From Paenibacillaceae bacterium GAS479 (lineage in GTDB: Bacteria; Bacillota; Bacilli; Paenibacillales; Paenibacillaceae): a stretch of 64,000 bases of DNA. Position 1 is the stretch's first letter. Each line of letters opens with the position of its first letter. The notes beneath the pieces were generated by a model. That model had not been told where the DNA came from and did not search any database. It was given only the letters and a program-made list of their open reading frames with translations. Where the stretch lies: the NCBI GenBank assembly GCA_900105225.1, contig LT629764.1, forward strand, positions 1,293,501-1,357,500, in the 5' to 3' direction. Positions 1 through 64,000 of the stretch are shown here, in pieces. Both the position numbers and the translations under genes were made by a program.

Positions 1-814
1 ATATTGGATTGAGGAGACTGGGATCGATGGCTGGAGGCTTGATGTCGCCAACGAGGTGGACATGCAGTTCTGGCGGGAATTCCGCAATACAGTCAAATCG
101 GCCAATCCGGACGCCTATATCCTCGGAGAGCTCTTTCACGATTCGCTGCCTTGGCTGGGCGGCGACCAGTTCGATGCGGTGATGAACTATCCATTTACCG
201 ATTTGGTCGTGGATTTTGCCGGGAAGGGCATCATTGACGCAAGCCGTTTTGCCGGCAAAATCGCCGAGCTGCTGGCCAGCTATCCGGATCAGGCCAATGA
301 AGTGGCCTTTAATCTGCTCGGCAGCCACGACACGGAGCGTCTATTGACGCTGTGCGGCGGCAACAAAGAGCGGATGAAACTCGCTACGCTGCTCCAATTC
401 GTATTCCCGGGTGCACCTTGCGTCTACTACGGGGATGAAATCGGGCTGGACGGCGATCGGGACCCGGGCTGCCGCAAATGTATGGAATGGGACCAGGATA
501 AGCAGGATCGCGAGCTGTTCCGGCATTTTCAGGGGCTGATCAAGATCCGTAAGGAACATCGAGCACTGCGTAGCGGCACGCTAAACTTCCTCCACGCGAA
601 CAAAGGAGAAAGCTTGCTCGTTCTGGAACGCAGCGATGAAATCGCCCATTTCCTGATCGCGGTTAATCCGAGTGATACAGCGGCAAGCATTGGGCTGGAC
701 GTAACTCAGTCGAACTGGCAAGAGATGCTCAGCGGAGCGGAGTTTAAAGCTGCGAACGGCAAACTTTCTTTGGAGCTCGAGCCATTCGGTTATGCATTGC
801 TGCGGGCGAATTAG
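1..814 (+). CDS. GH13 alpha-amylase-family enzyme (neopullulanase/cyclomaltodextrinase type), 3' part
   Basis: The reading frame is open from base 2, so the gene begins upstream of the window. What remains is the second half of the catalytic barrel and the C-terminal domain. Three GH13 motifs are visible. GWRLDVANEV carries the nucleophile Asp (codon at 41-43). ILGE carries the acid/base Glu (128-130). LLGSHDTERL carries the transition-state Asp (about 329-331). The nucleophile motif and the following GDQFDAVMNY segment resemble neopullulanase, maltogenic amylase and cyclomaltodextrinase, which cleave alpha-1,4/1,6 glucans or cyclodextrins. The end shows a typical GH13 C-terminal beta domain. 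There is no secretion information because the N-terminus is missing. A LacI regulator follows, consistent with a maltodextrin locus. The exact substrate is inference. Confidence 0.93.
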   Translation, partial: YWIEETGIDGWRLDVANEVDMQFWREFRNTVKSANPDAYILGELFHDSLPWLGGDQFDAVMNYPFTDLVVDFAGKGIIDASRFAGKIAELLASYPDQANEVAFNLLGSHDTERLLTLCGGNKERMKLATLLQFVFPGAPCVYYGDEIGLDGDRDPGCRKCMEWDQDKQDRELFRHFQGLIKIRKEHRALRSGTLNFLHANKGESLLVLERSDEIAHFLIAVNPSDTAASIGLDVTQSNWQEMLSGAEFKAANGKLSLELEPFGYALLRAN

Positions 815-939
815 CACTTCAGCTCTTTGACCAAGGTTGTAGAAGGACCAGTGAGACATGGCTGATAGGGTCAGAGGCTAGGAAGCCAAAAGCTAATACA
901 GACAAAGGCAGACTTTCAAAATCATAAACAATCCTTCTT

Positions 940-967
940 GAGACGGACCCTATCCGTCTCTTTTTTT
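940..967 (+). terminator. Rho-independent terminator after the GH13 gene
   Basis: A perfect 8-bp stem GAGACGGA/TCCGTCTC with a 5-base loop is followed directly by seven T residues. It lies 126 bases after the amylase stop and ahead of the LacI gene. The rest of the 815-1086 gap shows no other structure that I can support. Confidence 0.9.
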
Positions 968-1086
968 ATTCTAATCATGATTTTAGGACGATTTCTTGCA
1001 TTTCCCACCTCGCCCGGCTTACAATTTTCATAGCATTCACCCAGGCCTCAAGGCCTACCATTCGCTCAAGCAGAGGACTGTAACCG

Positions 1087-2112
1087 ATGAATGTAACTAT
1101 TATTGATGTGGCCAAAAAGGCCGGAGTATCCCCTTCTACTGTGTCGCGTGTCATTTCTGGAAGCACTCGTATTAGCGCGGCAACGACGAAAAAGGTTAAA
1201 GCCGTTATGGAAGATCTCGGCTATCATCCTAATCTTATGGCCAAAAATCTCGTTTCTCGAACGACAATGACGATCGGACTGTTGCTTCCGAGAAATGCGG
1301 ATGAGGCTTTCCTCGATATCTTCTTCTCTGAAGTGACGCGGGGCATTCTGAGCAAAGCGACACGTGCCGGATATGATCTGCTGCTCAAAACAGGCAAATC
1401 TGAGCAAGAGGAGCTGGAAGCGGTTACGAGACTAGTCAGAGGAAGGCGCGTCGACGGCATTATTTTGCTACAATCACGCCTCGACGATACCGTCATCCGC
1501 TACCTGCAGCAGGAATCGTTCCCGTTCGTGTTAATTGGACGCGATCCAGAACGGCCCGATATTCTAAGCGTAGACAACGATAATGTGCAAGCTGCATATG
1601 ATGTCACACGCCATCTATTGGAGCTAGGCCATCGTCGTATCGGATATGCGAGCGGACCGCTCGAACTCGTCGTTTCTGCCGACCGTCATGAGGGCTATCG
1701 CAGAGCGCTTGGGGAGGCTGGCATTGAACCTCAGCACAGCTGGTTCGTGAGTGCAGAGCTGGTACGAACGGACAGCACAAGCGCCGTTCGAGCACTGATG
1801 GAGGGGCCAGATAGGCCGACCGCACTCGTTGTTATGGATGATCTTTTGGCGTTCAGCCTCCTCAATTCTCTTTCGGAGCTTGGCTATTCTGTGCCGGAAG
1901 ATATGGCTGTATTCGGCTTCAACGACAACCCTATGTCACCAGTCAGTTCTCCACCAATTAGCTCCGTTGATATCGGCGTGTATTATCTTGGTCTTGAGGC
2001 GGCGGGACTGCTGCTGCGCTCAGTTAAAGGAGAGCAACCGGAGGAGCGGCGCGTCATCGTGTCGCATCGCCTGATCCCGCGCGAATCGTCACAGCCAATT
2101 AAAGTTACATAA
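1087..2112 (+). CDS. LacI/GalR-family transcriptional regulator
   Basis: A 341-residue protein of the usual LacI-family length. Residues 4-23 (IIDVAKKAGVSPSTVSRVIS) are a textbook LacI helix-turn-helix, followed by the hinge helix (HPNLMAKNL) and a periplasmic-binding-protein-like effector domain with the familiar LGHRRIGY and VFGFND signatures. It should bind a palindromic operator as a dimer and respond to a sugar. Its position directly after a GH13 gene suggests control of maltodextrin or alpha-glucan use (MalR-like), which is inference. The start ATG follows a weak AGAGGA box, and ATTATTGATGTG encodes the expected IIDV opening, so the start is secure. It sits between two hairpins, so it is probably monocistronic. 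Confidence 0.93.
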   Translation: MNVTIIDVAKKAGVSPSTVSRVISGSTRISAATTKKVKAVMEDLGYHPNLMAKNLVSRTTMTIGLLLPRNADEAFLDIFFSEVTRGILSKATRAGYDLLLKTGKSEQEELEAVTRLVRGRRVDGIILLQSRLDDTVIRYLQQESFPFVLIGRDPERPDILSVDNDNVQAAYDVTRHLLELGHRRIGYASGPLELVVSADRHEGYRRALGEAGIEPQHSWFVSAELVRTDSTSAVRALMEGPDRPTALVVMDDLLAFSLLNSLSELGYSVPEDMAVFGFNDNPMSPVSSPPISSVDIGVYYLGLEAAGLLLRSVKGEQPEERRVIVSHRLIPRESSQPIKVT

Positions 2113-2131
2113 TGAGTTAGTTCTGCCTTTG

Positions 2132-2140
2132 TGCTACAAT
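2132..2140 (+). promoter_or_regulatory. Candidate extended -10 promoter for the MATE gene
   Basis: TGCTACAAT has the TG-N-TACAAT form of an extended sigma-A -10 box, 20 bases after the LacI stop. No good -35 is visible. If it is used, transcription starts close to the hairpin at 2145-2168. Confidence 0.35.
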
Positions 2141-2144
2141 ACAT

Positions 2145-2176
2145 AGATCTGTCCTCAGGGGCAGATCTTATTCTTT
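2145..2176 (+). terminator. Hairpin with T-rich tail between lacI-type and MATE genes
   Basis: The stem AGATCTG-TCC pairs with GG(G)-CAGATCT around a 4-base loop and is followed by TATTCTTTT. It has the form of an intrinsic terminator for the LacI gene. It also sits at the likely transcription start of the MATE gene, so it may be a 5' leader structure instead. Confidence 0.55.
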
Positions 2177-2262
2177 TGAGCAGACACATCCCCGGCCCCA
2201 CGCTTCTAGTGCTCCCAGGAAATCAACCGTGTCACCCGCTCCACTGGAGGTTAGTACGGATC

Positions 2263-3630
2263 ATGATTCGCCACGAACCCGCGCTTCGCGGAAAAATGCT
2301 CTTATTTCTCTCGATTCTCGGTCCTATCGTTGTAACTCAGGTCAGCTATACGGCCATGAGTGTAATTGACACTATGATGTCCGGCCGCGCTGGCACAAAT
2401 GACCTGGCAGGAGTTGCCGTCGGCTCCAGCCTGTTTATGCCAATTATGACTGGTATGAATGCCATACTATTCGCTGTTACGCCAATTATCGGCCAGATGA
2501 TCGGGCGCGGCGAAAAAGACGGCATTTCCCGCCCGGTAGTGCAGGCGCTTTATCTATCGCTGCTCTTCTCCATCATCGTTCTTCTCGGCGGCTGGCTCAG
2601 TCTCGAGCCTATCTTAGGTCTGATGGGACTAGAATCAGAAGTCCAGCACATCGCCAAACATTTCCTGGGTGGTTTAGCCATCGGCGTGATCCCATTGTTC
2701 GGCAGCTATGTTTTGCGGTATTTCTGGGAAGCTCAAGGTTATACACGGATGACCATGATGATGATGTTAACTGCCATTCCGCTCAATGCGCTGCTTAACT
2801 ACGGTCTTATTTTCGGCGAGCTGGGCATGCCGCGTCTTGGCGGGATCGGCTCCGGGTATGCGACTGGCATCACCTATTGGTTTATTTTCGCAGTCAGCAT
2901 CTGGCTCACATTCCGCACGGAGGCGCTGCGCGTTCACCGACTGTTCCGGCGTTGGTACAAACCATCCTGGAAAAGCTGGAAAGAGCTGCTTGGCATCGGT
3001 GTTCCAATGGGGCTGTCGACCTTTTTTGAAGCGAGTATTTTTGCGGTGGTCACCCTGTTCATGGGCGGTATGTTCAGTACAAATACGATTGCTGCCCACC
3101 AAGCCACTTTGAGCTTCTCGTCACTACTGTTCATGGTACCGCTCAGTATTAGCATGGCATTGACAATCCTCGTCTCCTACGAGGCAGGTTCAGGACGCTT
3201 CCAACACGCTCGATTATATGCCAAAATGGGCGTCACCATGGCCGTTGGCCTGATGGTTACGGCGGCCGCCGTTCTCTATTTCTTCCGGCCGGTCATCGCC
3301 GCCATGTACACGGGCGATCCTGAAGTCGCCGTGCTTATGGTCACTTTCTTGATATTCGCGCTTTTGTTCCAGCTGTCCGACGCTTCACAGGCAGCTCTTC
3401 AAGGCGCGCTTCGCGGCTACAAAGATGTGAAGATTCCGTTCATCGTCGCCTTCGTCTCTTACTGGGTCATTGGCATGCCGCTCGGTTATGCGCTCGCCGC
3501 CTGGACGGATCTCGGCCCGTACGGGTTCTGGGTCGGCATCACAGCCGGATTGACCTTTGCTACACTCGGCTTCGGTATCCGACTCCGCATCGTTCAGCGT
3601 TCACCACAGCGGGTCGAAGGATCGGCTTAA
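2263..3630 (+). CDS. MATE-family multidrug efflux transporter (NorM-like)
   Basis: A 455-residue integral membrane protein with about twelve hydrophobic segments. It expels organic cations or drugs by H+ or Na+ antiport. The opening region (GPIVVTQVSYTAMSVIDTMMSG) and GxxAVTPIIGQ are typical of NorM/YeeO-type MATE proteins, and the two halves are internally similar (for example VPMGLSTFFEASIF in the second half). The frame is open further upstream, but the ATG at 2263 is preferred: a GGAGG box lies at 2246-2250, although the 12-base spacing is long, and this start gives the normal family length without a non-membrane leader. A strong terminator follows, so the gene is probably transcribed alone. 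The substrate cannot be told. Confidence 0.93.
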   Translation: MIRHEPALRGKMLLFLSILGPIVVTQVSYTAMSVIDTMMSGRAGTNDLAGVAVGSSLFMPIMTGMNAILFAVTPIIGQMIGRGEKDGISRPVVQALYLSLLFSIIVLLGGWLSLEPILGLMGLESEVQHIAKHFLGGLAIGVIPLFGSYVLRYFWEAQGYTRMTMMMMLTAIPLNALLNYGLIFGELGMPRLGGIGSGYATGITYWFIFAVSIWLTFRTEALRVHRLFRRWYKPSWKSWKELLGIGVPMGLSTFFEASIFAVVTLFMGGMFSTNTIAAHQATLSFSSLLFMVPLSISMALTILVSYEAGSGRFQHARLYAKMGVTMAVGLMVTAAAVLYFFRPVIAAMYTGDPEVAVLMVTFLIFALLFQLSDASQAALQGALRGYKDVKIPFIVAFVSYWVIGMPLGYALAAWTDLGPYGFWVGITAGLTFATLGFGIRLRIVQRSPQRVEGSA

Positions 3631-3743
3631 GACGGAGGCATACGGCCGAATCTGGCCTCTAAGGGAACACCGCCGCTTATACGGGCAGGTTCCACCCGCT
3701 CTGCCGGCGGTTCCGGCTGCTGCGCTCCTCCTGCTCTCATTTG

Positions 3744-3786
3744 CCGGGCCCTCCCATTACACTGGGAAGGGCCCGGTTTTATTTTG
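3744..3786 (+). terminator. Strong terminator after the MATE gene
   Basis: A GC-rich stem CCGGGCCCTCCCA pairs with TGGGAAGGGCCCGG (one bulge) around TTACAC and is followed by TTTTATTTT. Confidence 0.92.
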
Positions 3787-3826
3787 CCATAAAAGTCTCG
3801 TCAGGACTTTACGCCAAATATTTTTT

Positions 3827-3869
3827 AAAGAAAAGGAAAAGCCCGATGACCTCAAACGGTCTGCGGGCT
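3827..3869 (-). terminator. Terminator of the metallophosphoesterase gene
   Basis: Read on the minus strand, AGCCCG-CA-GACC pairs with GGTC-AT-CGGGCT around a short loop and is followed by TTTCCTTTTCTTT. It lies 42 bases past the stop codon. Confidence 0.8.
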
Positions 3870-3910
3870 GAACGGTCCATTTTTCAATTCTAAGTCGCTT
3901 CTAAACTCCC

Positions 3911-4753
3911 CTACAAACTCCCAGTACGGTTCTTCAGTGGAACCCTCGTTCCGAGGTCCGACTCCTGCCCTCTGGCAAATGTGTTTAGCGAGAAATGGTT
4001 CATATGCGCACATAAAACGGCTGGGCCTTCTGTAATCTCCTTGTCGAGGGCCTCGCTAGTCGAGATCACAATCTCTTCGGCTTCTACTTGGACGATGCGG
4101 AATGCAGGCACATCCAGGCAAGCCGCCATCTGTACGAATGTCCAGTTATCTTTGACCGCGATCGATTCGTTATGTGTATGCCCGTTGAAATAAACGCCGA
4201 CACCTTCCTTGCGGTTCAATGCCCGCCACATATCGATATCCGGATCAATCGAGCCCATAACCTCCTCGGAACCGACCGTCGTCTTGTAGACTGGATGATG
4301 TGCGAACACGAGCAGCGGCTTGTTTCCAGAGGCAACCACTGTCTCCTCAAGCCAGGCGAGCTGCTCCTCATCAACAAAGCCGCCCCAGTTGAGTAGATCC
4401 TGATCGCGCGCTGTGTCCAGGAAAGCGAGCATTACCTCGTCTGTCTCAATGCGATGATAGCGCAGCTGTCCTGTTTGCGCCAGCACATCGGCACGGGACT
4501 GAACGTTGAGGTCATGGTTGCCGAGTACTTGTATGAAACGACGATTCCAACGGCCGATCAGCTCATAAATCTCAGCCAGCTCGCTTTTTGATCCTAGATT
4601 GGTCAGATCTCCGAGGGAAATATGATAGTCGGCCTCCTGCTCCAGAAATCGTTCGATCAGCTTGCTGTAGTAGGCAGTGTGAACCTGCTCTAATTCAGGC
4701 ATTGATTCATCGAGTGAACTATAATGCAAGTCTCCCATGACGATCAGCTTCAT
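3911..4753 (-). CDS. Calcineurin-like metallophosphoesterase
   Basis: A 280-residue cytosolic protein with the complete metallophosphoesterase motif set: GDLHY (Asp8, His10), GDLTN (near residue 48), GNHD, AHHPVY and GHTHN. These bind two metal ions and hydrolyse phosphomono- or diester bonds. The architecture resembles small cAMP-phosphodiesterase/Icc-like proteins, but the substrate cannot be assigned from sequence. No signal peptide is present. The start is well supported: AAGGAGG lies about 9 bases before the ATG. It sits 80 bases downstream of the ABC permease on the same strand with no clear terminator between them, so read-through from that pair is possible. Confidence 0.92.
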   Translation of the reverse strand: MKLIVMGDLHYSSLDESMPELEQVHTAYYSKLIERFLEQEADYHISLGDLTNLGSKSELAEIYELIGRWNRRFIQVLGNHDLNVQSRADVLAQTGQLRYHRIETDEVMLAFLDTARDQDLLNWGGFVDEEQLAWLEETVVASGNKPLLVFAHHPVYKTTVGSEEVMGSIDPDIDMWRALNRKEGVGVYFNGHTHNESIAVKDNWTFVQMAACLDVPAFRIVQVEAEEIVISTSEALDKEITEGPAVLCAHMNHFSLNTFARGQESDLGTRVPLKNRTGSL

Positions 4754-4833
4754 GTTGATCTTCCTCCTTGGCGGCTAGGTTGGATATTCAATCCAGATTA
4801 TACCTGAGAAAGTGCTGGTTTCGTTAATGAAGT

Positions 4834-6681
4834 TTATTGTGGTTTTCGACGATTCTCACCTATGAATCCGTGCTTCCAGACGAAGTAGTTTATTATGGCA
4901 AGAATGGCTGCGTAAACCCAGATCCAATCTGCACCAGCAAGAGAATAAACAAGAAGATGTACGCCTGCTATAACAGACAAAATGAACATCAGCAAGAATA
5001 CATAACCGTTGCCGGTCCCGGAGTTCCCGGTAGGATAAGGCTTAGAAAAGGGCAACGAGCGTGGAAATACTCGGTAGCCAATTACCGTATAAATCATTAA
5101 AGCAAACGTGATCGCCGCCAGATGCGGCAAAAAACCAAACTTGAATACGATTAGAAACATAATCACCATCACGCTATAAAGAGGCAGAAACAGCTTCAAC
5201 AGCGCCGCTGTCACTGCTGCACGATGCAGCTTGTTTTCTTGCAAATCCGGTGCCGTGTGAAAGATCCAGGCCGCCTTGTACCGATTCGAAAAGGAGATCA
5301 TGGCAAGCAGCATCGGCACACATAAACCAGCTCCATACAGCGTCATGCCTAAAGCCGGGCTCAGCCCGCTCAATCGGAAGCCCTCATTCTGCAAAGCCGG
5401 TGTCAGCGCTAAAATCGGGAAGATGACGGAAAATACAAGTCCTGGATATACTTTCAGCTTGAATTCTCGTTCCCTGCTAAAAATGGTTCCTGCAAACTGC
5501 ACAAGCCCGCGTTCCAGCGGATCATGCAACAGCCGATCCCCGAGCCAAACATGAAGGGGCCTCCGTTTCCAGCGCACTTGCAGCCCCCGCTTTTGACTAT
5601 GTACCTCATCTGCCGATCCGGAAGGCAACGCCCCTTTGCTGCGCTTTTCCTGCACCTGCTTTTGCACCTGCACCTGTTTCTGCCCTTGTCCATGCGCTCC
5701 AGCACGCGAAGGCATGCCGTCACGCTTATGCTTGCGTCCGTATCGTACCGGCAGCTTGCTCTCCCCATCCTTCTGGGCGAGCTTCTGCACCTGGCGCTCG
5801 AACGCCGGCAGCATCCGGATATAGATAAACAACGCCAAGAGAGGTACGATCAGCGCGAGTAAAACAATGCCGTATAGGCCACCGCTTTCCCGCCCCGTCA
5901 GCAGCTCGAACGGAGCTGCAAACCAGACCGGCGGCACGAGCACCCACCACCAGCGCGTCTGGAACGACTGTTCCAGGAGGCTGAAATCGATCAAACGAAT
6001 AGCAACTTGATACCCAACGGCCATGACAGTTGCCAGTATGATCTGGACATAGTTGATCATGTCCTTCAGCTTTTCCCCGTCCCAGAAACGCAGAACGAGA
6101 TAATAAGCTCCCGCGGTCATCGAGACGAGCAACGCAGTCATAAGCAGGATTTCCACCAAATAAATCAAGAAGCCTAGCGGGCCGTGAACGAAAAGTACCG
6201 CAATCAGCGGCAACAGTGTCAGCGTCGATACGATCCAGAACAGATAAATGGCGATATGCAGCAGCTTTGCGAGCCCTCTCGTACCGGACGGGACCGGCTT
6301 CGAACCTAGTATCGCTAGATCCCGTGTATCCAACATCACCGCAGAGAAGTCAGACATCAGCAGTGCGGAGAGCAAGAACATTTGCATAGAAAATACAAGG
6401 CTCATCCCGAACAGAGGCGTTTCCGGCGTGATCACGAGCAAGGGCAAGGTAAAGACACTGACAAGAGCATACACCCACAGCGAGGAGAAAAAGGCATTAC
6501 GATTGGGATTCTCCTCCGCCTTTTTCCTGCCCCCAAACGTACTTAAAAGCCCTGATGGCCGTCTGCGATCCATCGTCAGCTTGGCCTGCAGGATGATGCG
6601 CAGCGCCGGATAGTCGTATCCCGAGCGGGTAAGCATGCCGCTGAAGCGGTCAAGCACACGCAGCGCAGCGAAATTTTTCAT
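4834..6681 (-). CDS. ABC-2-type exporter, membrane subunit
   Basis: A 615-residue polytopic membrane protein with roughly ten to twelve hydrophobic segments in two groups. The groups are separated by a charged, Gln/Lys-rich cytosolic stretch around residues 300-370 (GQGQKQVQVQKQVQEK and neighbours) that looks like a low-complexity linker. It has no enzymatic motif. The start codon overlaps the stop of the upstream ATPase gene (TAATG), so the two products almost certainly form one transporter. Large two-part permeases of this type are common in Bacillota exporters of unknown substrate. The linker encodes short CAGGTGCAG-like iterations, another example of repeat growth in this window. Confidence 0.85.
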   Translation of the reverse strand: MKNFAALRVLDRFSGMLTRSGYDYPALRIILQAKLTMDRRRPSGLLSTFGGRKKAEENPNRNAFFSSLWVYALVSVFTLPLLVITPETPLFGMSLVFSMQMFLLSALLMSDFSAVMLDTRDLAILGSKPVPSGTRGLAKLLHIAIYLFWIVSTLTLLPLIAVLFVHGPLGFLIYLVEILLMTALLVSMTAGAYYLVLRFWDGEKLKDMINYVQIILATVMAVGYQVAIRLIDFSLLEQSFQTRWWWVLVPPVWFAAPFELLTGRESGGLYGIVLLALIVPLLALFIYIRMLPAFERQVQKLAQKDGESKLPVRYGRKHKRDGMPSRAGAHGQGQKQVQVQKQVQEKRSKGALPSGSADEVHSQKRGLQVRWKRRPLHVWLGDRLLHDPLERGLVQFAGTIFSREREFKLKVYPGLVFSVIFPILALTPALQNEGFRLSGLSPALGMTLYGAGLCVPMLLAMISFSNRYKAAWIFHTAPDLQENKLHRAAVTAALLKLFLPLYSVMVIMFLIVFKFGFLPHLAAITFALMIYTVIGYRVFPRSLPFSKPYPTGNSGTGNGYVFLLMFILSVIAGVHLLVYSLAGADWIWVYAAILAIINYFVWKHGFIGENRRKPQ

Positions 6682-7568
6682 TAGTTATACGCCTCCTGGA
6701 CCGTCTCGCAGAACCGATCAGCGATTGCCTCATGCTCCGTAAATCCCGTCATCTGATTGAATATTTGCTCCAGACTGCCTTCAGCTCCGCGCGCCTTCAG
6801 CTCGGCAAAGCTGCCATCCGCCGCTACTTGACCTTCATGAAGCAAAATGATGCGGCTGCTGATCTTCTCAACAACATCCATGATATGCGAAGAATAAAAA
6901 ATAGCTTTGCCCTGCGCGGCCAGCCGGGCGAAAATCTCTTTCACGACAGCGACGCTTCCGGCGTCGAGGCCGCTAAGCGGCTCGTCCAGAAACAACACAT
7001 CGGGATTATGCAGCACGCTTGCGGTCAGCATAACCTTTTGGCGCATACCCTTGGAAAACGAATCAATACGTCGATCAAACGCCTCCTCCATGCCAAAAAT
7101 CCGCATCAGCTTGGCCGCCTTGTACTCCGCGTCGTCCTGCTTCAGCCCATACAACTGCCCGCTGAACGACAAATACTCCCGAGCGGTCAGCATATCGTAA
7201 ATCTCCGCCGTTTCCGGCACGTAGCCGATCCGGCTTTTATAGGCCTGCGAGCCGTCCGCTATGTTCTGGCCAAGCACCTCGATCAGGCCGGAATAACCGT
7301 GCTCTAGTCCCAGCATCAGTCTTTGGGTCGTGCTTTTCCCCGCTCCGTTGGGGCCGATATAACCGATAATTTGACCGGGATAAACCTCCAGATCAATCCC
7401 TTTCAGAACAAGCTTGGAGCCATAATTTTTACGTAAATCTTGAAGCCGGATAACAGGCTGTCGAGCCTCAACCTGAGGCTGATCGGTTCGAAGCTCAGGC
7501 CGCTCCTGATGCGGAATATACGAATCGCTTTCAAGGGAAGAAGAAGAAGTCGGGTTCAATTCATACAT
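6681..7568 (-). CDS. ABC transporter ATP-binding subunit
   Basis: A 295-residue ATPase with Walker A GYIGPNGAGKST, signature FSKGMRQKV, Walker B VLFLDEPLSGLD and the switch His in YSSHIMD. The first 35 or so residues are a hydrophilic extension before VIRLQDLRKNYG, where the ABC domain starts. The start ATG has AAAGGTGG at good spacing, so the extension is probably translated. It is coupled by a one-base overlap to the membrane subunit and powers its transport. The ABC-2/CcmA-like domain type points to export. There is no substrate clue in the neighbourhood. Confidence 0.94.
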   Translation of the reverse strand: MYELNPTSSSSLESDSYIPHQERPELRTDQPQVEARQPVIRLQDLRKNYGSKLVLKGIDLEVYPGQIIGYIGPNGAGKSTTQRLMLGLEHGYSGLIEVLGQNIADGSQAYKSRIGYVPETAEIYDMLTAREYLSFSGQLYGLKQDDAEYKAAKLMRIFGMEEAFDRRIDSFSKGMRQKVMLTASVLHNPDVLFLDEPLSGLDAGSVAVVKEIFARLAAQGKAIFYSSHIMDVVEKISSRIILLHEGQVAADGSFAELKARGAEGSLEQIFNQMTGFTEHEAIADRFCETVQEAYN

Positions 7569-7690
7569 CCACCTTTCATTTCTTTAATTGGTTCATTCTA
7601 CCAGTCTATCAAAAGTTGCTAGGAAGCAAAAGAGCCTGCACCTAGAGCGGACTTTGGCTCCAAGGGCAAGCTGCTGTAATGGGGGCTCTA

Positions 7691-9781
7691 TTATTTCAGC
7701 TGAATTAATATTTGATTCGCACTAATGCGCCGCAGCACGCGGTAACCGCTTGTAGAAGCAGTTGCAACGCCATCTCCATTGGGCAAGCAATACCCGTTCG
7801 GAACGCAGCTGCCGTCATCACGCGCGCGAAGCTTGCCAATCAATCCGACCGGCACCCATTCCGGGCGCAATCTTCGCGGGATATAAGCTCGCGCAGAGTC
7901 CCAGTCGGGGTTCATCATCGGCTGTTTAACGGTATGTGCAACCGCGATAACATTGCCTTCCGGATCGGTCGTCTCAGGGATTAAGACCGATTCGTAACAC
8001 ACCTTGCCCCACTCATCTTGCAAGTATGCTTTTGCCCATCTAAGCTCCGCCGAATCTCCCGTCATTGTCGGCCTGGCGCTCACAACGCCTAAAATATAAT
8101 CATCCGGCGAGGCTGCAAGCCGTACTCTGTCACCATCCAGCGTGACAAAAAATCCTGGATCAATCGGATTACCATCTGTAGTTTCGTACATTTCAGCGTA
8201 ATCTGCTCCACCTGAAGTGTAGGTTCCGTCAATTGCCATATTCCCTGTCGCGCCTTCCAGGTAAGCGGCCAAGCCAAGGATCGCACTGTTAAGGCCGTTG
8301 GCTACATGCCAAGAATAAGGAAACATCGAGACCCCAAAACGGCCTATAATATGCGCGCCCGCCAGGTTGGCGGTTGTACCGAACCCTTCCGCATGGCTAA
8401 TATCTCCGCTGGCGGTTGTGTTGCTTCCTTCCGCATGCGCGCTGTTTCCGCTGGCGATGGTAAAATTCCCTTCTGCATGAGAGGCCGCCCCCGAAGCGGC
8501 TGTAAAGCGGCCCTCTGAGTGCGAGTTGGCAGCGCTAGCCGTCGTAAAGGATCCTTCCGAGTGGGCGCTATTGCCCGAGGCGATTGATTGCGTGCCTTCT
8601 GCATGCGAGTTAGTACCTGAGGCAGTAGCCAGTAAGCCCTCTGCATGCGAATTATTGCCGGAGGCCGTTGTGAGCGATCCCTCCGCATGCGCATCGACCC
8701 CTGATGCAACTGTTTGAAAACCTTCCGCATGCGAGTTGGGCCCGCTTGCCCGCGTGCCAAAACCTTCCGCATGTGAACTGCTACCCAATGCGACGCTGTC
8801 GCTGCCCTCGGAATGCGAGTTACTACCTTGGGCAGACGTTGACGCGCCTTCCGCATGCGAATTGCTTCCTACGGACTGCGAATTAAAGCCTTCCGCATGC
8901 GAATTCGTCCCGATGGCAGAGGCGCCGTCGCCTTCTGCATGCGAGCTGTTTCCTTGAGCCGTTGTGGCCAATCCTTCTGCATGGGAATTGAAACCAGAGG
9001 CAACACTGCCGCTTCCTTCTGCATGCGATTGGAAGCCCGAAGCGATCGAATTGCTGCCTTCCGCATGCGCGGCCAAACCTGTCGCTTTTGTAGAAAAACC
9101 TTCTGCGTGAGAGTTGGTCCCACTCGCACTGTTGCTGCTTCCTTCCGCATGCGAATTGGCTCCGGAAGCAATTGAACCGTTACCTTCTGCATGCGAGGCA
9201 TTGCCTGAAGCCGTAGTCGTTGATCCTTCCGCATGGGCAGCATCCGCCGACGCAACGCTTAAAAACCCTTCCGCATGCGAAGCTGAGCCGCTTGCTCTCG
9301 TGCTTGAGCCTTCCGCGTGCGAGCTGTCCGCTGCCGCTTCGGTCCTGAACCCCTCGGCGTGGGATGCCGCTCCGATGGAAATCGTACTGCTCCCTTCCGC
9401 ATGAGAATCCGGTCCCTCGGCGATAGTGAAGGTTCCTTCTGCATGCGCTGAGCTGCCGCTAGCTGCGCTATAACTTCCTTCGGCATGAGCAGCAATACCA
9501 GTTGCTATCGTAAAACTTCCTTCCGCATGCGCAGCATCTGCGGTTGTAGTCGTAAAGAAGCCTTCCGCATGCGAGGCAGCTCCTTCTGTAATCGTATTTG
9601 ACCCTTCCGCATGGGAGGTGTCAGCAATCGCTTTTGTCAGGTAGCCCTCGGTATGAGAAGCCGATCCCGCCGCTTCTGTTCCGCTTCCTTCTGCATGAGA
9701 AGCAAAACCGGAAGCGATCGTGTTCACACCCTCGGCTTCCGAGCATACTCCGCTTGCAATCCGGTTGCATCCGCTATCCAT
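7691..9781 (-). CDS. HAEG-repeat beta-roll protein with C-terminal Peptidase_G2 autocleavage domain
   Basis: About 696 residues. Nearly two-thirds is a 14-residue repeat of the form xxASGxxSHAEGxx, counted 33 times plus one degenerate copy (AHIIG). This is the repeat style of YadA-like head domains and phage appendage beta-rolls, which trimerise. The C-terminal roughly 200 residues begin with GGADYAEMYE and continue with GFFVTLDGDRV and DDYILGVVSARP. I recognise this as the Peptidase_G2 intramolecular-chaperone domain known from Bacillus phage GA-1 appendage protein, which cleaves itself after folding. No signal peptide is present. ATG 9781 is chosen because GGAAGG lies 9 bases upstream; ATG 9805 is also in frame, with a stop immediately before it and no good ribosome site. 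It is divergent from the ger operon. A spore-surface or secreted appendage role is inference. Confidence 0.85.
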   Translation of the reverse strand: MDSGCNRIASGVCSEAEGVNTIASGFASHAEGSGTEAAGSASHTEGYLTKAIADTSHAEGSNTITEGAASHAEGFFTTTTADAAHAEGSFTIATGIAAHAEGSYSAASGSSAHAEGTFTIAEGPDSHAEGSSTISIGAASHAEGFRTEAAADSSHAEGSSTRASGSASHAEGFLSVASADAAHAEGSTTTASGNASHAEGNGSIASGANSHAEGSSNSASGTNSHAEGFSTKATGLAAHAEGSNSIASGFQSHAEGSGSVASGFNSHAEGLATTAQGNSSHAEGDGASAIGTNSHAEGFNSQSVGSNSHAEGASTSAQGSNSHSEGSDSVALGSSSHAEGFGTRASGPNSHAEGFQTVASGVDAHAEGSLTTASGNNSHAEGLLATASGTNSHAEGTQSIASGNSAHSEGSFTTASAANSHSEGRFTAASGAASHAEGNFTIASGNSAHAEGSNTTASGDISHAEGFGTTANLAGAHIIGRFGVSMFPYSWHVANGLNSAILGLAAYLEGATGNMAIDGTYTSGGADYAEMYETTDGNPIDPGFFVTLDGDRVRLAASPDDYILGVVSARPTMTGDSAELRWAKAYLQDEWGKVCYESVLIPETTDPEGNVIAVAHTVKQPMMNPDWDSARAYIPRRLRPEWVPVGLIGKLRARDDGSCVPNGYCLPNGDGVATASTSGYRVLRRISANQILIQLK
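8345..9745 (-). repeat. 42-bp coding tandem repeat (33+ units)
   Basis: The DNA encoding the HAEG units repeats every 42 bases, with CCTTCCGCATGCGA-like cores visible throughout on the plus strand. Sequence varies at wobble positions while the protein stays regular, which indicates selection on the protein rather than recent slippage alone. The repeat also creates long open frames on the other strand and in other frames; I regard these as artefacts. Confidence 0.95.
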
Positions 9782-9973
9782 CCGCATCTTCCTTCCCGTA
9801 CTCATACTTCAAGCTATGTATAAAGTATGTCATAGTTTGGGAAAAGGAATGGGTACCTTCCCACAGTCTGGATAGTTCCTCTACTCGATGGAAATACTTG
9901 CATCAACAACCTTTTCTCTTGGACGAAAGCCAGAGCGCTTATAAACATTCCTTAATAAAGGCGGCGTGCAAAT

Positions 9974-11518
9974 ATGGAACCTGACTACAGCTGGAAAAAC
10001 GCCGAGCCCGGATTAACAACCCATCTATCACTTGATCCCGATGCCGGAAAACTGCTGGAACAGATCAAAATGGACCTTGGCGGAAGTCAGGATCTGGTCA
10101 TACGTCGATTCGAGCAGGAGTCTGACAGCCCAGTAGCAGCCCTTCTCTATATAGATGGTATATCTGATGAAAACACGATCAATCGCTATATTTCTGAAGT
10201 GCTGCAATTTTCACGGGATCAAATTTCAGACGACGAATCAAAACGGGTTTCTCTTAAGCTTAATGCACTAGAGCTGATGCAGCGCGTAGGCTCGGTCATA
10301 CCCCTTGTCGATTTAGATTCCTTGTATAAAAGCCTTCTGTCCGGCGGAACAATTCTCATTCTGGACGGAAGTGAGTCCGCATACTGCGCAGACAATCGCG
10401 AATGGAAAGGACGCGAAGTTTCCGAGTCGCCAAACCAAACGTCTATCCGCGGGCCGCGGGAAAGCTTCACGGAAACATTGAGAGTGAATACGGCCCTGAT
10501 CCGCCGTAAAATAAAGGACCCCAGGCTATGGATGGAAACAATAACGATCGGCCGCTTGACCAAGACCGAGGTAACGCTTGCCTATATCCAGGGACTAGCC
10601 AAACCTTCCATAGTAAAGGAAGCTCGCTCCAGGCTGAAAGCAATCGACATCGACGGTGTTCTGGATAGTGGATACTTGGAGGAGTTAATCCAGGACAATC
10701 GAACCTCGTTATTTCCAACCATGAAAAACACAGAACTGCCGGACAGCGTTGCGGGCGAGTTGCTGGAGGGAAAAATCGCCATTTTGGTGGATGGAACTCC
10801 GGATGTACTAATTGCACCTGCCCCATTTTTCTCCTTCATGCAATCCGCAGAGGATTATTACCAGTATGCTTTCTATTCCAGTCTGTTGCGTCTGCTGCGC
10901 CTGCTCGGCCTGTTCATCGCCCTTCTGCTTCCATCGATTTACATCGCGATTACAACCTTCCACCGTGATATGCTACCGTTTACACTGTTATTCAGCTTGG
11001 CGGCGCAGCGGGAGGGTGTGCCATTCCCAGCCTTTGTAGAAGCTCTCGCGATGGAGATCACATTTGAAATTCTTCGAGAAGCAGGATTGCGCATGCCAAG
11101 GCCAATCGGCCAAGCTGTATCGGTTGTGGGGACGCTTGTCATTGGCCAGGCGGCAGTTGAAGCCGGATTCGTCTCCGCCGCGATGGTCATTGTAGTATCC
11201 GTTACGGCAATAGCTACCTTCACGCTTCCATCCTACAGCATATCGATTCCAATACGAATTCTGCGATTCGCCTTCATGGCGACAGCGGCATCGTTCGGGC
11301 TGTATGGAATCATCCTGTTGTCGCTCCTGCTATTGCTGCATCTAAGTTCGCTTAATTCATTTGGGGAACCCTATATGTCTCCGCTGAGTCCAATACGATT
11401 CCGGGGAGTAGAAGAAGATTTCCTGACTCGGCTCCCGAGATGGCTCTCCTTCCGCCAGCCTCGTTCCTCTCAGCGAAAAGGCGCAGTCAGAATCAAATAC
11501 AGAAAAAAAGGAGAGTAG
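9974..11518 (+). CDS. Spore germination receptor A-subunit (GerAA/GerKA family)
   Basis: A 514-residue member of the GerA receptor A-subunit family, which sits in the inner membrane of the dormant spore and helps sense germinants. The N-terminal half (to about residue 280) is hydrophilic and shows the family segments DLVIRRFEQES, LYIDGISDE and RGPRESFTETLRVNTALIRR. The C-terminal half has about five membrane spans, including the conserved PFFSFMQSAEDYYQ and MEITFEILREAGLRMPRPIGQAVSVVG segments. It ends in a basic tail. AAAGGCGG precedes the ATG by about 9 bases. It is the first gene of a four-gene ger operon; the next gene follows after 4 bases. Transcription is expected in the forespore (sigma-G), but I could not identify a convincing sigma-G promoter. 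Confidence 0.95.
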   Translation: MEPDYSWKNAEPGLTTHLSLDPDAGKLLEQIKMDLGGSQDLVIRRFEQESDSPVAALLYIDGISDENTINRYISEVLQFSRDQISDDESKRVSLKLNALELMQRVGSVIPLVDLDSLYKSLLSGGTILILDGSESAYCADNREWKGREVSESPNQTSIRGPRESFTETLRVNTALIRRKIKDPRLWMETITIGRLTKTEVTLAYIQGLAKPSIVKEARSRLKAIDIDGVLDSGYLEELIQDNRTSLFPTMKNTELPDSVAGELLEGKIAILVDGTPDVLIAPAPFFSFMQSAEDYYQYAFYSSLLRLLRLLGLFIALLLPSIYIAITTFHRDMLPFTLLFSLAAQREGVPFPAFVEALAMEITFEILREAGLRMPRPIGQAVSVVGTLVIGQAAVEAGFVSAAMVIVVSVTAIATFTLPSYSISIPIRILRFAFMATAASFGLYGIILLSLLLLLHLSSLNSFGEPYMSPLSPIRFRGVEEDFLTRLPRWLSFRQPRSSQRKGAVRIKYRKKGE

Positions 11519-11522
11519 TCCA

Positions 11523-12713
11523 ATGCTCCGTAAAACTGTGCTTGTGCTTACCTGTCTGTTGATACTGAACGGTTGCTGGAGCCGCCGGGAGCTGAATGAA
11601 CTGCTGATCGTGCTGGGAATAGGCATCGACTGGGCGGATGGCGAATACCTCGTCTCTTATCAGGTCGTCAATCCGAATGAAATATCGAACAAAAGCAGAA
11701 CCAATACCCGAGCTCCTGCTACCTTGTATCAGGGAAGGGGTAACACCGTGTTTGAGGCAGCGCGTTCCTTGACTGCAAGATCTCCTCGACTCATGTATCT
11801 CGGACATTTACAAATGCTGGTTCTCGGCGAGGAAATAGCGCGACGAGGCATCACAGGAGCAGTGGACAACCCTCTACGCGACCACGAGACTCGCATGGAC
11901 TATAATGTCGTCGTAGCACGCGGCGCAAGGGCCGAGGATATACTAAAGCTCTATACTCCGCTTGAGAAACTGCCGACATACAGCATGCAGCAATCTCTTA
12001 GAGTGTCGGAGAAAGCATGGGCGCCGACCGTAGCGATCAATATGGACAAGATGGTAAACATGCTTGAGAGCGACGGGCAGCAGTTGGTTCTTACCGGCAT
12101 AGAGATTGTCGGTAATCGCGAGAAAGCTGAAAAGAGCAGCAATCTGGATGGCTTCGAGCCCGCCTCGTTCTACCGATATCGAGGCATCGGGGCATTCAAG
12201 GGAAATCATCTGATTGGTTGGCTTAACGAAAAAGAAAGCAAGGGCTATTCCGACCTCACCGATATCCTCGGAAGCACCTCAATCGAGATTCCCTGCGAGA
12301 ACGGTCATTTTACCGGCGTTGAGATTACTTCCTCCAATACGCATATCACACCGGAAATGAAAAACGGCAATATAACCTTCCTTGTGAAAATTCATGCCAG
12401 TGGAGATGTAGTGGAAAACTCTTGTTCGTCTATCAAACTAATCGATCCTGCTACCTTCCCCATGCTCGAAAAACAGACCGTTTCCGTAATTCAGGGGAAT
12501 TCGGCAGCTGTCGTCAAATGGGCCAAGTCCAACCGGACAGATATACTGGGATTCGGCAGCTTGGTAGAGAAAAAGTATCCTTCCTATTGGAAGCAGGCCA
12601 AAGAAGATTGGGAAAATCGTGGCTTTATTGAGTCTCAAATCGAATATAGGATCGACATGAAAATCAACACATCAGGGACAATCGGAAATTCCGTCTCACC
12701 AGAAATGAACTAA
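11523..12713 (+). CDS. Spore germination receptor C-subunit, lipoprotein (Ger(x)C family)
   Basis: A 396-residue lipoprotein. The N-terminal signal ends in the lipobox LNGC with Cys18 as the diacylglycerol attachment site, followed directly by the family hallmark WSRRELNEL. Downstream segments such as GIGIDWADGEYLVSYQVVNP and SARSLTARSPRLMYLGHLQMLVLGEEIA (given here only as landmarks near residues 30-110) match GerAC/GerKC proteins, which fold into three domains on the outer face of the inner spore membrane. AAAAAGGAG precedes the ATG. It lies 4 bases after the A-subunit stop. As in many operons the C gene precedes the B gene, giving the order A-C-D-B here. Confidence 0.95.
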   Translation: MLRKTVLVLTCLLILNGCWSRRELNELLIVLGIGIDWADGEYLVSYQVVNPNEISNKSRTNTRAPATLYQGRGNTVFEAARSLTARSPRLMYLGHLQMLVLGEEIARRGITGAVDNPLRDHETRMDYNVVVARGARAEDILKLYTPLEKLPTYSMQQSLRVSEKAWAPTVAINMDKMVNMLESDGQQLVLTGIEIVGNREKAEKSSNLDGFEPASFYRYRGIGAFKGNHLIGWLNEKESKGYSDLTDILGSTSIEIPCENGHFTGVEITSSNTHITPEMKNGNITFLVKIHASGDVVENSCSSIKLIDPATFPMLEKQTVSVIQGNSAAVVKWAKSNRTDILGFGSLVEKKYPSYWKQAKEDWENRGFIESQIEYRIDMKINTSGTIGNSVSPEMN

Positions 12714-12728
12714 AGGAGAGTAACCGTA

Positions 12729-12938
12729 TTGTACGCGATTCTTATAAGTGCGGCCTGGCTCGCGGCCGCAGCCGCGATGGACGTCCCGGGAATGGTAAAG
12801 CGTAAGCGGAAGCTCGAACTTATCATTTTTGGTCTGCTCGGCTTGGGGGGACTTCTAATGTATACCGCCTATGGGCTTAAGCTCCCCTTACCTAACCCGC
12901 TTGAATTTGTTCGGATCTTTAAGATAGGTGGATCTTGA
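12729..12938 (+). CDS. Small two-span germination receptor D-subunit-like protein
   Basis: A 69-residue protein with two hydrophobic segments (about residues 1-17 and 31-49) separated by a basic loop (KRKRK). It begins at TTG, supported by AAAGGAGAG eight bases upstream, and ends one base before the next gene. Some ger operons in Bacillus encode such short two-span D proteins that modulate receptor function. Size, topology and position between C and B genes fit that class; this is the basis of the call, as the sequence itself is poorly conserved. TTG and the internal position suggest low but coupled translation. Confidence 0.75.
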   Translation: MYAILISAAWLAAAAAMDVPGMVKRKRKLELIIFGLLGLGGLLMYTAYGLKLPLPNPLEFVRIFKIGGS

Positions 12939-12939
12939 A

Positions 12940-14106
12940 ATGGGCAAAATGAATAATGGCGTTATTACGGCTCGCCAGTTCAAGATCATCATTATTTTCA
13001 GCCTGATCGGAGATACCATTCTTATCCTGCCAAATGTCGTAGGCAACTTATCCAAACAGGATGCGTGGATATCCATGCTGATTGCTGTCGTTGGAGGGAT
13101 GCTGGTAGGGGGGTTGTTTGCTGGTCTGATTCGCCGTATGGCCGGCCACAGCCTGATCAGCACAACGATTGGCATAACCGGAAGGCTTGCCGGTGGCATC
13201 ATCGGGCTCGCTTTAATCGCTGCCTTTTATATCACGATCCTGACGCTGATCATCGAACTCAGCTTATTCATGACTACTCAAATGATGCCCGAAACTCCTT
13301 CCCAGGCGATCGTGCTTTCGTTTCTGATCGTCACAACGGTCGGTATGCGCTACGGAGTAGAGAGCTTTGCGCGTATGAGTGAGCTCCTATTCCCTATCTT
13401 TATTGCCATGTTCCTTTTTTTGACGGTATGCCTGCTTCCACAGATTGATTTCCACCGGCTGGCCCCCGTTGCCAGTAGCGGATTTGGCCCGATCCTGCAG
13501 GGGGGTTATCCTGCGTTTGCTTTTGCTTTCCTTGAAACGGCGACGCTGCTGATGCTTGTTCCCAACCTAAAGGGAGATCAGCAAAGCATTACTCGAGCGG
13601 TCAGAGACGGTTTTTTGACCGGAGGTATCCTTCTGTTTATCGTCGTTCTGGTCTGTATACTGGTTCTCGGACCAACAATGATGGAGATCAAATATTACCC
13701 GACCTTCCTGCTGGCACAGCGGATCGAAATCGGGCAATTTCTGGAGCGACTAGAAGCTTTTCTGACTTTTCTCTGGATCGTGACCGTTTTTTACAAAACA
13801 CTGTTGTATTCCTTTTCCATCATGAAAGGTCTATCCGAGGTGTTCGAATTAAAGGAAGAACGCTTTATCGCGATGCCGCTCTCACTTCTGCTGCTCGCTG
13901 GCAGCCAGATTAATGTACCTAATGTGGCTACCTATGCGGAGCTGTTAAGCATCTTTCCTAATTACGATATGGTTTTTTACCTAACTATTCCATTGTTGCT
14001 GTACCTGCTGCTCGGCATTCCTGCCATCAAGCGCAGATTGGAGCGCAGCAGCAACAGTAAGAACTCTGGGGCAAACGTTGAGAGCGGCAAGAGTTCAGAG
14101 GGGTAG
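12940..14106 (+). CDS. Spore germination receptor B-subunit (GerAB/APC-superfamily permease)
   Basis: A 388-residue membrane protein with about ten spans, belonging to the GerAB branch of the amino acid/polyamine/organocation superfamily. B-subunits bind the germinant directly. Typical elements are ITARQFKIIIIFSLIGDTIL near the start, KQDAWISMLIA, and TATLLMLVPNL in the middle. The frame is also open from GTG 12928 and there is an ATG at 12949, but ATG 12940 has AGGTGG 8 bases upstream and starts one base after the D gene. The C-terminal tail is Ser/Asn-rich. A shared terminator follows. Which nutrient is sensed cannot be told. Confidence 0.94.
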   Translation: MGKMNNGVITARQFKIIIIFSLIGDTILILPNVVGNLSKQDAWISMLIAVVGGMLVGGLFAGLIRRMAGHSLISTTIGITGRLAGGIIGLALIAAFYITILTLIIELSLFMTTQMMPETPSQAIVLSFLIVTTVGMRYGVESFARMSELLFPIFIAMFLFLTVCLLPQIDFHRLAPVASSGFGPILQGGYPAFAFAFLETATLLMLVPNLKGDQQSITRAVRDGFLTGGILLFIVVLVCILVLGPTMMEIKYYPTFLLAQRIEIGQFLERLEAFLTFLWIVTVFYKTLLYSFSIMKGLSEVFELKEERFIAMPLSLLLLAGSQINVPNVATYAELLSIFPNYDMVFYLTIPLLLYLLLGIPAIKRRLERSSNSKNSGANVESGKSSEG

Positions 14107-14124
14107 AAAATGATCGAGATCAAC

Positions 14125-14161
14125 AAAAAGGAACTGCCCCAGCTTTCGGCAGTTCCTTTTT
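14125..14161. terminator. Bidirectional terminator between ger operon and GH42 gene
   Basis: AAAAAGGAACTGCC pairs perfectly with GGCAGTTCCTTTTT around a 9-base loop. A-run and T-run flank both sides, so it can end the ger transcript rightward and the galactosidase transcript leftward. Confidence 0.95.
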
Positions 14162-14187
14162 GAAGTTTATTGAGGTCGCGGCCGACC

Positions 14188-16263
14188 TCAGCCTCTGGCG
14201 TTCCGGCGCAGAAGCACAGCACCGTTAACCGGAAGTGAAATCGTATCGTTGACGGCTTCGCCGGTATCGAGGAACGTTAGCCCCTTTTCTTGCAGCCGAA
14301 CCTCGCTCGCCGCACCGGAGAAGTTCAACAGGAACACATAATCTGTCTCCCCATCACTGCGCAGCTGAGCGGTTACGCCTGTAGGAAGCTCTGCGTCCAG
14401 CGAGCGCCGCACGCCTGCCTCGCGAACAAGAGCTTCATAGTAAGCTTCATAGAAGCTCGGATCAGACACGCGAGCGGCCAAATAATACACTTTGCCTTCC
14501 CCGAAGTTATTCACCGTAAGTACCGGACGTCCTGCATAGAAGTCCTCGGCATACTCGGCTAACGACTGGGCTCCTTCGGTATGGATCAGCTCACAAATCT
14601 CATGAATGCGGTAGCTTCCCTCCAGTCCGAGTGGATTGCCCGGCTTCATGACGGCTAGATTGCTCTCCCCATCATGCAGTCCCTCAATCTCCTCAGCCCA
14701 TACTCCCGCCGCCTTGCGCAGCGGCCCCGGGAAGCCATCCAGACGGCACAGATCATGCTCGTCCACAACGCCGCTCCAATAGGTCATCGCTACCGTACCG
14801 CCGGCGCGGACAAATGCCTCGATCCGCTCTCCGGCATCTTGACGCAGCAGGTAAGCCATCGGCAGAAGCAATAGCTTGTATCCATCCAGCGAATCATCCG
14901 AGCCGATCACATCTACAGGAACGCCTTGCTCCCATAGCGCACGGTAATGCTGCACAACGGTCTCTTCATAGCGCAACCCGCCGTTACGCGGCCCTTGAGC
15001 ATCATTTACCGCCCAGCGGTTGTCCCAATCGAACAGGATCGCCGTCTCTGCTGGTACTCCTGTGCCGACCAGCTCGCCGAGACTGGCCAGCTCCTGTCCC
15101 AGCTCCGCAACATCCCGGAACACGCGAGTATGCTCATGTCCGACATGGTCAACGACGGCACCGTGGAATTTCTCGCTGGAGCCGCGGCTTTTGCGCCATT
15201 GGAAGTACTGTACGGAATCCGAGCCATGCGCCACCGCCTGAAGCGAACTGAGCCGGTGCATGCCGGGCCGCTTCAGCTTGCTGATCGGTTGCCAGTTGGT
15301 CAGGCTTGGTGTGCTCTCCATGAGCAAGAACGGCTTGCCTTTGAGCGTACGGAATATGTCATGGTTGAAGGCGAACCAGGTCGCCATGCCGGCATCCGAT
15401 GCTTCTTTGTGCCACATCGGATAGGCGTCCCAGCTAATAACGTCAATCGCTTTGGCCAGCTCGCGATAGTCCAGATCATAGAACAAATCCATCAAATTCG
15501 TCGTGCTCGGAAGGTCGGGATTGGCAGCTTTGAGCGGTGCGATCTCGGCACGGCAGAAGTCCGTCGTCTGATGCGTTACAAACCTGCGCCAATCGAGGTT
15601 ATGCCCGTGCACCATCGTTTCGCCATGCGGCGCTGGCGATTCCACTTGTTCCCAAGATGTGTACGTGTGGCTCCAGAACGTCGCCCACCAAGCTGCGTTC
15701 AGAGAATCCAATGTGCTGTAGCGCTCTTTCAGCCACTCCCGGAAAGCATCCTGGCAATAACCACAATGGCATTCTCCACCGTATTCATTAGAAATATGCC
15801 AGCCGACGACCGCCGGATGGGAACTGTACCGCTCCGCGAGGCGGGTGTTCATAATCCGTACCTTTTCCCGGTAAAGGGGTGAGCTATAACAGTGGTTATG
15901 CCGCAATCCGTGAAGATTGCGAACCCGGTTCGCACCCGTGCGCAGTACTTCAGGGTACTTTTCCGACATCCAGGCCGGACGAGCGCCGCTCGGGGTAGCC
16001 AGCCATGCAAAGATTCCGTTCTCGGCAAAGGTATCTAACAGCCGGTCGAACCAGCCAAACTCGAAGCGGCCTTCTTCCGGCTCCAGCGCTGACCAGGCGA
16101 AAATTCCGACCGACATCACATTACAGCCGGCCAGCTTCATGAGCCGAATGTCCTCCTCCAGCACAGTGGGGTCATGCTGCCACTGATCCGGGTTATAGTC
16201 CGCCCCGTGCATCATCACGGGCAACTTGGGACTTACGGGGGAATGTTTGAGCTTGTTAGTCAT
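14188..16263 (-). CDS. GH42 beta-galactosidase
   Basis: A 691-residue retaining glycosidase with all GH42 parts: TIM barrel, trimerisation domain and a short C-terminal beta domain. Catalytic Glu160 lies in HISNEYGG (acid/base) and Glu316 in LLMESTPS (nucleophile). The zinc-type cysteine cluster is present (Cys125 in HNHC and the ECHCGYC segment around 164-170). No signal peptide is present, so it acts on imported galacto-oligosaccharides in the cytosol. The ATG at 16263 is preferred over TTG 16272 because AGGAG lies 10 bases ahead. The upstream region carries a cre-like operator and a palindrome, suggesting carbon control. No transporter gene is adjacent, which is unusual for GH42 loci. Confidence 0.95.
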   Translation of the reverse strand: MTNKLKHSPVSPKLPVMMHGADYNPDQWQHDPTVLEEDIRLMKLAGCNVMSVGIFAWSALEPEEGRFEFGWFDRLLDTFAENGIFAWLATPSGARPAWMSEKYPEVLRTGANRVRNLHGLRHNHCYSSPLYREKVRIMNTRLAERYSSHPAVVGWHISNEYGGECHCGYCQDAFREWLKERYSTLDSLNAAWWATFWSHTYTSWEQVESPAPHGETMVHGHNLDWRRFVTHQTTDFCRAEIAPLKAANPDLPSTTNLMDLFYDLDYRELAKAIDVISWDAYPMWHKEASDAGMATWFAFNHDIFRTLKGKPFLLMESTPSLTNWQPISKLKRPGMHRLSSLQAVAHGSDSVQYFQWRKSRGSSEKFHGAVVDHVGHEHTRVFRDVAELGQELASLGELVGTGVPAETAILFDWDNRWAVNDAQGPRNGGLRYEETVVQHYRALWEQGVPVDVIGSDDSLDGYKLLLLPMAYLLRQDAGERIEAFVRAGGTVAMTYWSGVVDEHDLCRLDGFPGPLRKAAGVWAEEIEGLHDGESNLAVMKPGNPLGLEGSYRIHEICELIHTEGAQSLAEYAEDFYAGRPVLTVNNFGEGKVYYLAARVSDPSFYEAYYEALVREAGVRRSLDAELPTGVTAQLRSDGETDYVFLLNFSGAASEVRLQEKGLTFLDTGEAVNDTISLPVNGAVLLRRNARG

Positions 16264-16355
16264 TATGATCAAACTCCTATCTGTATGAATTCAAAACTAA
16301 TAAAGGCAATTAAGAATGCATTGCACGTGCATAGCCTTATAACGAATCGCTGAAT

Positions 16356-16369
16356 TTAAAGCGGTTCCA
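16356..16369. promoter_or_regulatory. cre-like operator (CcpA or LacI-family) upstream of GH42
   Basis: TTAAAGCGGTTCCA matches the catabolite-responsive element consensus TGNAANCGNTTNCA at every fixed position but the second. Its location downstream of the likely promoter would fit roadblock repression. Confidence 0.5.
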
Positions 16370-16531
16370 TCGTTTTTGGCGGAGTGGCTATCATTCCCCT
16401 AAACCTTGGGCTCGGGCGAAAAAAAACAATAGCTCTATTATAAAGCTGGCCGCGGTGAAATGACTACTAGAGTAAGACAACGATTTCTTATACTTCGACA
16501 AAAATCTGACAAGCAATTAGCCCCATAACAT

Positions 16532-16574
16532 GAAAAAAGCCGCTACCTCCCTGAAAAGGAAGCAGCGGCTTGAA
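16532..16574 (-). terminator. Terminator of the ABC-F gene
   Basis: On the minus strand AAGCCGCTGCTTCC pairs with GGAGGTAGCGGCTT (one mismatch) and is followed by TTTTTTC. Confidence 0.9.
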
Positions 16575-16587
16575 TTATTGAAAGGGA

Positions 16588-18216
16588 TTAAGCGCCTTGG
16601 CCTGCGTTCAGACGCTCACGCATTGCATTGACATCAGCGCTCTCAAGATACTCGTCGTATGACATCATACGGTCGATTACGCCTCCAGGCGTAAACTCGA
16701 TGATGCGGTTCGCAATCGTCTGTACGAACTGATGGTCATGCGAGGTGAACAGCAAGGTGCAGTCCGTATCGATGAGCCCATTGTTGAGTGCAGTGATGGA
16801 TTCCAAGTCCAAGTGGTTGGTCGGTTCGTCCATAATAAGCACGTTAGCCCCAGTCAGCATCATTTTGGAAAGCATGCAGCGGACCTTCTCGCCTCCGGAA
16901 AGTACACTCGCTTTCTTAAGAGCTTCGTCGCCGGAGAACAGCATACGGCCAAGGAAGCCGCGGATGAACGACTCATCCTGATCCTTGGAGTATTGACGCA
17001 GCCAATCGACCAGGTTCATGTCCACACCCTCGAAGTACTTGGAGTTGTCCTTCGGGAAATAACCCTGGATCGTCGTAATGCCCCACTGGAAGGTGCCCGC
17101 ATCGGCCTCTTGCTCGCCCGTAATGATCTGGAACAGAGCTGTATTCGGCAATGTATTGTGGCCGACAAAGGCAATTTTGTCGCCTTTGTTGACAGTCAGT
17201 GTGTAGTTGTCCAGCAGCTTCTCGCCGTCGAATGACTTGGTCAGACCTTCGATAAGCAGAATTTGCTTGCCGGCTTCGCGCTCACCCTTGAAGTTGATGA
17301 ATGGATACTTCCGGCTGGAAGGACGAATGTCGTCCAACGTGATCTTGTCAAGCATCTTCTTACGGCTCGTCGCCTGCTTGGACTTGGATTTGTTGGCGCT
17401 GAAGCGCTGGATGAACGCTTGCAGCTCCTTCATCTTGTCTTCCTTCTTCTTGTTGGCGTCGCGATGAAGCGCTAACGCCAGTTGGCTGGACTCATACCAG
17501 AAGTCGTAGTTGCCTACGTACATCTGCAGCTTGCCAAAGTCAATGTCAGCGATATGCGTACATACCTGGTTCAAGAAGTGACGATCATGGCTGACTACGA
17601 CAACTGTGCCTTCGAAAGTGGAGAGGAATTTCTCCAGCCATTCGATCGAGTGCATATCCAAGTGGTTGGTAGGCTCATCGAGCAGCAGGATGTTCGGTGT
17701 ACCGAATAGCGCCTGAGCGAGCAGGACGCGAATCTTCTGGTTGCCGTCGAGATCTTTCATCAGCTTGTCATGCACATCCGACGTAATGCCGAGGCCGTTC
17801 AGCATTTCAGCCGCCTCAGATTCGGCTTCCCAGCCGTTCATGTCTGCGAAGTCTGCCTCGAGTTCGCCTGCGCGCATGCCATCTTCATCGGTAAAGTCGG
17901 TTTTGGCGTACAGGGCGTTCTTCTCCGACATTACGTCGTACAGCTTCTTGTGTCCCATGATTACCGTCATCAGGACCGGTACTTCGTCGTACTCAAAATG
18001 GTTCTGCTTAAGCACAGCCATGCGCTCGCCCGCAGAAATATGAACCTCGCCGGTGTTAGCCTCGATCTCGCCGGAAAGAATTTTCAGGAACGTCGACTTG
18101 CCCGCTCCGTTCGCGCCGATAAGACCGTAGCAGTTACCAGGGGTAAACTTGACATTCACATCTTCAAAAAGGGCACGCTTGCCGTAACGAAGCGATATTC
18201 CGCTCGTACTGATCAT
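16588..18216 (-). CDS. ABC-F family ATPase (YkpA/YbiT-like)
   Basis: A 542-residue soluble protein with two ABC domains and no membrane segment, as in ribosome-associated ABC-F ATPases. Domain 1 has Walker A GLIGANGAGKST (residues 31-42) and Walker B ILLLDEPTNHLD; its signature is the variant LDGNQK. The interdomain linker (about 240-300) is highly charged (HRDANKKKEDKMKELQ). Domain 2 has a perfect signature LSGGEK and LIMDEPTNHLD, but the P-loop reads GHNTLPNTALF and lacks the Lys and Gly of a normal Walker A. Length matches B. subtilis YkpA and E. coli YbiT. It may regulate translation or confer antibiotic tolerance; which one is not visible. The start has only a modest AAGGACGGG box. Confidence 0.92.
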   Translation of the reverse strand: MISTSGISLRYGKRALFEDVNVKFTPGNCYGLIGANGAGKSTFLKILSGEIEANTGEVHISAGERMAVLKQNHFEYDEVPVLMTVIMGHKKLYDVMSEKNALYAKTDFTDEDGMRAGELEADFADMNGWEAESEAAEMLNGLGITSDVHDKLMKDLDGNQKIRVLLAQALFGTPNILLLDEPTNHLDMHSIEWLEKFLSTFEGTVVVVSHDRHFLNQVCTHIADIDFGKLQMYVGNYDFWYESSQLALALHRDANKKKEDKMKELQAFIQRFSANKSKSKQATSRKKMLDKITLDDIRPSSRKYPFINFKGEREAGKQILLIEGLTKSFDGEKLLDNYTLTVNKGDKIAFVGHNTLPNTALFQIITGEQEADAGTFQWGITTIQGYFPKDNSKYFEGVDMNLVDWLRQYSKDQDESFIRGFLGRMLFSGDEALKKASVLSGGEKVRCMLSKMMLTGANVLIMDEPTNHLDLESITALNNGLIDTDCTLLFTSHDHQFVQTIANRIIEFTPGGVIDRMMSYDEYLESADVNAMRERLNAGQGA

Positions 18217-18488
18217 CTTAGGAAATCCCGTCCTTCATCTATAGTTTGGCGGTCAGCCGCCTACAATCCCTAACCCATGCACCAACCTAACCGTCATTAG
18301 GAAGATGGCGTTGGCGGAGACATGATGAGGAACCTATCCTTTCGGACAAAAACCTCGACATGTCAAAAAACACACTTCTCTCAGTATAACATATATCCTG
18401 AGATCGTGGGAAACACGCCGGATTAGAATCGCATCCCTCGCACCCCAGTCGAGCTCCCCCGCTTCCGAACACAAAGCATGCTCAACTA

Positions 18489-18962
18489 CTACACTGGGTC
18501 GGTTAAAAATAACGTTGGATAAGTTTTACCGTAGTCCTTTCTCGACTTAATTGATGTATCCGTTTGAGGGCCAAGTATTTCAGTAGTGATTCCGGAAAAA
18601 CTCTGAAGCGTGAACTGTAGATATCCCACGTTCGTTGCAAACTCGTCGTTATACACATCATAAACTACAGCTGATCGGGTCGTTGTGAATGCCCTGATCG
18701 GTAATTCAATGTGGTTTATGCCGCCGTTAGCAGGAATGATGGAAGAAGGGGTCGGGAATACCCTTTCTCCATAAGTAGCCTTGAAGATAAAGGAGTGGTT
18801 TCTCGTATTGTTGATGATTTGGAATCCTTGCGTGCTTCCGAGGATATTTGCTTCTGAGTCAATTGAATCTGAATTTCGTTGGTAACTGGAAAAAGTGCCG
18901 GTAACGATGACCAGCAGAATAAACAAAATCAGTATAATGCCGCTTCCTGACTTAGATCCCAT
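18489..18962 (-). CDS. Unknown membrane-anchored or secreted protein
   Basis: A 157-residue protein that I do not recognise. The first 25 residues form a single hydrophobic helix (SGSGIILILFILLVIVTGTF), so the rest lies outside the membrane. The exposed part is Ser/Thr/Asn-rich with alternating hydrophobic residues, suggesting beta structure, and contains no Cys. AAGGGGG precedes the ATG, which supports real translation. No operon partner is obvious; the flanking genes are an ABC-F ATPase and an SDR enzyme. Base composition is lower in GC than its neighbours, a hint of a lineage-specific gene. Confidence 0.65.
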   Translation of the reverse strand: MGSKSGSGIILILFILLVIVTGTFSSYQRNSDSIDSEANILGSTQGFQIINNTRNHSFIFKATYGERVFPTPSSIIPANGGINHIELPIRAFTTTRSAVVYDVYNDEFATNVGYLQFTLQSFSGITTEILGPQTDTSIKSRKDYGKTYPTLFLTDPV

Positions 18963-19069
18963 TCTAAAGCCCCCTTGTCTTAATCGTTCATAATCATTCT
19001 AGTTATAAACTATGAGACAGGAGATTGTACGGACCCGGTGTTTGCCCCGGTAGATTAATAGTTTTGAGA

Positions 19070-19837
19070 TTATATAGTCGGCATCACATTACCACCGTTC
19101 ACCGGGATGTAAGCACCTGTAATGAACGCGGCCAAATCGGAGGCAAGAAATGCCGCGACATTGGCAATTTCTTGATCGGTTCCGCGACGGCGTAGCGGCA
19201 CCGTGTTTTCGTAGTCCTCCCTGCGCTCGGTACCGCTAAGTCGATCCCGCTCACTGATCGTCCAGCCCGGAGCAATCTGGTTGACTGTAATCCCAGCGGG
19301 GCCGATTTCTTTGGCAAGCACACGATAAACGCCATCCATGCCTCGCTTGCCGGCAACGTAAGCCGACTGATTCGGGAAAGCCTGCATGGCGCATTCTGTG
19401 TTAATCCCGATAAAGCGGCCCCAGCCGTTCTTTTGCATAGCCGGTGCAAAACATTTGGCGAGATGAACGCTTTGCAGCACACAGGACTCAAACTGGCTTA
19501 CATAATCCTCGACCGGCTGCTCCAGAACCGAGGTCCATTCGTACTGGATTACAGCGTTCGCGACCACGATATCCACCGGACCAAAAGCTGCGACAGCATC
19601 CCGCAAGGCAAGTACAGAGTCCAGCTTCGTCACATCGGCCTGGACGATGTGAACGCTACGGCCCATAGCGGCAAGCTCGGCTTGCAGCTCATGTGCCTTA
19701 GCCTCATTGTTATGATAATGCAGCACTAGATCGGCTCCTGCCGCTGCCAGCGTATAAGAAATGATCCGGCCCAATTGGCCGGTCGCGCCGGTGACTAGCG
19801 CCGTATGTCCACTCAGATCAATCGTAATGCCGCTCAT
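19070..19837 (-). CDS. SDR-family oxidoreductase
   Basis: A 255-residue classical short-chain dehydrogenase. The NAD(P)-binding TGATGQLG (17-24), ANAVIQ (a variant of the NNAG motif), and YVAGK with Tyr160 and Lys164 are present. At the position of the catalytic Ser, 13 residues before the Tyr, the protein has Thr147 (INTECA). It ends with the ITGAYIPVNGGN segment typical of the family. The frame is open further upstream, but AAGGAGG lies 8 bases before ATG 19837. It is 68 bases downstream of a Gfo/Idh/MocA gene on the same strand, so the pair may act on one sugar or polyol; the substrate is unknown. Confidence 0.9.
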   Translation of the reverse strand: MSGITIDLSGHTALVTGATGQLGRIISYTLAAAGADLVLHYHNNEAKAHELQAELAAMGRSVHIVQADVTKLDSVLALRDAVAAFGPVDIVVANAVIQYEWTSVLEQPVEDYVSQFESCVLQSVHLAKCFAPAMQKNGWGRFIGINTECAMQAFPNQSAYVAGKRGMDGVYRVLAKEIGPAGITVNQIAPGWTISERDRLSGTERREDYENTVPLRRRGTDQEIANVAAFLASDLAAFITGAYIPVNGGNVMPTI

Positions 19838-19905
19838 CAAAATTCCTCCTTGTTCATGTCCAATAAGAAAAGCGGCGGCTCGCGCCACCGCTATCTTGCT
19901 GATGT

Positions 19906-20973
19906 TCAGTTCCAGTTAATTTTAACCTCGCTGCCTGTACGGGAGGATTCGTAGATCGCATCCAGAATGCGATTGTTCGTGAAGCCAGTCAGCGCCGAGC
20001 TGATCGGCTCATTGCCGGAAGCGACGCATTCAAGGAAGTGACGAGTCAAAAGAATTCGGTCTTCCTCGCCTTCGAGCGGAACGATGTCCTCTTCTATTAC
20101 TCCTTCTTCATTATGCGTAACGTAAGTTCCATTGCTGCCTGCATAGCTGGCTCCGCCTTCGGTTCCCATCAGGTGGATGAACGGATCTTCACTGATGCCC
20201 GCGGAGTGAGCCGCCCAACTAACTTCCAGCGTAAGCGTTGCTCCATTGTCCATTTTGATCATTGCCGTAGCAAGATCCTCGACATCATAATAGCCGTCCC
20301 AATTCGGAGTCCCCCAGTTGCCCACACCTTTGCGCTGAGGACCGAACTCGGCATAAGTAGTGCCAAAAACGCTGACCGGGCGCGGATTGCCCATCAGATA
20401 CAGCGACAGGTCGAGCATATGCACGCCGATATCGATCAGCGGACCGCCGCCAGCCATATCTTTGCGGGTGAACCAGGAGCCCCAGCCAGGGATGCCTTTT
20501 TTGCGCCACCAGCCGGTCTTCGCGTTGTAAACGCGTCCGAGCTTACCTTCGTCGATCATTCCTTTGATCGCGCGGCTTAGTCCGTTAAAGCGCATCTGAT
20601 GCGCGACCATCAGCACTTTGCCGGAGGCATGCTTTGCGTCCAGGATAGCGCGGGCGTCTGCCATGTTGATCGCCATCGGCTTTTCGAGCAGGACATGTTT
20701 GCCTTGCTTCAAAGCCTCGATCGCCAGTGCTGCATGGAACTGGTTCGGCACGCAAATGACAACCGCATCGAGCGAGGGGTCCTCCAGCAGTTGCTGCGGC
20801 CCTTCATGCACGGTAGGAATGCCGTGTTCCTCTGCTCTTTGCTGTGCAAGCGGAAGGTAAGTATCGGTAACTGCCACGACCTCAGCCTCGGAAATCTTTT
20901 TGAATGTATCCATATGAACGTTGCCGATACCTCCGGCGCCAATAATGCCTATGCGAAGCGGTGATTGAGTCAT
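19906..20973 (-). CDS. Gfo/Idh/MocA-family oxidoreductase
   Basis: A 355-residue NAD(P)-dependent sugar or inositol-type dehydrogenase. The N-terminal Rossmann motif IGIIGAGGIGNVH is followed by the family-defining EKPMA (the Lys is catalytic) and a C-terminal alpha/beta domain with GGGPLIDIGVHMLDL, where the His and Asp are typical active-site residues. ATG 20973 is chosen because AGGAGG lies 9 bases upstream; translation from further upstream has no ribosome site. With the downstream SDR gene it could form a two-step carbohydrate oxidation or epimerisation, which is inference. Confidence 0.92.
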   Translation of the reverse strand: MTQSPLRIGIIGAGGIGNVHMDTFKKISEAEVVAVTDTYLPLAQQRAEEHGIPTVHEGPQQLLEDPSLDAVVICVPNQFHAALAIEALKQGKHVLLEKPMAINMADARAILDAKHASGKVLMVAHQMRFNGLSRAIKGMIDEGKLGRVYNAKTGWWRKKGIPGWGSWFTRKDMAGGGPLIDIGVHMLDLSLYLMGNPRPVSVFGTTYAEFGPQRKGVGNWGTPNWDGYYDVEDLATAMIKMDNGATLTLEVSWAAHSAGISEDPFIHLMGTEGGASYAGSNGTYVTHNEEGVIEEDIVPLEGEEDRILLTRHFLECVASGNEPISSALTGFTNNRILDAIYESSRTGSEVKINWN

Positions 20974-21074
20974 AATGATAATCCTCCTGTCGAATGACAA
21001 ATCCTACTCAGTATAGCATTGCCTGCCGGGGCGTTCGAGGCTTGCTTGTGGCGCGTCTATGTGCGAATTTGGCT

Positions 21075-22430
21075 TCAATTATTCATATGCCAGGTTTCAC
21101 CATGGGGAAGCATGACGAGATGCTCCGCTTCGATCCCGCTGTTGCGGCGCGCATTTTCCAGTCGATCCAGCGCCTCCTGCGGCGTGTCGTCCGCAAGCTT
21201 GAAGCTGCCGTAATGCATCGGTACGAACAGCCGCGCCCGCGTGTCGCTGAACGCTTGAAGCGCCTGCTCCGGCGTTGTATGCTGCGGACCCATAAATTCC
21301 TCGGGGTCGTAGGCCCCGATCGGCAGCATAGCCACATCGATGCGGAACTTGCGGCCAATGTCCGCGAAGCCCCTGAAGTACCCGGTGTCACCAGCAAAAT
21401 AAACCGTCGGATACCGTCCCGCATGCGGACGCGGAGCATCCGGATGAAAAGGATCGAACGGACCTTCGTCCGCAGCGGTGCTGCCGCTGGGAGCTTCCGC
21501 TGGGTCGGCGCTGCCGGGCGCAGGTGCTCCTGCGGCCATGCCGCCGGGAGCTTCCGCTGGGTCGGCGCTGCCGGCCACAGGTGCTCCTGCGGCCATGCCG
21601 CCGGGAGCTTCAGCTGGGTCGGCGCTGCCGAGCGCAGGTGCTCCAGCGGCCATGCCGCCGGGAGCTTCCGCTGGGTCGGCGCTGCCGGAAGCTCCTCTCG
21701 CTGCGGCTATGCTGCCGGTATCAGCAGCTGAGCTCGGCGCTGCGGAACCTCCGAACGCAGCCTTGCGAGCTGGATCAGGCTGAGGCGGATGCGAGTTCAC
21801 TCCATGGAGAGTACCTTCGCCGGGTTCATGATCCAGCCCATGCTCCGGCTGGATGACCCAGCCCCCCCAGTGGGACGAGTTCATGTCCCATGGGTTCCGA
21901 CGCGCCCAGTGCTGGCTTGGCACGAACGTCAGCTTCAAGCCGCGAAAATGGAAGCTTTCCCACCAATGCAGCTCATGCACACGCGTAAATCCTTTGCCCC
22001 GCAGCTTGGCGCCTAGTCCCGCCGGCACAAGGATTGTTTTGGAGCCGCCAAGCCGGCGCAGCGAGCCCATATGAAGATGATCGTAATGCGAGTGGGACAC
22101 CAGCACCAGATCAATCGGTGGCATATCCTCCAGCGGCACCCCGGGAGGCGCAAGCCTCCTTTGCAGCGCCATTTTGCCAGCCCAGACAGGGTCCGTCACG
22201 ATATTGATCCCCGCCAGCTGCAGCAGAAAAGTGGAATGACCGATCCAGGTCATTGACGGCTTCGTGCGATTATGATGAAGGAATTCCAGATCCGGCTTGC
22301 TGTTCGGCACGGTAAAAGAATAATCGCGCTCCTGCCTATTCCATATTTTTTCCTGTCTCCAACGCTTGAAGTGCTTGGAAGTCTTTTGCGTTGCGACGGG
22401 ATCCATGTTGCCGAATTTGGATTTGGCCAT
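21075..22430 (-). CDS. MBL-fold hydrolase (NAPE-PLD/UlaG-like) with large repeat insertion
   Basis: A 451-residue metallo-beta-lactamase-fold enzyme. The metal motif SHSHYDHLH gives His113, His115, Asp117 and His118; FAGDTGY near 345-351 and MHYGSF supply further ligands. The fold resembles the NAPE-PLD-like group, usually about 310-340 residues. The excess is an insertion of about 140 residues (200-340) between the strands GGWVIQ and VYFAGDTGY, which normally lie close together. The insertion is Ala/Pro/Gly-rich and includes almost four copies of a 19-residue unit beginning GSADPAEAPGGMAAG. AAAGGGTG precedes the ATG. The natural substrate is unknown. Confidence 0.88.
   Translation of the reverse strand: MAKSKFGNMDPVATQKTSKHFKRWRQEKIWNRQERDYSFTVPNSKPDLEFLHHNRTKPSMTWIGHSTFLLQLAGINIVTDPVWAGKMALQRRLAPPGVPLEDMPPIDLVLVSHSHYDHLHMGSLRRLGGSKTILVPAGLGAKLRGKGFTRVHELHWWESFHFRGLKLTFVPSQHWARRNPWDMNSSHWGGWVIQPEHGLDHEPGEGTLHGVNSHPPQPDPARKAAFGGSAAPSSAADTGSIAAARGASGSADPAEAPGGMAAGAPALGSADPAEAPGGMAAGAPVAGSADPAEAPGGMAAGAPAPGSADPAEAPSGSTAADEGPFDPFHPDAPRPHAGRYPTVYFAGDTGYFRGFADIGRKFRIDVAMLPIGAYDPEEFMGPQHTTPEQALQAFSDTRARLFVPMHYGSFKLADDTPQEALDRLENARRNSGIEAEHLVMLPHGETWHMNN
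21480..21686 (-). repeat. 57-bp in-frame tandem repeat inside the MBL gene
   Basis: Three full 19-codon units and a partial fourth, nearly identical at DNA level (each plus-strand copy carries GGAGCTTCCGCTGGGTCGGC or a one-base variant). Such identity means recent expansion. Confidence 0.93.
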
Positions 22431-22594
22431 CTTGGTTCACCCTTTCACAAACTGCTGCGAAAATAGTCGATTACAGGTCTATTCCTACAATAGCAATCCA
22501 GCGAAGCTGATGCAATTCGCATCGCCTGAGGGAATGCGCTACACTAGTAGAATAGAGCTTGCGTTTATTTACCCCTGAGCAGGAGGAACGAAAA

Positions 22595-23755
22595 ATGAAA
22601 TTAATCTCGATTGAACCGACACCGAGTCCTAACTCGATGAAATTAAACGTAGATGAGACGCTGCCGCGCGGGCGTCGCTATACTTATCTTCCCGCCGAGC
22701 CGGACTCCGCACCGGAGCCGCTTCGCAGCCTGCTCGGCATCCCGGGCGTTCGCAGCCTGTTCCGCACAGCCGACTTCATCGCACTCGACCGCAAGTCGAA
22801 TGCCGATTGGGCCGCCATTCTGGCGGAGGCACGGCGGCTGCTTCAAGCGGAAGTGGACGGTGCAGCAGTCGGGCCAGACGCGTCTAACGGCTTCGGCGAA
22901 GCACATGTGCTCGTCCAAATGTTCCGCGGCATCCCCATGCAAATTCGCGTCAGAATGGGCGATGGCGAAACGCGGGCGGCGATGCCTCAAGCATTTACCG
23001 ATGCGGTCACTCGGGCCGCTGGCTCCACAATGATCCGCGAACGCAAGCTTGAGGAGTTCGGCGTGCGCTACGGCGACCCGGAGGAAATTTCCGCCGAAAT
23101 TGTGCGCGAGCTTGAAGCTTCCTACACAGCGGAGCGACTGGATGCTCTGGTAGAAGCTTCGCTTGCTGCCGGTCCAGGCGAACAGCTGGCCGAAACAGCG
23201 GCTCGTCCTCCGCAGCTCAGTGCAGCCGAAGCCGAATCGCTCATGGCCGCAGAAGATTGGCAAAGCCGCTATGCGGCGCTTGACCGTCTCGCATCGGATG
23301 AGAGCGCGTTGCCGCTGCTGGAGCGCTCGCTCGGCGATGAGAACGCGAGCATCCGCAGGCTGGCCGTCGTTTATCTCGGCGATCTGAAAGAGAGCCCGCA
23401 GACGCTACCGCTGCTAATTCGCGCGCTCGGCGACAATTCCGCCTCCGTCCGCCGAACAGCCGGCGATACATTGTCGGATCTCGGCGATCCCGCTGCGACT
23501 AGCGCGATGATCGTTGCGCTGGCCGATCGCAACAAGCTCGTTCGCTGGCGCGCAGCTCGCTTCCTGTACGAAGTCGGCGACGACAGCTCCCTGGAGGCGC
23601 TGAAAATAGCCGCCGAGGACAGCGAATTCGAGATCCAGCTGCAGGCGCAAATGGCGCTGGAGCGTATTCAACGCGGCGAGGAAGCTGCCGGGTCCGTTTG
23701 GCAGCAGATGACTGCGATGCGCCGCAAAGAATCCGGCGAGACTAGTCCGGAATAA
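22595..23755 (+). CDS. CvfC/YpgR-like protein: Nfu N-terminal domain plus HEAT repeats
   Basis: A 386-residue protein. The first 90 residues (ISIEPTPSPNSMKLN, then GVRSLFRTADFIALDR) match the NifU/Nfu N-terminal scaffold domain. The segment from about 185 to 370 is a series of HEAT-like repeats (for example SLGDENASIRRLAVVYLGDL and ALGDNSASVRRTAGDTLSDL). This combination is that of the conserved virulence factor C / B. subtilis YpgR family, whose biochemical role is not settled; protein scaffolding or FeS-related function has been guessed from the domains. ATG 22595 is chosen because AGGAGG precedes it by 9 bases. A terminator follows directly. Confidence 0.88.
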   Translation: MKLISIEPTPSPNSMKLNVDETLPRGRRYTYLPAEPDSAPEPLRSLLGIPGVRSLFRTADFIALDRKSNADWAAILAEARRLLQAEVDGAAVGPDASNGFGEAHVLVQMFRGIPMQIRVRMGDGETRAAMPQAFTDAVTRAAGSTMIRERKLEEFGVRYGDPEEISAEIVRELEASYTAERLDALVEASLAAGPGEQLAETAARPPQLSAAEAESLMAAEDWQSRYAALDRLASDESALPLLERSLGDENASIRRLAVVYLGDLKESPQTLPLLIRALGDNSASVRRTAGDTLSDLGDPAATSAMIVALADRNKLVRWRAARFLYEVGDDSSLEALKIAAEDSEFEIQLQAQMALERIQRGEEAAGSVWQQMTAMRRKESGETSPE

Positions 23756-23770
23756 CACCATTTAACCGAC

Positions 23771-23826
23771 AAAGCCGCATCAGGCTTCCCATTTGTGGGA
23801 GCGACCTGATGCGGCTTTCTTTTGTA
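23771..23826 (+). terminator. Terminator after the CvfC-like gene
   Basis: AAAGCCGCATCAGG pairs perfectly with CCTGATGCGGCTTT, and an inner TCCCA/TGGGA adds to the stem. TCTTTTGT follows. Confidence 0.9.
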
Positions 23827-23941
23827 GGACAATATGACAGCTATTCCATCTGCCTAAGCTATGAGTCCAAATGCCGTGCAGCCCAGAATCAGCCGTTGCT
23901 AACCGAGGAGAGCTGCTCTGGAGTTTCCAAGGAAGATTCAA

Positions 23942-25090
23942 TTAATCAGCGTAGCCCTTCGGTGCCTTAGGGTAATCTTTCGTCCATTGGTGGTCCTTCC
24001 CAATCTCGGCGTCCGAGAGCAGATAATACTTGTGGCTGACTTCATTTCCGCGATCCGGGAGCGGATCATCCCAAGTTGCATCAAGATGATACCAGCTTCC
24101 GTCCAGTAGTACCAGATTCCAGGCATGGTCCCCCGATTCCACCGTTCCTTCGATAATCCGCACCTCCAGCCCGGCATCGCTGAGCATTCGATAGGCGAGC
24201 AGCGCATAACCTTGGCACACTGCGGAACGCAGCTCCACCGCATCATACGCTGTATAACGAGACAAAGACTCATCATAGCGAACATGACGCACGATCCAGT
24301 CATGAATGGCGCGCACCTTTTCCTCGTCGCTCATCCCCGGCTTCACAAGTTTCGCCAACATAGTCTTGGATTGCTCCGCCACCTCAGCTGTTTGCTCCGG
24401 CGTTTCCCGGTACTCGGCCTTCATTCGAATCGTAGAAGTTTGGCGTGCCGATTGGATCTTATAGGAATAGGATTTCAGGACATAAGCGGTATAATCATCC
24501 TGAAAAAGAGCCTGCTGCACCAGATCAGGCATCAGTTTCACCAGCTCCTCATGCTCTCCCCGAAACGTCAGTTGAAACTCCGCTCCCCTGCTTTGGAACC
24601 CCTTCGCCAGACCGTCCACAAGCTTCGCTCTGGAACTGCCAGCCTCTACATTTGTAGAGCGGACTTCTCCCTCGGTTTCCTTGAGGTCGGTTGCGGCAGC
24701 TTGCCCATTGCTCTCAACACCCGCCCCATCGCCAGAGCTGCCCACTACTACCTTTTCAACGTTGCTCGCGTTTGCCGCTGACTTGTCCTCAACACTCTCA
24801 TCGGTCGCTGACTCGGCATCAAGATTCGCGCCAGATTCGTCTCCGGCCTCGGACGGCGAAAGACTGCCTCTTGTTCCTGCTCGCAGTTCTGCTTCCAATT
24901 GCTCATCTGACCCTGCTCGCAATTCAGCATCCAATCGCTCATCTAAACCTGCTCGCTCACCAGACTCGGCCAAAACGGCCGCGTTACCCAGTCGATCAGC
25001 CTGAGCGGGCTCATTCACTCTTGCCTCCACTACATATATGGATACAGCTAGCGAAAGAGCTAACAGCAGGTTCGCCATCCGATGCCTCAT
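23942..25090 (-). CDS. Secreted transglutaminase-like domain protein
   Basis: A 382-residue exported protein. Residues 1-31 are a signal peptide, followed by a disordered acidic region to about residue 150 that includes a duplicated segment (DERLDAELRAG, then EQLEAELRAG). The C-terminal domain is transglutaminase-like with the complete triad: Cys292 in SAVCQGYA, His322 in GDHAWN and Asp337 in YHLDATWDD. Bacterial proteins of this kind act as cysteine proteases or protein cross-linkers at the cell surface. AAGGAGATGG supports the ATG. The promoter region lies next to the 51-bp array. The substrate is unknown. Confidence 0.9.
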   Translation of the reverse strand: MRHRMANLLLALSLAVSIYVVEARVNEPAQADRLGNAAVLAESGERAGLDERLDAELRAGSDEQLEAELRAGTRGSLSPSEAGDESGANLDAESATDESVEDKSAANASNVEKVVVGSSGDGAGVESNGQAAATDLKETEGEVRSTNVEAGSSRAKLVDGLAKGFQSRGAEFQLTFRGEHEELVKLMPDLVQQALFQDDYTAYVLKSYSYKIQSARQTSTIRMKAEYRETPEQTAEVAEQSKTMLAKLVKPGMSDEEKVRAIHDWIVRHVRYDESLSRYTAYDAVELRSAVCQGYALLAYRMLSDAGLEVRIIEGTVESGDHAWNLVLLDGSWYHLDATWDDPLPDRGNEVSHKYYLLSDAEIGKDHQWTKDYPKAPKGYAD

Positions 25091-25206
25091 CAGCCCATCT
25101 CCTTCCGGAATTCACTCCCATTATGTAAGTATATGTGGACGATCCCTTAGAAGATGAATCAGTTCACGAGAACTAAGATAGGTTTAAAAAAACATGGTTC
25201 ATAAAG

Positions 25207-26074
25207 ACGTAACTTCGACTACTCCCTTTACTCTCTAGGTCGCTTTCGGCGGGTTTCAAGTAGCTTCGACTACTTCCTTTGCTCGTCGGGGCCGCTTCCG
25301 GCGCGCTCAAGTAGCTTCGACTACTTCCTTTGCTCTCCTAGGTCCCTTTCGGCGCGCTCAAGTAGCTTCGACTACTTCCTTTGCTCTCCTAGGTCGCTTT
25401 CAGCGCGCTCAAGTAGCTTCGACTACTTCCTTTGCTCGTCGGGGCCGCTTCCGGCGCGCTCAAGTAGCTTCGACTACTTCCTTTGCTCTCTTAGGTCGCT
25501 TTCAGCGCGCTCAAGTAGCTTCGACTACTTCCTTTGCTTTCCTAGGTCGCTTTCGGCGCGCTCAAGTAGCTTCAACTACTTCCTTTGCTCTCCTAGGCCT
25601 CTTTCAGCGGGTTTCAAGTAACTTCGACTACTTCCTTTGCTTTCCTAGGTCCCTTCCGGCGCGCTCAAGTAACTTCGACTACTTCCTTTGCTCGTCGGGG
25701 CCGCTTCCGGCGCGCTCAAGTAGCTTCGACTACTTCCTTTGCTCTCCTAGGTCCCTTTCGGCGCGCTCAAGTAGCTTCGACTACTTCCTTTGCTCTCCCA
25801 GGTCGCTTTCAGCGCGCTCAAGTAGCTTCGACTACTTCCTTTGCTCTCCTAGGTCGCTTTCAGCGCGCTCAAGTAGCTTCGACTACTTCCTTTGCTCTCC
25901 TAGGTCGCTTTCGGCGCGCTCAAGTAGCTTCGACTACTTCCTTTGCTCTCCTAGGTCGCTTTCAGCGCGCTCAAGTAGCTTCGACTACTTCCTTTGCTCT
26001 CCTAGGTCGCTTTCGGCGCGCTCAAGTAGCTTCGACTACTTCCTTTGGCCGTTGGAGCCGCTTTCGGCGGTTTT
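25207..26074. repeat. 17-unit 51-bp tandem array with internal palindrome
   Basis: Seventeen units of 50-52 bases run without interruption. The core CAAGTAGCTTCGACTACTTC contains the inverted repeat AAGTAG-CTTCGA-CTACTT. The other half varies between two main forms: CTCTCCTAGGTCGCTTTC-like (majority) and CTCGTCGGGGCCGCTTCC (units 2, 5 and 10), then GGCGCGCT. The terminal units are the most divergent, as expected for unequal exchange. No reading frame, promoter or Shine-Dalgarno is carried by the unit. The array fills most of the gene-free 1.07 kb between the transglutaminase-like gene and the IS. Between 25091 and 25206 I see only a likely promoter region. Confidence 0.95.
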
Positions 26075-26160
26075 CAAGTAAGCCTTCTCTTAAGCCCCCT
26101 AATTGAATTGGAGAGTACCCTGGGAAATCAGGTACACTACTAGTAAGAGGTGAGAGGGCC

Positions 26161-26520
26161 ATGAGGCAGAGGAATCAGGTGTTTGAAGGAGTTCGGAACA
26201 AGGTGGCGCAGGAAGCCCTGGCAGGAATAAAGAGCGGCGTCCTTGCCCGCAAATATGACGTATCTCCCAAGACCATTCGAAACTGGGTGAAGGAGTATCA
26301 GGAGAAAGTCGGTCATGATGCGATCCCAACCATCGATGAACGGATCGACGATGCCAGGCGACTTGCTGAGCTAGAGGCCAAGTATGAGCAAGCCCTCAAG
26401 GCACTAGGTGAAAAGGAACTGGAGAACAACGTTCTGCGGGAGCTCGTAAAAAAGTCCAGCCCTGCCTCGATGACAAACTTCACGTTGCCCAAACGTTCGT
26501 CGAGCAGGGACACCAGATAG
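26161..26520 (+). CDS. IS3-family transposase OrfA
   Basis: A 119-residue protein with an N-terminal helix-turn-helix (GVLARKYDVSPKTIRNWVKEY, about residues 27-47) followed by a leucine-zipper-like coiled coil (ELEAKYEQALKALGEKELENN). OrfA binds the terminal inverted repeats and regulates transposition. The last 20 or so residues after the slippery site are frame-specific and probably unimportant. The ATG follows AGAGGTGAG. Confidence 0.92.
   Translation: MRQRNQVFEGVRNKVAQEALAGIKSGVLARKYDVSPKTIRNWVKEYQEKVGHDAIPTIDERIDDARRLAELEAKYEQALKALGEKELENNVLRELVKKSSPASMTNFTLPKRSSSRDTR
26448..26454 (+). other. Programmed -1 frameshift site A AAA AAG
   Basis: AAAAAAG is in register with OrfA codons (AAA at 26449, AAG at 26452). 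Slipping back one base joins OrfA to OrfB, the standard mechanism for producing IS3 OrfAB transposase. Confidence 0.88.
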
Positions 26521-27416
26521 CCGTTCTTTTACGTATCGTTGACCTGTCTAGCTCCACGTTTTACAGCCGGCGAAACCAGGCGAATCGTTCTGTCCGTTCC
26601 ACTCCCCAGCGCTCAGGACGGCCTCTCTCGACCCAGTCGCTCACCATGGCCGGCCGTGTCATTAGCGACGAGCAAATCAAGGAATGGTTGCTGGAGCTGG
26701 TATCAGGGGAAGAGCACGGGTATGGCTACAGCCTCCTAACCGAATGTCTTCGCAAGTCCTATGATTTGGTTATTAACAAAAAGAAGGTGTACCGACTCTG
26801 TCGCGAGCTGCAGATTCTGCATCCCCAGCGCCGAAAGAAGGTTCATTACCCGAGACGTCTGGCGCGTTACCACGACATTACGGCCTCGAACCAGCTGTGG
26901 CAGCTGGATATTAAATATGGATACGTAGACGGCTACAGCCAGTTCTTTTTTATCGCGGACATGATCGATGTATTTGACCGCAGCATTGTGGGCTACTACA
27001 CCGGCTCTAGTTGCGAAGCCAAACACGTCTGCGATATGGTGCGTACAGCACTAAATCTACGTCTCATGCCTGGACAACAAACACCTGTTATTCGAACGGA
27101 CAATGGCCCTCAGTTTGTGAGCAAGGCGTTTGGAGAACTGGCGGAGGAGCTTATATTTGTGCATGAACGAATCCCTCCGAAAACGCCCAACATGAATGCC
27201 TATATTGAATCGTTCCATGCCACGCTGGAGCGCTGGTTATTGAGTAAGGAGCGCTTTACTACGTTTGAAGAGGCGTTTCAGGCCGTGGATTCGTTCATGG
27301 ATTTCTACAACCACCGCAAGATGCACCTCAGCTTAGGGAAGCGATCCCCCGCTGAGTTTATGCAGTGGATTGCCGAAACAAATCCGGATGTATCCGAGTA
27401 CAAACGGGCCGTATAA
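26454..27416 (+). CDS. IS3-family transposase OrfB (expressed as OrfAB by -1 frameshift)
   Basis: About 320 codons entered from OrfA by frameshift. The start contains the HTH_21-type segment (VAQTFVEQGHQIAVLLRIVD, then STFYSRR). The catalytic integrase domain follows with the DDE triad: Asp in WQLDIKYG, Asp in IRTDNGPQF and Glu in NAYIESFH. The family ending YNHRKMHLSLGKRSPAEF is present, so the protein looks full length. An internal ATG at 26646 cannot give the complete protein. It catalyses the cut and circularisation of the element. Confidence 0.93.
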   Translation, partial: VQPCLDDKLHVAQTFVEQGHQIAVLLRIVDLSSSTFYSRRNQANRSVRSTPQRSGRPLSTQSLTMAGRVISDEQIKEWLLELVSGEEHGYGYSLLTECLRKSYDLVINKKKVYRLCRELQILHPQRRKKVHYPRRLARYHDITASNQLWQLDIKYGYVDGYSQFFFIADMIDVFDRSIVGYYTGSSCEAKHVCDMVRTALNLRLMPGQQTPVIRTDNGPQFVSKAFGELAEELIFVHERIPPKTPNMNAYIESFHATLERWLLSKERFTTFEEAFQAVDSFMDFYNHRKMHLSLGKRSPAEFMQWIAETNPDVSEYKRAV

Positions 27417-27503
27417 GCGTATTTGCGAGAAAAATGAAGCTAGACTTCGATTCAAACCTATTTCGCCCTGAACTCTCCAGAATTAGGGGGCCAGCCCGCC
27501 TTT

Positions 27504-27558
27504 CGTCTTCCACGTATGCGGAAGACGACAACACCCCCATTAAAAAATAATGGGGGTG
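27504..27558. repeat. Two small perfect hairpins beside the IS right end
   Basis: CGTCTTCC/GGAAGACG (27504-27527) and CACCCCCATTA/TAATGGGGGTG with a 5-A loop (27532-27558). Neither has a following T-run on the plus strand. They lead into the larger hairpin element at 27596-27713. Confidence 0.7.
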
Positions 27559-27595
27559 GAGCATCATGAGGAAGACTGCGGCGGCGAAGCGGAGG

Positions 27596-27713
27596 GAGGC
27601 GAAACCTTTTGGAGAAGCGGCAGCGGTCCTCTTGGAAGGCGGATGCCCACACCTTGGTGTGTTGGGCAATCGGGGCATCCGCGTTCCAGAGGGATCGGAA
27701 AAAGGTTCGCCTC
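27596..27713. repeat. Long imperfect inverted repeat, candidate structured element
   Basis: The left arm GAGGCGAAACCTTTT ... TCCTCTTGGAAGGCGGATGCCC pairs with the right arm GGGCATCCGCGTTCCAGAGGGA ... AAAAAGGTTCGCCTC. An apical ACACC/GGTGT stem lies inside. Partial pairing continues outward to about 27575-27745. No protein coding is evident. It lies between the IS and the end of the RDD gene and may be a dispersed repeat (MITE- or REP-like) or a structured RNA. Confidence 0.65.
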
Positions 27714-27775
27714 ACGCAGCGGAGTTCCGCCAGCAATCGCCCGAATCACCGTCCCTCGCAGCGAGCTCCCCTAAC

Positions 27776-28591
27776 TCAGAGCTCCCAATCCCCTCTAACA
27801 GCAAAATATAGAGCCGCCAAGTACCCTCGCGGATCACTATACTGGGCACGCTCATGCCCAAGCTTCACGGTGAAATGCAGCCAGATGCGCTCCTCCAGCC
27901 CCTGCGCCGGAATCTGCGGCTTAGGGTCGAGACGTTCGGCCCAGCCCTGGAGCAGCTGCCAGTCCTGTTCCTGCAGCGCAGCGCGCCGAGCCTCATCAAG
28001 CTCCAGCTCTGGCAAGATCAGGCCTTTGGCCTGCAAGCGGGCAATCCGCTTGTCGATGCGAGCTTTGCGCTTGCGATGCTCCGCGGTCGCCTCGGTGACG
28101 ACAATCGTGCCAGCCACCATATCGCCGACCCGCTTGTCGGACTTGCTGAAGAACATCGCAACACTGCCTATAAAATATCCCATCGGCAACAGATCAAGCA
28201 GTCGAAACAGATTGCGGATTACGATCGGCACAATCGTCGCGGATTGGCCCGTGGACAGCAGCACGCGTAATCCCATCGCTTTTTTGCCAATCGTCTGGCC
28301 GCCTCGATAGGCTTCCATGACGATGAAATAACCTACATTAAACAGAATAAGAAAGATAAACATGCCGGCAAACAGATAATCGTATCCGTCATTCGGGAAC
28401 CAAGTTGAGGATAGCAGGTAAATGGTTCCGGCCGTGCCGAACACGATTAGTAATGATGCAGCAAGCAGCAGCAATGCATCGATAAGATGTGCAATCGCCC
28501 TGCTGCCGATACCGGCAGTTCGATAACGCAGACGAACCTGTTCCGGTGTGAGCAGGACGGTTTCTTTTTCTATCTGAGTGTAAAAGGACAT
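27776..28591 (-). CDS. RDD-family membrane protein
   Basis: A 271-residue protein with an RDD domain: RYRTAGIGSRAIAHLIDALLL holds the Arg...Asp...Asp pattern. Three to four membrane spans and GQTIGKKAMGLRVL follow. The C-terminal 110 residues are soluble, charged and end with the aromatic segment AALYFAVRGDWEL. It is the last gene of a seven-gene operon and its ATG overlaps the preceding stop by one base. The function of RDD proteins is uncertain; some affect ion or proton exchange. The association with SpoIIM-like and MoxR/DUF58 genes is recurrent in bacteria. Confidence 0.9.
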   Translation of the reverse strand: MSFYTQIEKETVLLTPEQVRLRYRTAGIGSRAIAHLIDALLLLAASLLIVFGTAGTIYLLSSTWFPNDGYDYLFAGMFIFLILFNVGYFIVMEAYRGGQTIGKKAMGLRVLLSTGQSATIVPIVIRNLFRLLDLLPMGYFIGSVAMFFSKSDKRVGDMVAGTIVVTEATAEHRKRKARIDKRIARLQAKGLILPELELDEARRAALQEQDWQLLQGWAERLDPKPQIPAQGLEERIWLHFTVKLGHERAQYSDPRGYLAALYFAVRGDWEL

Positions 28592-29616
28592 TACGGTGTT
28601 CCTTTCCCTTCCAAAGCTAACTGCATACCGCCGCGCTCACCGACAACCCCTGACTCACCTTCCGCTCGTGCGCCGCGCGAGATACCGTACAAATAATAGG
28701 CCACGCATGCAACGAGAGTCAGACCAGCAATGGCATACTTAACCCAAAGCGGTAGCACGGCTGGAGTAATATATCCTTCAATCAAGCCCGCGATGACAAA
28801 AAGCGGAATCGTACCAAGCAACAACAAGGCCGACTCCTTAGCGGACTGGACAAAAACGAGCCCTCGGGGCAGCTCACCGGGTACAAAAAACTTATACCCC
28901 ATATAAAAACCTGCACCCCCGGCGATGAAGATGGCCAACAGCTCGATGACGCCATGCGGCAGGATGTAAGCCCAGAATGTATAGGTATACCCGGTTTGAG
29001 CAAATACAGCCGCAAGCGCGCCGATCAGCAGCCCGTTGAACACCATCAGATATAGCGTGAAGAACCCCAGCGTCACACCACTAAGAAATGCCAACACTGC
29101 CACTCGAATGTTGTTCGTCATAATCTCCGCCGACATGATTGCGCTGTTGATATCGCCTCGGTCGCTGTTAACTCTCGAGGGATCAACCCCGTCCGCCATA
29201 CCGGCAGGTAATACCGCGTGGATGACGGATGGATTAGCCGATATGGCTAAATAACCTAGTAAACCTCCGAATCCGAACAGCAATCCCGCCATTAAAATGA
29301 AGGGCATCCGCATCTTGATCAGCATCGGGAAGCCGTAGAGCATGAACCGCAGCGGATGGCTTTTGCCAGCCGCTCCGCCCGCATGCAGCTGATTATGTGA
29401 GCGAGAGACAAGATCGTTAAGCAGCACAGTCGCCTCGCTAGCCGGGGCATGCGTTTGCAAATAAGCGAGATGCGCCGAAGCAGTCCGATACAGCTCCCCG
29501 AAGCGATCCAACTGTGCAGCGTCAGCTCGTGCGCTGCGCTTGCCAAGCAGGCCTAGCAGAGCTTCCAGCTCCGCCCAGGACGGCTTATTGCGCCGAATGA
29601 AAGCAGTTGTGTCCAT
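28591..29616 (-). CDS. SpoIIM/DUF95-family membrane protein
   Basis: A 341-residue protein with five or six membrane spans. The DUF95/SpoIIM segments MTNNIRVAVLAFLSGVTLGF and PHGVIELLAIFIAGGAGFYMG are clear. A soluble N-terminal helix region of about 85 residues precedes them. True SpoIIM (about 215 residues) works in forespore engulfment together with SpoIID/P; this longer form, embedded in a MoxR operon, is a paralogue and probably not sporulation-specific. It overlaps the RDD gene by one base and lies 24 bases after the DUF58 gene. Confidence 0.88.
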   Translation of the reverse strand: MDTTAFIRRNKPSWAELEALLGLLGKRSARADAAQLDRFGELYRTASAHLAYLQTHAPASEATVLLNDLVSRSHNQLHAGGAAGKSHPLRFMLYGFPMLIKMRMPFILMAGLLFGFGGLLGYLAISANPSVIHAVLPAGMADGVDPSRVNSDRGDINSAIMSAEIMTNNIRVAVLAFLSGVTLGFFTLYLMVFNGLLIGALAAVFAQTGYTYTFWAYILPHGVIELLAIFIAGGAGFYMGYKFFVPGELPRGLVFVQSAKESALLLLGTIPLFVIAGLIEGYITPAVLPLWVKYAIAGLTLVACVAYYLYGISRGARAEGESGVVGERGGMQLALEGKGTP

Positions 29617-29640
29617 GAAGCATCTCCTTTGCGGCTATCC

Positions 29641-31011
29641 TCACAGCAAGCCTCGATCGCGAATATCCAGATACGTATTAACCGCACTAACAGCAAGCTG
29701 ATCCGGTGCTGTATCCAGCATCGGGATGCCAGTGCTGCCCATACGGCGAACAAGCAGCTGCCGCTCCAACGCGTAGGACGCGGCGACACTCTGCACATAA
29801 GCCTCCGAGAGCGTATCCGGACGCGTCTCTTCCAACTGCCGCATGACAGGGTTTTGCAGCGACATCAGCACCAGATGATGCTGCTTACGAACCTTGGCCG
29901 CGTATGCCAGTAGCTCGGTATCATGCAGATAATGGTCCATATCGGAAAAGAGCACCGCAAACGAGCGCTTGCGAATCCGCTTCAATAAAAATCCAAGCCC
30001 GACGGACGTTCCTGCTTCCGCATAATCGCTGCTGATCCCACTCGCTGAGCGCGTCAGCGTCTGCAGATGCGCAAGCCCGCGTCCCGGCGGAATAAACAGC
30101 TTCACGCTGCTGGAGTAGGCGATCAAAGCAACCTGATCCCCTTGCCTCAGCGCAGCTGCGGCAAGGGTTAGCGCCGCTTCCAGCGAGCGGTCGAGCTTGA
30201 CCTGACCGTCCAGCTCCACGCCCATCTGACGGCCGCAGTCCAGCAGCAGCACGAGCGTTTTGCCCTTCTCAGGGCGATAAAGATTCGTCAACAGACGACC
30301 GGTACGTGCCGTAGCCCGCCAGTTCACCTCGCGGATGTCGTCGCCGGCGGCATACTCCCTAATCGCGTCGAACTCCGTACCGCCGCGTTGACGGCGATAG
30401 ATGCGCTTGCCGTCCACAAGCAGAGAATCCTGTGCGGAGGCCAGCACGCCCCGCACGCCGGACAAGTCGGGGTCGATGCGGATATTATCCTCGACCGTCA
30501 GCTGCGTCTGCTTCGACCAAAGCCCAAGACCTCCGCTCCAGCGAAGATCTACCTCACGGAAGCGATAATTGCCGCGTTCCTCAGCGGTGAGCCGGTAGCT
30601 GAACCCGGCAGAGCCGCGCAGCGGGCCGCCGACCGTTCGTCCATCTGGTCGGTGAAAAGAGCCCGGAATATCATCCGCCAGCTCTACAAGCAACACGACC
30701 TTAGAGCGGCAAACCGCGTCTAAGCCAACTTCAAATGTCCGGCGAATCTCCGAGCTCTCCGGCAGCCTTCGACGTACCGTCCATGCGAGTGCGCGCGGCA
30801 GCCGTACAAGATCGATGATCGACAGCACGAGCAGCGCCGCGCACCACGCCACAAAGACGACCCAGTGCAGGCCCAAAGCTCCAGCTCCAGCGGTTGCGAC
30901 CGCTCCAACCGCCGCCCAGCCCGCTAAACGGCGGGTCGGCAACGGGAAGCGACGCAGCAGCCTAGCGAGGAACCGGAACCGATGCCAACGTTTGCCGGAT
31001 GATGCCTTCAC
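29641..31011 (-). CDS. DUF58 protein (vWA-like), MoxR partner
   Basis: A 456-residue protein. Two N-terminal membrane spans (about residues 28-65) follow a basic leader. The DUF58 core is recognisable from YRRQRGGTEFDAIREYAAGD and REVNWRATARTG, followed by the von Willebrand A-like part with LVLLLDCGRQMG, where the metal-ion site is modified. It starts at GTG 31011 with GGAGGGG seven bases ahead, so it overlaps the MoxR gene by 50 bases, an unusually long overlap supported by the ribosome site. DUF58 proteins act with MoxR ATPases, possibly as membrane-bound assembly or chaperone complexes. Confidence 0.9.
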   Translation of the reverse strand: MKASSGKRWHRFRFLARLLRRFPLPTRRLAGWAAVGAVATAGAGALGLHWVVFVAWCAALLVLSIIDLVRLPRALAWTVRRRLPESSEIRRTFEVGLDAVCRSKVVLLVELADDIPGSFHRPDGRTVGGPLRGSAGFSYRLTAEERGNYRFREVDLRWSGGLGLWSKQTQLTVEDNIRIDPDLSGVRGVLASAQDSLLVDGKRIYRRQRGGTEFDAIREYAAGDDIREVNWRATARTGRLLTNLYRPEKGKTLVLLLDCGRQMGVELDGQVKLDRSLEAALTLAAAALRQGDQVALIAYSSSVKLFIPPGRGLAHLQTLTRSASGISSDYAEAGTSVGLGFLLKRIRKRSFAVLFSDMDHYLHDTELLAYAAKVRKQHHLVLMSLQNPVMRQLEETRPDTLSEAYVQSVAASYALERQLLVRRMGSTGIPMLDTAPDQLAVSAVNTYLDIRDRGLL

Positions 31012-31882
31012 CGGTCATCCCCTCCAGTTCCGCCTGCGGCGTCAGCAGCAACCGGTGGCGGAGCACCGGTAGCGCCATTTCTTTGATGTCGTCGGGCGTC
31101 ATGTAGTCTCTTCCTTCCAGCAATGCCCAAGCGGATGCGGCACGCAGCAGCGCGATACCCGCCCGCGGGCTCGCGCCTAGCTGCACGCCCTCGCTCTCCC
31201 GGGTCGCGCGAACGAGCGCAGCTGTATAAGCATACAACGCCTCTTCTACAACGACGTTTTCAACGCGGCCTTGCAGCTCACGAATCTGCTCTGCTGTAAT
31301 GACTGGCTCCGGCGTTGCTTCTGCGATGCCTCCCGCACGGCGATGATTCCGCAGAATGTTAACTTCCGCCTGTTCACCGGGGTATTCCAAAATCAGCTTG
31401 AACAGGAAACGGTCCAACTGCGCTTCCGGCAGCGGATATGTACCGTCATACTCAACCGGGTTCTGCGTCGCTACTACGAAAAACGGCTCTGGCAGCGGGT
31501 AAGTCGTGCCTTGTATCGTAACCTGCCGCTCCTCCATGGCTTCGAGCAAAGCAGCTTGGGTTTTAGGTCCGGAACGATTGATCTCATCGGCCAACAGCAC
31601 ATTTGTAAACACAGGTCCCTTCACCACCGCGAAGCTCTGCTCCTGCATGTTGTAGGTAACGCTACCCGTAATATCTCCTGGCAAAAGATCCGGTGTGAAC
31701 TGGATGCGTCTCCAGCTGCAGCCTGATAAAACAGCAAGCTGCCTTGCCAAGCTCGTTTTGCCGAGTCCTGGCACTCCCTCCAGCAGTACATGCCCACCCG
31801 CGACAAACGCGGTGACGAGCAGCCGAATATTACGATTTTGACCATGTATTCGCTGCTCCAGCGATTCTAGCAAGTTTTTCAA
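30962..31882 (-). CDS. MoxR-family AAA+ ATPase
   Basis: A 306-residue AAA+ protein. Walker A is EGVPGLGKTSLA, Walker B is LLADEINRSGPKTQ, and sensor 1 is VVATQNPVEYDGTYPLPEAQ, the MoxR hallmark. A C-terminal lid domain follows. MoxR ATPases are chaperone-like and insert cofactors or remodel vWA-protein complexes; the partner here is the overlapping DUF58 gene. The start overlaps the DUF4350 stop by 4 bases (ATGA), so translation is coupled. Confidence 0.94.
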   Translation of the reverse strand: MKNLLESLEQRIHGQNRNIRLLVTAFVAGGHVLLEGVPGLGKTSLARQLAVLSGCSWRRIQFTPDLLPGDITGSVTYNMQEQSFAVVKGPVFTNVLLADEINRSGPKTQAALLEAMEERQVTIQGTTYPLPEPFFVVATQNPVEYDGTYPLPEAQLDRFLFKLILEYPGEQAEVNILRNHRRAGGIAEATPEPVITAEQIRELQGRVENVVVEEALYAYTAALVRATRESEGVQLGASPRAGIALLRAASAWALLEGRDYMTPDDIKEMALPVLRHRLLLTPQAELEGMTGEGIIRQTLASVPVPR

Positions 31883-33138
31883 CGTCTCTCTCCCCTTCCC
31901 GACAGGCTGCTGCCTCTCAGCAGAGCCGCCAGTTCGCTCGTATCTCTGGATCTTGCTATAAATTCTCGCCTTGCAGCCTTACGTCCGCTAGTGACTATCG
32001 GCCGTTCTTCAAGCGCATGCTGCAGCCGCTGCGCATCCTGCTCGCTCCAGCGGCTGCGCGCCGCTGCAGCAGCCTGTTCCGGCGTTGCGGCAGGACTCAG
32101 CCCCCAGCGCTGGGACAACTGCTGACGCAATCGTCTACGTTGCCGGTCGAGCGCATCGTCCATCAGGCCGAAGCGCTCGTACCAAGCGGCAAGCGCTCGC
32201 GCCGTCTCATCTCCGCGCCGCACCGTCCATTCCCGTGGAATGCGCACGGGACCGAATCGTTTGCCGCTGCTCCACAGCCATAACAGCATGGCCAGCAATA
32301 GCATGATACTAGCCAGCAGCAGCCAATTCGGATAAACCGCGAACAAACCCGGCTTCAGCGTGTAGCCATGATGCTGCTCGTCAAACATGATCTCCGACCA
32401 GGAGCCAGCCAGCAAAGCAGACATAATCTCTGTATGGGAGGCCCGAAGCGTCGCCCCATTCTGCATCCAGCGCGGCTCCACCACGAAGGTAACGGAACCT
32501 TCTCCGAGCTTCAATCGGCTGGCAAGTACGCCTTCACTATCCTTTATCAGCGTTTCGGCATCATTGCTCGCACTCTGGATGCGCAGACTTGTTGACACTT
32601 CAGCTACAAAACTCCCCGATCCAACCAACGCTTCCGCTTCAATAGGTTTCTCAGGTGGAGGAGCATCCTTGCCGCTGGCGCTGTCAGTCTCGTTCTGGTC
32701 AGCAGCTTCTGATTCCTTCTCCTCTGCTGGAGCCGCCCCTTCCTCTGAATCAGCATCATCCGACTTCCCGCCGAACAGCATCCAATCTAGGGGCTCCTCG
32801 CCGCTATCATCTAGAAGGAGCAAATGGTTGCCTGCACGCAGCCAGCTCTCCATCGCTTCCCATTCCTTAGGAGCGATTTTGTTAGGCCCAACAGCAATCA
32901 TTAGTCGGTTCGATCCGGTTTCCGGCAGCTCTTCCCAGCGAAGCCGCCACTCTCCAACATTGCCATTGCGCTTCTCCAGCAGCTCGCGCCAAGCTTTGAC
33001 GCCATCCGTATCTGCCGAGGAGCTAACATTCGCCGGCTCATCCGGAAGCTGAGGACGGGCCAGTAGCAGTCCTAACAATAGGAACAGCGCAGCCGCTGTC
33101 GGAAGCAGCCAGAGGACGCGATTCGATTTTCTTTTCAA
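31879..33138 (-). CDS. DUF4350-domain membrane protein
   Basis: A 419-residue protein with an N-terminal span (LWLLPTAAALFLLLGLLLA) and a second span near residue 265-290, between which lies a DUF4350 domain (GVKAWRELLEKRNGNVGEWR, then GNHLLLLDDSGEE). A low-complexity acidic insertion (about residues 120-165) interrupts this domain. DUF4350 resembles GATase/ThuA-like folds in secreted domains. It always travels with MoxR/DUF58 genes. It overlaps both neighbours by 4 bases. Biochemical role unknown. Confidence 0.85.
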   Translation of the reverse strand: MKRKSNRVLWLLPTAAALFLLLGLLLARPQLPDEPANVSSSADTDGVKAWRELLEKRNGNVGEWRLRWEELPETGSNRLMIAVGPNKIAPKEWEAMESWLRAGNHLLLLDDSGEEPLDWMLFGGKSDDADSEEGAAPAEEKESEAADQNETDSASGKDAPPPEKPIEAEALVGSGSFVAEVSTSLRIQSASNDAETLIKDSEGVLASRLKLGEGSVTFVVEPRWMQNGATLRASHTEIMSALLAGSWSEIMFDEQHHGYTLKPGLFAVYPNWLLLASIMLLLAMLLWLWSSGKRFGPVRIPREWTVRRGDETARALAAWYERFGLMDDALDRQRRRLRQQLSQRWGLSPAATPEQAAAAARSRWSEQDAQRLQHALEERPIVTSGRKAARREFIARSRDTSELAALLRGSSLSGRGERR

Positions 33139-33743
33139 CGCGATCCCCCCTCTCCCGCAACTTCGGTGAGCAGGCTACGCATGCTCTCAAACAGCTCTTG
33201 CGAGCCTTCGAGTTTGCCGTACCATATCCGTTCAAAAAGCGCCATTGCTTCCTTGAGCGCAGGCGTATGAGAAGAGCCCGACTCCGACAGCTCGTCCAAA
33301 TACTCACGGTTCGTTTTCCAAAGCTCGACGCGCAGCGTTCCCTGCTCCTCCAAATAGAAAAGCAGGGCTAGAAAGACGGCTCGAATACCGTCTCTCCAGT
33401 CCCCTTCCGCAGCGTGCCGATCTCCGATCTCCGCATAATACTGCCAGGAACGGCTATCCTCACCTGGTTCCAGCCAATCACCGGACCGCAGCCTACCTGT
33501 ACGGCTCCGACGGCTTAGCAGCAGCCAGGCTATCCATACGATGAAGCCGACCAGTGCAAGCACGATCAGAATGGCCAGCACGCTGATCGTCCCTTCCCCC
33601 GGCTTAAGGCCAGGGAAGATGAGTTTCAGCAGCCGTCCAAGCCCCTCAAGCAGCCAATCCCAGAGGGAAAAGCCCGGCCCCTTGCGGTAAGCGGTATATT
33701 CCTCCCCAGCGAGAATGCCCTCCAGCTCACGGCGTTCATTCAT
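33135..33743 (-). CDS. DUF4129-domain membrane protein
   Basis: A 202-residue protein with a single clear membrane span (SVLAILIVLALVGFIVWIAW, about 54-74) and a C-terminal DUF4129 helical domain (DWRDGIRAVFLALLFYLEEQG, then RELTNREYLDEL-like spacing). In other bacteria this domain is often the C-terminus of transglutaminase-fold proteins in the same type of operon; here it is separate and that protease part is absent. It is coupled by 4-base overlaps on both sides. Confidence 0.85.
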   Translation of the reverse strand: MNERRELEGILAGEEYTAYRKGPGFSLWDWLLEGLGRLLKLIFPGLKPGEGTISVLAILIVLALVGFIVWIAWLLLSRRSRTGRLRSGDWLEPGEDSRSWQYYAEIGDRHAAEGDWRDGIRAVFLALLFYLEEQGTLRVELWKTNREYLDELSESGSSHTPALKEAMALFERIWYGKLEGSQELFESMRSLLTEVAGEGGSR

Positions 33744-34801
33744 GGACGATTGCCGCCCTCAGAGCCGCCGCTTCCATCGGAACCTTCTTTGTTGTCCGTT
33801 CCGTCGTTCCGCTCGGAGCTTCCATATCCACCCCATGATGCTGGCGGAGCCGGAGGTGTTTGACCCGCATATGGATCGGCATTGTTCAGCAGTTGATCCA
33901 GGCCGTAACCATCGCGGCGCACACGCAGATCGAAGAAGCTAACTGCATACGGGAGAACCCACAAAGCGCCGATTAGAATGGACACAAGCGAACTCACAAT
34001 GTAATTGAGCGTGCCTCCACCAAACAGAGCCGTCGTTCCCAGACTAATCACTCCGGTGAAGATGCTCAGCAGCAAACTTAGCACGATATATAACAGCAGC
34101 AACCGCCAAAAGCTGCCCTTCGTCACGCGCCAGCTGTAGCCAAGCCCAGTACCGCTCTCGTCGAAGGCTACAAATGGCAAATAATACGCCCAGCGGATGA
34201 CGAAGAAGGTAACAAACAGCAAAATCGCCAGTAAAAGCACAAAAATAAGAAGCACCATTCCGGGGGATGTTCCCCCCATGCCGGCTGTCCCCACCGCTAT
34301 CATTAAACCAATAACAATCCCGGCAGCTATGACTACCAGCAAATACATGCCGAATATGATGACGCCAAAGAGCAGTGTACTGCCCGTAAGTGGCCAGAAA
34401 CGACGGAAGCCGCGTTTCAGCAGCTCTCCTGGACCGGGCACTTCTTCACCTCGGAGATGAGCCTGCACCAGATGCAGGACCGCTGCTACCGAGACCGGAC
34501 CGAGGAACAGCATCATAACGAGGCCGGCCAACAAGCTAAAAATAGCTAATCCAGTGATCGGCTGCGCTTCCGGGTCCACCGTGTTAAAGTATTCTTCGAA
34601 GTTGCCGTCCTGGAAGCCACTAATCATGCCAGAGTAGGCACTACCGCTATCTCCCGATAAACCCATTGTGGCCAAGGCCATCGGCCCGTACAAGACAAGC
34701 ATGATAATAGCTAAAGTTGTAAAGTGAGTGCGATAAAGCTGAAAACTGCGGTCCAGTATCCGGCCAATTCCCATCGGTCTCAGTTGTTGCGGTTGTTGCA
34801 T
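33740..34801 (-). CDS. Polytopic membrane protein heading the MoxR operon
   Basis: A 353-residue protein with about six to seven spans. It resembles the membrane domain family found next to glycerophosphodiester phosphodiesterases and in DUF58/MoxR operons (opening MGIGRILDRSFQLYRTHF, later ISYSWRVTKGSF-like, here LGYSWRVTKGSFWRLLLLYI). The last 50 residues are a Gly/Ser/Asp-rich cytosolic tail. The ATG has GGGGG eight bases ahead. A minus-strand TATAAT at 34903-34908 is the best promoter candidate, with no good -35. It overlaps the DUF4129 gene by 4 bases. Function unknown. Confidence 0.8.
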   Translation of the reverse strand: MQQPQQLRPMGIGRILDRSFQLYRTHFTTLAIIMLVLYGPMALATMGLSGDSGSAYSGMISGFQDGNFEEYFNTVDPEAQPITGLAIFSLLAGLVMMLFLGPVSVAAVLHLVQAHLRGEEVPGPGELLKRGFRRFWPLTGSTLLFGVIIFGMYLLVVIAAGIVIGLMIAVGTAGMGGTSPGMVLLIFVLLLAILLFVTFFVIRWAYYLPFVAFDESGTGLGYSWRVTKGSFWRLLLLYIVLSLLLSIFTGVISLGTTALFGGGTLNYIVSSLVSILIGALWVLPYAVSFFDLRVRRDGYGLDQLLNNADPYAGQTPPAPPASWGGYGSSERNDGTDNKEGSDGSGGSEGGNRP

Positions 34802-35053
34802 TGAATCGTCCCCCAGTTCTTATGTACGGTATCCTTAAATCACTGCTAGTGCTCTTTCATTCTGCCTAGCTTATTAATTCTTTAATTCTAAATACCTCCA
34901 CCATTATACATGATTCGACTTTATATATCTGTTTATTTTTACCTCAATACCCTGTTAAAAGGGAACTACGAGTTATAACTAAAGCGAAGCTGGGCAAGTT
35001 GGGACTTAAAAAATCCAGTCCATTGCCCGCCGCGCTTATTCCTCTACTTCGGC

Positions 35054-36163
35054 TCAGCTTCTTCCCGAGCCGCTAGTCAGTCGAGCCAGTTGCTCCAGCA
35101 CACCGCTGCCGCTGTCCAGCGAGACGCTGCCCATGCGCTCGAATAACCGCTCCAGCACCTCAAGCTCCTTGAGCCGGTAGAGCGTGGCATTGTCCTCCAT
35201 CAGGCGAGCCGTGTTCAGCAAGCTGCGAGTTGAGGCGGTCTCCTCACGGCGCGTGATGAGGTTAGCCTGGGCTTTTTTCTCCGCCAACAGCACTGTGTTC
35301 AAAATATCGCGAATCTCGCCCGGTAAAATGACGTCCTTAACACCCGCGCTCAAAAACTCCACTCCATACTCCGTTCCAGCCACACGCAGCCGCTCCAACA
35401 CTGCTGTCGCCGCTTCTTCACGAGAGGAGAGCAAGGCGTCCAGCTCCAATCCGCTGATGTAGTCGCGAAGAATGAGCTGGAGTGCGATATAAAGCTGATC
35501 CGACAGCGACTTGATGTCCAGCGTCCGTTCTGGATCGATGATGCGGTACTGACTGACAAAGTTCAGCCGCAGCGTGATTTTGTCAGCGGTCATCATCTCC
35601 TGTCCAATCAGATCCAACTGCTGACGGCGTAAGTCCACCTTCAGCACACTTGCCTTGACCGGGCCATCCCAGAAACGGTATCGTCCCGGGCCTAGCTCAC
35701 GCTGGCGCACATGATCGAAATGCAGGAAGCCGCGCTCCCATCTCTCGACCTCAAGTACACTCCAGTATGGCCTTAGGAACTGCAGCAGCTCCGACCCCAG
35801 CTTAGAGTCCAGCTCCGGTTGTCGCGTGTCAATGCGCAGAAAGCTATACTCCCCCGCTCCTTTCCAAAATGCATGGATGCCCGGGTGCAGCAGCTTGTTA
35901 ATACGACCATCCACATAAAACACAGCATATTCCGCATCCTGCATCTCAATAACCTCGAGCTGCTTCGCCAAAGCTTCGTCCTGCAGATAAACGGACAGGG
36001 GGCCGTCAGGCGGAATGAATGGCTCATCAATGCGATGGACAACAACACTTTCACCGCGAAGACGATTCAGCAGAATCGTGCCCGGCTTCAGCAATCCGGC
36101 AAAACTGCCTCTGCGGTAAAGCAATCCTCTTTCTGTCGTCTTAATCGTTGTAGTTTTAAACAT
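35054..36163 (-). CDS. Slipin/SPFH (band 7) domain protein
   Basis: A 369-residue protein. After about 190 residues with an unusual N-terminal part (ERGLLYRRGSFAGLLKPG), the SPFH core is recognisable from LRLNFVSQYRIIDPERTLD, LRDYISGLELDALLSSREE and GVKDVILPGEIRDILNTVLLAEKKAQAN. The last of these is the stomatin/slipin ending. There is no obvious N-terminal membrane span, so it may associate peripherally with the membrane. SPFH proteins form membrane microdomain scaffolds. AAAGGAG precedes the ATG. It is divergent from two WYL regulators across a 636-base gap. The usual NfeD partner is absent here. Confidence 0.85.
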   Translation of the reverse strand: MFKTTTIKTTERGLLYRRGSFAGLLKPGTILLNRLRGESVVVHRIDEPFIPPDGPLSVYLQDEALAKQLEVIEMQDAEYAVFYVDGRINKLLHPGIHAFWKGAGEYSFLRIDTRQPELDSKLGSELLQFLRPYWSVLEVERWERGFLHFDHVRQRELGPGRYRFWDGPVKASVLKVDLRRQQLDLIGQEMMTADKITLRLNFVSQYRIIDPERTLDIKSLSDQLYIALQLILRDYISGLELDALLSSREEAATAVLERLRVAGTEYGVEFLSAGVKDVILPGEIRDILNTVLLAEKKAQANLITRREETASTRSLLNTARLMEDNATLYRLKELEVLERLFERMGSVSLDSGSGVLEQLARLTSGSGRS

Positions 36164-36799
36164 ACTACCAGCTCCTTTTATACGTATGGTCCTTCAGACC
36201 GTTGCATTCCATGATATGGTGGCGTACGATCCAAGCTCGCTCCTCCGCGAATCGAGCGGAACGCTCGGTGCGCATCTGCGGGTTTTTGCCGGTTTCCAGG
36301 GAAACCTCCTTCTCCATAAGACACCTTGTGGGCTGCCCCTGAAGCGTTCGAGCTCCCGTCTGAACCGGACTTTCACCGCCGCTTGCCCCGGCGTTGCATA
36401 GCTGATCTGCGGCTGCCGCCTTAACTTAGCGCGGCTGGGACCGAACTTGAATCGTTGCCCTACCATTTCTCGAGGTTGGCTAATGCCATTTTCCGCCACG
36501 GACCGCCCGCTCGGGCGGCCGAGCATTAATTTAATACGAGAAGACTAGCAAAACATGCCGCGACGCATCGCGCTCAGCACTGCGGAACATGGCCTGCGGC
36601 CGAAATTCCTGCCTAGTTGCCCTTGCCTTCTGGTTCATCTTAACGGGCAGGCTGACGGCGGAACAGGGCGTAAGTATGGCGAAGCTCTTATTAATTGTGC
36701 AAATGCCGCCACAACCTTCCAAATTAAAGCGAGAGGAATCACGCCGACTCTTGTCGAATCAATAGCGTTCGGTTTCAGGACGATCGGGGGAATTAACGC
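36164..36799. other. 636-base gap with GC-rich structured segment
   Basis: The part 36186-36530 is rich in short perfect hairpins: CCGCCCG-CT-CGGGCGG (36503-36518), GGTTTCC-AG-GGAAACC (36291-36306) and CGAGCGGAACGCTCG (about 36252-36268). A 110-codon open frame exists on the minus strand (36194-36526) but has Arg-rich composition and no ribosome site, so I do not call it a gene. The segment 36531-36799 appears to hold the WYL promoter region without recognisable boxes. Confidence 0.5.
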
Positions 36800-38140
36800 A
36801 TGGCCAGGGAAAGCTTTGACAAGGAAATCGAGCTGCTCCGTATGATGGCGCTGACGGGCGGCAGCTATAGCCGCAAGGAATCAGCCGAGCGACTGGGTAT
36901 ATCCGTCCACACGCTAGACAAGGCGCTGCGCCGTCTCAAAGAGGTAGCTGCAGGGAGCTCCTCCAGCACATCTTCCGACGCGTCAAATGTGCTGGACATT
37001 TCTGCTGCCGCGACGACGCCCAATCCAGGCTTGACGGATCTGTTGCAGGGGAGGCGAGAGAGTGGGCGCGATCCGTTGCTCATGTTCCTGTTTCGCGCAA
37101 AATCGCTCAAGGAGTCAGAAACGGTCCGATTGGCTCTACTGTTAGAAACGCTGCAGCTTGCACCGCTGACCGCTTCCGAGCTGCTAGAGGCATGCTGCGC
37201 CGCCATGCCGGAAGAAGCTGCCTTGCCCGATGAAAAAACAATCCGCTCCGATCTTGCCTACCTGGTAGAAGCCGGTATCGTCTCCCGCAGCGGCCAGCGG
37301 CCGTTTCGCTTTCGCCTGCGCAATGAATTATGGAGCCAATTGGAACCGGAGGAGCTGCAGCGGTTGGAGCTGTTCGTCCACGTCATGGCGGGTACCCGTG
37401 TCCCATCGGTTCTCGGTTACCTGCTACAGGACAGTCTCCGCCGCAGCCTTGGTGAAGCGGAATGTCTCAGCTTCGGCGTTGGTTTTGCCTACCATTATGA
37501 TTGCCGCATTCTCGACGAAGCTTATCTGTACCCGCTGCTCAGCGCAATCGAGACACGCTCTCAGGTAACATTCCATTACTTAACGCCTAAATCGGACAGC
37601 CGCTACGTCGCACGCGGCACGAATCCGCTGCATATCCGCCAAAACCCGGCCAGCAAAGTAACGATGCTGCCGCTTAAAACCATTTACGACCATCAGTATG
37701 GCCGCTGGTACTTGCTTGGCTTCAAGCCAACCGTTGGTCTCGGCTCGTGGCGCATGGAAGGGATCAGCGGCCTGGAAATGGGCTTGCCCGCCGATCCGGA
37801 GTTCTTCGCGCTCAAAAGAGAGCAGCTTGAAGAGAAAACCCGTTGTAGTTGGCTCGTTGATATGGGAGCGGTGATTCGTGTATCGGTGCGTTTTTTCCAA
37901 CCGGAGGGTGTTCGTTACAACTTCATCCGCGAACGAGTGCTGCTGCAAGGGCAGAGTGGAACCATTAGCGAAGAGGGACCGGGATCGTTCCTGTTCCACA
38001 TTGAAGTGAATGGAACGAGGGAAATCAGGCCGTGGCTGCGCAGCTTCGGATCGAGCTGCGAGGTGCTGGAGCCTAAGGCGTTGAGGCAGGAGATGATCGA
38101 GGAATGGAAGGAGCTTGCGAAAATCTATGAGTCTTTTTGA
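36800..38140 (+). CDS. WYL-domain transcriptional regulator 1
   Basis: A 446-residue protein. The N-terminus (residues 5-50) is a helix-turn-helix (SYSRKESAERLGISVHTLDKAL). A Ser-rich linker at 50-75 and a second winged-helix-like region (ASELLEACCAAMPEE to 160) follow. The WYL domain spans about 240-330 and contains RWYLLGFKP and the WRMEGISGLE signature. WYL domains bind nucleotide or nucleic-acid ligands and control stress and defence genes. GGGGGA precedes the ATG. A second WYL gene overlaps its 3' end, so both are made together. Confidence 0.88.
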   Translation: MARESFDKEIELLRMMALTGGSYSRKESAERLGISVHTLDKALRRLKEVAAGSSSSTSSDASNVLDISAAATTPNPGLTDLLQGRRESGRDPLLMFLFRAKSLKESETVRLALLLETLQLAPLTASELLEACCAAMPEEAALPDEKTIRSDLAYLVEAGIVSRSGQRPFRFRLRNELWSQLEPEELQRLELFVHVMAGTRVPSVLGYLLQDSLRRSLGEAECLSFGVGFAYHYDCRILDEAYLYPLLSAIETRSQVTFHYLTPKSDSRYVARGTNPLHIRQNPASKVTMLPLKTIYDHQYGRWYLLGFKPTVGLGSWRMEGISGLEMGLPADPEFFALKREQLEEKTRCSWLVDMGAVIRVSVRFFQPEGVRYNFIRERVLLQGQSGTISEEGPGSFLFHIEVNGTREIRPWLRSFGSSCEVLEPKALRQEMIEEWKELAKIYESF

Positions 38141-38927
38141 TAAAGTGCATAATCACGAGTTGAGTCGGCGTCTGGCAGACAGCGGCGCGCTCGCCGTCAC
38201 TAGCGGAGAACGATCCTGGCTGCGGCTTATGCTGGAGCATCCAACAGCTCCTTCCTTCCTCGGTGCAACGGCAATCGATAAGCTGCAGCTGATGCTGCAG
38301 GAGGACGAACCGTTGTCTCTAGCCCATTTGAAAGAGAAAGCCCGCAGTCGTGAGCGGCGTCTGTACGCCCCTCACTTGCTAGAGCTGGCTGAGCTGGTCC
38401 GCTGCCGCAGCGGCATGAGAATTACCTGTGAGGGTAAAGGGGGCATTGTTCGGCATCACGCGCTTGGTTACCCTTATCGTCTCGAATATGCGATGTCCAC
38501 AAAAGAATGGTATTTGCTCTGGCTTCAAACAAGCGGCCGCCCTCTCATGCGCACTCGGCTGACGCGTATGCACGGTGTGGAGCCAATGCCCTTGCCGCCG
38601 GAAGAAGCAGATCGCCTCGACCGCCGCATCGGGGCTCTTAGAGCGCGCCGTCGCGCCAATGCAGTTATCGAGCTGTTACCCCGCTACAACCGGGAGCTGT
38701 CACGTATTCTGTACGCCTTGTCTTGTTTTCAGCAGGAAGTACACTATGATGCGGAGAGTGGAATGTATCGGATCACCGTTACTTATCAAAAGGATGAGTC
38801 TGGCTATTTGCTGCAGAAGCTGCGTTTTCTTGGCAAGCGGGTGCGGGTACTGGAAGGAATATCGCTGCAAAATGAACTAAGAGCCAGCGCCTTGAAGGCA
38901 CTGGCTCGATATGGGGTAAGCGAGTAA
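38127..38927 (+). CDS. WYL-domain protein 2
   Basis: A 266-residue protein whose ATG overlaps the stop of the first WYL gene by 14 bases. It has no obvious N-terminal DNA-binding domain. The WYL motif is EWYLLWLQT near residue 125, with RTRLTRMHGV after it and a C-terminal ligand-type domain (YRITVTYQKDESGYLLQKLRFLG). TTG 38115 is in frame but too close to AAGGAG; ATG 38127 has AAGGAG at a long 13-base spacing. Proteins of this type may pair with the DNA-binding WYL partner as a heteromer. This is inference from overlap and domain loss. Confidence 0.82.
   Translation: MSLFDKVHNHELSRRLADSGALAVTSGERSWLRLMLEHPTAPSFLGATAIDKLQLMLQEDEPLSLAHLKEKARSRERRLYAPHLLELAELVRCRSGMRITCEGKGGIVRHHALGYPYRLEYAMSTKEWYLLWLQTSGRPLMRTRLTRMHGVEPMPLPPEEADRLDRRIGALRARRRANAVIELLPRYNRELSRILYALSCFQQEVHYDAESGMYRITVTYQKDESGYLLQKLRFLGKRVRVLEGISLQNELRASALKALARYGVSE
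38870..38907 (-). terminator. Terminator for the coiled-coil gene, inside the WYL2 coding end
   Basis: On the minus strand GAGCCAGTGCCTT pairs with AAGGCGCTGGCTC around a 1-2 base loop and is followed by TTAGTTCATTTT. It overlaps the convergent WYL2 reading frame. Confidence 0.55.
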
Positions 38928-38943
38928 AAAAAAGGGGGGGGGG
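38926..38943 (+). repeat. A8-G10 homopolymer run
   Basis: Eight A residues followed by ten G residues just after the WYL2 stop codon. Such tracts vary in length by slippage and are also prone to sequencing error. Confidence 0.9.
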
Positions 38944-38958
38944 AGGAAGGATGATTAC

Positions 38959-39444
38959 TTAGAATTGAACTTTGACTTTCAAAATCTCGACCGATTCTTC
39001 AATCTGGGCAATCAGATTGCGCTGAGCGTCCAGTCTTTCGGTAAACGAGTTCAATGTCGTAATGTCCTCGGCGGTTGCAGCGGCTTGTTTAAACGTTAAA
39101 TCAAGGCGTTTTTCGATACGATCCAGGCGTTCGTTCGTTTGGCGGAATCCCTCGGCTTGTCTACCTTCAAGAGAATCGAATCTGCCTTCTAGCGTCTCGA
39201 ATCTACTTTCCAGAGAATCGAATCTGCCTTCTAGCGTCTCGAATCTACTTTCCAGAGAGTCAAATCTGCCTTCTACCGTCTCGAATCTACTTTCCAGAGA
39301 GTCGAATCTGCCTTCTAGCGTCTCGAATCTACTTTCCAGAGAGTCGAATCTTCCATCGATCAACCCGAGTCGCTCGTCAATGCTTTCCAGACGCGTGTTC
39401 ATGCCTTTTATAACGCCTATTAATTCCTTCAACGTTTCTTCCAC
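38959..39444 (-). CDS. Coiled-coil protein with 14-residue repeats
   Basis: A 161-residue protein that is helical almost throughout. The core is GRFDSLESRFETLE repeated about five times, two heptads per unit with hydrophobic residues at a and d positions. This predicts a rigid homo-oligomeric coiled coil. No signal peptide or membrane span is present. It resembles the many short Bacillota hypothetical proteins annotated as coiled-coil or methyl-accepting-like, without assigned function. The 42-bp DNA repeats (39170-39345) are nearly identical, so the copy number is probably variable between strains. Confidence 0.75.
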   Translation of the reverse strand: MEETLKELIGVIKGMNTRLESIDERLGLIDGRFDSLESRFETLEGRFDSLESRFETVEGRFDSLESRFETLEGRFDSLESRFETLEGRFDSLEGRQAEGFRQTNERLDRIEKRLDLTFKQAAATAEDITTLNSFTERLDAQRNLIAQIEESVEILKVKVQF

Positions 39445-39530
39445 TACAATCGCCCCCTTGTCCTCTCCCTATTATAGAGGTTAACTTCAAGAACAACAAT
39501 ACCCTAGGGGTTAAGTTTCATGACTTTCGG

Positions 39531-40547
39531 TTAAAGCTCTACAATCGCCTTAATGACCTTCGAGGCAGGGTTCAGCCAAACGTCGAACTGTCCAACCATC
39601 TCCTCGAAGCTGGCGCTATGAGTGACATATCGTCCGATATCGATGCCGCCAGCTTGAAGCGCCTCGAGCACACGGTCGAAATCTTCCTTAGTCGCATTGC
39701 GACTGCCCATAAGAGTCATTTCCCGCTTATGGAATTCGGAATCGTTGAACGAAATATCATTTTTCACCAAGCCTACATAGACCAGTGTACCGCCATGAGC
39801 CGCATAAGAGAATGCCGTTTCCATTGACTTGGAATTGCCTGTAGCATCAAACACAATCGTCGGATAATCACCGTCTGTCAAACGCTGGAGCTGCTCCGAA
39901 GCTCCATTCAATGCATTAACGGTATCGTCGACGCCAGCCCATGAGCGGCAAAAAGCCAAGCGCTCGTCATTGACATCCATCGCAATAACTTTAGCTCCTG
40001 CATATTTGGCAAAAGCCATTACTCCTAGCCCAATCGGCCCTGCGCCGATTACGAGCACAGTCTCACCCGCCGTCAGCTTGGAGCGGCGAACAGCATGAGC
40101 GCCAATCGCCAGCGGCTCCAGCATGGCCGACTCATCCAAAGTCAAGCCATCCGTCCGAATCAGATGCGAAATCGGCACAGCAATTCGCTCCCGCATTCCA
40201 CCGTCCGTATGAACGCCAAGCACCTTCATCGAGGTGCAGCAGTTCGTTTTTCCATTGCGACAAGCTACACAGATTCCACAGTGGAAATACGGGATAACGG
40301 CTACCTGATCTCCCACCTGTAGACCATGTTGACCGTCGCTTACCTGTACAATTGTACCGGACAGCTCATGGCCCAGAATCCGGGGATAGGAGAAAAACGG
40401 TTGATTGCCTTTAAAAGCATGCAGATCGGTTCCGCAGATCCCGACTCTGCGAATTTGTACAATTGCTTCTCCCGGCAGCATTTCTGGCTCCGGCAAATTA
40501 TCGCGGTACTGGAACGACTCGACCGCCTCGCATACAATACCCTTCAT
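39531..40547 (-). CDS. Zinc-dependent alcohol dehydrogenase, probable L-galactonate 5-dehydrogenase
   Basis: A 338-residue medium-chain dehydrogenase. Catalytic zinc ligands Cys38 and His60-Glu61 (ICGTDLH, GHE) and structural zinc cysteines (90, 93, 96, 103/104 in CGICVACRNGKTNCC) are present. The NAD-binding GAGPIGLG follows. It belongs to the threonine/sorbitol dehydrogenase group that includes E. coli LgoD (YjjN), which oxidises L-galactonate to D-tagaturonate. Context makes that role likely: tagaturonate reductase and altronate dehydratase genes lie in the same operon. It is the last gene, 4 bases after the aldo/keto reductase. The specific substrate is inference. Confidence 0.88.
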   Translation of the reverse strand: MKGIVCEAVESFQYRDNLPEPEMLPGEAIVQIRRVGICGTDLHAFKGNQPFFSYPRILGHELSGTIVQVSDGQHGLQVGDQVAVIPYFHCGICVACRNGKTNCCTSMKVLGVHTDGGMRERIAVPISHLIRTDGLTLDESAMLEPLAIGAHAVRRSKLTAGETVLVIGAGPIGLGVMAFAKYAGAKVIAMDVNDERLAFCRSWAGVDDTVNALNGASEQLQRLTDGDYPTIVFDATGNSKSMETAFSYAAHGGTLVYVGLVKNDISFNDSEFHKREMTLMGSRNATKEDFDRVLEALQAGGIDIGRYVTHSASFEEMVGQFDVWLNPASKVIKAIVEL

Positions 40548-40551
40548 CGCT

Positions 40552-41511
40552 TCAATGCCCGCCTTCGTTTAACTGAATTTTGGTGTTGTATTCCGGTCTT
40601 CCACTGACCCAGGTTTCATTTAATACAGGCGCTAACAGCTCTTGCACTGCTTTAAGCAGCTCTTTATTGATTGGCTCATCCGTCCACATGGCGTTTTTGA
40701 CGATATTCACCGGATTCGCCGTGCTGACGAGTGTAGTTGGAATGAGCTCATTGGAAGTGGAAAATTGCACCGCAAGCTTGGCAATATCTTCGCCATGCGA
40801 CTCGCAGAATTCAGCAGCAGCCTTGCATGCCGCTTTTAGCTGCGGACTTGCCGGATGCCACTCCGGCGCTCCACGGGTACCAAGCAGACCCATCGAAAGC
40901 GGGGAGGCATTTACGAGGCCAATGCCTTTGGACTCCAGCAATGGCAGCAGATTCAAGAGCGAAGTATCATTTAAGGAATAATGGCAATACGAAATAACAG
41001 CATCAACGTCGACCTTTGGCAGCATATATTCGAACAGTTCCAAAGGCAGGCCGCAAATACCGGTATAACGGATTTTCCCTTGCTCTTTCAATTGCTGCAA
41101 AGCCGGAATCGCTTCCTCGATAATCATGTTTGCCGGCACAAATTCGATATCATGCAGGAAGAGCACATCGATATAATCCGTATGAAGGCGCGCCAAGCTT
41201 TCCTCCACGCTTGCTGTAATTCTTTTCGCCGAAAAATCGAACTCATCCGCTCCATAACGCCCTGCTTTTGTAGAAAGCAAAAACCTGTCACGCGGGATTT
41301 GCTGAATCGCTTTACCAAGCACCGTCTCGGCCTTCGTCAGCCCGTAATAAGGGGACACATCGATCAGATTGATACCTGAATCTACGGCAGCATGCACCGT
41401 CGTGATGGCCTCGCCATCATCTGTATTCCGGAAAACGGAGCCGAGCGATGAAGCGCCAAAACTCAGTGTGGAGACATCTAGTCCCGTTTGTCCCAGCTTG
41501 CGGTATTTCAT
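40552..41511 (-). CDS. Aldo/keto reductase, L-galactose dehydrogenase-like
   Basis: A 319-residue aldo/keto reductase with the full tetrad Asp51, Tyr56, Lys82 and His120. Several long stretches resemble plant L-galactose dehydrogenase closely as I remember that protein: GFGASSLGSVF-like start, SYCHYSLNDTSLLNLLPLL, NASPLSMGLL and PEWHPASPQLKAA. The reaction would be L-galactose + NAD(P) to L-galactono-1,5-lactone. The start overlaps the UxaA stop by one base (TAATG). L-fucose is a possible alternative substrate, since related enzymes oxidise both, but tagaturonate/altronate enzymes next door favour L-galactose. Confidence 0.88.
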   Translation of the reverse strand: MKYRKLGQTGLDVSTLSFGASSLGSVFRNTDDGEAITTVHAAVDSGINLIDVSPYYGLTKAETVLGKAIQQIPRDRFLLSTKAGRYGADEFDFSAKRITASVEESLARLHTDYIDVLFLHDIEFVPANMIIEEAIPALQQLKEQGKIRYTGICGLPLELFEYMLPKVDVDAVISYCHYSLNDTSLLNLLPLLESKGIGLVNASPLSMGLLGTRGAPEWHPASPQLKAACKAAAEFCESHGEDIAKLAVQFSTSNELIPTTLVSTANPVNIVKNAMWTDEPINKELLKAVQELLAPVLNETWVSGRPEYNTKIQLNEGGH

Positions 41512-43046
41512 TAAAGAATCACTCCGTCCTTGAATATCGCTATTTCTCGGAATCCATTCCGCTCGTTATTCGTTTGGCGCTCACCGGAAGCCAGCTCAAT
41601 GAGGTAACTCATTAATTGTTCGCTCATCTCCGGCATCGATTTTCCTTCCAGCAATTGTCCGGCATTGTAATCGATCCAGTTCTTTTTATGCCGCGCAAGA
41701 TCCGAATTGGTAGCAATCTTCACCGTAGGAACGGGTCCGCCAAACGGCGTGCCGCGTCCCGTTGTAAACAAGACGATATGAGCGCCTGCCGCCGACAAAG
41801 CCGTCACGGAAACGAGATCATTTCCCGGCGCTTCCAATAGATTGAGCCCGTTTTGACGGACACGCTCACCGTATTTCACAACATCCTGCACCAAAGCTCT
41901 GCCGCCCTTCTGAGTGCAGCCGAGCGACTTCTCCTCCAGCGTGCTTATGCCGCCAGCTTTGTTGCCAGGAGAGGGATTCTCGTAGATTTCTTGACCATGA
42001 CGGATAAAATACTGCTTAAAATCGTTGATGAGAGTTACGATATTTTCAAAAACGCCTTCATTAACAGCACGATCCATAAGGATCTTCTCCGCTCCGAACA
42101 TCTCTGGCACTTCGGTGAGAATCGCCGTGCCGCCGGCATTGATCAAGGAGTCGGATATGGAGCCGACGAGCGGATTGGCCGTAATGCCGGAGAAACCGTC
42201 GGAGCCGCCGCATTTTAAGCCAATCTTCAATTTGGAAAGAGGCACTGGCTCCCGCTTGAAGTTCGCCCCATAGGAGGCCAGCTCTTGGATCAGCTCCAAG
42301 CCTTTTTCCAGCTCATCCTCTTCGGTCTGAGCGCTCATAAATTTGACGCGACGTTCATCATAAGCACCGATCACTTCTTTGAACAACTCGATCCCATTGT
42401 TCTCGCAGCCAAGTCCGACAACGAGCACTCCCGCAGCGTTGGGATGGTTGACTAGCGAAGCGAGCAGCTTCTGCGTGAACTGCAGGTCGTCGCCGAGCTG
42501 TGAGCAGCCGAACGGATGGGCAAAATGGAACACACCATCGATTCCCTCCCCAGCCAGATCGCTTCCGCGTTTAGCCAAAATTTCGCAAGTTTTGTTGATG
42601 CAGCCAACCGTGTTGATGATCCAGATTTCATTGCGGATGCCAACCTCGCCGCTCGGTCGGAGGTACCCTTGGAACATCGGGACCTCGCTTGGCAGCTTCT
42701 GGTCCTTCTCTTGCTCCTGATCTTTCACTTGCTCATTCTCTTGCTCCTGCTCCGCGATCGGTTCGTAGCTATACTCAAGAATGGATCCAAGTCCTGTCCG
42801 TAGATTATGGGTATGAACCCATGATCCTGCCTCGATATCTTCCTTGGCTTTGCCGATGGAATATCCGAATTTGTATATATCCTGTCCGAGCGAAGTCGGT
42901 ACCGTCAATATTTTGTGACCCTTAGGTATATCCTCGCGGATCGTAAGAAGGAACTCATTCTCTAGCACGAGACTTTCGCCGGAAGCGATGGGCCGAAGCG
43001 CAATGACAACCCCATCCTGATCCGACAAACGAACCCAATCATTCAT
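41511..43046 (-). CDS. uxaA: Altronate dehydratase (UxaA family)
   Basis: A 511-residue hydro-lyase: D-altronate to 2-keto-3-deoxy-D-gluconate. The N-terminal SAF domain (to about 95) and the large C-terminal catalytic domain (CGGSDGFSGITANP, EVPEMFGAE, TTGRGTPFGGPVPT) are intact. They are joined by an Glu/Gln/Lys linker about 25 residues long (EQEQENEQVKDQEQEKDQ). The ATG at 43046 is chosen because GGGGTGAGGGG precedes it. It overlaps the UxaB gene by 8 bases, so translation is coupled. Single-gene fused SAF-UxaA is the typical proteobacterial/Bacillota form; B. subtilis UxaA has the same arrangement. Confidence 0.93.
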   Translation of the reverse strand: MNDWVRLSDQDGVVIALRPIASGESLVLENEFLLTIREDIPKGHKILTVPTSLGQDIYKFGYSIGKAKEDIEAGSWVHTHNLRTGLGSILEYSYEPIAEQEQENEQVKDQEQEKDQKLPSEVPMFQGYLRPSGEVGIRNEIWIINTVGCINKTCEILAKRGSDLAGEGIDGVFHFAHPFGCSQLGDDLQFTQKLLASLVNHPNAAGVLVVGLGCENNGIELFKEVIGAYDERRVKFMSAQTEEDELEKGLELIQELASYGANFKREPVPLSKLKIGLKCGGSDGFSGITANPLVGSISDSLINAGGTAILTEVPEMFGAEKILMDRAVNEGVFENIVTLINDFKQYFIRHGQEIYENPSPGNKAGGISTLEEKSLGCTQKGGRALVQDVVKYGERVRQNGLNLLEAPGNDLVSVTALSAAGAHIVLFTTGRGTPFGGPVPTVKIATNSDLARHKKNWIDYNAGQLLEGKSMPEMSEQLMSYLIELASGERQTNNERNGFREIAIFKDGVIL

Positions 43047-44529
43047 TCCCCTCACCCCTTTCCAAAGCTTCCAATTGCTCAATGACCGATTCCGCCAAGC
43101 CGCTCCAGCTAGCGGGATCTATACCCCAAAGCTCCTTGTCAGCAAGGATGGCCCCAACAGCGTCGGCATTGGATGCGCCTGCAGCTTGCCAATAGCCAGC
43201 GATCCGATCAAGGGCGTTCAAATCGTCTCGAACGACATAACGCATTCCTTTCAACGACATTCCCGTAAATTCGCCATCCATGCCCTTGGTTACTTTGTAA
43301 TAACGAAGCAGCGCCGCCAAACCAAGGGCAAGCCTCGCAGGTATCGGCTCTCCCGACTCAGCGTAATGAGCTAGGGTCGGCAGCAGCCGAACGCTGAATT
43401 TGCCCATCGAGTTCATGGCAATATCGGCAAGCCGATGGCGGATGTAAGGATTTCCAAAGCGGTCGAATACGCTGTCCGCATAGGCCTTCAGCTCATTTTC
43501 CGCATAGGGCAAGGCTGGAACGATATCGCTCCCTACCGTCTCTCGAACAGCTGCGCCTAACTCAGGATGTTCCATGAACGCCCGGACATGCTCGATGTCA
43601 TGCAAAATGCCTAGTGGAGCCATCCATGTATGCGCGCCGTTGAGAATACGCACCTTCTGTTGCTGAAACGGCTTCAGATCATCCGTCCAGTGAACGTTCA
43701 ACCCGGCCTTGCGCAGCGGAAGAACGGCTTCCAGCTCAGGCTCGGCCTCAATCGCCCATAGATGATAAGGCTCTGCCGTACACAGCATCTCATCACGGTA
43801 TCCCCACTCCTGGAACCAAGCTTCAGCTTGAGCTTCCTCCGGGTATCCAGGTACAATGCGATCAACAAGCGAGCTCAGGAAACGATTATGTTGATTAATC
43901 CAGTCATGGAATGCGGCCGGGAACTCCCAGTCCTTGGCGTACTGTAGAACAGCAGCCCTCAATACATCCCCGTTCCGTTCAAGCAGCTCGCATGGAAGCA
44001 GAATCAGCCCCTTCTCAGGATCACCCCTGAACGCTTTATAGCGTTCGTACAGCAAGTAGGCTATTTTTCCAGGATAGGACTGGATCGGTCCCCCGCTCAG
44101 CTCCTCTGGACGATAAACGAGCCCGGCTTCCGTTGTATTGGAGATGACGATGCGAAGCTCTGGACTTGAAGCTAGCTCAAGGAGGCGCTTCCATTGCGAA
44201 TAGGGATCGAACGCTTGCGAGAACACCCCAATCGTTTCCTTCCGACACACCTCCTGGCCATTTTCCAGCCCTTGAGTAACAAGGGTGTACATGCCGTCTT
44301 GTGCGGCCAGCTTCTCGATTTTGGCTCTTCCAGATGGCCGGGGCTGGACCACCGCAATGCTTCCTGAGAATAATCCCTGGTTTCTACAAACTTGAATCAT
44401 CCAGTCTGTGAATCCACGCAGAAAATTGCCCTCGCCAATTTGCAGGATGGTCACTGGCGCTCCATGAACTTCGTCCAGCCTACCTCTGCCCCTCTCGTCT
44501 AGCACCGCCCGGTTCAATAACAAACTCAT
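43039..44529 (-). CDS. uxaB: Tagaturonate reductase (UxaB; mannitol dehydrogenase superfamily)
   Basis: A 496-residue protein of the polyol-specific long-chain dehydrogenase family. It carries ILQIGEGNFLRGFTDWMI near the N-terminus and the active-site segment KVRILNGAHTWMAP, in which the Lys, Asn and His are catalytic. The reaction is D-tagaturonate + NADH to D-altronate. Length fits E. coli and B. subtilis UxaB. It starts with ATG overlapping the stop of the lactonase gene (ATGA). The neighbours (UxaA downstream, lactonase upstream) fit a role in converting tagaturonate made from L-galactonate rather than galacturonate, as no UxaC isomerase is present. Confidence 0.92.
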   Translation of the reverse strand: MSLLLNRAVLDERGRGRLDEVHGAPVTILQIGEGNFLRGFTDWMIQVCRNQGLFSGSIAVVQPRPSGRAKIEKLAAQDGMYTLVTQGLENGQEVCRKETIGVFSQAFDPYSQWKRLLELASSPELRIVISNTTEAGLVYRPEELSGGPIQSYPGKIAYLLYERYKAFRGDPEKGLILLPCELLERNGDVLRAAVLQYAKDWEFPAAFHDWINQHNRFLSSLVDRIVPGYPEEAQAEAWFQEWGYRDEMLCTAEPYHLWAIEAEPELEAVLPLRKAGLNVHWTDDLKPFQQQKVRILNGAHTWMAPLGILHDIEHVRAFMEHPELGAAVRETVGSDIVPALPYAENELKAYADSVFDRFGNPYIRHRLADIAMNSMGKFSVRLLPTLAHYAESGEPIPARLALGLAALLRYYKVTKGMDGEFTGMSLKGMRYVVRDDLNALDRIAGYWQAAGASNADAVGAILADKELWGIDPASWSGLAESVIEQLEALERGEGNE

Positions 44530-45359
44530 AACTTGTAAAACTCCTTCGCATTAAGACCAAACAGCTTGGCGCGTTCGCCCTCTCCCCAATGAGCCGGGAT
44601 CGCTTCCTGCAAAACCGCCACAACGGCATCATACTCTGCCGCCAGCAAACATACCGGCCAATCGCTGCCAAACATGACTCGATCAGGTCCGAATAGTTCT
44701 AATACATGCCCGATATAAGGCTTGAAATCTTCCGTTTTCCAGCCCTTGTGATCGCCTTCCGTCACCATTCCCGACAGCTTGATATAAATATTGGGATGCT
44801 TCGCGATTTCTTTCATCGATTTCAACCAATTGTCTATTTCACCGTTGCCAATCTCAGGCTTGGCAATATGGTCGATGACCCCGCGCAGCCCTGGAACCTC
44901 ATTCAAAAGCTGGACGGTATGCTCCAGCTGACGGGACAACAGCAGCAAATCAACTGGAACGTCATCCGCTGCGTATCCTTTCAGCGCTTCCACAAATTCA
45001 GGCTCCAAAATCCGGCTGGAATCCGGCATTTCCTGAATCATAATGCGGAAGCCTTTGAATTTATCATGTTTATTGAAGCGGTCAAAATGTTGGCGATGCG
45101 CGGGATCGAATAAATCCAGCCAGCCGACCACGCCGAGTATGTTGGAATCCTGCTGATCCGCGAGAGAGAATAGATACTCTGTTTCCTCTAAAGTAGGCGC
45201 CGCCTGAACGGCAACCGTGCCGTCCAATCCATGTTTCGTTAAGTGAGGCGCAAGATCCGCCGGCAAAAAGTCCCGATAAAGAACAGGGATGTCCGGCGTA
45301 ATCCATCCATAATCACCGCGTTCAATTCGCCAATAATGCTGATGAGAGTCGATTCGCAT
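44526..45359 (-). CDS. COG3618 amidohydrolase, sugar lactonase (L-galactono-/L-fuconolactonase type)
   Basis: A 277-residue TIM-barrel hydrolase. Metal ligands His6 and His8 in SHQHYW, a His in GVIDHIAKPE and the Asp in GSDWPV are all present. COG3618 members open the lactones of L-galactose, L-fucose, L-rhamnose and related sugars. In this operon it would hydrolyse L-galactonolactone to L-galactonate. The frame is open nine codons further upstream, but AAGGAGG lies seven bases before the chosen ATG (45359) and overlaps the upstream alternatives. It is the first gene of the catabolic operon, and the AraC regulator is divergent across about 130 AT-rich bases. Confidence 0.9.
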   Translation of the reverse strand: MRIDSHQHYWRIERGDYGWITPDIPVLYRDFLPADLAPHLTKHGLDGTVAVQAAPTLEETEYLFSLADQQDSNILGVVGWLDLFDPAHRQHFDRFNKHDKFKGFRIMIQEMPDSSRILEPEFVEALKGYAADDVPVDLLLLSRQLEHTVQLLNEVPGLRGVIDHIAKPEIGNGEIDNWLKSMKEIAKHPNIYIKLSGMVTEGDHKGWKTEDFKPYIGHVLELFGPDRVMFGSDWPVCLLAAEYDAVVAVLQEAIPAHWGEGERAKLFGLNAKEFYKL

Positions 45360-45487
45360 CTCCATTCCTCCTTCTGTTAGTTTCATTATAAATAATCAAA
45401 ATTTACAATGATATGATCTATATATTCATATTTATACTCTAATTTGATATTATGATGGAACGAACTTATTCATTGGAGATGATCCGT

Positions 45488-46363
45488 ATGGAGCCCTTTC
45501 GCAAGCCCTTTATAGGAGATCCGTTATTTCCCTTTCATATCATCCATCAGCATGTCAAACATCCCGAGGATGAGCTGCCCGATCATCTCCACGAGCACTT
45601 TGAGCTCGTTTATATCCATCAAGGAACAGGTACCTTTTTTATCGATAACACGCTGTATGAGAAAAAAAGCGGAGACCTGTTCATTATTCCCGGCAATACC
45701 GTACATCGCTCCCTGCCGGATAAGCTCAATCCGATTATTTCCACGGCGGTTTTTTTTGCGCCTGCTTTTGCCGCCGGGGAAATCTACGATCATTCCTACT
45801 CGCTGCTGCAATGCTTCGATATCGCTCGTGGCCAAAAACATTATAAATTCGAGCTGACGGAAACAGTGCGTTCAAGCGTTGAAAGCTCTATGGAATGGAT
45901 TCATAAGGAGCAAACCGATCAGCTTGAAGGGTATCGGGCTTCAATTCGTCTTGAGCTCGGAAGACTGCTGTTACATTTGAACCGCCATCTGGCGCATCAT
46001 TTTACCCCTAGAGCAGGGGATAAACGAATAGGACCCTCTTGGATTAAGAGGGCCCTGCTTGAAATAGATGCGCAGCCTGGACTAGCGTATAGCTTGGTCG
46101 AATTTGCCGAGAAATCTTCTGTTTCTCCACCTCATTTTTCACGAGTATTCAAGCAGTTTACAGGGATGAACGTTACTGATTATGTGAATGCCAAACGAAT
46201 TATTCAAGCCAAAGGTTTACTGCTGGAATCCGACGAGAGCATCGCCTCCATTGCGGAGAAATGCGGGTTCATGAGCATTCCGCATTTCCACCGGATTTTT
46301 AAGAACTTAACGGCTTCAACTCCAGCCGCTTACAGGCGGAAAAACTTAGTTGAGCAGCCGTGA
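45488..46363 (+). CDS. AraC-family regulator with cupin sensor domain
   Basis: A 291-residue protein. The N-terminal half is a cupin-like sugar-sensing domain with DHLHEHFELVYIHQGTGTF, GDLFIIPGNTVHR. The C-terminal 100 residues hold two helix-turn-helix motifs (SLVEFAEKSSVSPPHFSRVFKQFTG; SIASIAEKCGFMSIPHFHRIFK, both shown only as landmarks). ATG 45488 is preferred because GGAG lies 9 bases upstream; ATG 45452/45455 lacks a ribosome site. It is divergent from the L-galactose-type operon and probably activates it in response to a sugar intermediate. Confidence 0.9.
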   Translation: MEPFRKPFIGDPLFPFHIIHQHVKHPEDELPDHLHEHFELVYIHQGTGTFFIDNTLYEKKSGDLFIIPGNTVHRSLPDKLNPIISTAVFFAPAFAAGEIYDHSYSLLQCFDIARGQKHYKFELTETVRSSVESSMEWIHKEQTDQLEGYRASIRLELGRLLLHLNRHLAHHFTPRAGDKRIGPSWIKRALLEIDAQPGLAYSLVEFAEKSSVSPPHFSRVFKQFTGMNVTDYVNAKRIIQAKGLLLESDESIASIAEKCGFMSIPHFHRIFKNLTASTPAAYRRKNLVEQP

Positions 46364-46468
46364 CGGCTGCTTCAGCTTCGATCTAAATGGCATCGTTATA
46401 AGCAAGTGTTAACAGTGTCACGACGATAACTGTGAAGGATATAAGCAAAACCTTAGGTATTTTGCTGC

Positions 46469-47569
46469 TCATATAGTTGCCTCAGCCTTTTGTGAACGAG
46501 CTTCTTTGTGGATTATTCTCATCACTTTTTCGACGGCCCCATCCGTTTCGTGCCTACTCATACGGGCCGAATATATTTTCCGGTCACGGTAAACAGCATT
46601 TACAGCGTTCAGAAATGCCGCTTTTGTCAGCTCTTCCTCATATAGCAGCTCAGCGTATCCCGCGTTTTGAAAATGATGTGCGTTCAGCAGTTGCCCTGTT
46701 CGTGCACCGCCGATCACATGTGGAATAAGAAGCATTGGCTTTCGCAAATGCAGCCATTCGTGAATCGCATTGGAGCCCGCCCGCGAAACAACCATATCCG
46801 CCATTGCCATCAGATCGGGAAGCTCAGCATGGGCGTATTCAAGCTGTATATAACCTGAAAACCGATTGTAGGAAGGGTCCATTTTGCCAGCCCCGCAAAT
46901 GTGAACGACCTGATAGCTCGACAACATCTCAGGCAATGCTTCTCTGACGATACGGTTGATTCGTTCCGCACCTTGGCTGCCTCCCATAATAAGAACTATC
47001 GGCTTATCGCCGTCAAATCCGCGTTGCTGAATGCCCCTCGCCCTGCTCCCCAGCTTCAGCTCCTCCCTTAGGATAGGTCCAATATGTTTGATCCTTTTAT
47101 CGTTGATCCAGTAAATCTGAGACGTTCCCGCAAAGGTCGTACATATAACCTGGGCAAAACGGCTAGAAATCCGATTGGCTAGACCCGGATACAGATCAGG
47201 CTCAAAGATAAGGATAGGGATCCTTTTCGAGCGGGCGCCAATAACAACTGGAACTGCCACAAAACCTCCCAAGGAAAAGATAGCGTCCGGTTTGATCCGC
47301 AACATAAGGAATACCGCTTGCAGAATACCGAGAGTAAATTTGAATAAATCCGATACATTTTCCCAAGACCAGTATCGTCTCAGCTTTCCCGTGGAAACCG
47401 AATGGTATCGGACCGCATCAATCCCACCGACCAATTGACGCTCGATCCCATGCTTGGAGCCGATATAGTGGATTTCCCAGCCTTCTTTCAATAATCGCTG
47501 GAGCAGGACAAGATTCGGCGTCACATGTCCAGCCGAACCGCCCCCCGTTAGTACTATTTTTCGTTTCAT
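46469..47569 (-). CDS. MurG-like glycosyltransferase (paralogue)
   Basis: A 366-residue GT28 enzyme. The N-terminal GGGSAGHVTPN is the lipid-carrier-binding G-loop (MurG has GGGTGGHxxP), IFEPDLYPGLANR and HIGPILREE follow, and the UDP-GlcNAc-binding IMGGSQGAERIN and SRAGSNAIHEW are intact. True MurG makes lipid II; this copy lies outside a division/cell-wall cluster and is coupled by a 4-base overlap to a sugar-nucleotide dehydratase, so it may glycosylate a different undecaprenyl-linked or surface acceptor. This is inference; a housekeeping MurG should exist elsewhere. Confidence 0.85.
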   Translation of the reverse strand: MKRKIVLTGGGSAGHVTPNLVLLQRLLKEGWEIHYIGSKHGIERQLVGGIDAVRYHSVSTGKLRRYWSWENVSDLFKFTLGILQAVFLMLRIKPDAIFSLGGFVAVPVVIGARSKRIPILIFEPDLYPGLANRISSRFAQVICTTFAGTSQIYWINDKRIKHIGPILREELKLGSRARGIQQRGFDGDKPIVLIMGGSQGAERINRIVREALPEMLSSYQVVHICGAGKMDPSYNRFSGYIQLEYAHAELPDLMAMADMVVSRAGSNAIHEWLHLRKPMLLIPHVIGGARTGQLLNAHHFQNAGYAELLYEEELTKAAFLNAVNAVYRDRKIYSARMSRHETDGAVEKVMRIIHKEARSQKAEATI

Positions 47570-48546
47570 GCTAAAAACCCACCTTGATGAAGCAACTGTC
47601 CGATCTCTTCATGCGACATCTTCCAATCATCCGAATGATACCCCCGCCGGATAAGCTCACTGCGTTGTCCACCATTCACTATCTTGTCACAGCTTGAATA
47701 CGGGGGCATGATGACAAAATACCGCTCATCTAGATCCACAACATAATTACTTTCCGTTTCCGTGATCAACGTTTCATGAAGCTTCTCTCCCGGACGGATA
47801 CCCACATATCGGATATTGACGGGTCCTCTGCCGGAGTATTGGATCATCACCCGAGCTAGATCCATAATATTGCACGCTCCCATTTTCGGGATATATACTT
47901 CTCCACCTTGGCTATTGTCCATAGCTGCCTGCAATATCTGAACCGCATTGCCCAAGGTTAGGAAAAATCTCGTCATTCCGGGATCGGTCACAGTAAGATC
48001 ACAACCATCCTTAAGCTGCCGCTGGAACAAAGGAATGACGCTTCCGGCGGAACCCAGCACATTGCCGCTTCTGAAACACGCAAATGAAGTTCCAGCCGAC
48101 CTTGCATTGGCGGATAAAATAAGCTTTTCACCCAACGCTTTAGTCATGCCGTAGGTGCTATTAGGATTAGAAGCTTTGTCAGTAGATACATACATGACTT
48201 TCCGTACGCCGCTTTCGATGGCAGCATCAATCACATTTTGCGTACCCATTACGTTTGTCTTAAGTGCGCTATCCGGCTGTTCTTCACAAATTGGGACATG
48301 TTTAAGTGCCGCCAAATGATAGACTTCGCCTACATCGGAGCAAGCCATCATTAATTCCGATTTATCCCGAATATCGCCAATCACGAATTGCAGCCTAGGG
48401 TCACCAATTTCGCGCTGCATCTGTACTTGAAGCGATTCGTTTCTAGAGAAAATGCGAATTTCCTTGGGTTGTTTCACCAACAGCTGCCTTACCAGCTCCA
48501 CTCCCCATGAGCCTGTACCGCCGGTCACTAAAATCGTTTTATCCAT
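47566..48546 (-). CDS. PseB/CapD-like UDP-sugar 4,6-dehydratase (extended SDR)
   Basis: A 326-residue SDR-type enzyme: GGTGSWGVELVRQL (NADP-binding), AALKHVP with the typical Lys/His, STDKASNPNSTYGMTK with catalytic Tyr and Lys, and FFLTLGNAVQ and RPGEKLHETL of the family. Closest type is PseB (UDP-GlcNAc 4,6-dehydratase/5-epimerase) and the short CapD-like proteins. No membrane domain is present. It probably supplies a deoxy-aminosugar nucleotide to the coupled MurG-like transferase. GGAGG lies 12 bases before the ATG. The remaining enzymes of a pseudaminic or bacillosamine pathway are not here. Confidence 0.87.
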   Translation of the reverse strand: MDKTILVTGGTGSWGVELVRQLLVKQPKEIRIFSRNESLQVQMQREIGDPRLQFVIGDIRDKSELMMACSDVGEVYHLAALKHVPICEEQPDSALKTNVMGTQNVIDAAIESGVRKVMYVSTDKASNPNSTYGMTKALGEKLILSANARSAGTSFACFRSGNVLGSAGSVIPLFQRQLKDGCDLTVTDPGMTRFFLTLGNAVQILQAAMDNSQGGEVYIPKMGACNIMDLARVMIQYSGRGPVNIRYVGIRPGEKLHETLITETESNYVVDLDERYFVIMPPYSSCDKIVNGGQRSELIRRGYHSDDWKMSHEEIGQLLHQGGFLA

Positions 48547-48644
48547 AAATCATCTTACCTCCATCTGTCCATGGCTCGTTTCCAATCACACAGGATAAGT
48601 CTAATTCGGTTGTGTTACACCAGTTTGACGATCTGAGAGAACGA

Positions 48645-48674
48645 CAAAAAGACTGCCAGAATCATCTGGCAGCC
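48645..48674 (-). terminator. Terminator of the NHL-repeat gene
   Basis: On the minus strand CTGCCAGA-TGAT-TCTGGCAG is followed by TCTTTTTG. Confidence 0.88.
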
Positions 48675-48739
48675 TTTGAACTTGATATTTTAACAGCGGT
48701 ACTCGCTCCGCTTGCTCACTCGTTTCTCTAGTCCATCTA

Positions 48740-49657
48740 TCACTTTCCTCTTACTTCCCACTTCGTAATTCGGCCCTGCGGCACCCATTCAACAACAAAC
48801 ACACAGTCATCGTCTACACATAAGCCATGCGGAGAGATGAAACGTCCGTCTACCCAATTCGCCGGGGGAATGCCAGGCCATCCAGGAACTTGCCAGATGG
48901 AGGGGTTTTCGCCCGTATGCGCGGAATGCTGGAAGCTGCCGTCCGTAATCGTAATTCGGCCGTTCAGGTCCGGTAGGATAAATCCGTCTTCACCAAAGGG
49001 AACCAAGTCGCAAGGGAGCAGGAAATCACCGCCATAAGCTTCAATAAAGGTGCCGTCCAGTTGGAAAGCGACGAAGCGCTGGTTCCGTCGGTCTGCAACG
49101 TATACTATTGGCTCCTCAGGACGAGTATCGATGCTCAATCCATGGGGCTCGTTTAAGGCATGCTCTGCCCCTTCCTTGCCACCCCAGTGCTGCAGCCAAC
49201 GACCCGTTCGGTCAAAACGATGAACCGTATACTGTCCGTAACCATCTACTACGTAGATGTCGCCATTGGGGGCAACATCGATGTCCGTCGGCATATAATG
49301 CCCCGGTGTCGGGTAGATGTCGGGAAGCGGCGGGACGCCTACCGTAAACACCTCTTCCCCATCCAGCGTGTACTTGGCTATTAGATGGCGTGAAATATCG
49401 GTTAAGTACAAGTACTCTTGGCCATCCTCCTCCCTGCGGAGATGCATACCGTGAGCCCCTGCTGCAAAATCGCTTCCCCATGAATGCGAAAAATGTCCCG
49501 AACAATCAAACACGGCTACCGCATGCTGGCTCATGTTGAAAACATATACTCGCTTTTGAGAATCTACGGCGATTCCATGCGTAAATCCGAGCGAAACGTC
49601 TTCCGGAAGCTTCGCCCAGCCCGGCACGAGATGAAGGCTAATCGTTGAATTAGGCAT
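48740..49657 (-). CDS. NHL-repeat beta-propeller protein, amidating-lyase (PAL)-like
   Basis: A 305-residue protein built of about six NHL/YVTN-like blades. Four blades carry His-Gly motifs: FTHGIAVD, GAHGMHL, EPHGLSID and SPHGLCVD. In peptidyl-alpha-hydroxyglycine alpha-amidating lyase, histidines in equivalent HG motifs bind zinc, and a Tyr in the NHL region is catalytic; PTDIDVAPNGDIYVVDGYGQ here is the matching style of segment. No signal peptide is present, so it is cytosolic. The ATG overlaps the end of the dioxygenase gene by 8 bases. A two-step role (hydroxylation, then cleavage) with that dioxygenase is inference. Confidence 0.8.
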   Translation of the reverse strand: MPNSTISLHLVPGWAKLPEDVSLGFTHGIAVDSQKRVYVFNMSQHAVAVFDCSGHFSHSWGSDFAAGAHGMHLRREEDGQEYLYLTDISRHLIAKYTLDGEEVFTVGVPPLPDIYPTPGHYMPTDIDVAPNGDIYVVDGYGQYTVHRFDRTGRWLQHWGGKEGAEHALNEPHGLSIDTRPEEPIVYVADRRNQRFVAFQLDGTFIEAYGGDFLLPCDLVPFGEDGFILPDLNGRITITDGSFQHSAHTGENPSIWQVPGWPGIPPANWVDGRFISPHGLCVDDDCVFVVEWVPQGRITKWEVRGK

Positions 49658-50450
49658 GGCGCTTCACCAATAGCGGGAACAAAGGTCCTTTTAACGGCTG
49701 ATCCTTCTCCAAATTCGATCCCTCCGTAACGATATGACCTTTTCCGTTATACGTGATCCCATCAGGCATATAAATAATGGCTAACGCCCGTCTTGGACGG
49801 TCGGTCGTATTCGCATGTGCATAGTGGAAAGTTAATCCGTTATGAAACGTACAGCTGCCTGCCTTAAGCGGTACGACAACGGGTTTTTGGTCGTCCAATT
49901 GCCCGCCTTCCACATAATCAAATATATTTTGAGGCTCCAAAAAGCTGATTCCGGTTAACTTGCCGAGTTTATGCGACTTGGGTACAAAAGCCATGCAGCC
50001 GTTTTGCTCATTGACGTCATCCAAGGCAATCCAGATGGAAAGCATGCCCCGCTCGGCCTCATTGACCGGCCAATAGGGAGTATCCTGATGCCAAGGAGTT
50101 GGTTTAGAATCACCTGGCATTTTCCAAAGTCCATGGTCATGGAAAAAGCGAATTTCATTGGACCCGGTCAAATCCAGCGCGGCCTTCGCAAACTTTTCAT
50201 GAAAGCTGAATTTGCCCATCCCGCCATGGTCTCTCCAGGTATTCACCTTCTGATTCAACACCCGATAGTAAGCGCCGCCATTTTTATCGGTCTTTACAGA
50301 ACGGCCGCTATCCTCCTGCATCGCTTCCTCCAGATACTCCCGAAGCTGTTCCAGCTCTTCGTCCGTAAGCATATTTTCTACTTTGACGAATCCATTCTCG
50401 CGATAGAAAGAAACCTGTTCATCAGTAATCTGCGCTGCAGGGGTACCCAT
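49650..50450 (-). CDS. Phytanoyl-CoA dioxygenase-family Fe(II)/2OG hydroxylase
   Basis: A 266-residue non-heme iron dioxygenase. Iron ligands are His and Asp in PWHQDTPYW and the distal His in LTFHYAHANTT; the 2-oxoglutarate-binding Arg is in RPRRALAI. It hydroxylates an aliphatic carbon of a small molecule using O2 and 2-oxoglutarate. The upstream open frame is ignored because AAGGAGG lies nine bases before ATG 50450. It overlaps the NHL gene by 8 bases and is divergent from an AraC regulator, so the pair is an inducible small-molecule pathway. Bacterial members act on ectoine, ureas, amino acids or sugars; no specific substrate can be given. Confidence 0.9.
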   Translation of the reverse strand: MGTPAAQITDEQVSFYRENGFVKVENMLTDEELEQLREYLEEAMQEDSGRSVKTDKNGGAYYRVLNQKVNTWRDHGGMGKFSFHEKFAKAALDLTGSNEIRFFHDHGLWKMPGDSKPTPWHQDTPYWPVNEAERGMLSIWIALDDVNEQNGCMAFVPKSHKLGKLTGISFLEPQNIFDYVEGGQLDDQKPVVVPLKAGSCTFHNGLTFHYAHANTTDRPRRALAIIYMPDGITYNGKGHIVTEGSNLEKDQPLKGPLFPLLVKRHA

Positions 50451-50537
50451 CCATTGTAGCCTCCTTGGCTTGTGATATGCCCCTATCATACAAGGCGATG
50501 ATTCAAAGGAGGATGGAGAGAAATCGGAAGTTTTTGT

Positions 50538-50613
50538 AATAAAGTCGAATGTGAAAATGCTTGTTGATGCCACCTGGGATTAATGGTTTAATTCAACTTA
50601 GAATAAAGTCGAA
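50538..50613. promoter_or_regulatory. Duplicated 12-mer in the dioxygenase/AraC divergent region
   Basis: AATAAAGTCGAA occurs exactly at 50538-50549 and again at 50602-50613, in the same orientation, 64 bases apart. This is the form expected for direct-repeat AraC half-sites that control both genes. Confidence 0.5.
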
Positions 50614-50631
50614 GACTAGGATGTGATTGTT

Positions 50632-51567
50632 ATGGCCAACATCTATCGAGTCGACTACAAAACGTTATCCCCTTATGTCAGATTTATTCACGAGATCGTC
50701 GTTCATCCGGGAGCTCATCTCCACGAACGGTATATTTATGATCATGAGTTCATATTTGTAGTCAGCGGATCAGGCTGGCTTAGAATCGAAACCAATAAGT
50801 ATCCCATGGAGCCGGGAGATTTGTTGTACATACGCCCGCATAAGCTGAATGAGATGTATGTATTCGAAAATGAGCCGATGCACTGTTTTGCCGTCCACTT
50901 CGATTATATGTTTCTTGGCGAATCAACCGATTTCTCCCCTTCCGTCTATTTAGGCCGGAGGCAAGGAGAGATCATTCCGGATGTGAATTGGCTAAAAGCC
51001 CGTCCGTATGCTGAATTAATGGATCTGGATATTCCCGAGCGTATGACGCCAAGCCGCATGCATTCGTTTCATGAAGCGTTCAAGGAGTTGGTCTTGCACT
51101 TTCAAGAGTCGAGAGCCGATGCTCATATTTGGCTGAAGTCCTCCTTGCTGCGACTGTTAGGGCTTGTTCATCACGAGCTGACCACTAAAGAAGGAATAAG
51201 GATTCATAATTCCCATGCCGATTTGATGCTGGAAGCTGTTCAATTTATGCAACAGAATTACACGCAAAAAATCGATTTGCCTATGTTAGCCGCAAGAGCC
51301 AATCTTTCTCCTAAATATTTTGGCTCTCTTTTCAAACAAGCGACAGGACAATCCGTATCCCAATATTTGCTCGGTCTGAGAATCGAGGAGGCAAAGCGAA
51401 TGCTTCGCTTGCATAAATTTACGATCAAAGAAATTGCCGATGGGGTAGGAATCCCCGATTTGTTCTACTTCAGCAAGTTATTCAAAAAGATGGAAGGGCT
51501 TTCGCCTAAAAAATATGCAGAGTCAATGCCGCCGCTTATTCATAGCTTCTCTCCGAATCCGGGCTAA
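50632..51567 (+). CDS. AraC-family regulator with cupin domain
   Basis: A 311-residue protein. The N-terminal cupin part has HPGAHLHERYIYDHEFIFVVSG (landmark only) and PGDLLYIRPHKLNE. The C-terminus has two helix-turn-helix motifs (LPMLAARANLSPKYFGSLFKQATG; IKEIADGVGIPDLFYFSKLFKKM). ATG 50632 is preferred over GTG 50623; AGGA lies about 10 bases upstream. It is divergent from the dioxygenase/NHL operon and likely regulates it. A strong terminator follows. Confidence 0.9.
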   Translation: MANIYRVDYKTLSPYVRFIHEIVVHPGAHLHERYIYDHEFIFVVSGSGWLRIETNKYPMEPGDLLYIRPHKLNEMYVFENEPMHCFAVHFDYMFLGESTDFSPSVYLGRRQGEIIPDVNWLKARPYAELMDLDIPERMTPSRMHSFHEAFKELVLHFQESRADAHIWLKSSLLRLLGLVHHELTTKEGIRIHNSHADLMLEAVQFMQQNYTQKIDLPMLAARANLSPKYFGSLFKQATGQSVSQYLLGLRIEEAKRMLRLHKFTIKEIADGVGIPDLFYFSKLFKKMEGLSPKKYAESMPPLIHSFSPNPG

Positions 51568-51687
51568 GCGGGTCTTTGAAACTTTGTTTTCATAGTTGTA
51601 ATCTGTTTGTAATATTACCTTCAGCTACACTTCATTTATGCCGCTTATACTTACTTTCAGACCCCCCTTATTCATATATTCTCTCTG

Positions 51688-51716
51688 GGCCCGCCTTTAA
51701 GGCGGGCCTCTTTTTA
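51688..51716 (+). terminator. Terminator after the second AraC gene
   Basis: GGCCCGCC pairs with GGCGGGCC around TTTAA and is followed by TCTTTTTAT. Confidence 0.92.
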
Positions 51717-51802
51717 TGACCGCAAATAGTAAATTACACGGCTCGCGACAGGCGCGGGCTGCTTTTGTTGTGCTCACAACGACCAAGCGATAGCTAATTG
51801 GA

Positions 51803-53722
51803 TCAACTAATCGGCTCAACGGCCGCCTTCAGCTCCACTTCAAGCTCTTGAAGGAAGGATAACTTCTGGCTCTCCGAGCTGCCAAGCTCCTCCGCCATGA
51901 TGCGGACGACCTGTTCCTTCCACTTCATCACGGCTGCCCGATTGAAAAAGAGCGCCCCAGTCCGGCGGATCAAAAAATCCGCTGGCTTGACGGCCATCTC
52001 ATGCCGAATGGCGTAAAGCAGCTCCGCATGTAACAAGCGTGGCATTTCATCGCTCCCGGCGACTGTTCGGGACCCGGCGTGACTGCGAATAGATGCGGGC
52101 GATATGCCTGCGCGCCTGTTGCGTCCGTCGGATGGTAGTAGTTGCAGAACAGCATCCGCATTACTCCCATACCGCGCGGCCAATCGCTCCGCCTCCGTTG
52201 CGCCAAGGCCAAGCTGCCGACCACGTTCCGCTGCGGCAGCGGTTGCCGCAGCGAACCCGGCTGACCCGCCGACATCGCCGCCGGAGATGGGCATCGTCCG
52301 TGTATGACAGCGGCCGAACGGACCGAGCCCCTCCGATTCCAGTTCCCCAGCGACAAGGTCCGTAACCGTCTCGGCCATCTTGCGATAGCCGGTCAGCTTA
52401 CCGCCGGCTATCGTGAATAATCCCGATTCCGAGTGGAAAATCTCATCCCGCCGAGATATTTCAGATGGGCTTTTGCCTTCTTCGTAAATTAGCGGTCTGA
52501 CACCTGCCCAACTGGACTCTACGTCAGCTTCCGTCAAGCCAATGCTTGGAAACATAACAGCTGCCGCCTGTATTACATACTCGCGGTCCTCCGCTGTCAT
52601 CCGCGGATGGGTCGCATCGCCGTGGTAGTCGGTGTCGGTCGTGCCGACATAAGTTTTGCCGTCCCGCGGGATGGCGAACATCATTCGCCCGTCCGGTGTA
52701 TCAAAATAAACCGCCTGCCGCAGCGGGAAGCGGGCCCCGTCAAAAACAAGATGGATGCCTTTGGTAAGCCGCAGAGTTTTGCCCTTGCGGGAGCCATCCA
52801 GCTCACGAATTCCATCAACCCAAGGACCGGTCGCATTCACGATGCGGCGTGCATGCAAGAGGAAGCTCCTGCCGCTGATTGTATCGACAGCCTTGATGCC
52901 GCAGAGCCGTCGCCCGCTGGCCGCACTGCCGCTGGATTCAGCTTTTCCGGCATCATGGGCATCCCTGCTTAGGGCGTTCCCTATCCGCTGACCGGCCCTC
53001 TCACTGCCGCCGAGGCTGCCCTCCTCATAAAGCAACTCTTCCGCCTTGACGTAGTTCACGGCGAGGGCGCCAAGCTCGGCTGCTTTTTTGACCACCTCGA
53101 TCGTCAGCCTGGCATCGTCTGTGCGGTACTCGACATAGTACCCGCCGCCCTTAAGCCCTTCCCGGCGCAGCAGCGGCTCCCGCTCCGCAGTGGTAGCAGC
53201 TCCCAGCATCCGCCGCCGCTCGCGCAGCTTAACGCCGGCCAAACGATCATAAAGCGCCAGACCAAGCGAGGTGGACCATCTGCCGAATGTACCTCCTTTG
53301 TAAATCGGCAGCAGCATCCATTCCGGGGTCGTCACATGCGGACCGTTCTCGTAAACTACGGCTCGCTCCCTGCCGACCTCGGCTACCATCCGCACCTCTA
53401 ACTGCTTGAGGTAGCGCAGACCGCCATGGATAAGCTTCGTTGATCGACTAGAAGTGCCACTCGCAAAATCCTGCATCTCCACAAGCGCCACGCGCATTCC
53501 TCGCGACTGGGCGTCGAGCGCAATGCCCGCACCGGTAATCCCTCCTCCGATGACGAGCAGATCCCACTGCTCCGTTTCCAATCTACCGAGCATAGCTTCT
53601 CTGTTAGCAGCGGAAAAATCCCCTTCCCCGTGCGATGCAGAGCCAGCCATACCTGCTTTTGCTTCCACATCTGCTTTTGCTTTCATACCTGCTTTTACTT
53701 CCATCCGTTCACTGCTTTCCAT
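51803..53722 (-). CDS. glpD: Aerobic glycerol-3-phosphate dehydrogenase
   Basis: A 639-residue FAD enzyme that oxidises glycerol-3-phosphate to dihydroxyacetone phosphate at the membrane and feeds electrons to menaquinone. The FAD-binding LLVIGGGITGAGIALDA, STKLIHGGLRYLKQ, FAIPRDGKTYVGTTDTDY and GGKLTGYRKMA segments are all present. It is longer than B. subtilis GlpD (about 555 residues). The excess is a 40-residue hydrophilic N-terminus with VKAGMKAKADVEAKAGMAG iterations and two Gly/Ser/Ala/Arg-rich insertions (about 235-275 and 545-580). The extension is translated, as AAGGAGGG lies 8 bases before the ATG. It is 190 bases downstream of glpK with no clear terminator between. Confidence 0.94.
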   Translation of the reverse strand: MESSERMEVKAGMKAKADVEAKAGMAGSASHGEGDFSAANREAMLGRLETEQWDLLVIGGGITGAGIALDAQSRGMRVALVEMQDFASGTSSRSTKLIHGGLRYLKQLEVRMVAEVGRERAVVYENGPHVTTPEWMLLPIYKGGTFGRWSTSLGLALYDRLAGVKLRERRRMLGAATTAEREPLLRREGLKGGGYYVEYRTDDARLTIEVVKKAAELGALAVNYVKAEELLYEEGSLGGSERAGQRIGNALSRDAHDAGKAESSGSAASGRRLCGIKAVDTISGRSFLLHARRIVNATGPWVDGIRELDGSRKGKTLRLTKGIHLVFDGARFPLRQAVYFDTPDGRMMFAIPRDGKTYVGTTDTDYHGDATHPRMTAEDREYVIQAAAVMFPSIGLTEADVESSWAGVRPLIYEEGKSPSEISRRDEIFHSESGLFTIAGGKLTGYRKMAETVTDLVAGELESEGLGPFGRCHTRTMPISGGDVGGSAGFAAATAAAAERGRQLGLGATEAERLAARYGSNADAVLQLLPSDGRNRRAGISPASIRSHAGSRTVAGSDEMPRLLHAELLYAIRHEMAVKPADFLIRRTGALFFNRAAVMKWKEQVVRIMAEELGSSESQKLSFLQELEVELKAAVEPIS

Positions 53723-53912
53723 TCCGTGACCCTCCTTACCACCTGGGCAAACGCAATAGATTCCACACCCAGTCCTGATGGTGATCGATTTTAGGATAAA
53801 AAAGCCGCAAGCTGCCGAGCTACTTGTCCTATCAAAGACAGCTCAGCGCTTATGGGGTTGATTTCTGCCGAGCGAATCAGCTTGATTTATCATTAAACGT
53901 GCCGAACCACCA

Positions 53913-55989
<2,077 letters not shown>

Positions 55990-56022
55990 GTGAGAGAGAT
56001 AGAGACAGAGATGAGGATGAAG

Positions 56023-57180
56023 ATGGAGCAACAGACAAAGAGAATTCATTTGGTAGACAGTATGAGGGGGTTCAGCCTGCTTGGCATTTTGCTGGCCAAT
56101 ATGCTGATTTTCCAGTACGGAATGTACGGAACGGATAAGTTAAATTTATTTCCCGCCGTTCCTGGCAATTCAACTTTTTATGAAGTGACAGCAATTCTGA
56201 TCGAGGGCAGCTTTATGCCGATCTTCGCTTTCCTGTTTGGCTATAGCTTGCTTAAGCTGAAAGAAAGCCTTGTAGCGCAAGGTCGCAAGCCTGGTTGGGC
56301 GCTCTCCAGAAGGTTTCTACTGCTGATTGGCTTGGGGCTTCTGCATAGCGTCTACATCTGGGAAGGAGATATTTTACTTTACTACGGAGGTACAGGGTTC
56401 CTTCTGCTGCTTTTCCTGAACCGTAAGCCCAAAACACTGCTCGTCTGGACCATCGTGCTGATGTCGCTTATGGGCCTACTTGGATTTATACCCGATAGCC
56501 CCTCCGACCCCTCATTCGTAGAAATAGATAAGGAGACACTCCATTATGTAAAGGAAACCGTTACTCTTTACCCAGAAGCAACTTACAACGAGATCATGCA
56601 TCACCGCAGCACAGAAAGCCCGATGAACAATGATCCGGCATTTCTTATTACCATGCTGCTGTTAGTGCCGCTGATTTCGCTTCCCATGTTCCTATTGGGC
56701 ATTTATGGGGCCAAGAAAAGCTGGTTCCAGAACCCCGATATTGAGTCCCCAATGTATGCAAAAGGGGCATTGATCCTTATCACGCTCGGAATCGGACTCA
56801 AATTGCTCAAATTTGTGTTTCCCGGTATGGTCCTCTCAGGGGGGCCAGTATTGTCGATCGGGTACATCATGGCTTTTGCCCTCGTTTACAGCAAGCTAAT
56901 GTCTCCGACATGGCGCAGCCGCTTTGCTGCGGTAGGTAAGCTGTCGCTGACGAACTACCTGATGCAGAGCGTCATTTGCACGACCATTTTTTATGGATAC
57001 GGATTAGGTTGGTTCGGTAAAATCGGGGTTGGCGCCGGCATCCTGCTGGCTGTTCTGATCTATTCCGCTCAGTTGTTTGCAAGCAGTTGGTACGTCTCGC
57101 ACTTCCGTATCGGACCAGTCGAAAGGCTGCTGCGCATGGGGACGTATTTCACTCTAAGCGGCAAGGCTAAGCGGAGCTAG
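56023..57180 (+). CDS. DUF418-family membrane protein (YeiB-like)
   Basis: A 385-residue protein with about ten spans. The start RIHLVDSMRGFSLLGILLANM and the C-terminal DUF418 part (GKLSLTNYLMQSVICTTIFYGYGLG; landmark only) define the family, which is related to acyltransferase-3 membrane proteins. Function is unknown; acylation of surface or antibiotic-like molecules has been guessed. Upstream starts at GTG 55990 and ATG 56011/56017 are in frame, but ATG 56023 has GAGG six bases ahead and gives the usual family N-terminus. It ends at a bidirectional terminator. Confidence 0.88.
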   Translation: MEQQTKRIHLVDSMRGFSLLGILLANMLIFQYGMYGTDKLNLFPAVPGNSTFYEVTAILIEGSFMPIFAFLFGYSLLKLKESLVAQGRKPGWALSRRFLLLIGLGLLHSVYIWEGDILLYYGGTGFLLLLFLNRKPKTLLVWTIVLMSLMGLLGFIPDSPSDPSFVEIDKETLHYVKETVTLYPEATYNEIMHHRSTESPMNNDPAFLITMLLLVPLISLPMFLLGIYGAKKSWFQNPDIESPMYAKGALILITLGIGLKLLKFVFPGMVLSGGPVLSIGYIMAFALVYSKLMSPTWRSRFAAVGKLSLTNYLMQSVICTTIFYGYGLGWFGKIGVGAGILLAVLIYSAQLFASSWYVSHFRIGPVERLLRMGTYFTLSGKAKRS

Positions 57181-57236
57181 AGCGAGAGAGGGAATTCTAA
57201 TAAGGCGGGAACACTGGACGACAGACTGTCGTTAAA

Positions 57237-57278
57237 ACAAAGGAGGAGACCTGTCATGGTCTCCTCCTTTGTTTTGCA
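57237..57278. terminator. Bidirectional terminator between DUF418 and eda genes
   Basis: ACAAAGGAGGAGACC pairs perfectly with GGTCTCCTCCTTTGT around TGTCAT. TTTTG follows on the plus strand and TTTTAAC on the minus strand. Confidence 0.9.
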
Positions 57279-57398
57279 TCTATACTTACTGAACAAAAGA
57301 AATGAGGCAGTGGAAGCAGAGGGCTCCATTGCTCTGGACAAGCCCTACTCGATTTCAAAAACGGCTCATTAGAAAACTGAATCATACCCGCTCAATAC

Positions 57399-58046
57399 TT
57401 AGCTGCTCTGTCGACCCAAACTACGCACAGCCTCCGTAAACTCGCGCGCACGCTGCTCCATGAGCTCGAATCGGCCCTCCCGGGCCCATTGCAGGTTGAC
57501 CAGCTTGCTGCCGAGACCGACAGCATCTGCTCCAGCTCGGAAATAATCACCGATATTGTCCAGATCAACCCCGCCCGTAGCCATCATCGGGATACCATTC
57601 AACGGTGCTTTCAGCTCTTGCAGATAGCGATGGCCGAGCGAAGCCATCGGGAATATTTTCACCGCTTCGGCGCCAGCTTTCCAAGCGCGTACAATTTCGG
57701 TCGGCGTCATGACGCCTGGCCAAACCGATACGCCCCTCTCTGCGCCGTATGTTATGACCGCCTCGTCTAGATTAGGAGAGATCAGGAACTGCGCCCCTGC
57801 CGCGATTGCCTCGCGAGCCCCCTTCTCATCCAGTACCGTGCCAGCTCCAACGAAGGCCAAGCCATCCAGCTGCTCCCGCCAACGCGCCAAAATCGGTAGC
57901 GCAGCGTCCGTGTTCATGGTCACTTCCATGAGGCGGATACCTCCGTCTGCCAGCGCCCTGGCAGCACGATCCGCTTCGGCTTGCCCGATGCCACGGAAAA
58001 TGGCGACGATCTTTTCCTGCTGCAGCGTGTCCAGCAATGAGCCCAT
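57399..58046 (-). CDS. eda: KDPG/KHG aldolase
   Basis: A 215-residue class I aldolase that splits 2-keto-3-deoxy-6-phosphogluconate to pyruvate and glyceraldehyde-3-phosphate. Glu41 (MEVTMNT), FVGAGTVLD, the Schiff-base Lys130 in AVKIFPM, and ATGGVDLDN are all conserved. ATG 58046 is chosen over GTG 58052, as AAGGGGGAG lies seven bases ahead. It starts two bases after the mutY stop and so is translationally coupled to a DNA-repair gene, an odd combination. It could finish the L-galactose/altronate route of the operon at 39.5-45.4 kb once KDG is phosphorylated. Confidence 0.94.
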   Translation of the reverse strand: MGSLLDTLQQEKIVAIFRGIGQAEADRAARALADGGIRLMEVTMNTDAALPILARWREQLDGLAFVGAGTVLDEKGAREAIAAGAQFLISPNLDEAVITYGAERGVSVWPGVMTPTEIVRAWKAGAEAVKIFPMASLGHRYLQELKAPLNGIPMMATGGVDLDNIGDYFRAGADAVGLGSKLVNLQWAREGRFELMEQRAREFTEAVRSLGRQSS

Positions 58047-58048
58047 AC

Positions 58049-59395
58049 TCACACTCCCCCTTCTTCCACCCCAGTTGCGTCCCAGTAGTCATATAGAATT
58101 TTGCCAAAAAGATTCGGAAACGCATAGTCCCGCATCTGATTCCGGCCAATCCAACGATACCCGTCGGGCTCATCCGCCGAATAAGGCGCGGATGACTCCG
58201 CGGCAGGATAAGGCGCGGACGAATATGGCGCGGACGAATAAAGCGCAGCCGACTCTGCGGCAATTGCGGCTGGCTGCTGCGCAACTTCTGCGTGCAGAGC
58301 GCCAGCTTGGCGTAACCTAGCTGGCCATACGGCGCGGCTTGCGCCAGTGTCCAGCTCCGCCACATACACCCTCATCATCCAGTGTAGATGGCTGAATGTA
58401 TGCTCCTCCGCCGCGTGCCAGCGGCGGGCAACAACACGCAGGCCGCTCTCCGCCTGCAGCCGCTGCAGCAGCTCAGCGGCATCCTCGGCCTGCCGCTCCA
58501 CCGGCGGCTCGGCAGCCGCCGCCAGCTTGGCCGCTCGGCCGCGCGGCTTAACCGCTGGCTCGTCCAGCTGCACATGGGGCAGCTCCCAAAGGCTGGCCAG
58601 CAGGCCGCTGTCCGGGCGCTGCCGGATCAGCACCTTTCCGGCATGCTCGCCGGTGCCTTCAATGATTGCGGCAAGCCGCGCCTGCGGCTTTGGCGGTTTT
58701 GCCTTTGCCTTGATTGGCAGCTCCGTCTCGCGTCCAGCCAGTCGTCCTGCGCAATGAATCATAACCGGGCAAGTCAAGCATCCAGGCGTGCGCGGCGTGC
58801 ATACTAGAGCTCCCAGCTCCATCAACGCCTGATTGAAATCTCCAGCCGCTCCTTCGGGAATAAGCGATGCAGCAAGCTTTTCCATACCAATTCGCGTGCT
58901 CGGCTTGGCGATGTCCTCATCTCGATTAAAATACCGCGACAAAACGCGCATAACATTGCCGTCAACAGCAGGCTCTGGCCGATTGAATGCAATGCTCATA
59001 ATGGCACCGGAAGTATAGGGGCCAACGCCCTTCAAGGCGGACACAGCCGCCTTGTCATCCGGCACCTGACCACCGTAACGCTCCATGACTTCACGAGCAC
59101 CTGCTTGTAGGTTGCGGGCACGCGAATAATAGCCAAGACCTTCCCAATGTTTCAACACATCGGGTTCAGGCGCTTCGGCAAGCGCCTGCAATGTCGGAAA
59201 GCGGTTCATGAACCGCTCATAATAAGGAATTACGGTATCCACCCGTGTCTGCTGGAGCATGATCTCTGACACCCAGACTCTGTAAGCCTCACGGTTTTGC
59301 CGCCAGGGTAGCGTTCGCTTGCTCATTCGGTACCAGGCCAGCAATTCCCGGCTGAAATAACTGGCTGCGGTGTCCACCGCGCTTGATAAATTCAT
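58049..59395 (-). CDS. mutY: A/G-specific adenine glycosylase
   Basis: A 448-residue DNA-repair enzyme that removes adenine opposite 8-oxoguanine. Glu44 in SEIMLQQTRV and Asp in AVDGNVMRV are catalytic; the helix-hairpin-helix LKGVGPYTSGAI and the 4Fe-4S cluster motif Cys-X6-Cys-X2-Cys-X5-Cys (CTPRTPGCLTCPVMIHC) are complete. The C-terminal NUDIX-like domain contains low-complexity insertions, including repeated SSAPYSSAPYPAAESSAPYS near residues 405-425. ATG 59395 has GGAAGGAG eight bases ahead. It heads a two-gene unit with eda. Confidence 0.95.
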   Translation of the reverse strand: MNLSSAVDTAASYFSRELLAWYRMSKRTLPWRQNREAYRVWVSEIMLQQTRVDTVIPYYERFMNRFPTLQALAEAPEPDVLKHWEGLGYYSRARNLQAGAREVMERYGGQVPDDKAAVSALKGVGPYTSGAIMSIAFNRPEPAVDGNVMRVLSRYFNRDEDIAKPSTRIGMEKLAASLIPEGAAGDFNQALMELGALVCTPRTPGCLTCPVMIHCAGRLAGRETELPIKAKAKPPKPQARLAAIIEGTGEHAGKVLIRQRPDSGLLASLWELPHVQLDEPAVKPRGRAAKLAAAAEPPVERQAEDAAELLQRLQAESGLRVVARRWHAAEEHTFSHLHWMMRVYVAELDTGASRAVWPARLRQAGALHAEVAQQPAAIAAESAALYSSAPYSSAPYPAAESSAPYSADEPDGYRWIGRNQMRDYAFPNLFGKILYDYWDATGVEEGGV

Positions 59396-59591
59396 TGATA
59401 TGGCTCCTTCCAAGCAGCCTTGCACTTGCAAGCCTTGCGATGTGTAGCACTATTGATTTGAACTTGTCAAAACGACGGAACTCGCTCCGCGAACAAATCC
59501 TGCTTCTGATTCTTTGTTGTGGCTATCATTCCTTGCTCTCGTTCAACTATTATTGCAGCTGCTATCCCATGTTCTAATTGCTGCATGTTCT

Positions 59592-60575
59592 CTAGCCGCC
59601 ATGAGGCGTACAAGCCATGCCGCGCATTCTGTAGGCAGCGTTACTGTGCGTCGGAAGCGCATCCTCCATCCAGCCGAATTCCTCCATCCAGCGGGTAGAT
59701 TCAATTCCAACGCTAGCCGGCTGTTGTACTCGCTGCTCCTTCTTGCTTGCCATTAGCTGGCGGTATCGGCGAGGTGCCATACCTACCTGTTGCTTGAACA
59801 AGCGGGAAAAATAAGGATTATTAAGGCCAACCGCTCGGGCCGCCTCTTGAACCGGAGTATCTCCGCTGTCCAGCAGCTCGCGAGCATGCTCAATTTTGCG
59901 CTGATTGACATATTGGATTGGTGTAAGCCCTGTCAGGCTACGGAAATAAGTGATAAAGTAATTGGGATGAAGATAGATTTGCCTGGCCAGTTCCTCTACG
60001 GTTGGATTATCCGCCAGATGCTCGTCGATATAGTTCAGCACGCCGGATAAAGCCTGCAGCTCAGGATCGTTGAACCACTCGGCATGATCCATTAGTCCGC
60101 CTTCCAGGAAAAAAGCGACCAGTTCCATGACAATTGCACGGGCTCTCAGCTCATCTGCTAGAGTGAGTTGTCCCTTCAGTTCCACCAACTGGTGGAAAAG
60201 CTGCTCTACCCGCTGCGGATTGGCTATGCAGGAGAATAGTGGAAGATTCAGCAGGCGGATAAACTCCGAAGTGCCTGCATCCAAATGGAAGCATATCCAA
60301 TAGAAACGGAAGTTTTCTTCATCAGCTACCGTACAGTTCATCGTAACCCCTTGAGGAATGAAATACAGTTCCCCAGGCTGGGCCGTATGTTTCTCTCCGT
60401 GATCCAGTTGAATCTCGCAGCGCCCCGACAAAGGCAGCATAAGGCAATGCTGCTCATGCAGCAATGGTTGTTCTGTCCGACCGCCTGGCTTAAGTTCGCT
60501 GCAAGCGGCGAGAGTGAAAGTGGCATGCAGCTGTCTCAGACGGCTTCTCATGATGACGGATTCATTTTGGTCCAT
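59592..60575 (-). CDS. AraC-family regulator
   Basis: A 327-residue protein. The N-terminal domain is a cupin-like ligand domain (ECRPGGRTEQPLLHEQHCLMLP-like spacing, then GELYFIPQGVTMNC). The helix-turn-helix pair is at about residues 190-285 (PTVEELARQIYLHPNYFITYFRS; TPVQEAARAVGLNNPYFSRLFKQ; landmarks). A C-terminal tail of 35 residues is not needed for DNA binding. It is not divergent from an obvious sugar operon; the plus-strand neighbour is a cytochrome c gene. Target genes are unknown. Confidence 0.9.
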   Translation of the reverse strand: MDQNESVIMRSRLRQLHATFTLAACSELKPGGRTEQPLLHEQHCLMLPLSGRCEIQLDHGEKHTAQPGELYFIPQGVTMNCTVADEENFRFYWICFHLDAGTSEFIRLLNLPLFSCIANPQRVEQLFHQLVELKGQLTLADELRARAIVMELVAFFLEGGLMDHAEWFNDPELQALSGVLNYIDEHLADNPTVEELARQIYLHPNYFITYFRSLTGLTPIQYVNQRKIEHARELLDSGDTPVQEAARAVGLNNPYFSRLFKQQVGMAPRRYRQLMASKKEQRVQQPASVGIESTRWMEEFGWMEDALPTHSNAAYRMRGMACTPHGG

Positions 60576-60695
60576 CCGCTCAGCTCCCTGCTGTGGTAAG
60601 ACTTGCGAGTCTATCGTCCCGCTTTCCGGTCTATTATACGAAATAATACGATAAAATTGAAATCATTCTAATTCGGCTGAAAGGAAGTTCCACGA

Positions 60696-61040
60696 ATGAA
60701 ACAAAATCAAAAACTATTAGCTCTTGCCCTGTTTCCGACGCTGCTGCTTGGTGGCTGTGGTGCATCTGAAACAAAATCGCCTGGGGGACAGACTATGCCT
60801 GAAGGCCCAGCCGAGACTATCGCTCTATACAAAGCTAGCTGTATCAGCTGCCATGGCACAGATCTCAAAGGTCGGATGAACGCCCAAACGAATATTCGAG
60901 AAGTTGGATCGCGCCTCACACCGGAAAAGATCCGACAGCAGATTGAAAACGGAGGCTCCCTCATGCCCGGCTTCAAGCACAGTCTGTCCGAACAAGAAAT
61001 TCAGGCTCTGACCGATTGGCTCTCTGACCTCAAAGGCTGA
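60696..61040 (+). CDS. Lipoprotein cytochrome c (CccB/c551-like)
   Basis: A 114-residue exported lipoprotein. The signal ends at LLGGC with Cys21 as lipid site. The heme-binding motif is CISCH (49-53), and the axial Met lies in SLMPGF. It transfers electrons to a terminal oxidase on the outer face of the membrane; B. subtilis CccB is the nearest type. AAAGGAAG precedes the ATG by 9 bases. The gene stands alone between an AraC gene and a repeat-rich region. Confidence 0.93.
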   Translation: MKQNQKLLALALFPTLLLGGCGASETKSPGGQTMPEGPAETIALYKASCISCHGTDLKGRMNAQTNIREVGSRLTPEKIRQQIENGGSLMPGFKHSLSEQEIQALTDWLSDLKG

Positions 61041-61077
61041 GCAAATTGGCATGGATGGGGCTAGGCATGAATAGTCG

Positions 61078-61212
61078 GGCTAGCATGGGTCGCTATGCAT
61101 GGGTGGCTACGCATGGGTGCTAGCCATGGGTGCTAGCCATGGGTGCTAGCCATGAGTGCTACGCATGAATAGTCGGGCTAGCATGGGTGGCTACGCATGA
61201 ATGGTCAGGCTA
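61078..61212. repeat. 13-bp tandem and related repeats after the cytochrome gene
   Basis: GTGCTAGCCATGG is repeated about three times in tandem (61117-61150), flanked by looser copies of GCATGGGTGGCTACGCATG and CATGAATAGTCGGGCTAGCA (61068-61087 and 61165-61184). No reading frame is supported. Confidence 0.85.
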
Positions 61213-61218
61213 TGGCGC

Positions 61219-61440
61219 TCTGAGTTTCGCTTGAGTATGAAATTATAGTCCTAAATCCGTAACGAAACTGAGAAGCCCTATTTTAGCAAAATCAAAGGCT
61301 TTTGAGGCGTAACGAAACTGAGAGACGTTATTGAGGGGATTCCACGCTCCTACCATCATTTTTGCTCCAAATAAGGCTTCTCAGTTTCGCTAGATCATTC
61401 AGAACCTCTTTTGAGGTAAAATAAGCTCGCTCAGTTCCGT
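61219..61440. repeat. Direct and inverted copies of an AACGAAACTGAG element
   Basis: Two direct copies (TAACGAAACTGAGA at 61260 and 61310) face two inverted copies (TCTCAGTTTCGCTA at 61379 and CTCAGTTCCGTTA at 61430); CTGAGTTTCGCTT at 61220 is a weaker fifth. The first copy and the third extend their similarity to about 30 bases (AGAAGCCCTATTTTAGCAAA vs its inverted TTTGCTCCAAATAAGGCTTC), so this stretch could fold into a long hairpin. It looks like a small dispersed repeat family. Confidence 0.8.
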
Positions 61441-61479
61441 TAGGATGTGCATGGACCGCATTTCTCCGAGCTCTCCCCC

Positions 61480-61531
61480 AAAAAAGGGTACCCGCAACCC
61501 GGTCTCAACCGGTTCGTCGGGTACCCTCTTT
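61480..61531 (-). terminator. Terminator of acpS
   Basis: On the minus strand GAGGGTACCCGACGAACCGGT pairs imperfectly with ACCGGGTTGCGGGTACCC and is followed by TTTTTT. Confidence 0.88.
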
Positions 61532-61542
61532 GTATAGCCAGG

Positions 61543-61932
61543 CTAAATCCGCTCCACCACAGAAAAGGCTGAAGCCAGCCCTTTCTCGTGGGTGATCGTA
61601 ATATGGACGACGATAAGCTCGTCTAGTCCGAGCGCCTGCCGAGCGTGCTCGGATAGCTCGCATATCGGACGTCCCGAGTCGCCGCGCAGCACGGCGATGT
61701 CGCGGAAGCCCGCGCTGGCGCCGATGCCGCAGCCAAGCGCCTTGGCTACCGCTTCCTTGGCCGCGAAACGGCCCGCGACAAACTCCGTCAATCGGCGGCC
61801 CTCCAGCGGCGCCGCGAGCAATTGCTCACGATCCGTCAGGATGCGCTCGCAGAAACGCCCGCCCGTCTCACGGGCGAGCAGCTTCTCGACCCTGTCGATC
61901 TCGCATAAGTCATGTCCGATACCGACAATCAA
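61543..61932 (-). CDS. acpS: Holo-[acyl-carrier-protein] synthase
   Basis: A 129-residue phosphopantetheinyl transferase that attaches 4'-phosphopantetheine from CoA to acyl carrier protein. GIGHDLCEI (Asp at residue 8 binds Mg) and RFAAKEAVAKAL (catalytic Glu) are intact. Translation starts at TTG, with AGGAGG nine bases ahead; no ATG or GTG is available in frame near it. The ribosome site lies in the last, diverged unit of a 19-bp tandem repeat. In many Bacillota acpS is followed by a NAD(P)H-hydrate epimerase or alr gene; here it is not. Confidence 0.95.
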   Translation of the reverse strand: MIVGIGHDLCEIDRVEKLLARETGGRFCERILTDREQLLAAPLEGRRLTEFVAGRFAAKEAVAKALGCGIGASAGFRDIAVLRGDSGRPICELSEHARQALGLDELIVVHITITHEKGLASAFSVVERI

Positions 61933-61934
61933 CA

Positions 61935-62060
61935 GCGGTTCCTCCTGCTTGTAGCTTTATCTTCTGCTTGTAGCTTTATCTTCTGCTTGTAGCTTTATCT
62001 CCCAGCTTGTATCTCCAGCTTGCAGCACTTCTGCTTGTAACTTTAATCCCCAGCTTGTAC
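61935..62060 (-). repeat. 19-bp tandem repeat upstream of acpS
   Basis: On the minus strand GCTACAAGCAGAAGATAAA occurs two to three times in tandem, with several looser AAGCTGGGAGATAAA-like copies before it. The last unit becomes GCTACAAGCAGGAGGAACC and thus carries the acpS Shine-Dalgarno. Confidence 0.85.
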
Positions 62061-62100
62061 TGCTTGCGGCTCGCTCTGTCTCCCAACGGGAGCAGATCAA

Positions 62101-62910
62101 TTAAATTCCAGGAATCGGAGAACGTTTATGGTGAGTTTTCTGGTATTGCTTCTCCAGCAGTTCTCTTGCTTCGGTTGGAATTTCGCGGCCTTCAAGATAT
62201 GCGCTGTTGTCATCGTATTTGATGCCAAGCTCGGTTTCATCTGTCTGACCTTCCCACAGACCAGCGGTAGGTGCTTTCTCCTGTACGCTGAGCGGAACGC
62301 CGAGCGCAGCAGCCAGTTGGCGCACCTGATGTTTGTTCAGCGTGCTGAGAGGCGTAATGTCGACCGCTCCATCGCCCCATTTTGTATAAAAGCCCGTAAT
62401 GGCTTCAGAAGCATGATCCGTTCCAACAACGAGCAAGTTCAACTCACCGGCAAGCGCATATTGAGTAACCATACGCGTTCTCGCTTTGATATTGCCCTTG
62501 ACGCCACGATTGATATGGCGCGACATGCCGATTCCTTTAAGGCTGTGTTCAACCTCCAAGGCGATTTCGTCAACCGCTTCCGCGATATTCGTCTCCACGC
62601 GATGAGTCAATTGGAATGCATCCGCAACCTCATAGCTGTGGGAAATATCAGACTGCTCCGCATACGGCTGGAACACCCCAAGCGTAATATACTCGCGTCC
62701 CGTCTCCTGCGACAGCTCGTCCGTCGCACGTTTGCAGAGACCGGCTGCAACGGCGCTATCGATGCCGCCGCTGATAGCGATCAGAAGTCCGGAAGCACCG
62801 GCGCCGACAACGTATTCTTTCAGGAAATCCACCCGGCGGCGGATCTCCTGCTCAGGGTCGATGCTCGGCTTGACGCCTAGCGCGGCAATTATCTCCTGCT
62901 GAAGACTCAT
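62101..62910 (-). CDS. nadE: NAD+ synthetase, ammonia-dependent
   Basis: A 269-residue enzyme that amidates nicotinic acid adenine dinucleotide with ammonia and ATP. The PP-loop ISGGIDSAVAAGL, VVGTDHASEAITGFYTKWGDGAVDI (landmark only) and the C-terminal HKRSPIP motif match B. subtilis NadE. No glutaminase domain is present. ATG 62910 is chosen because GGAGG lies 9 bases upstream. It lies 34 bases after the bacilliredoxin gene, probably in one transcript. Confidence 0.95.
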   Translation of the reverse strand: MSLQQEIIAALGVKPSIDPEQEIRRRVDFLKEYVVGAGASGLLIAISGGIDSAVAAGLCKRATDELSQETGREYITLGVFQPYAEQSDISHSYEVADAFQLTHRVETNIAEAVDEIALEVEHSLKGIGMSRHINRGVKGNIKARTRMVTQYALAGELNLLVVGTDHASEAITGFYTKWGDGAVDITPLSTLNKHQVRQLAAALGVPLSVQEKAPTAGLWEGQTDETELGIKYDDNSAYLEGREIPTEARELLEKQYQKTHHKRSPIPGI

Positions 62911-62944
62911 GGCTCTTTCCTCCATTTGCGTAAGGTGCTAAAAG

Positions 62945-63379
62945 TTAGCGGCAGAAACGGTCAAAAGCATTGGTCAGATCAGCGGCAATTTCCTCCGCCG
63001 AGCGATTCTCGATTTGGTGGCGCTCGATGAAGTGTACCAGCTCGCCGTCTTTCATCAACGCGATGGAAGGTGAAGAAGGTGGGTAAGGAGCAAACAGCTC
63101 TCTTGCTTTTGCTGTAGCTTCCTTGTCTTGACCTGCAAAAACGGTAAACAAATGATCAGGCGTAATATCATGATCAAGCGCCTGAGCCACGCCTGGACGG
63201 CATTGGCCAGCTGCGCAGCCGCATACGGAGTTAACAACGACAAGCGCGGTTCCTTTAGCGGAAGGCAGCTTCTCCTCTACTTCCTCTGGAGTGCGAAGCT
63301 CCTGGATACCAAGACGGGTCAGATCATCCCTCATTGGTTGCACCATATCAAACATGTATCGTTCAAAAGACATCGACAT
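62945..63379 (-). CDS. Bacilliredoxin (BrxA/BrxB family)
   Basis: A 144-residue thioredoxin-like protein that removes bacillithiol from mixed disulfides. The active-site CGC triplet (residues 53-55 in VNSVCGCAAGQCRPG) is the family hallmark. The start has AAAGGTGTGG ahead. A minus-strand GGTATAAT (63418-63425) with a weak -35 TTTCCC 17 bases upstream is a likely promoter. It is followed by nadE. Confidence 0.94.
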   Translation of the reverse strand: MSMSFERYMFDMVQPMRDDLTRLGIQELRTPEEVEEKLPSAKGTALVVVNSVCGCAAGQCRPGVAQALDHDITPDHLFTVFAGQDKEATAKARELFAPYPPSSPSIALMKDGELVHFIERHQIENRSAEEIAADLTNAFDRFCR

Positions 63380-63470
63380 TTATTACCACACCTTTCGGGG
63401 ATTTTAACATTTCCCCGTTATTATACCCGATCTGCCAGCGTTGGGAAATGTCCCGTCATATGGCATATAC

Positions 63471-63506
63471 AAAAGCCGCCTCTTCACCATGAAGGGAAGG
63501 GCGGCA
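63471..63506 (-). terminator. Terminator of the 41-residue gene
   Basis: On the minus strand GCCGCCCTTC pairs with GAAGAGGCGGC (one bulge) and is followed by TTTTG. It separates the small gene from the bacilliredoxin promoter. Confidence 0.8.
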
Positions 63507-63551
63507 TTTACCGGGCAGATCATGCCGCAGGTGAGGATCAGCAGCCTTAGG

Positions 63552-63677
63552 TCAGATCGAAGGACGATTCGGCCCGTCCAGCTTTTTGTCAAAGCCGGGA
63601 GCTTCAGGAGCTTTACCTTTGCCCGCTTGCTTGTTTTGTTGCTGCTGTTCTTTGGATTCATTGCTGGATTTGGCCAT
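63552..63677 (-). CDS. 41-residue hydrophilic protein, conserved-looking
   Basis: Too short for routine detection, but supported by AGGAG 11 bases before the ATG and a terminator just after the stop. The sequence opens MAKSSNESKEQQQQNKQ and ends FDKKLDGPNRPSI. It is Lys/Gln-rich, without Cys or membrane span. Small spore-associated or stress proteins of Bacillota often have such composition and a LDGPNRPS-like ending, but I cannot assign a family. It lies between the bacilliredoxin gene and a histidine kinase, all on the minus strand. Confidence 0.7.
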   Translation of the reverse strand: MAKSSNESKEQQQQNKQAGKGKAPEAPGFDKKLDGPNRPSI

Positions 63678-63756
63678 TATGCTGTCAGCTCCTGTCTAAT
63701 GTACACGTCCGGGCTGGCCGGCCGTTTCCCTGCTAGTATGCCGCAGAGAATGCGAA

Positions 63757-64000
63757 CTATGCCGTTACCGAGTCTTCTTGTGTATTAGGCAAGTTGAAAA
63801 TGACTCTAAATAATGTGCCTTCCCCCGGATTGGTCTGCACGTCGATCCTGCCGTTATGCCGCTCCGCAATACTTAGACATAAGGGCAGCCCTAAACCGGT
63901 GCCGCGCGCCTTGGTTGTATAAAAAGGCTCAAACAGCCTTGCCAACTTGTCCGCTGGTATGCCATCGCCAGTATCCTCCACCCGTAGTTCAACACTTGCA
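63757..64000 (-). CDS. Sensor histidine kinase, C-terminal part
   Basis: The frame is open to the window edge, so this is only the last 81 residues or so. It covers the GHKL ATPase subdomain: EDTGDGIPADKLARLFEPFYTTK (G1 and F boxes; landmark) and GTGLGLPLCLSIAERHNG (G2 box), ending with GTLFRVIFNLP. Such kinases with FEPFYTTK/GTGLGL are of the NtrB/KinA-like type common among Bacillota sporulation and stress kinases. The sensor and dimerisation parts are outside the window. Confidence 0.93.
   Translation of the reverse strand, partial: ASVELRVEDTGDGIPADKLARLFEPFYTTKARGTGLGLPLCLSIAERHNGRIDVQTNPGEGTLFRVIFNLPNTQEDSVTA

What the first reader, a model, noticed from the sequence alone, without database searches (positions are those of the whole stretch)
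39531..46363. Complete L-galactose to KDG operon in a Bacillota
Seen in sequence: five genes with overlaps or tiny gaps (lactonase, uxaB, uxaA, aldo/keto reductase, zinc dehydrogenase) and a divergent AraC gene; uxaC is absent. The aldo/keto reductase shares long segments with plant L-galactose dehydrogenase (PEWHPASP, SYCHYSLND). Established: a Bacteroides vulgatus pathway uses an L-galactose dehydrogenase, a COG3618 lactonase and an L-galactonate dehydrogenase to make tagaturonate, and UxaB/UxaA convert tagaturonate to KDG. Inference: the cluster assembles all five steps in one transcript. L-galactose occurs in some algal and plant polysaccharides, so this may mark an unusual niche.
Basis: partly seen in the sequence, partly recalled or inferred. 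Interest (0 to 1): 0.75.

Follow-up and report, generated by a model that had tools for sequence, protein, structure and literature searches.

The report
L-galactose breakdown operon in a soil-type bacterium
Five neighbouring genes in this Paenibacillus-like bacterium most likely encode the conversion of the rare plant and algal sugar L-galactose into an ordinary sugar-acid intermediate, a pathway known from a few other bacteria and found here, in interchangeable pieces, in many relatives.

Summary
In detail: five tightly packed minus-strand genes (lactonase, uxaB, uxaA, aldo/keto reductase, LgoD-type zinc dehydrogenase) and a divergent AraC gene. The reductase's five best solved-structure matches are L-galactose dehydrogenases (308-347 bits, then 120). 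The zinc enzyme, UxaA and UxaB resemble E. coli LgoD, UxaA and UxaB more than RspB, GarD and UxuB. uxaC is absent from the whole genome. All five enzymes lie together in 20 of 80 named Bacillota loci. In 59 genomes, all 26 with the zinc dehydrogenase have UxaB or the tagaturonate epimerase UxaE, against 12 of 33 others. GH95-type genes lie within 10 kb of the reductase in 9 of 22 relatives (0.19 expected). Best reading: L-galactose to KDG by the oxidative route known from Phocaeicola and Luteolibacter, in a Bacillota version with a lactonase and all five steps in one operon; UxaE may be an alternative exit in relatives. No activity was measured. The 'unusual niche' is not supported, since relatives are common. 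The operon has no transporter, and the KDG kinase is weakly identified.

The parts
44526..45359 (-). COG3618-type (Amidohydro_2) sugar lactonase, probably L-galactono-1,5-lactonase; longest ORF starts at 45386
   Evidence: Pfam PF04909 153.5 bits; NCBIfam L-fucono-1,5-lactonase 231 bits, below the cut-off of 400; two solved relatives, 4dlf and 6uvz, both named Amidohydrolase 2; DSHQH at residue 13, GSDWP at 240 of the long ORF
43039..44529 (-). UxaB, D-tagaturonate reductase (tagaturonate to D-altronate)
   Evidence: NCBIfam NF002969 561 bits, cut-off 359; 40% to E. coli UxaB (327 bits) against 29% to UxuB (123 bits); no close solved structure, best about 103 bits
41511..43046 (-). UxaA, D-altronate dehydratase (altronate to KDG); TTG-started ORF extends to 43082
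   Evidence: 52% to E. coli UxaA (543 bits) against 31% to GarD (214 bits); Pfam GD_AH_C, GD_AH_second, SAF
40552..41511 (-). Aldo/keto reductase of the L-galactose dehydrogenase family
   Evidence: five best PDB matches are named L-galactose dehydrogenase (308-347 bits), next 120 bits; D51, Y56, K82, H120 present
39531..40547 (-). LgoD-type zinc dehydrogenase, probably L-galactonate 5-dehydrogenase (L-galactonate to D-tagaturonate)
   Evidence: 42% to E. coli LgoD (268 bits), 34% to RspB (170 bits); of 25 other genomes with it it lies near the AKR in 18 and beside UxaB away from an AKR in 3; cysteine cluster at residues 90-104
45452..46363 (+). AraC-type regulator with cupin domain, divergent; likely start at 45488
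   Evidence: Pfam HTH_18, AraC_binding, Cupin_2; homologue at 35% identity or more within 10 kb in 53 of 80 named reductase loci
45443..45455 (+). conserved TTTGATATNNTGA element between the AraC and lactonase genes, candidate operator or promoter element
   Evidence: specified letters identical in 6 of 6 aligned loci; only exact match in the window, 0.05 expected; at most 1 mismatch in 20 of 53 AraC-linked loci, against 6 of 1060 GC-matched stretches
57399..58052 (-). KDPG/KHG aldolase beside mutY, possible downstream step; outside the operon
   Evidence: TIGR01182 eda 176 bits, cut-off 156; one of two PF01081 matches over the cut-off in the genome

Best explanation
A dedicated catabolic operon for L-galactose (and any L-galactonate formed on the way). 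The reductase oxidises L-galactose to L-galactono-1,5-lactone, the lactonase opens it to L-galactonate, the LgoD-type dehydrogenase oxidises C5 to D-tagaturonate, UxaB reduces this to D-altronate, and UxaA dehydrates that to KDG, which a PfkB kinase and a KDPG aldolase encoded elsewhere turn into pyruvate and glyceraldehyde-3-phosphate. The AraC regulator is divergent and probably switches the operon on. Shown here: gene content, conserved order, family placement by sequence, no UxaC or UxaE match in the genome, co-occurrence of the dehydrogenase with a tagaturonate-consuming enzyme, GH95-type neighbours in relatives. Inferred: each reaction, the inducer, one transcript, and the sugar entering as L-galactose.
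For: The reductase matches L-galactose dehydrogenases far above other AKRs. E. coli comparisons favour LgoD, UxaA and UxaB over RspB, GarD and UxuB. UxaC and UxaE have no match in the genome, so the LgoD-type enzyme is the only source of tagaturonate identified. Only 3 of 59 genomes have UxaB (E 1e-60) without UxaC (G000, G006, G007), and all three carry this five-gene operon. 21 of 23 reductase genomes have the ZnDH, against 5 of 36 others (p 2e-9). Every ZnDH genome has UxaB or UxaE (26 of 26, against 12 of 33), also when stratified by UxaC (p 0.0017 and 0.0013) and at genus level (p 0.0003). Three relatives carry ZnDH beside UxaB away from an AKR (L159, L160, L161). All five enzymes recur together in 20 of 80 named loci and in 4 of 22 unnamed ones (L039, L040, L055, L056; the two sets overlap). 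PF14498 (GH95 N-terminal domain) genes lie within 10 kb in 9 of 22 relatives (expected 0.19); GH95 includes alpha-L-galactosidases (PMC4491172; PMC7176698). No L-fucose isomerase match in this genome.
Against: No activity, growth or transcript was measured. L-fucose, D-arabinose and L-galactose share C2-C4 configuration and a fungal L-fucose dehydrogenase also takes L-galactose (PMC12370193). The lactonase is nearest to an L-fucono-1,5-lactonase model, though below its cut-off. GH95 and GH29 are mainly fucosidase families, and the Thr/His marker is contested. This genome's one PF14498 match is divergent and about 373 kb away. No transporter in the operon; the best KDG kinase candidate scores 184 bits against a cut-off of 400. 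One relative (L060) has UxaA, UxaB and AKR but no ZnDH or lactonase nearby. Of the 80 named loci 58 have no UxaB and none has UxaE within 10 kb; their genomes were not searched for one elsewhere. Genomes are related, so the p-values overstate independence.
Confidence: 0.85

Rival explanations
1. The first two enzymes serve mainly L-fucose (or D-arabinose), with L-galactose as a side substrate.
For: GH29, GH95 and FucU mutarotase genes beside the reductase in several Bacillaceae loci; lactonase closest to an L-fucono-lactonase model; three of the four GH29-linked loci have reductase and lactonase but no ZnDH within 10 kb (L119, L135, L142).
Against: UxaB and UxaA are enzymes of six-carbon hexuronate breakdown, and none of the five genes is a fuconate dehydratase (the rest of the genome was not searched for one). 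ZnDH accompanies the reductase in 21 of 23 genomes. In L144 and L158 a fucI-type isomerase, kinase and aldolase set, which would handle L-fucose, stands beside the cluster. LguA, placed by its authors with known L-galactose dehydrogenases, showed no activity on L-fucose or D-arabinose (PMC12632266).
Confidence: 0.07
2. The real substrate is L-galactonate or its lactone taken up as such, and the reductase is accessory.
For: lgoD with uxaA and uxaB (or uxaF) forms L-galactonate loci in Halomonas (PMC5507952), and ZnDH lies beside UxaB without a neighbouring AKR in L159, L160, L161.
Against: The reductase is inside the tight operon, and all five genes lie together in 20 of 80 named loci (loci chosen by the reductase); no acid transporter is in the window's operon.
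Confidence: 0.05
3. A dual L-glucose/L-galactose pathway as in Luteolibacter LG18.
For: LguA and LguD of that strain accept both sugars (PMC12632266).
Against: L-glucose use there needs the LguG C-4 epimerase, encoded outside the cluster; it was not searched for here. LguA prefers L-galactose 40-fold.
Confidence: 0.03

Closest known systems
Luteolibacter sp. LG18 lgu pathway (lguABCDEF; PMC12632266)
   Same: L-galactose-oxidising dehydrogenase, altronate dehydratase, tagaturonate reductase and L-galactonate dehydrogenase in one cluster, with a divergent Btr-type activator gene
   Different: The LG18 cluster lists no lactonase and includes KDPG aldolase and a fructokinase; the strain is Verrucomicrobiota. 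Its authors report finding no organism with six orthologues lacking lguG, while noting Bacillota sequences in the LguA group.
Phocaeicola (Bacteroides) vulgatus L-galactose pathway
   [quoted passage not shown] a B. finegoldii locus shows AKR-lactonase-FucP-ZnDH
   Different: Against that B. finegoldii locus our ZnDH (32%) and lactonase (25% over 152 residues) are not of the same type; UxaB and UxaA are in our operon and not in that locus
E. coli / Halomonas L-galactonate pathway (lgoD, uxaA, uxaB; PMC5507952 passages)
   Same: LgoD-, UxaA- and UxaB-type enzymes, same three steps
   Different: Starts at L-galactonate; in E. coli lgoD, uxaA and uxaB lie apart
Plant L-galactose dehydrogenase (ascorbate pathway; role recalled)
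   Same: Same AKR family by sequence (where all five top chains bear that name)
   Different: Biosynthetic role in plants; here in a catabolic gene cluster
Catenovulum adriaticum plasmid locus (L205)
   Same: mannitol-dehydrogenase-family reductase, ZnDH (51%), lactonase (42%) and AKR (56%) in a row, UxaA (51%) nearby
   Different: Its reductase is UxuB-like (40% to UxuB, 27% to UxaB); arylsulfatases lie nearby; isolated from algae

Membership tests
L-galactose dehydrogenase (AKR) | sequence nearest to L-galactose dehydrogenases, clear of other AKRs | tested here: met
   347, 324, 321, 319 and 308 bits, then 120 bits
L-galactose dehydrogenase (AKR) | AKR tetrad Asp-Tyr-Lys-His (recalled family knowledge) | tested here: met
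   D51, Y56, K82, H120; invariant in 14 sequences
L-galactose dehydrogenase (AKR) | oxidises L-galactose | not testable with these tools
   needs an assay
LgoD-type L-galactonate 5-dehydrogenase | closer to LgoD than to other zinc dehydrogenases | tested here: met
   268 bits to LgoD, 170 to RspB, 217 and 189 to the Acidisarcina and Bacteroides ZnDH; other E. coli members were not compared in the same run; best PDB match is RspB, 166 bits
UxaB tagaturonate reductase | NCBIfam NF002969 above cut-off | tested here: met
   561 bits, cut-off 359
UxaA altronate dehydratase | closer to UxaA than to GarD | tested here: met
   543 against 214 bits; NCBIfam lists only galactarate dehydratase, 271 bits, below its cut-off of 731
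L-fucono-1,5-lactonase NF052480 | score above curated cut-off | tested here: not met
   231 bits, cut-off 400; filed only as a COG3618/Amidohydro_2 lactonase (COG number recalled)
Luteolibacter lgu pathway | KDPG aldolase in the cluster | tested here: not met
   aldolase at 57399-58052, 11 kb away
Luteolibacter lgu pathway | LguG C-4 epimerase for L-glucose | not tested
   not searched for
Bacteroides-type L-galactose locus | orthologous lactonase and ZnDH | tested here: not met
   44 bits over 152 residues; 32% identity (against B. finegoldii L206, not B. vulgatus itself)

The most novel reading that the evidence does not exclude
L-galactose from plant cell walls is a widespread carbon source for Paenibacillaceae and some Bacillaceae. 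It is handled by a modular system: a core (L-galactose dehydrogenase, lactonase, LgoD-type dehydrogenase) making D-tagaturonate, which leaves either by UxaB/UxaA or, in genomes lacking UxaB, by the epimerase UxaE towards fructuronate and UxuB/UxuA. In many relatives it is fed by linked GH95 enzymes acting as alpha-L-galactosidases.
Probability: 0.55. Interest if true: 0.55.

Novelty: new variant of a known kind. Interest (0 to 1): 0.42.

Why it matters
In the papers seen here two bacteria are credited with oxidative L-galactose catabolism (Phocaeicola vulgatus, through a citing paper; Luteolibacter). The 2025 Luteolibacter paper reports finding no organism with an L-galactose-only gene set. 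This operon and its relatives suggest such sets are common in Paenibacillaceae, offer functions for three genes that records name only generically (aldo/keto reductase, amidohydrolase family, zinc-binding alcohol dehydrogenase), and predict that GH95 enzymes next to them may be alpha-L-galactosidases rather than fucosidases. They also show UxaB and UxaA kept without UxaC, a case where galacturonate use would be predicted wrongly.

Tried and rejected
Galacturonate use by this UxaAB pair: rejected, since the genome has no UxaC match. The Thr/His rule for GH95 specificity: 32 of 32 AKR-linked GH95 have Thr (at least two contigs counted twice: L148/L051, L149/L052); of 20 PF14498 genes from AKR-less genomes 7 have Thr, 7 His, 1 Ser (probably a false match) and 5 no motif. 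The rule is contradicted in print (PMC8245568 passages), so it is weak support only. UxaB tree: AKR/ZnDH-linked UxaB cluster (6 changes against 14.4 in shuffles), but the label was partly set by how loci were chosen, the tree warns of long branches, and the fork that gathers 26 of 32 linked rows has support 83; not leaned on. Promoter/terminator scan: no more sites than shuffles. Reductase in viral contigs: 16 stretches matched a pattern, none a relative; one 6.2-kb 'Bacteriophage sp.' record matches at the same 50.8% and query span as B. finegoldii, probably misfiled bacterial DNA (not followed). No structure prediction was run, because sequence matches to solved L-galactose dehydrogenases were strong. 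Papers: searches. For Paenibacillus with L-galactose dehydrogenase (13) or L-galactonate (60), 2 and 5 papers were listed: PMC5069468 (passages) concerns 3,6-anhydro-L-galactose and agar, PMC12370193 (passages) is fungal, the others were seen in the listing only. One search found none. Most subscription papers are not held, so absence in print is not established.

L204 was left out of the UxaB tree as a duplicate of L161. G008's UxaE match below the cut-off was not counted.


Full report
OBSERVATION. The reported genes are all present with tight spacing, and domain searches give the named families. The window is 1,293,501-1,357,500 of a 5.52-Mb single-contig genome. I place it in or near Paenibacillaceae by inference: the best-scoring named reductases are from Cohnella and Paenibacillus (at most 80% identity; records very near the window may be left out).

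WHAT EACH ENZYME IS. The reductase's five best matches among solved structures are all named L-galactose dehydrogenase (308-347 bits), followed by a drop to 120 bits. The AKR tetrad residues are present (the tetrad is recalled family knowledge). Against E. coli K-12 proteins compared in one run, the zinc dehydrogenase is 42% identical to LgoD (L-galactonate oxidoreductase in the K-12 record) and 34% to RspB; UxaA is 52% to UxaA and 31% to galactarate dehydratase GarD; UxaB is 40% to UxaB and 29% to UxuB, and passes the NCBIfam tagaturonate reductase cut-off (561 against 359). The lactonase is an Amidohydro_2 enzyme below the L-fucono-lactonase cut-off (231 against 400).

PATHWAY LOGIC. L-galactose, L-galactono-lactone, L-galactonate, D-tagaturonate, D-altronate, KDG. 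The steps from L-galactonate follow the published E. coli and Luteolibacter scheme (PMC12632266, whole main text read; supplement not read). UxaAB works after UxaC in galacturonate use (PMC6353982, passages), but this genome has no match to UxaC, UxaE or L-fucose isomerase. It has two KDPG aldolase matches over the cut-off and one below; one lies in the window beside mutY. Of eight PfkB matches seven were typed; the best KDG kinase candidate (4006919-4007806) scores 184 bits against a cut-off of 400, so that step is uncertain.

CONSERVATION. Of 58 sampled relatives 22 have the reductase at E 1e-60 or better. In their neighbourhoods (22 loci of up to 16 kb): zinc dehydrogenase in 18, lactonase in 13, UxaA with UxaB in 6, all five in 4. 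All 80 record titles name Bacillota (ranks recalled), but the best 80 of a query built from Bacillota were bound to.

THE TWO EXITS. Five reductase-bearing genomes lack UxaB, which at first speaks against the pathway. All five carry UxaE (PF16257), described as a D-tagaturonate/D-fructuronate epimerase in Thermotoga (PMC6353982, passages). Over 59 genomes, ZnDH-positive ones have UxaB only 18, UxaE only 7, both 1, neither 0; ZnDH-negative ones UxaB only 7, UxaE only 5, neither 21 (p 1.4e-7). Among ZnDH-positive genomes UxaB and UxaE nearly exclude each other (p 1.2e-5). Galacturonate use could confound this, so I stratified by UxaC: UxaC-positive 22 of 22 against 11 of 18 (p 0.0017), UxaC-negative 4 of 4 against 1 of 15 (p 0.0013); at genus level 17 of 17 against 8 of 18 (p 0.0003). 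Related genomes are not independent, so these are guides. Physical linkage of UxaE is rare: inside the cluster in L053 and L163, 2 of 112 loci examined and none of the 80 named; NCBIfam has no match for the L053 protein. A tagaturonate-epimerase-family gene lies in an Acidisarcina plasmid cluster with ZnDH, FucP and AKR. Of the 25 other genomes with ZnDH, it is near the reductase in 18 and beside UxaB away from a reductase in 3 (L159, L160, L161). The other four were read: two have a lactonase near it (L163, L165), two neither reductase, lactonase nor UxaB (L162, L164). Together this supports D-tagaturonate as the ZnDH product.

SOURCE OF THE SUGAR. PF14498 (GH95 N-terminal domain) genes lie within 10 kb of the reductase in 9 of 22 relatives, 0.19 expected from their counts and genome sizes. 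One linked protein scanned matches all three GH95 Pfam models (L150), another has GH95 structures as best solved relatives (L047). GH95 includes alpha-L-galactosidases active on corn xylan material (PMC4491172 and PMC7176698, passages) and alpha-L-fucosidases, so context alone does not decide. In Aquibacillus and Gracilibacillus loci (L144, L158) fucI-type isomerase, FGGY kinase and class II aldolase genes stand beside the cluster (each family typed in one of the two loci), which argues that the reductase branch serves something other than L-fucose there. The window's own operon has no GH95, transporter or mutarotase gene; the genome's single PF14498 match is divergent and about 373 kb away.

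REGULATION. A TTTGATATNNTGA element at 45443-45455 is conserved across six aligned intergenic regions. It is found with at most one mismatch in 20 of 53 AraC-linked loci, against 6 of 1060 GC-matched stretches (exact in 7 of 53). The controls are stretches of the same loci, probably mostly coding, so a promoter element of the AraC gene is as likely as an operator.

COMPARISON. The chemistry is that of Phocaeicola vulgatus (Hobbs 2014, not held; known through PMC12632266) and Luteolibacter. Against a B. finegoldii locus with AKR, lactonase, FucP and ZnDH in a row, only the reductase is clearly of the same type (51%). A Catenovulum plasmid from algae has a UxuB-like reductase, ZnDH, lactonase and AKR in a row and UxaA nearby, with arylsulfatases upstream. 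The Luteolibacter authors write that they found no organism with six orthologues lacking lguG and that Bacillota sequences occur in the LguA group. The present operon differs by having a lactonase and no aldolase in the cluster. Whether it counts as their missing case by their criterion (high identity to LG18 proteins) was not tested.

VERDICT. A real, conserved, probably complete L-galactose-to-KDG operon; a Bacillota variant of a known pathway, with a testable two-exit model in relatives. Interest is moderate: the pathway is known, while the distribution, the modular exits and the UxaC-free use of UxaAB are less expected.

Noticed in passing
38959-39444 (repeat 39160-39351): Coiled-coil protein gene just downstream of the operon, with a 42-base tandem repeat, 4.6 copies, 95% match; homologous neighbours in L039 and L040.
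   Followed up: partly
48740-51567: NHL-repeat protein, PhyH-type dioxygenase and a second AraC gene; a 59% PhyH homologue also sits beside the reductase cluster in L083 (1 of 102 loci).
   Followed up: partly
51803-55469: Type 1 glycerol-3-phosphate oxidase/dehydrogenase-like gene (below the model cut-off) and glpK (above cut-off) in tandem.
   Followed up: no
L207:4863-10933: Acidisarcina polymorpha plasmid pACPOL3 carries tagaturonate-epimerase family, ZnDH, FucP, LacI and AKR genes together.
   Followed up: partly
L205:2531-17688: Catenovulum adriaticum plasmid from algae: arylsulfatases upstream of reductase-ZnDH-lactonase-AKR-GH2 and an altronate dehydratase gene on the other strand; may link L-galactose use to sulfated algal polysaccharides.
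   Followed up: partly
MT837805.1 3911-4837: A 6.2-kb 'Bacteriophage sp.' record encodes a reductase with the same identity and query span as the B. finegoldii hit; probably misfiled bacterial DNA.
   Followed up: no
L119, L135, L142: Bacillaceae loci with lactonase, reductase, GH29 and GH95 but no ZnDH within 10 kb; the dehydrogenase may be elsewhere or the substrate may be L-fucose.
   Followed up: no
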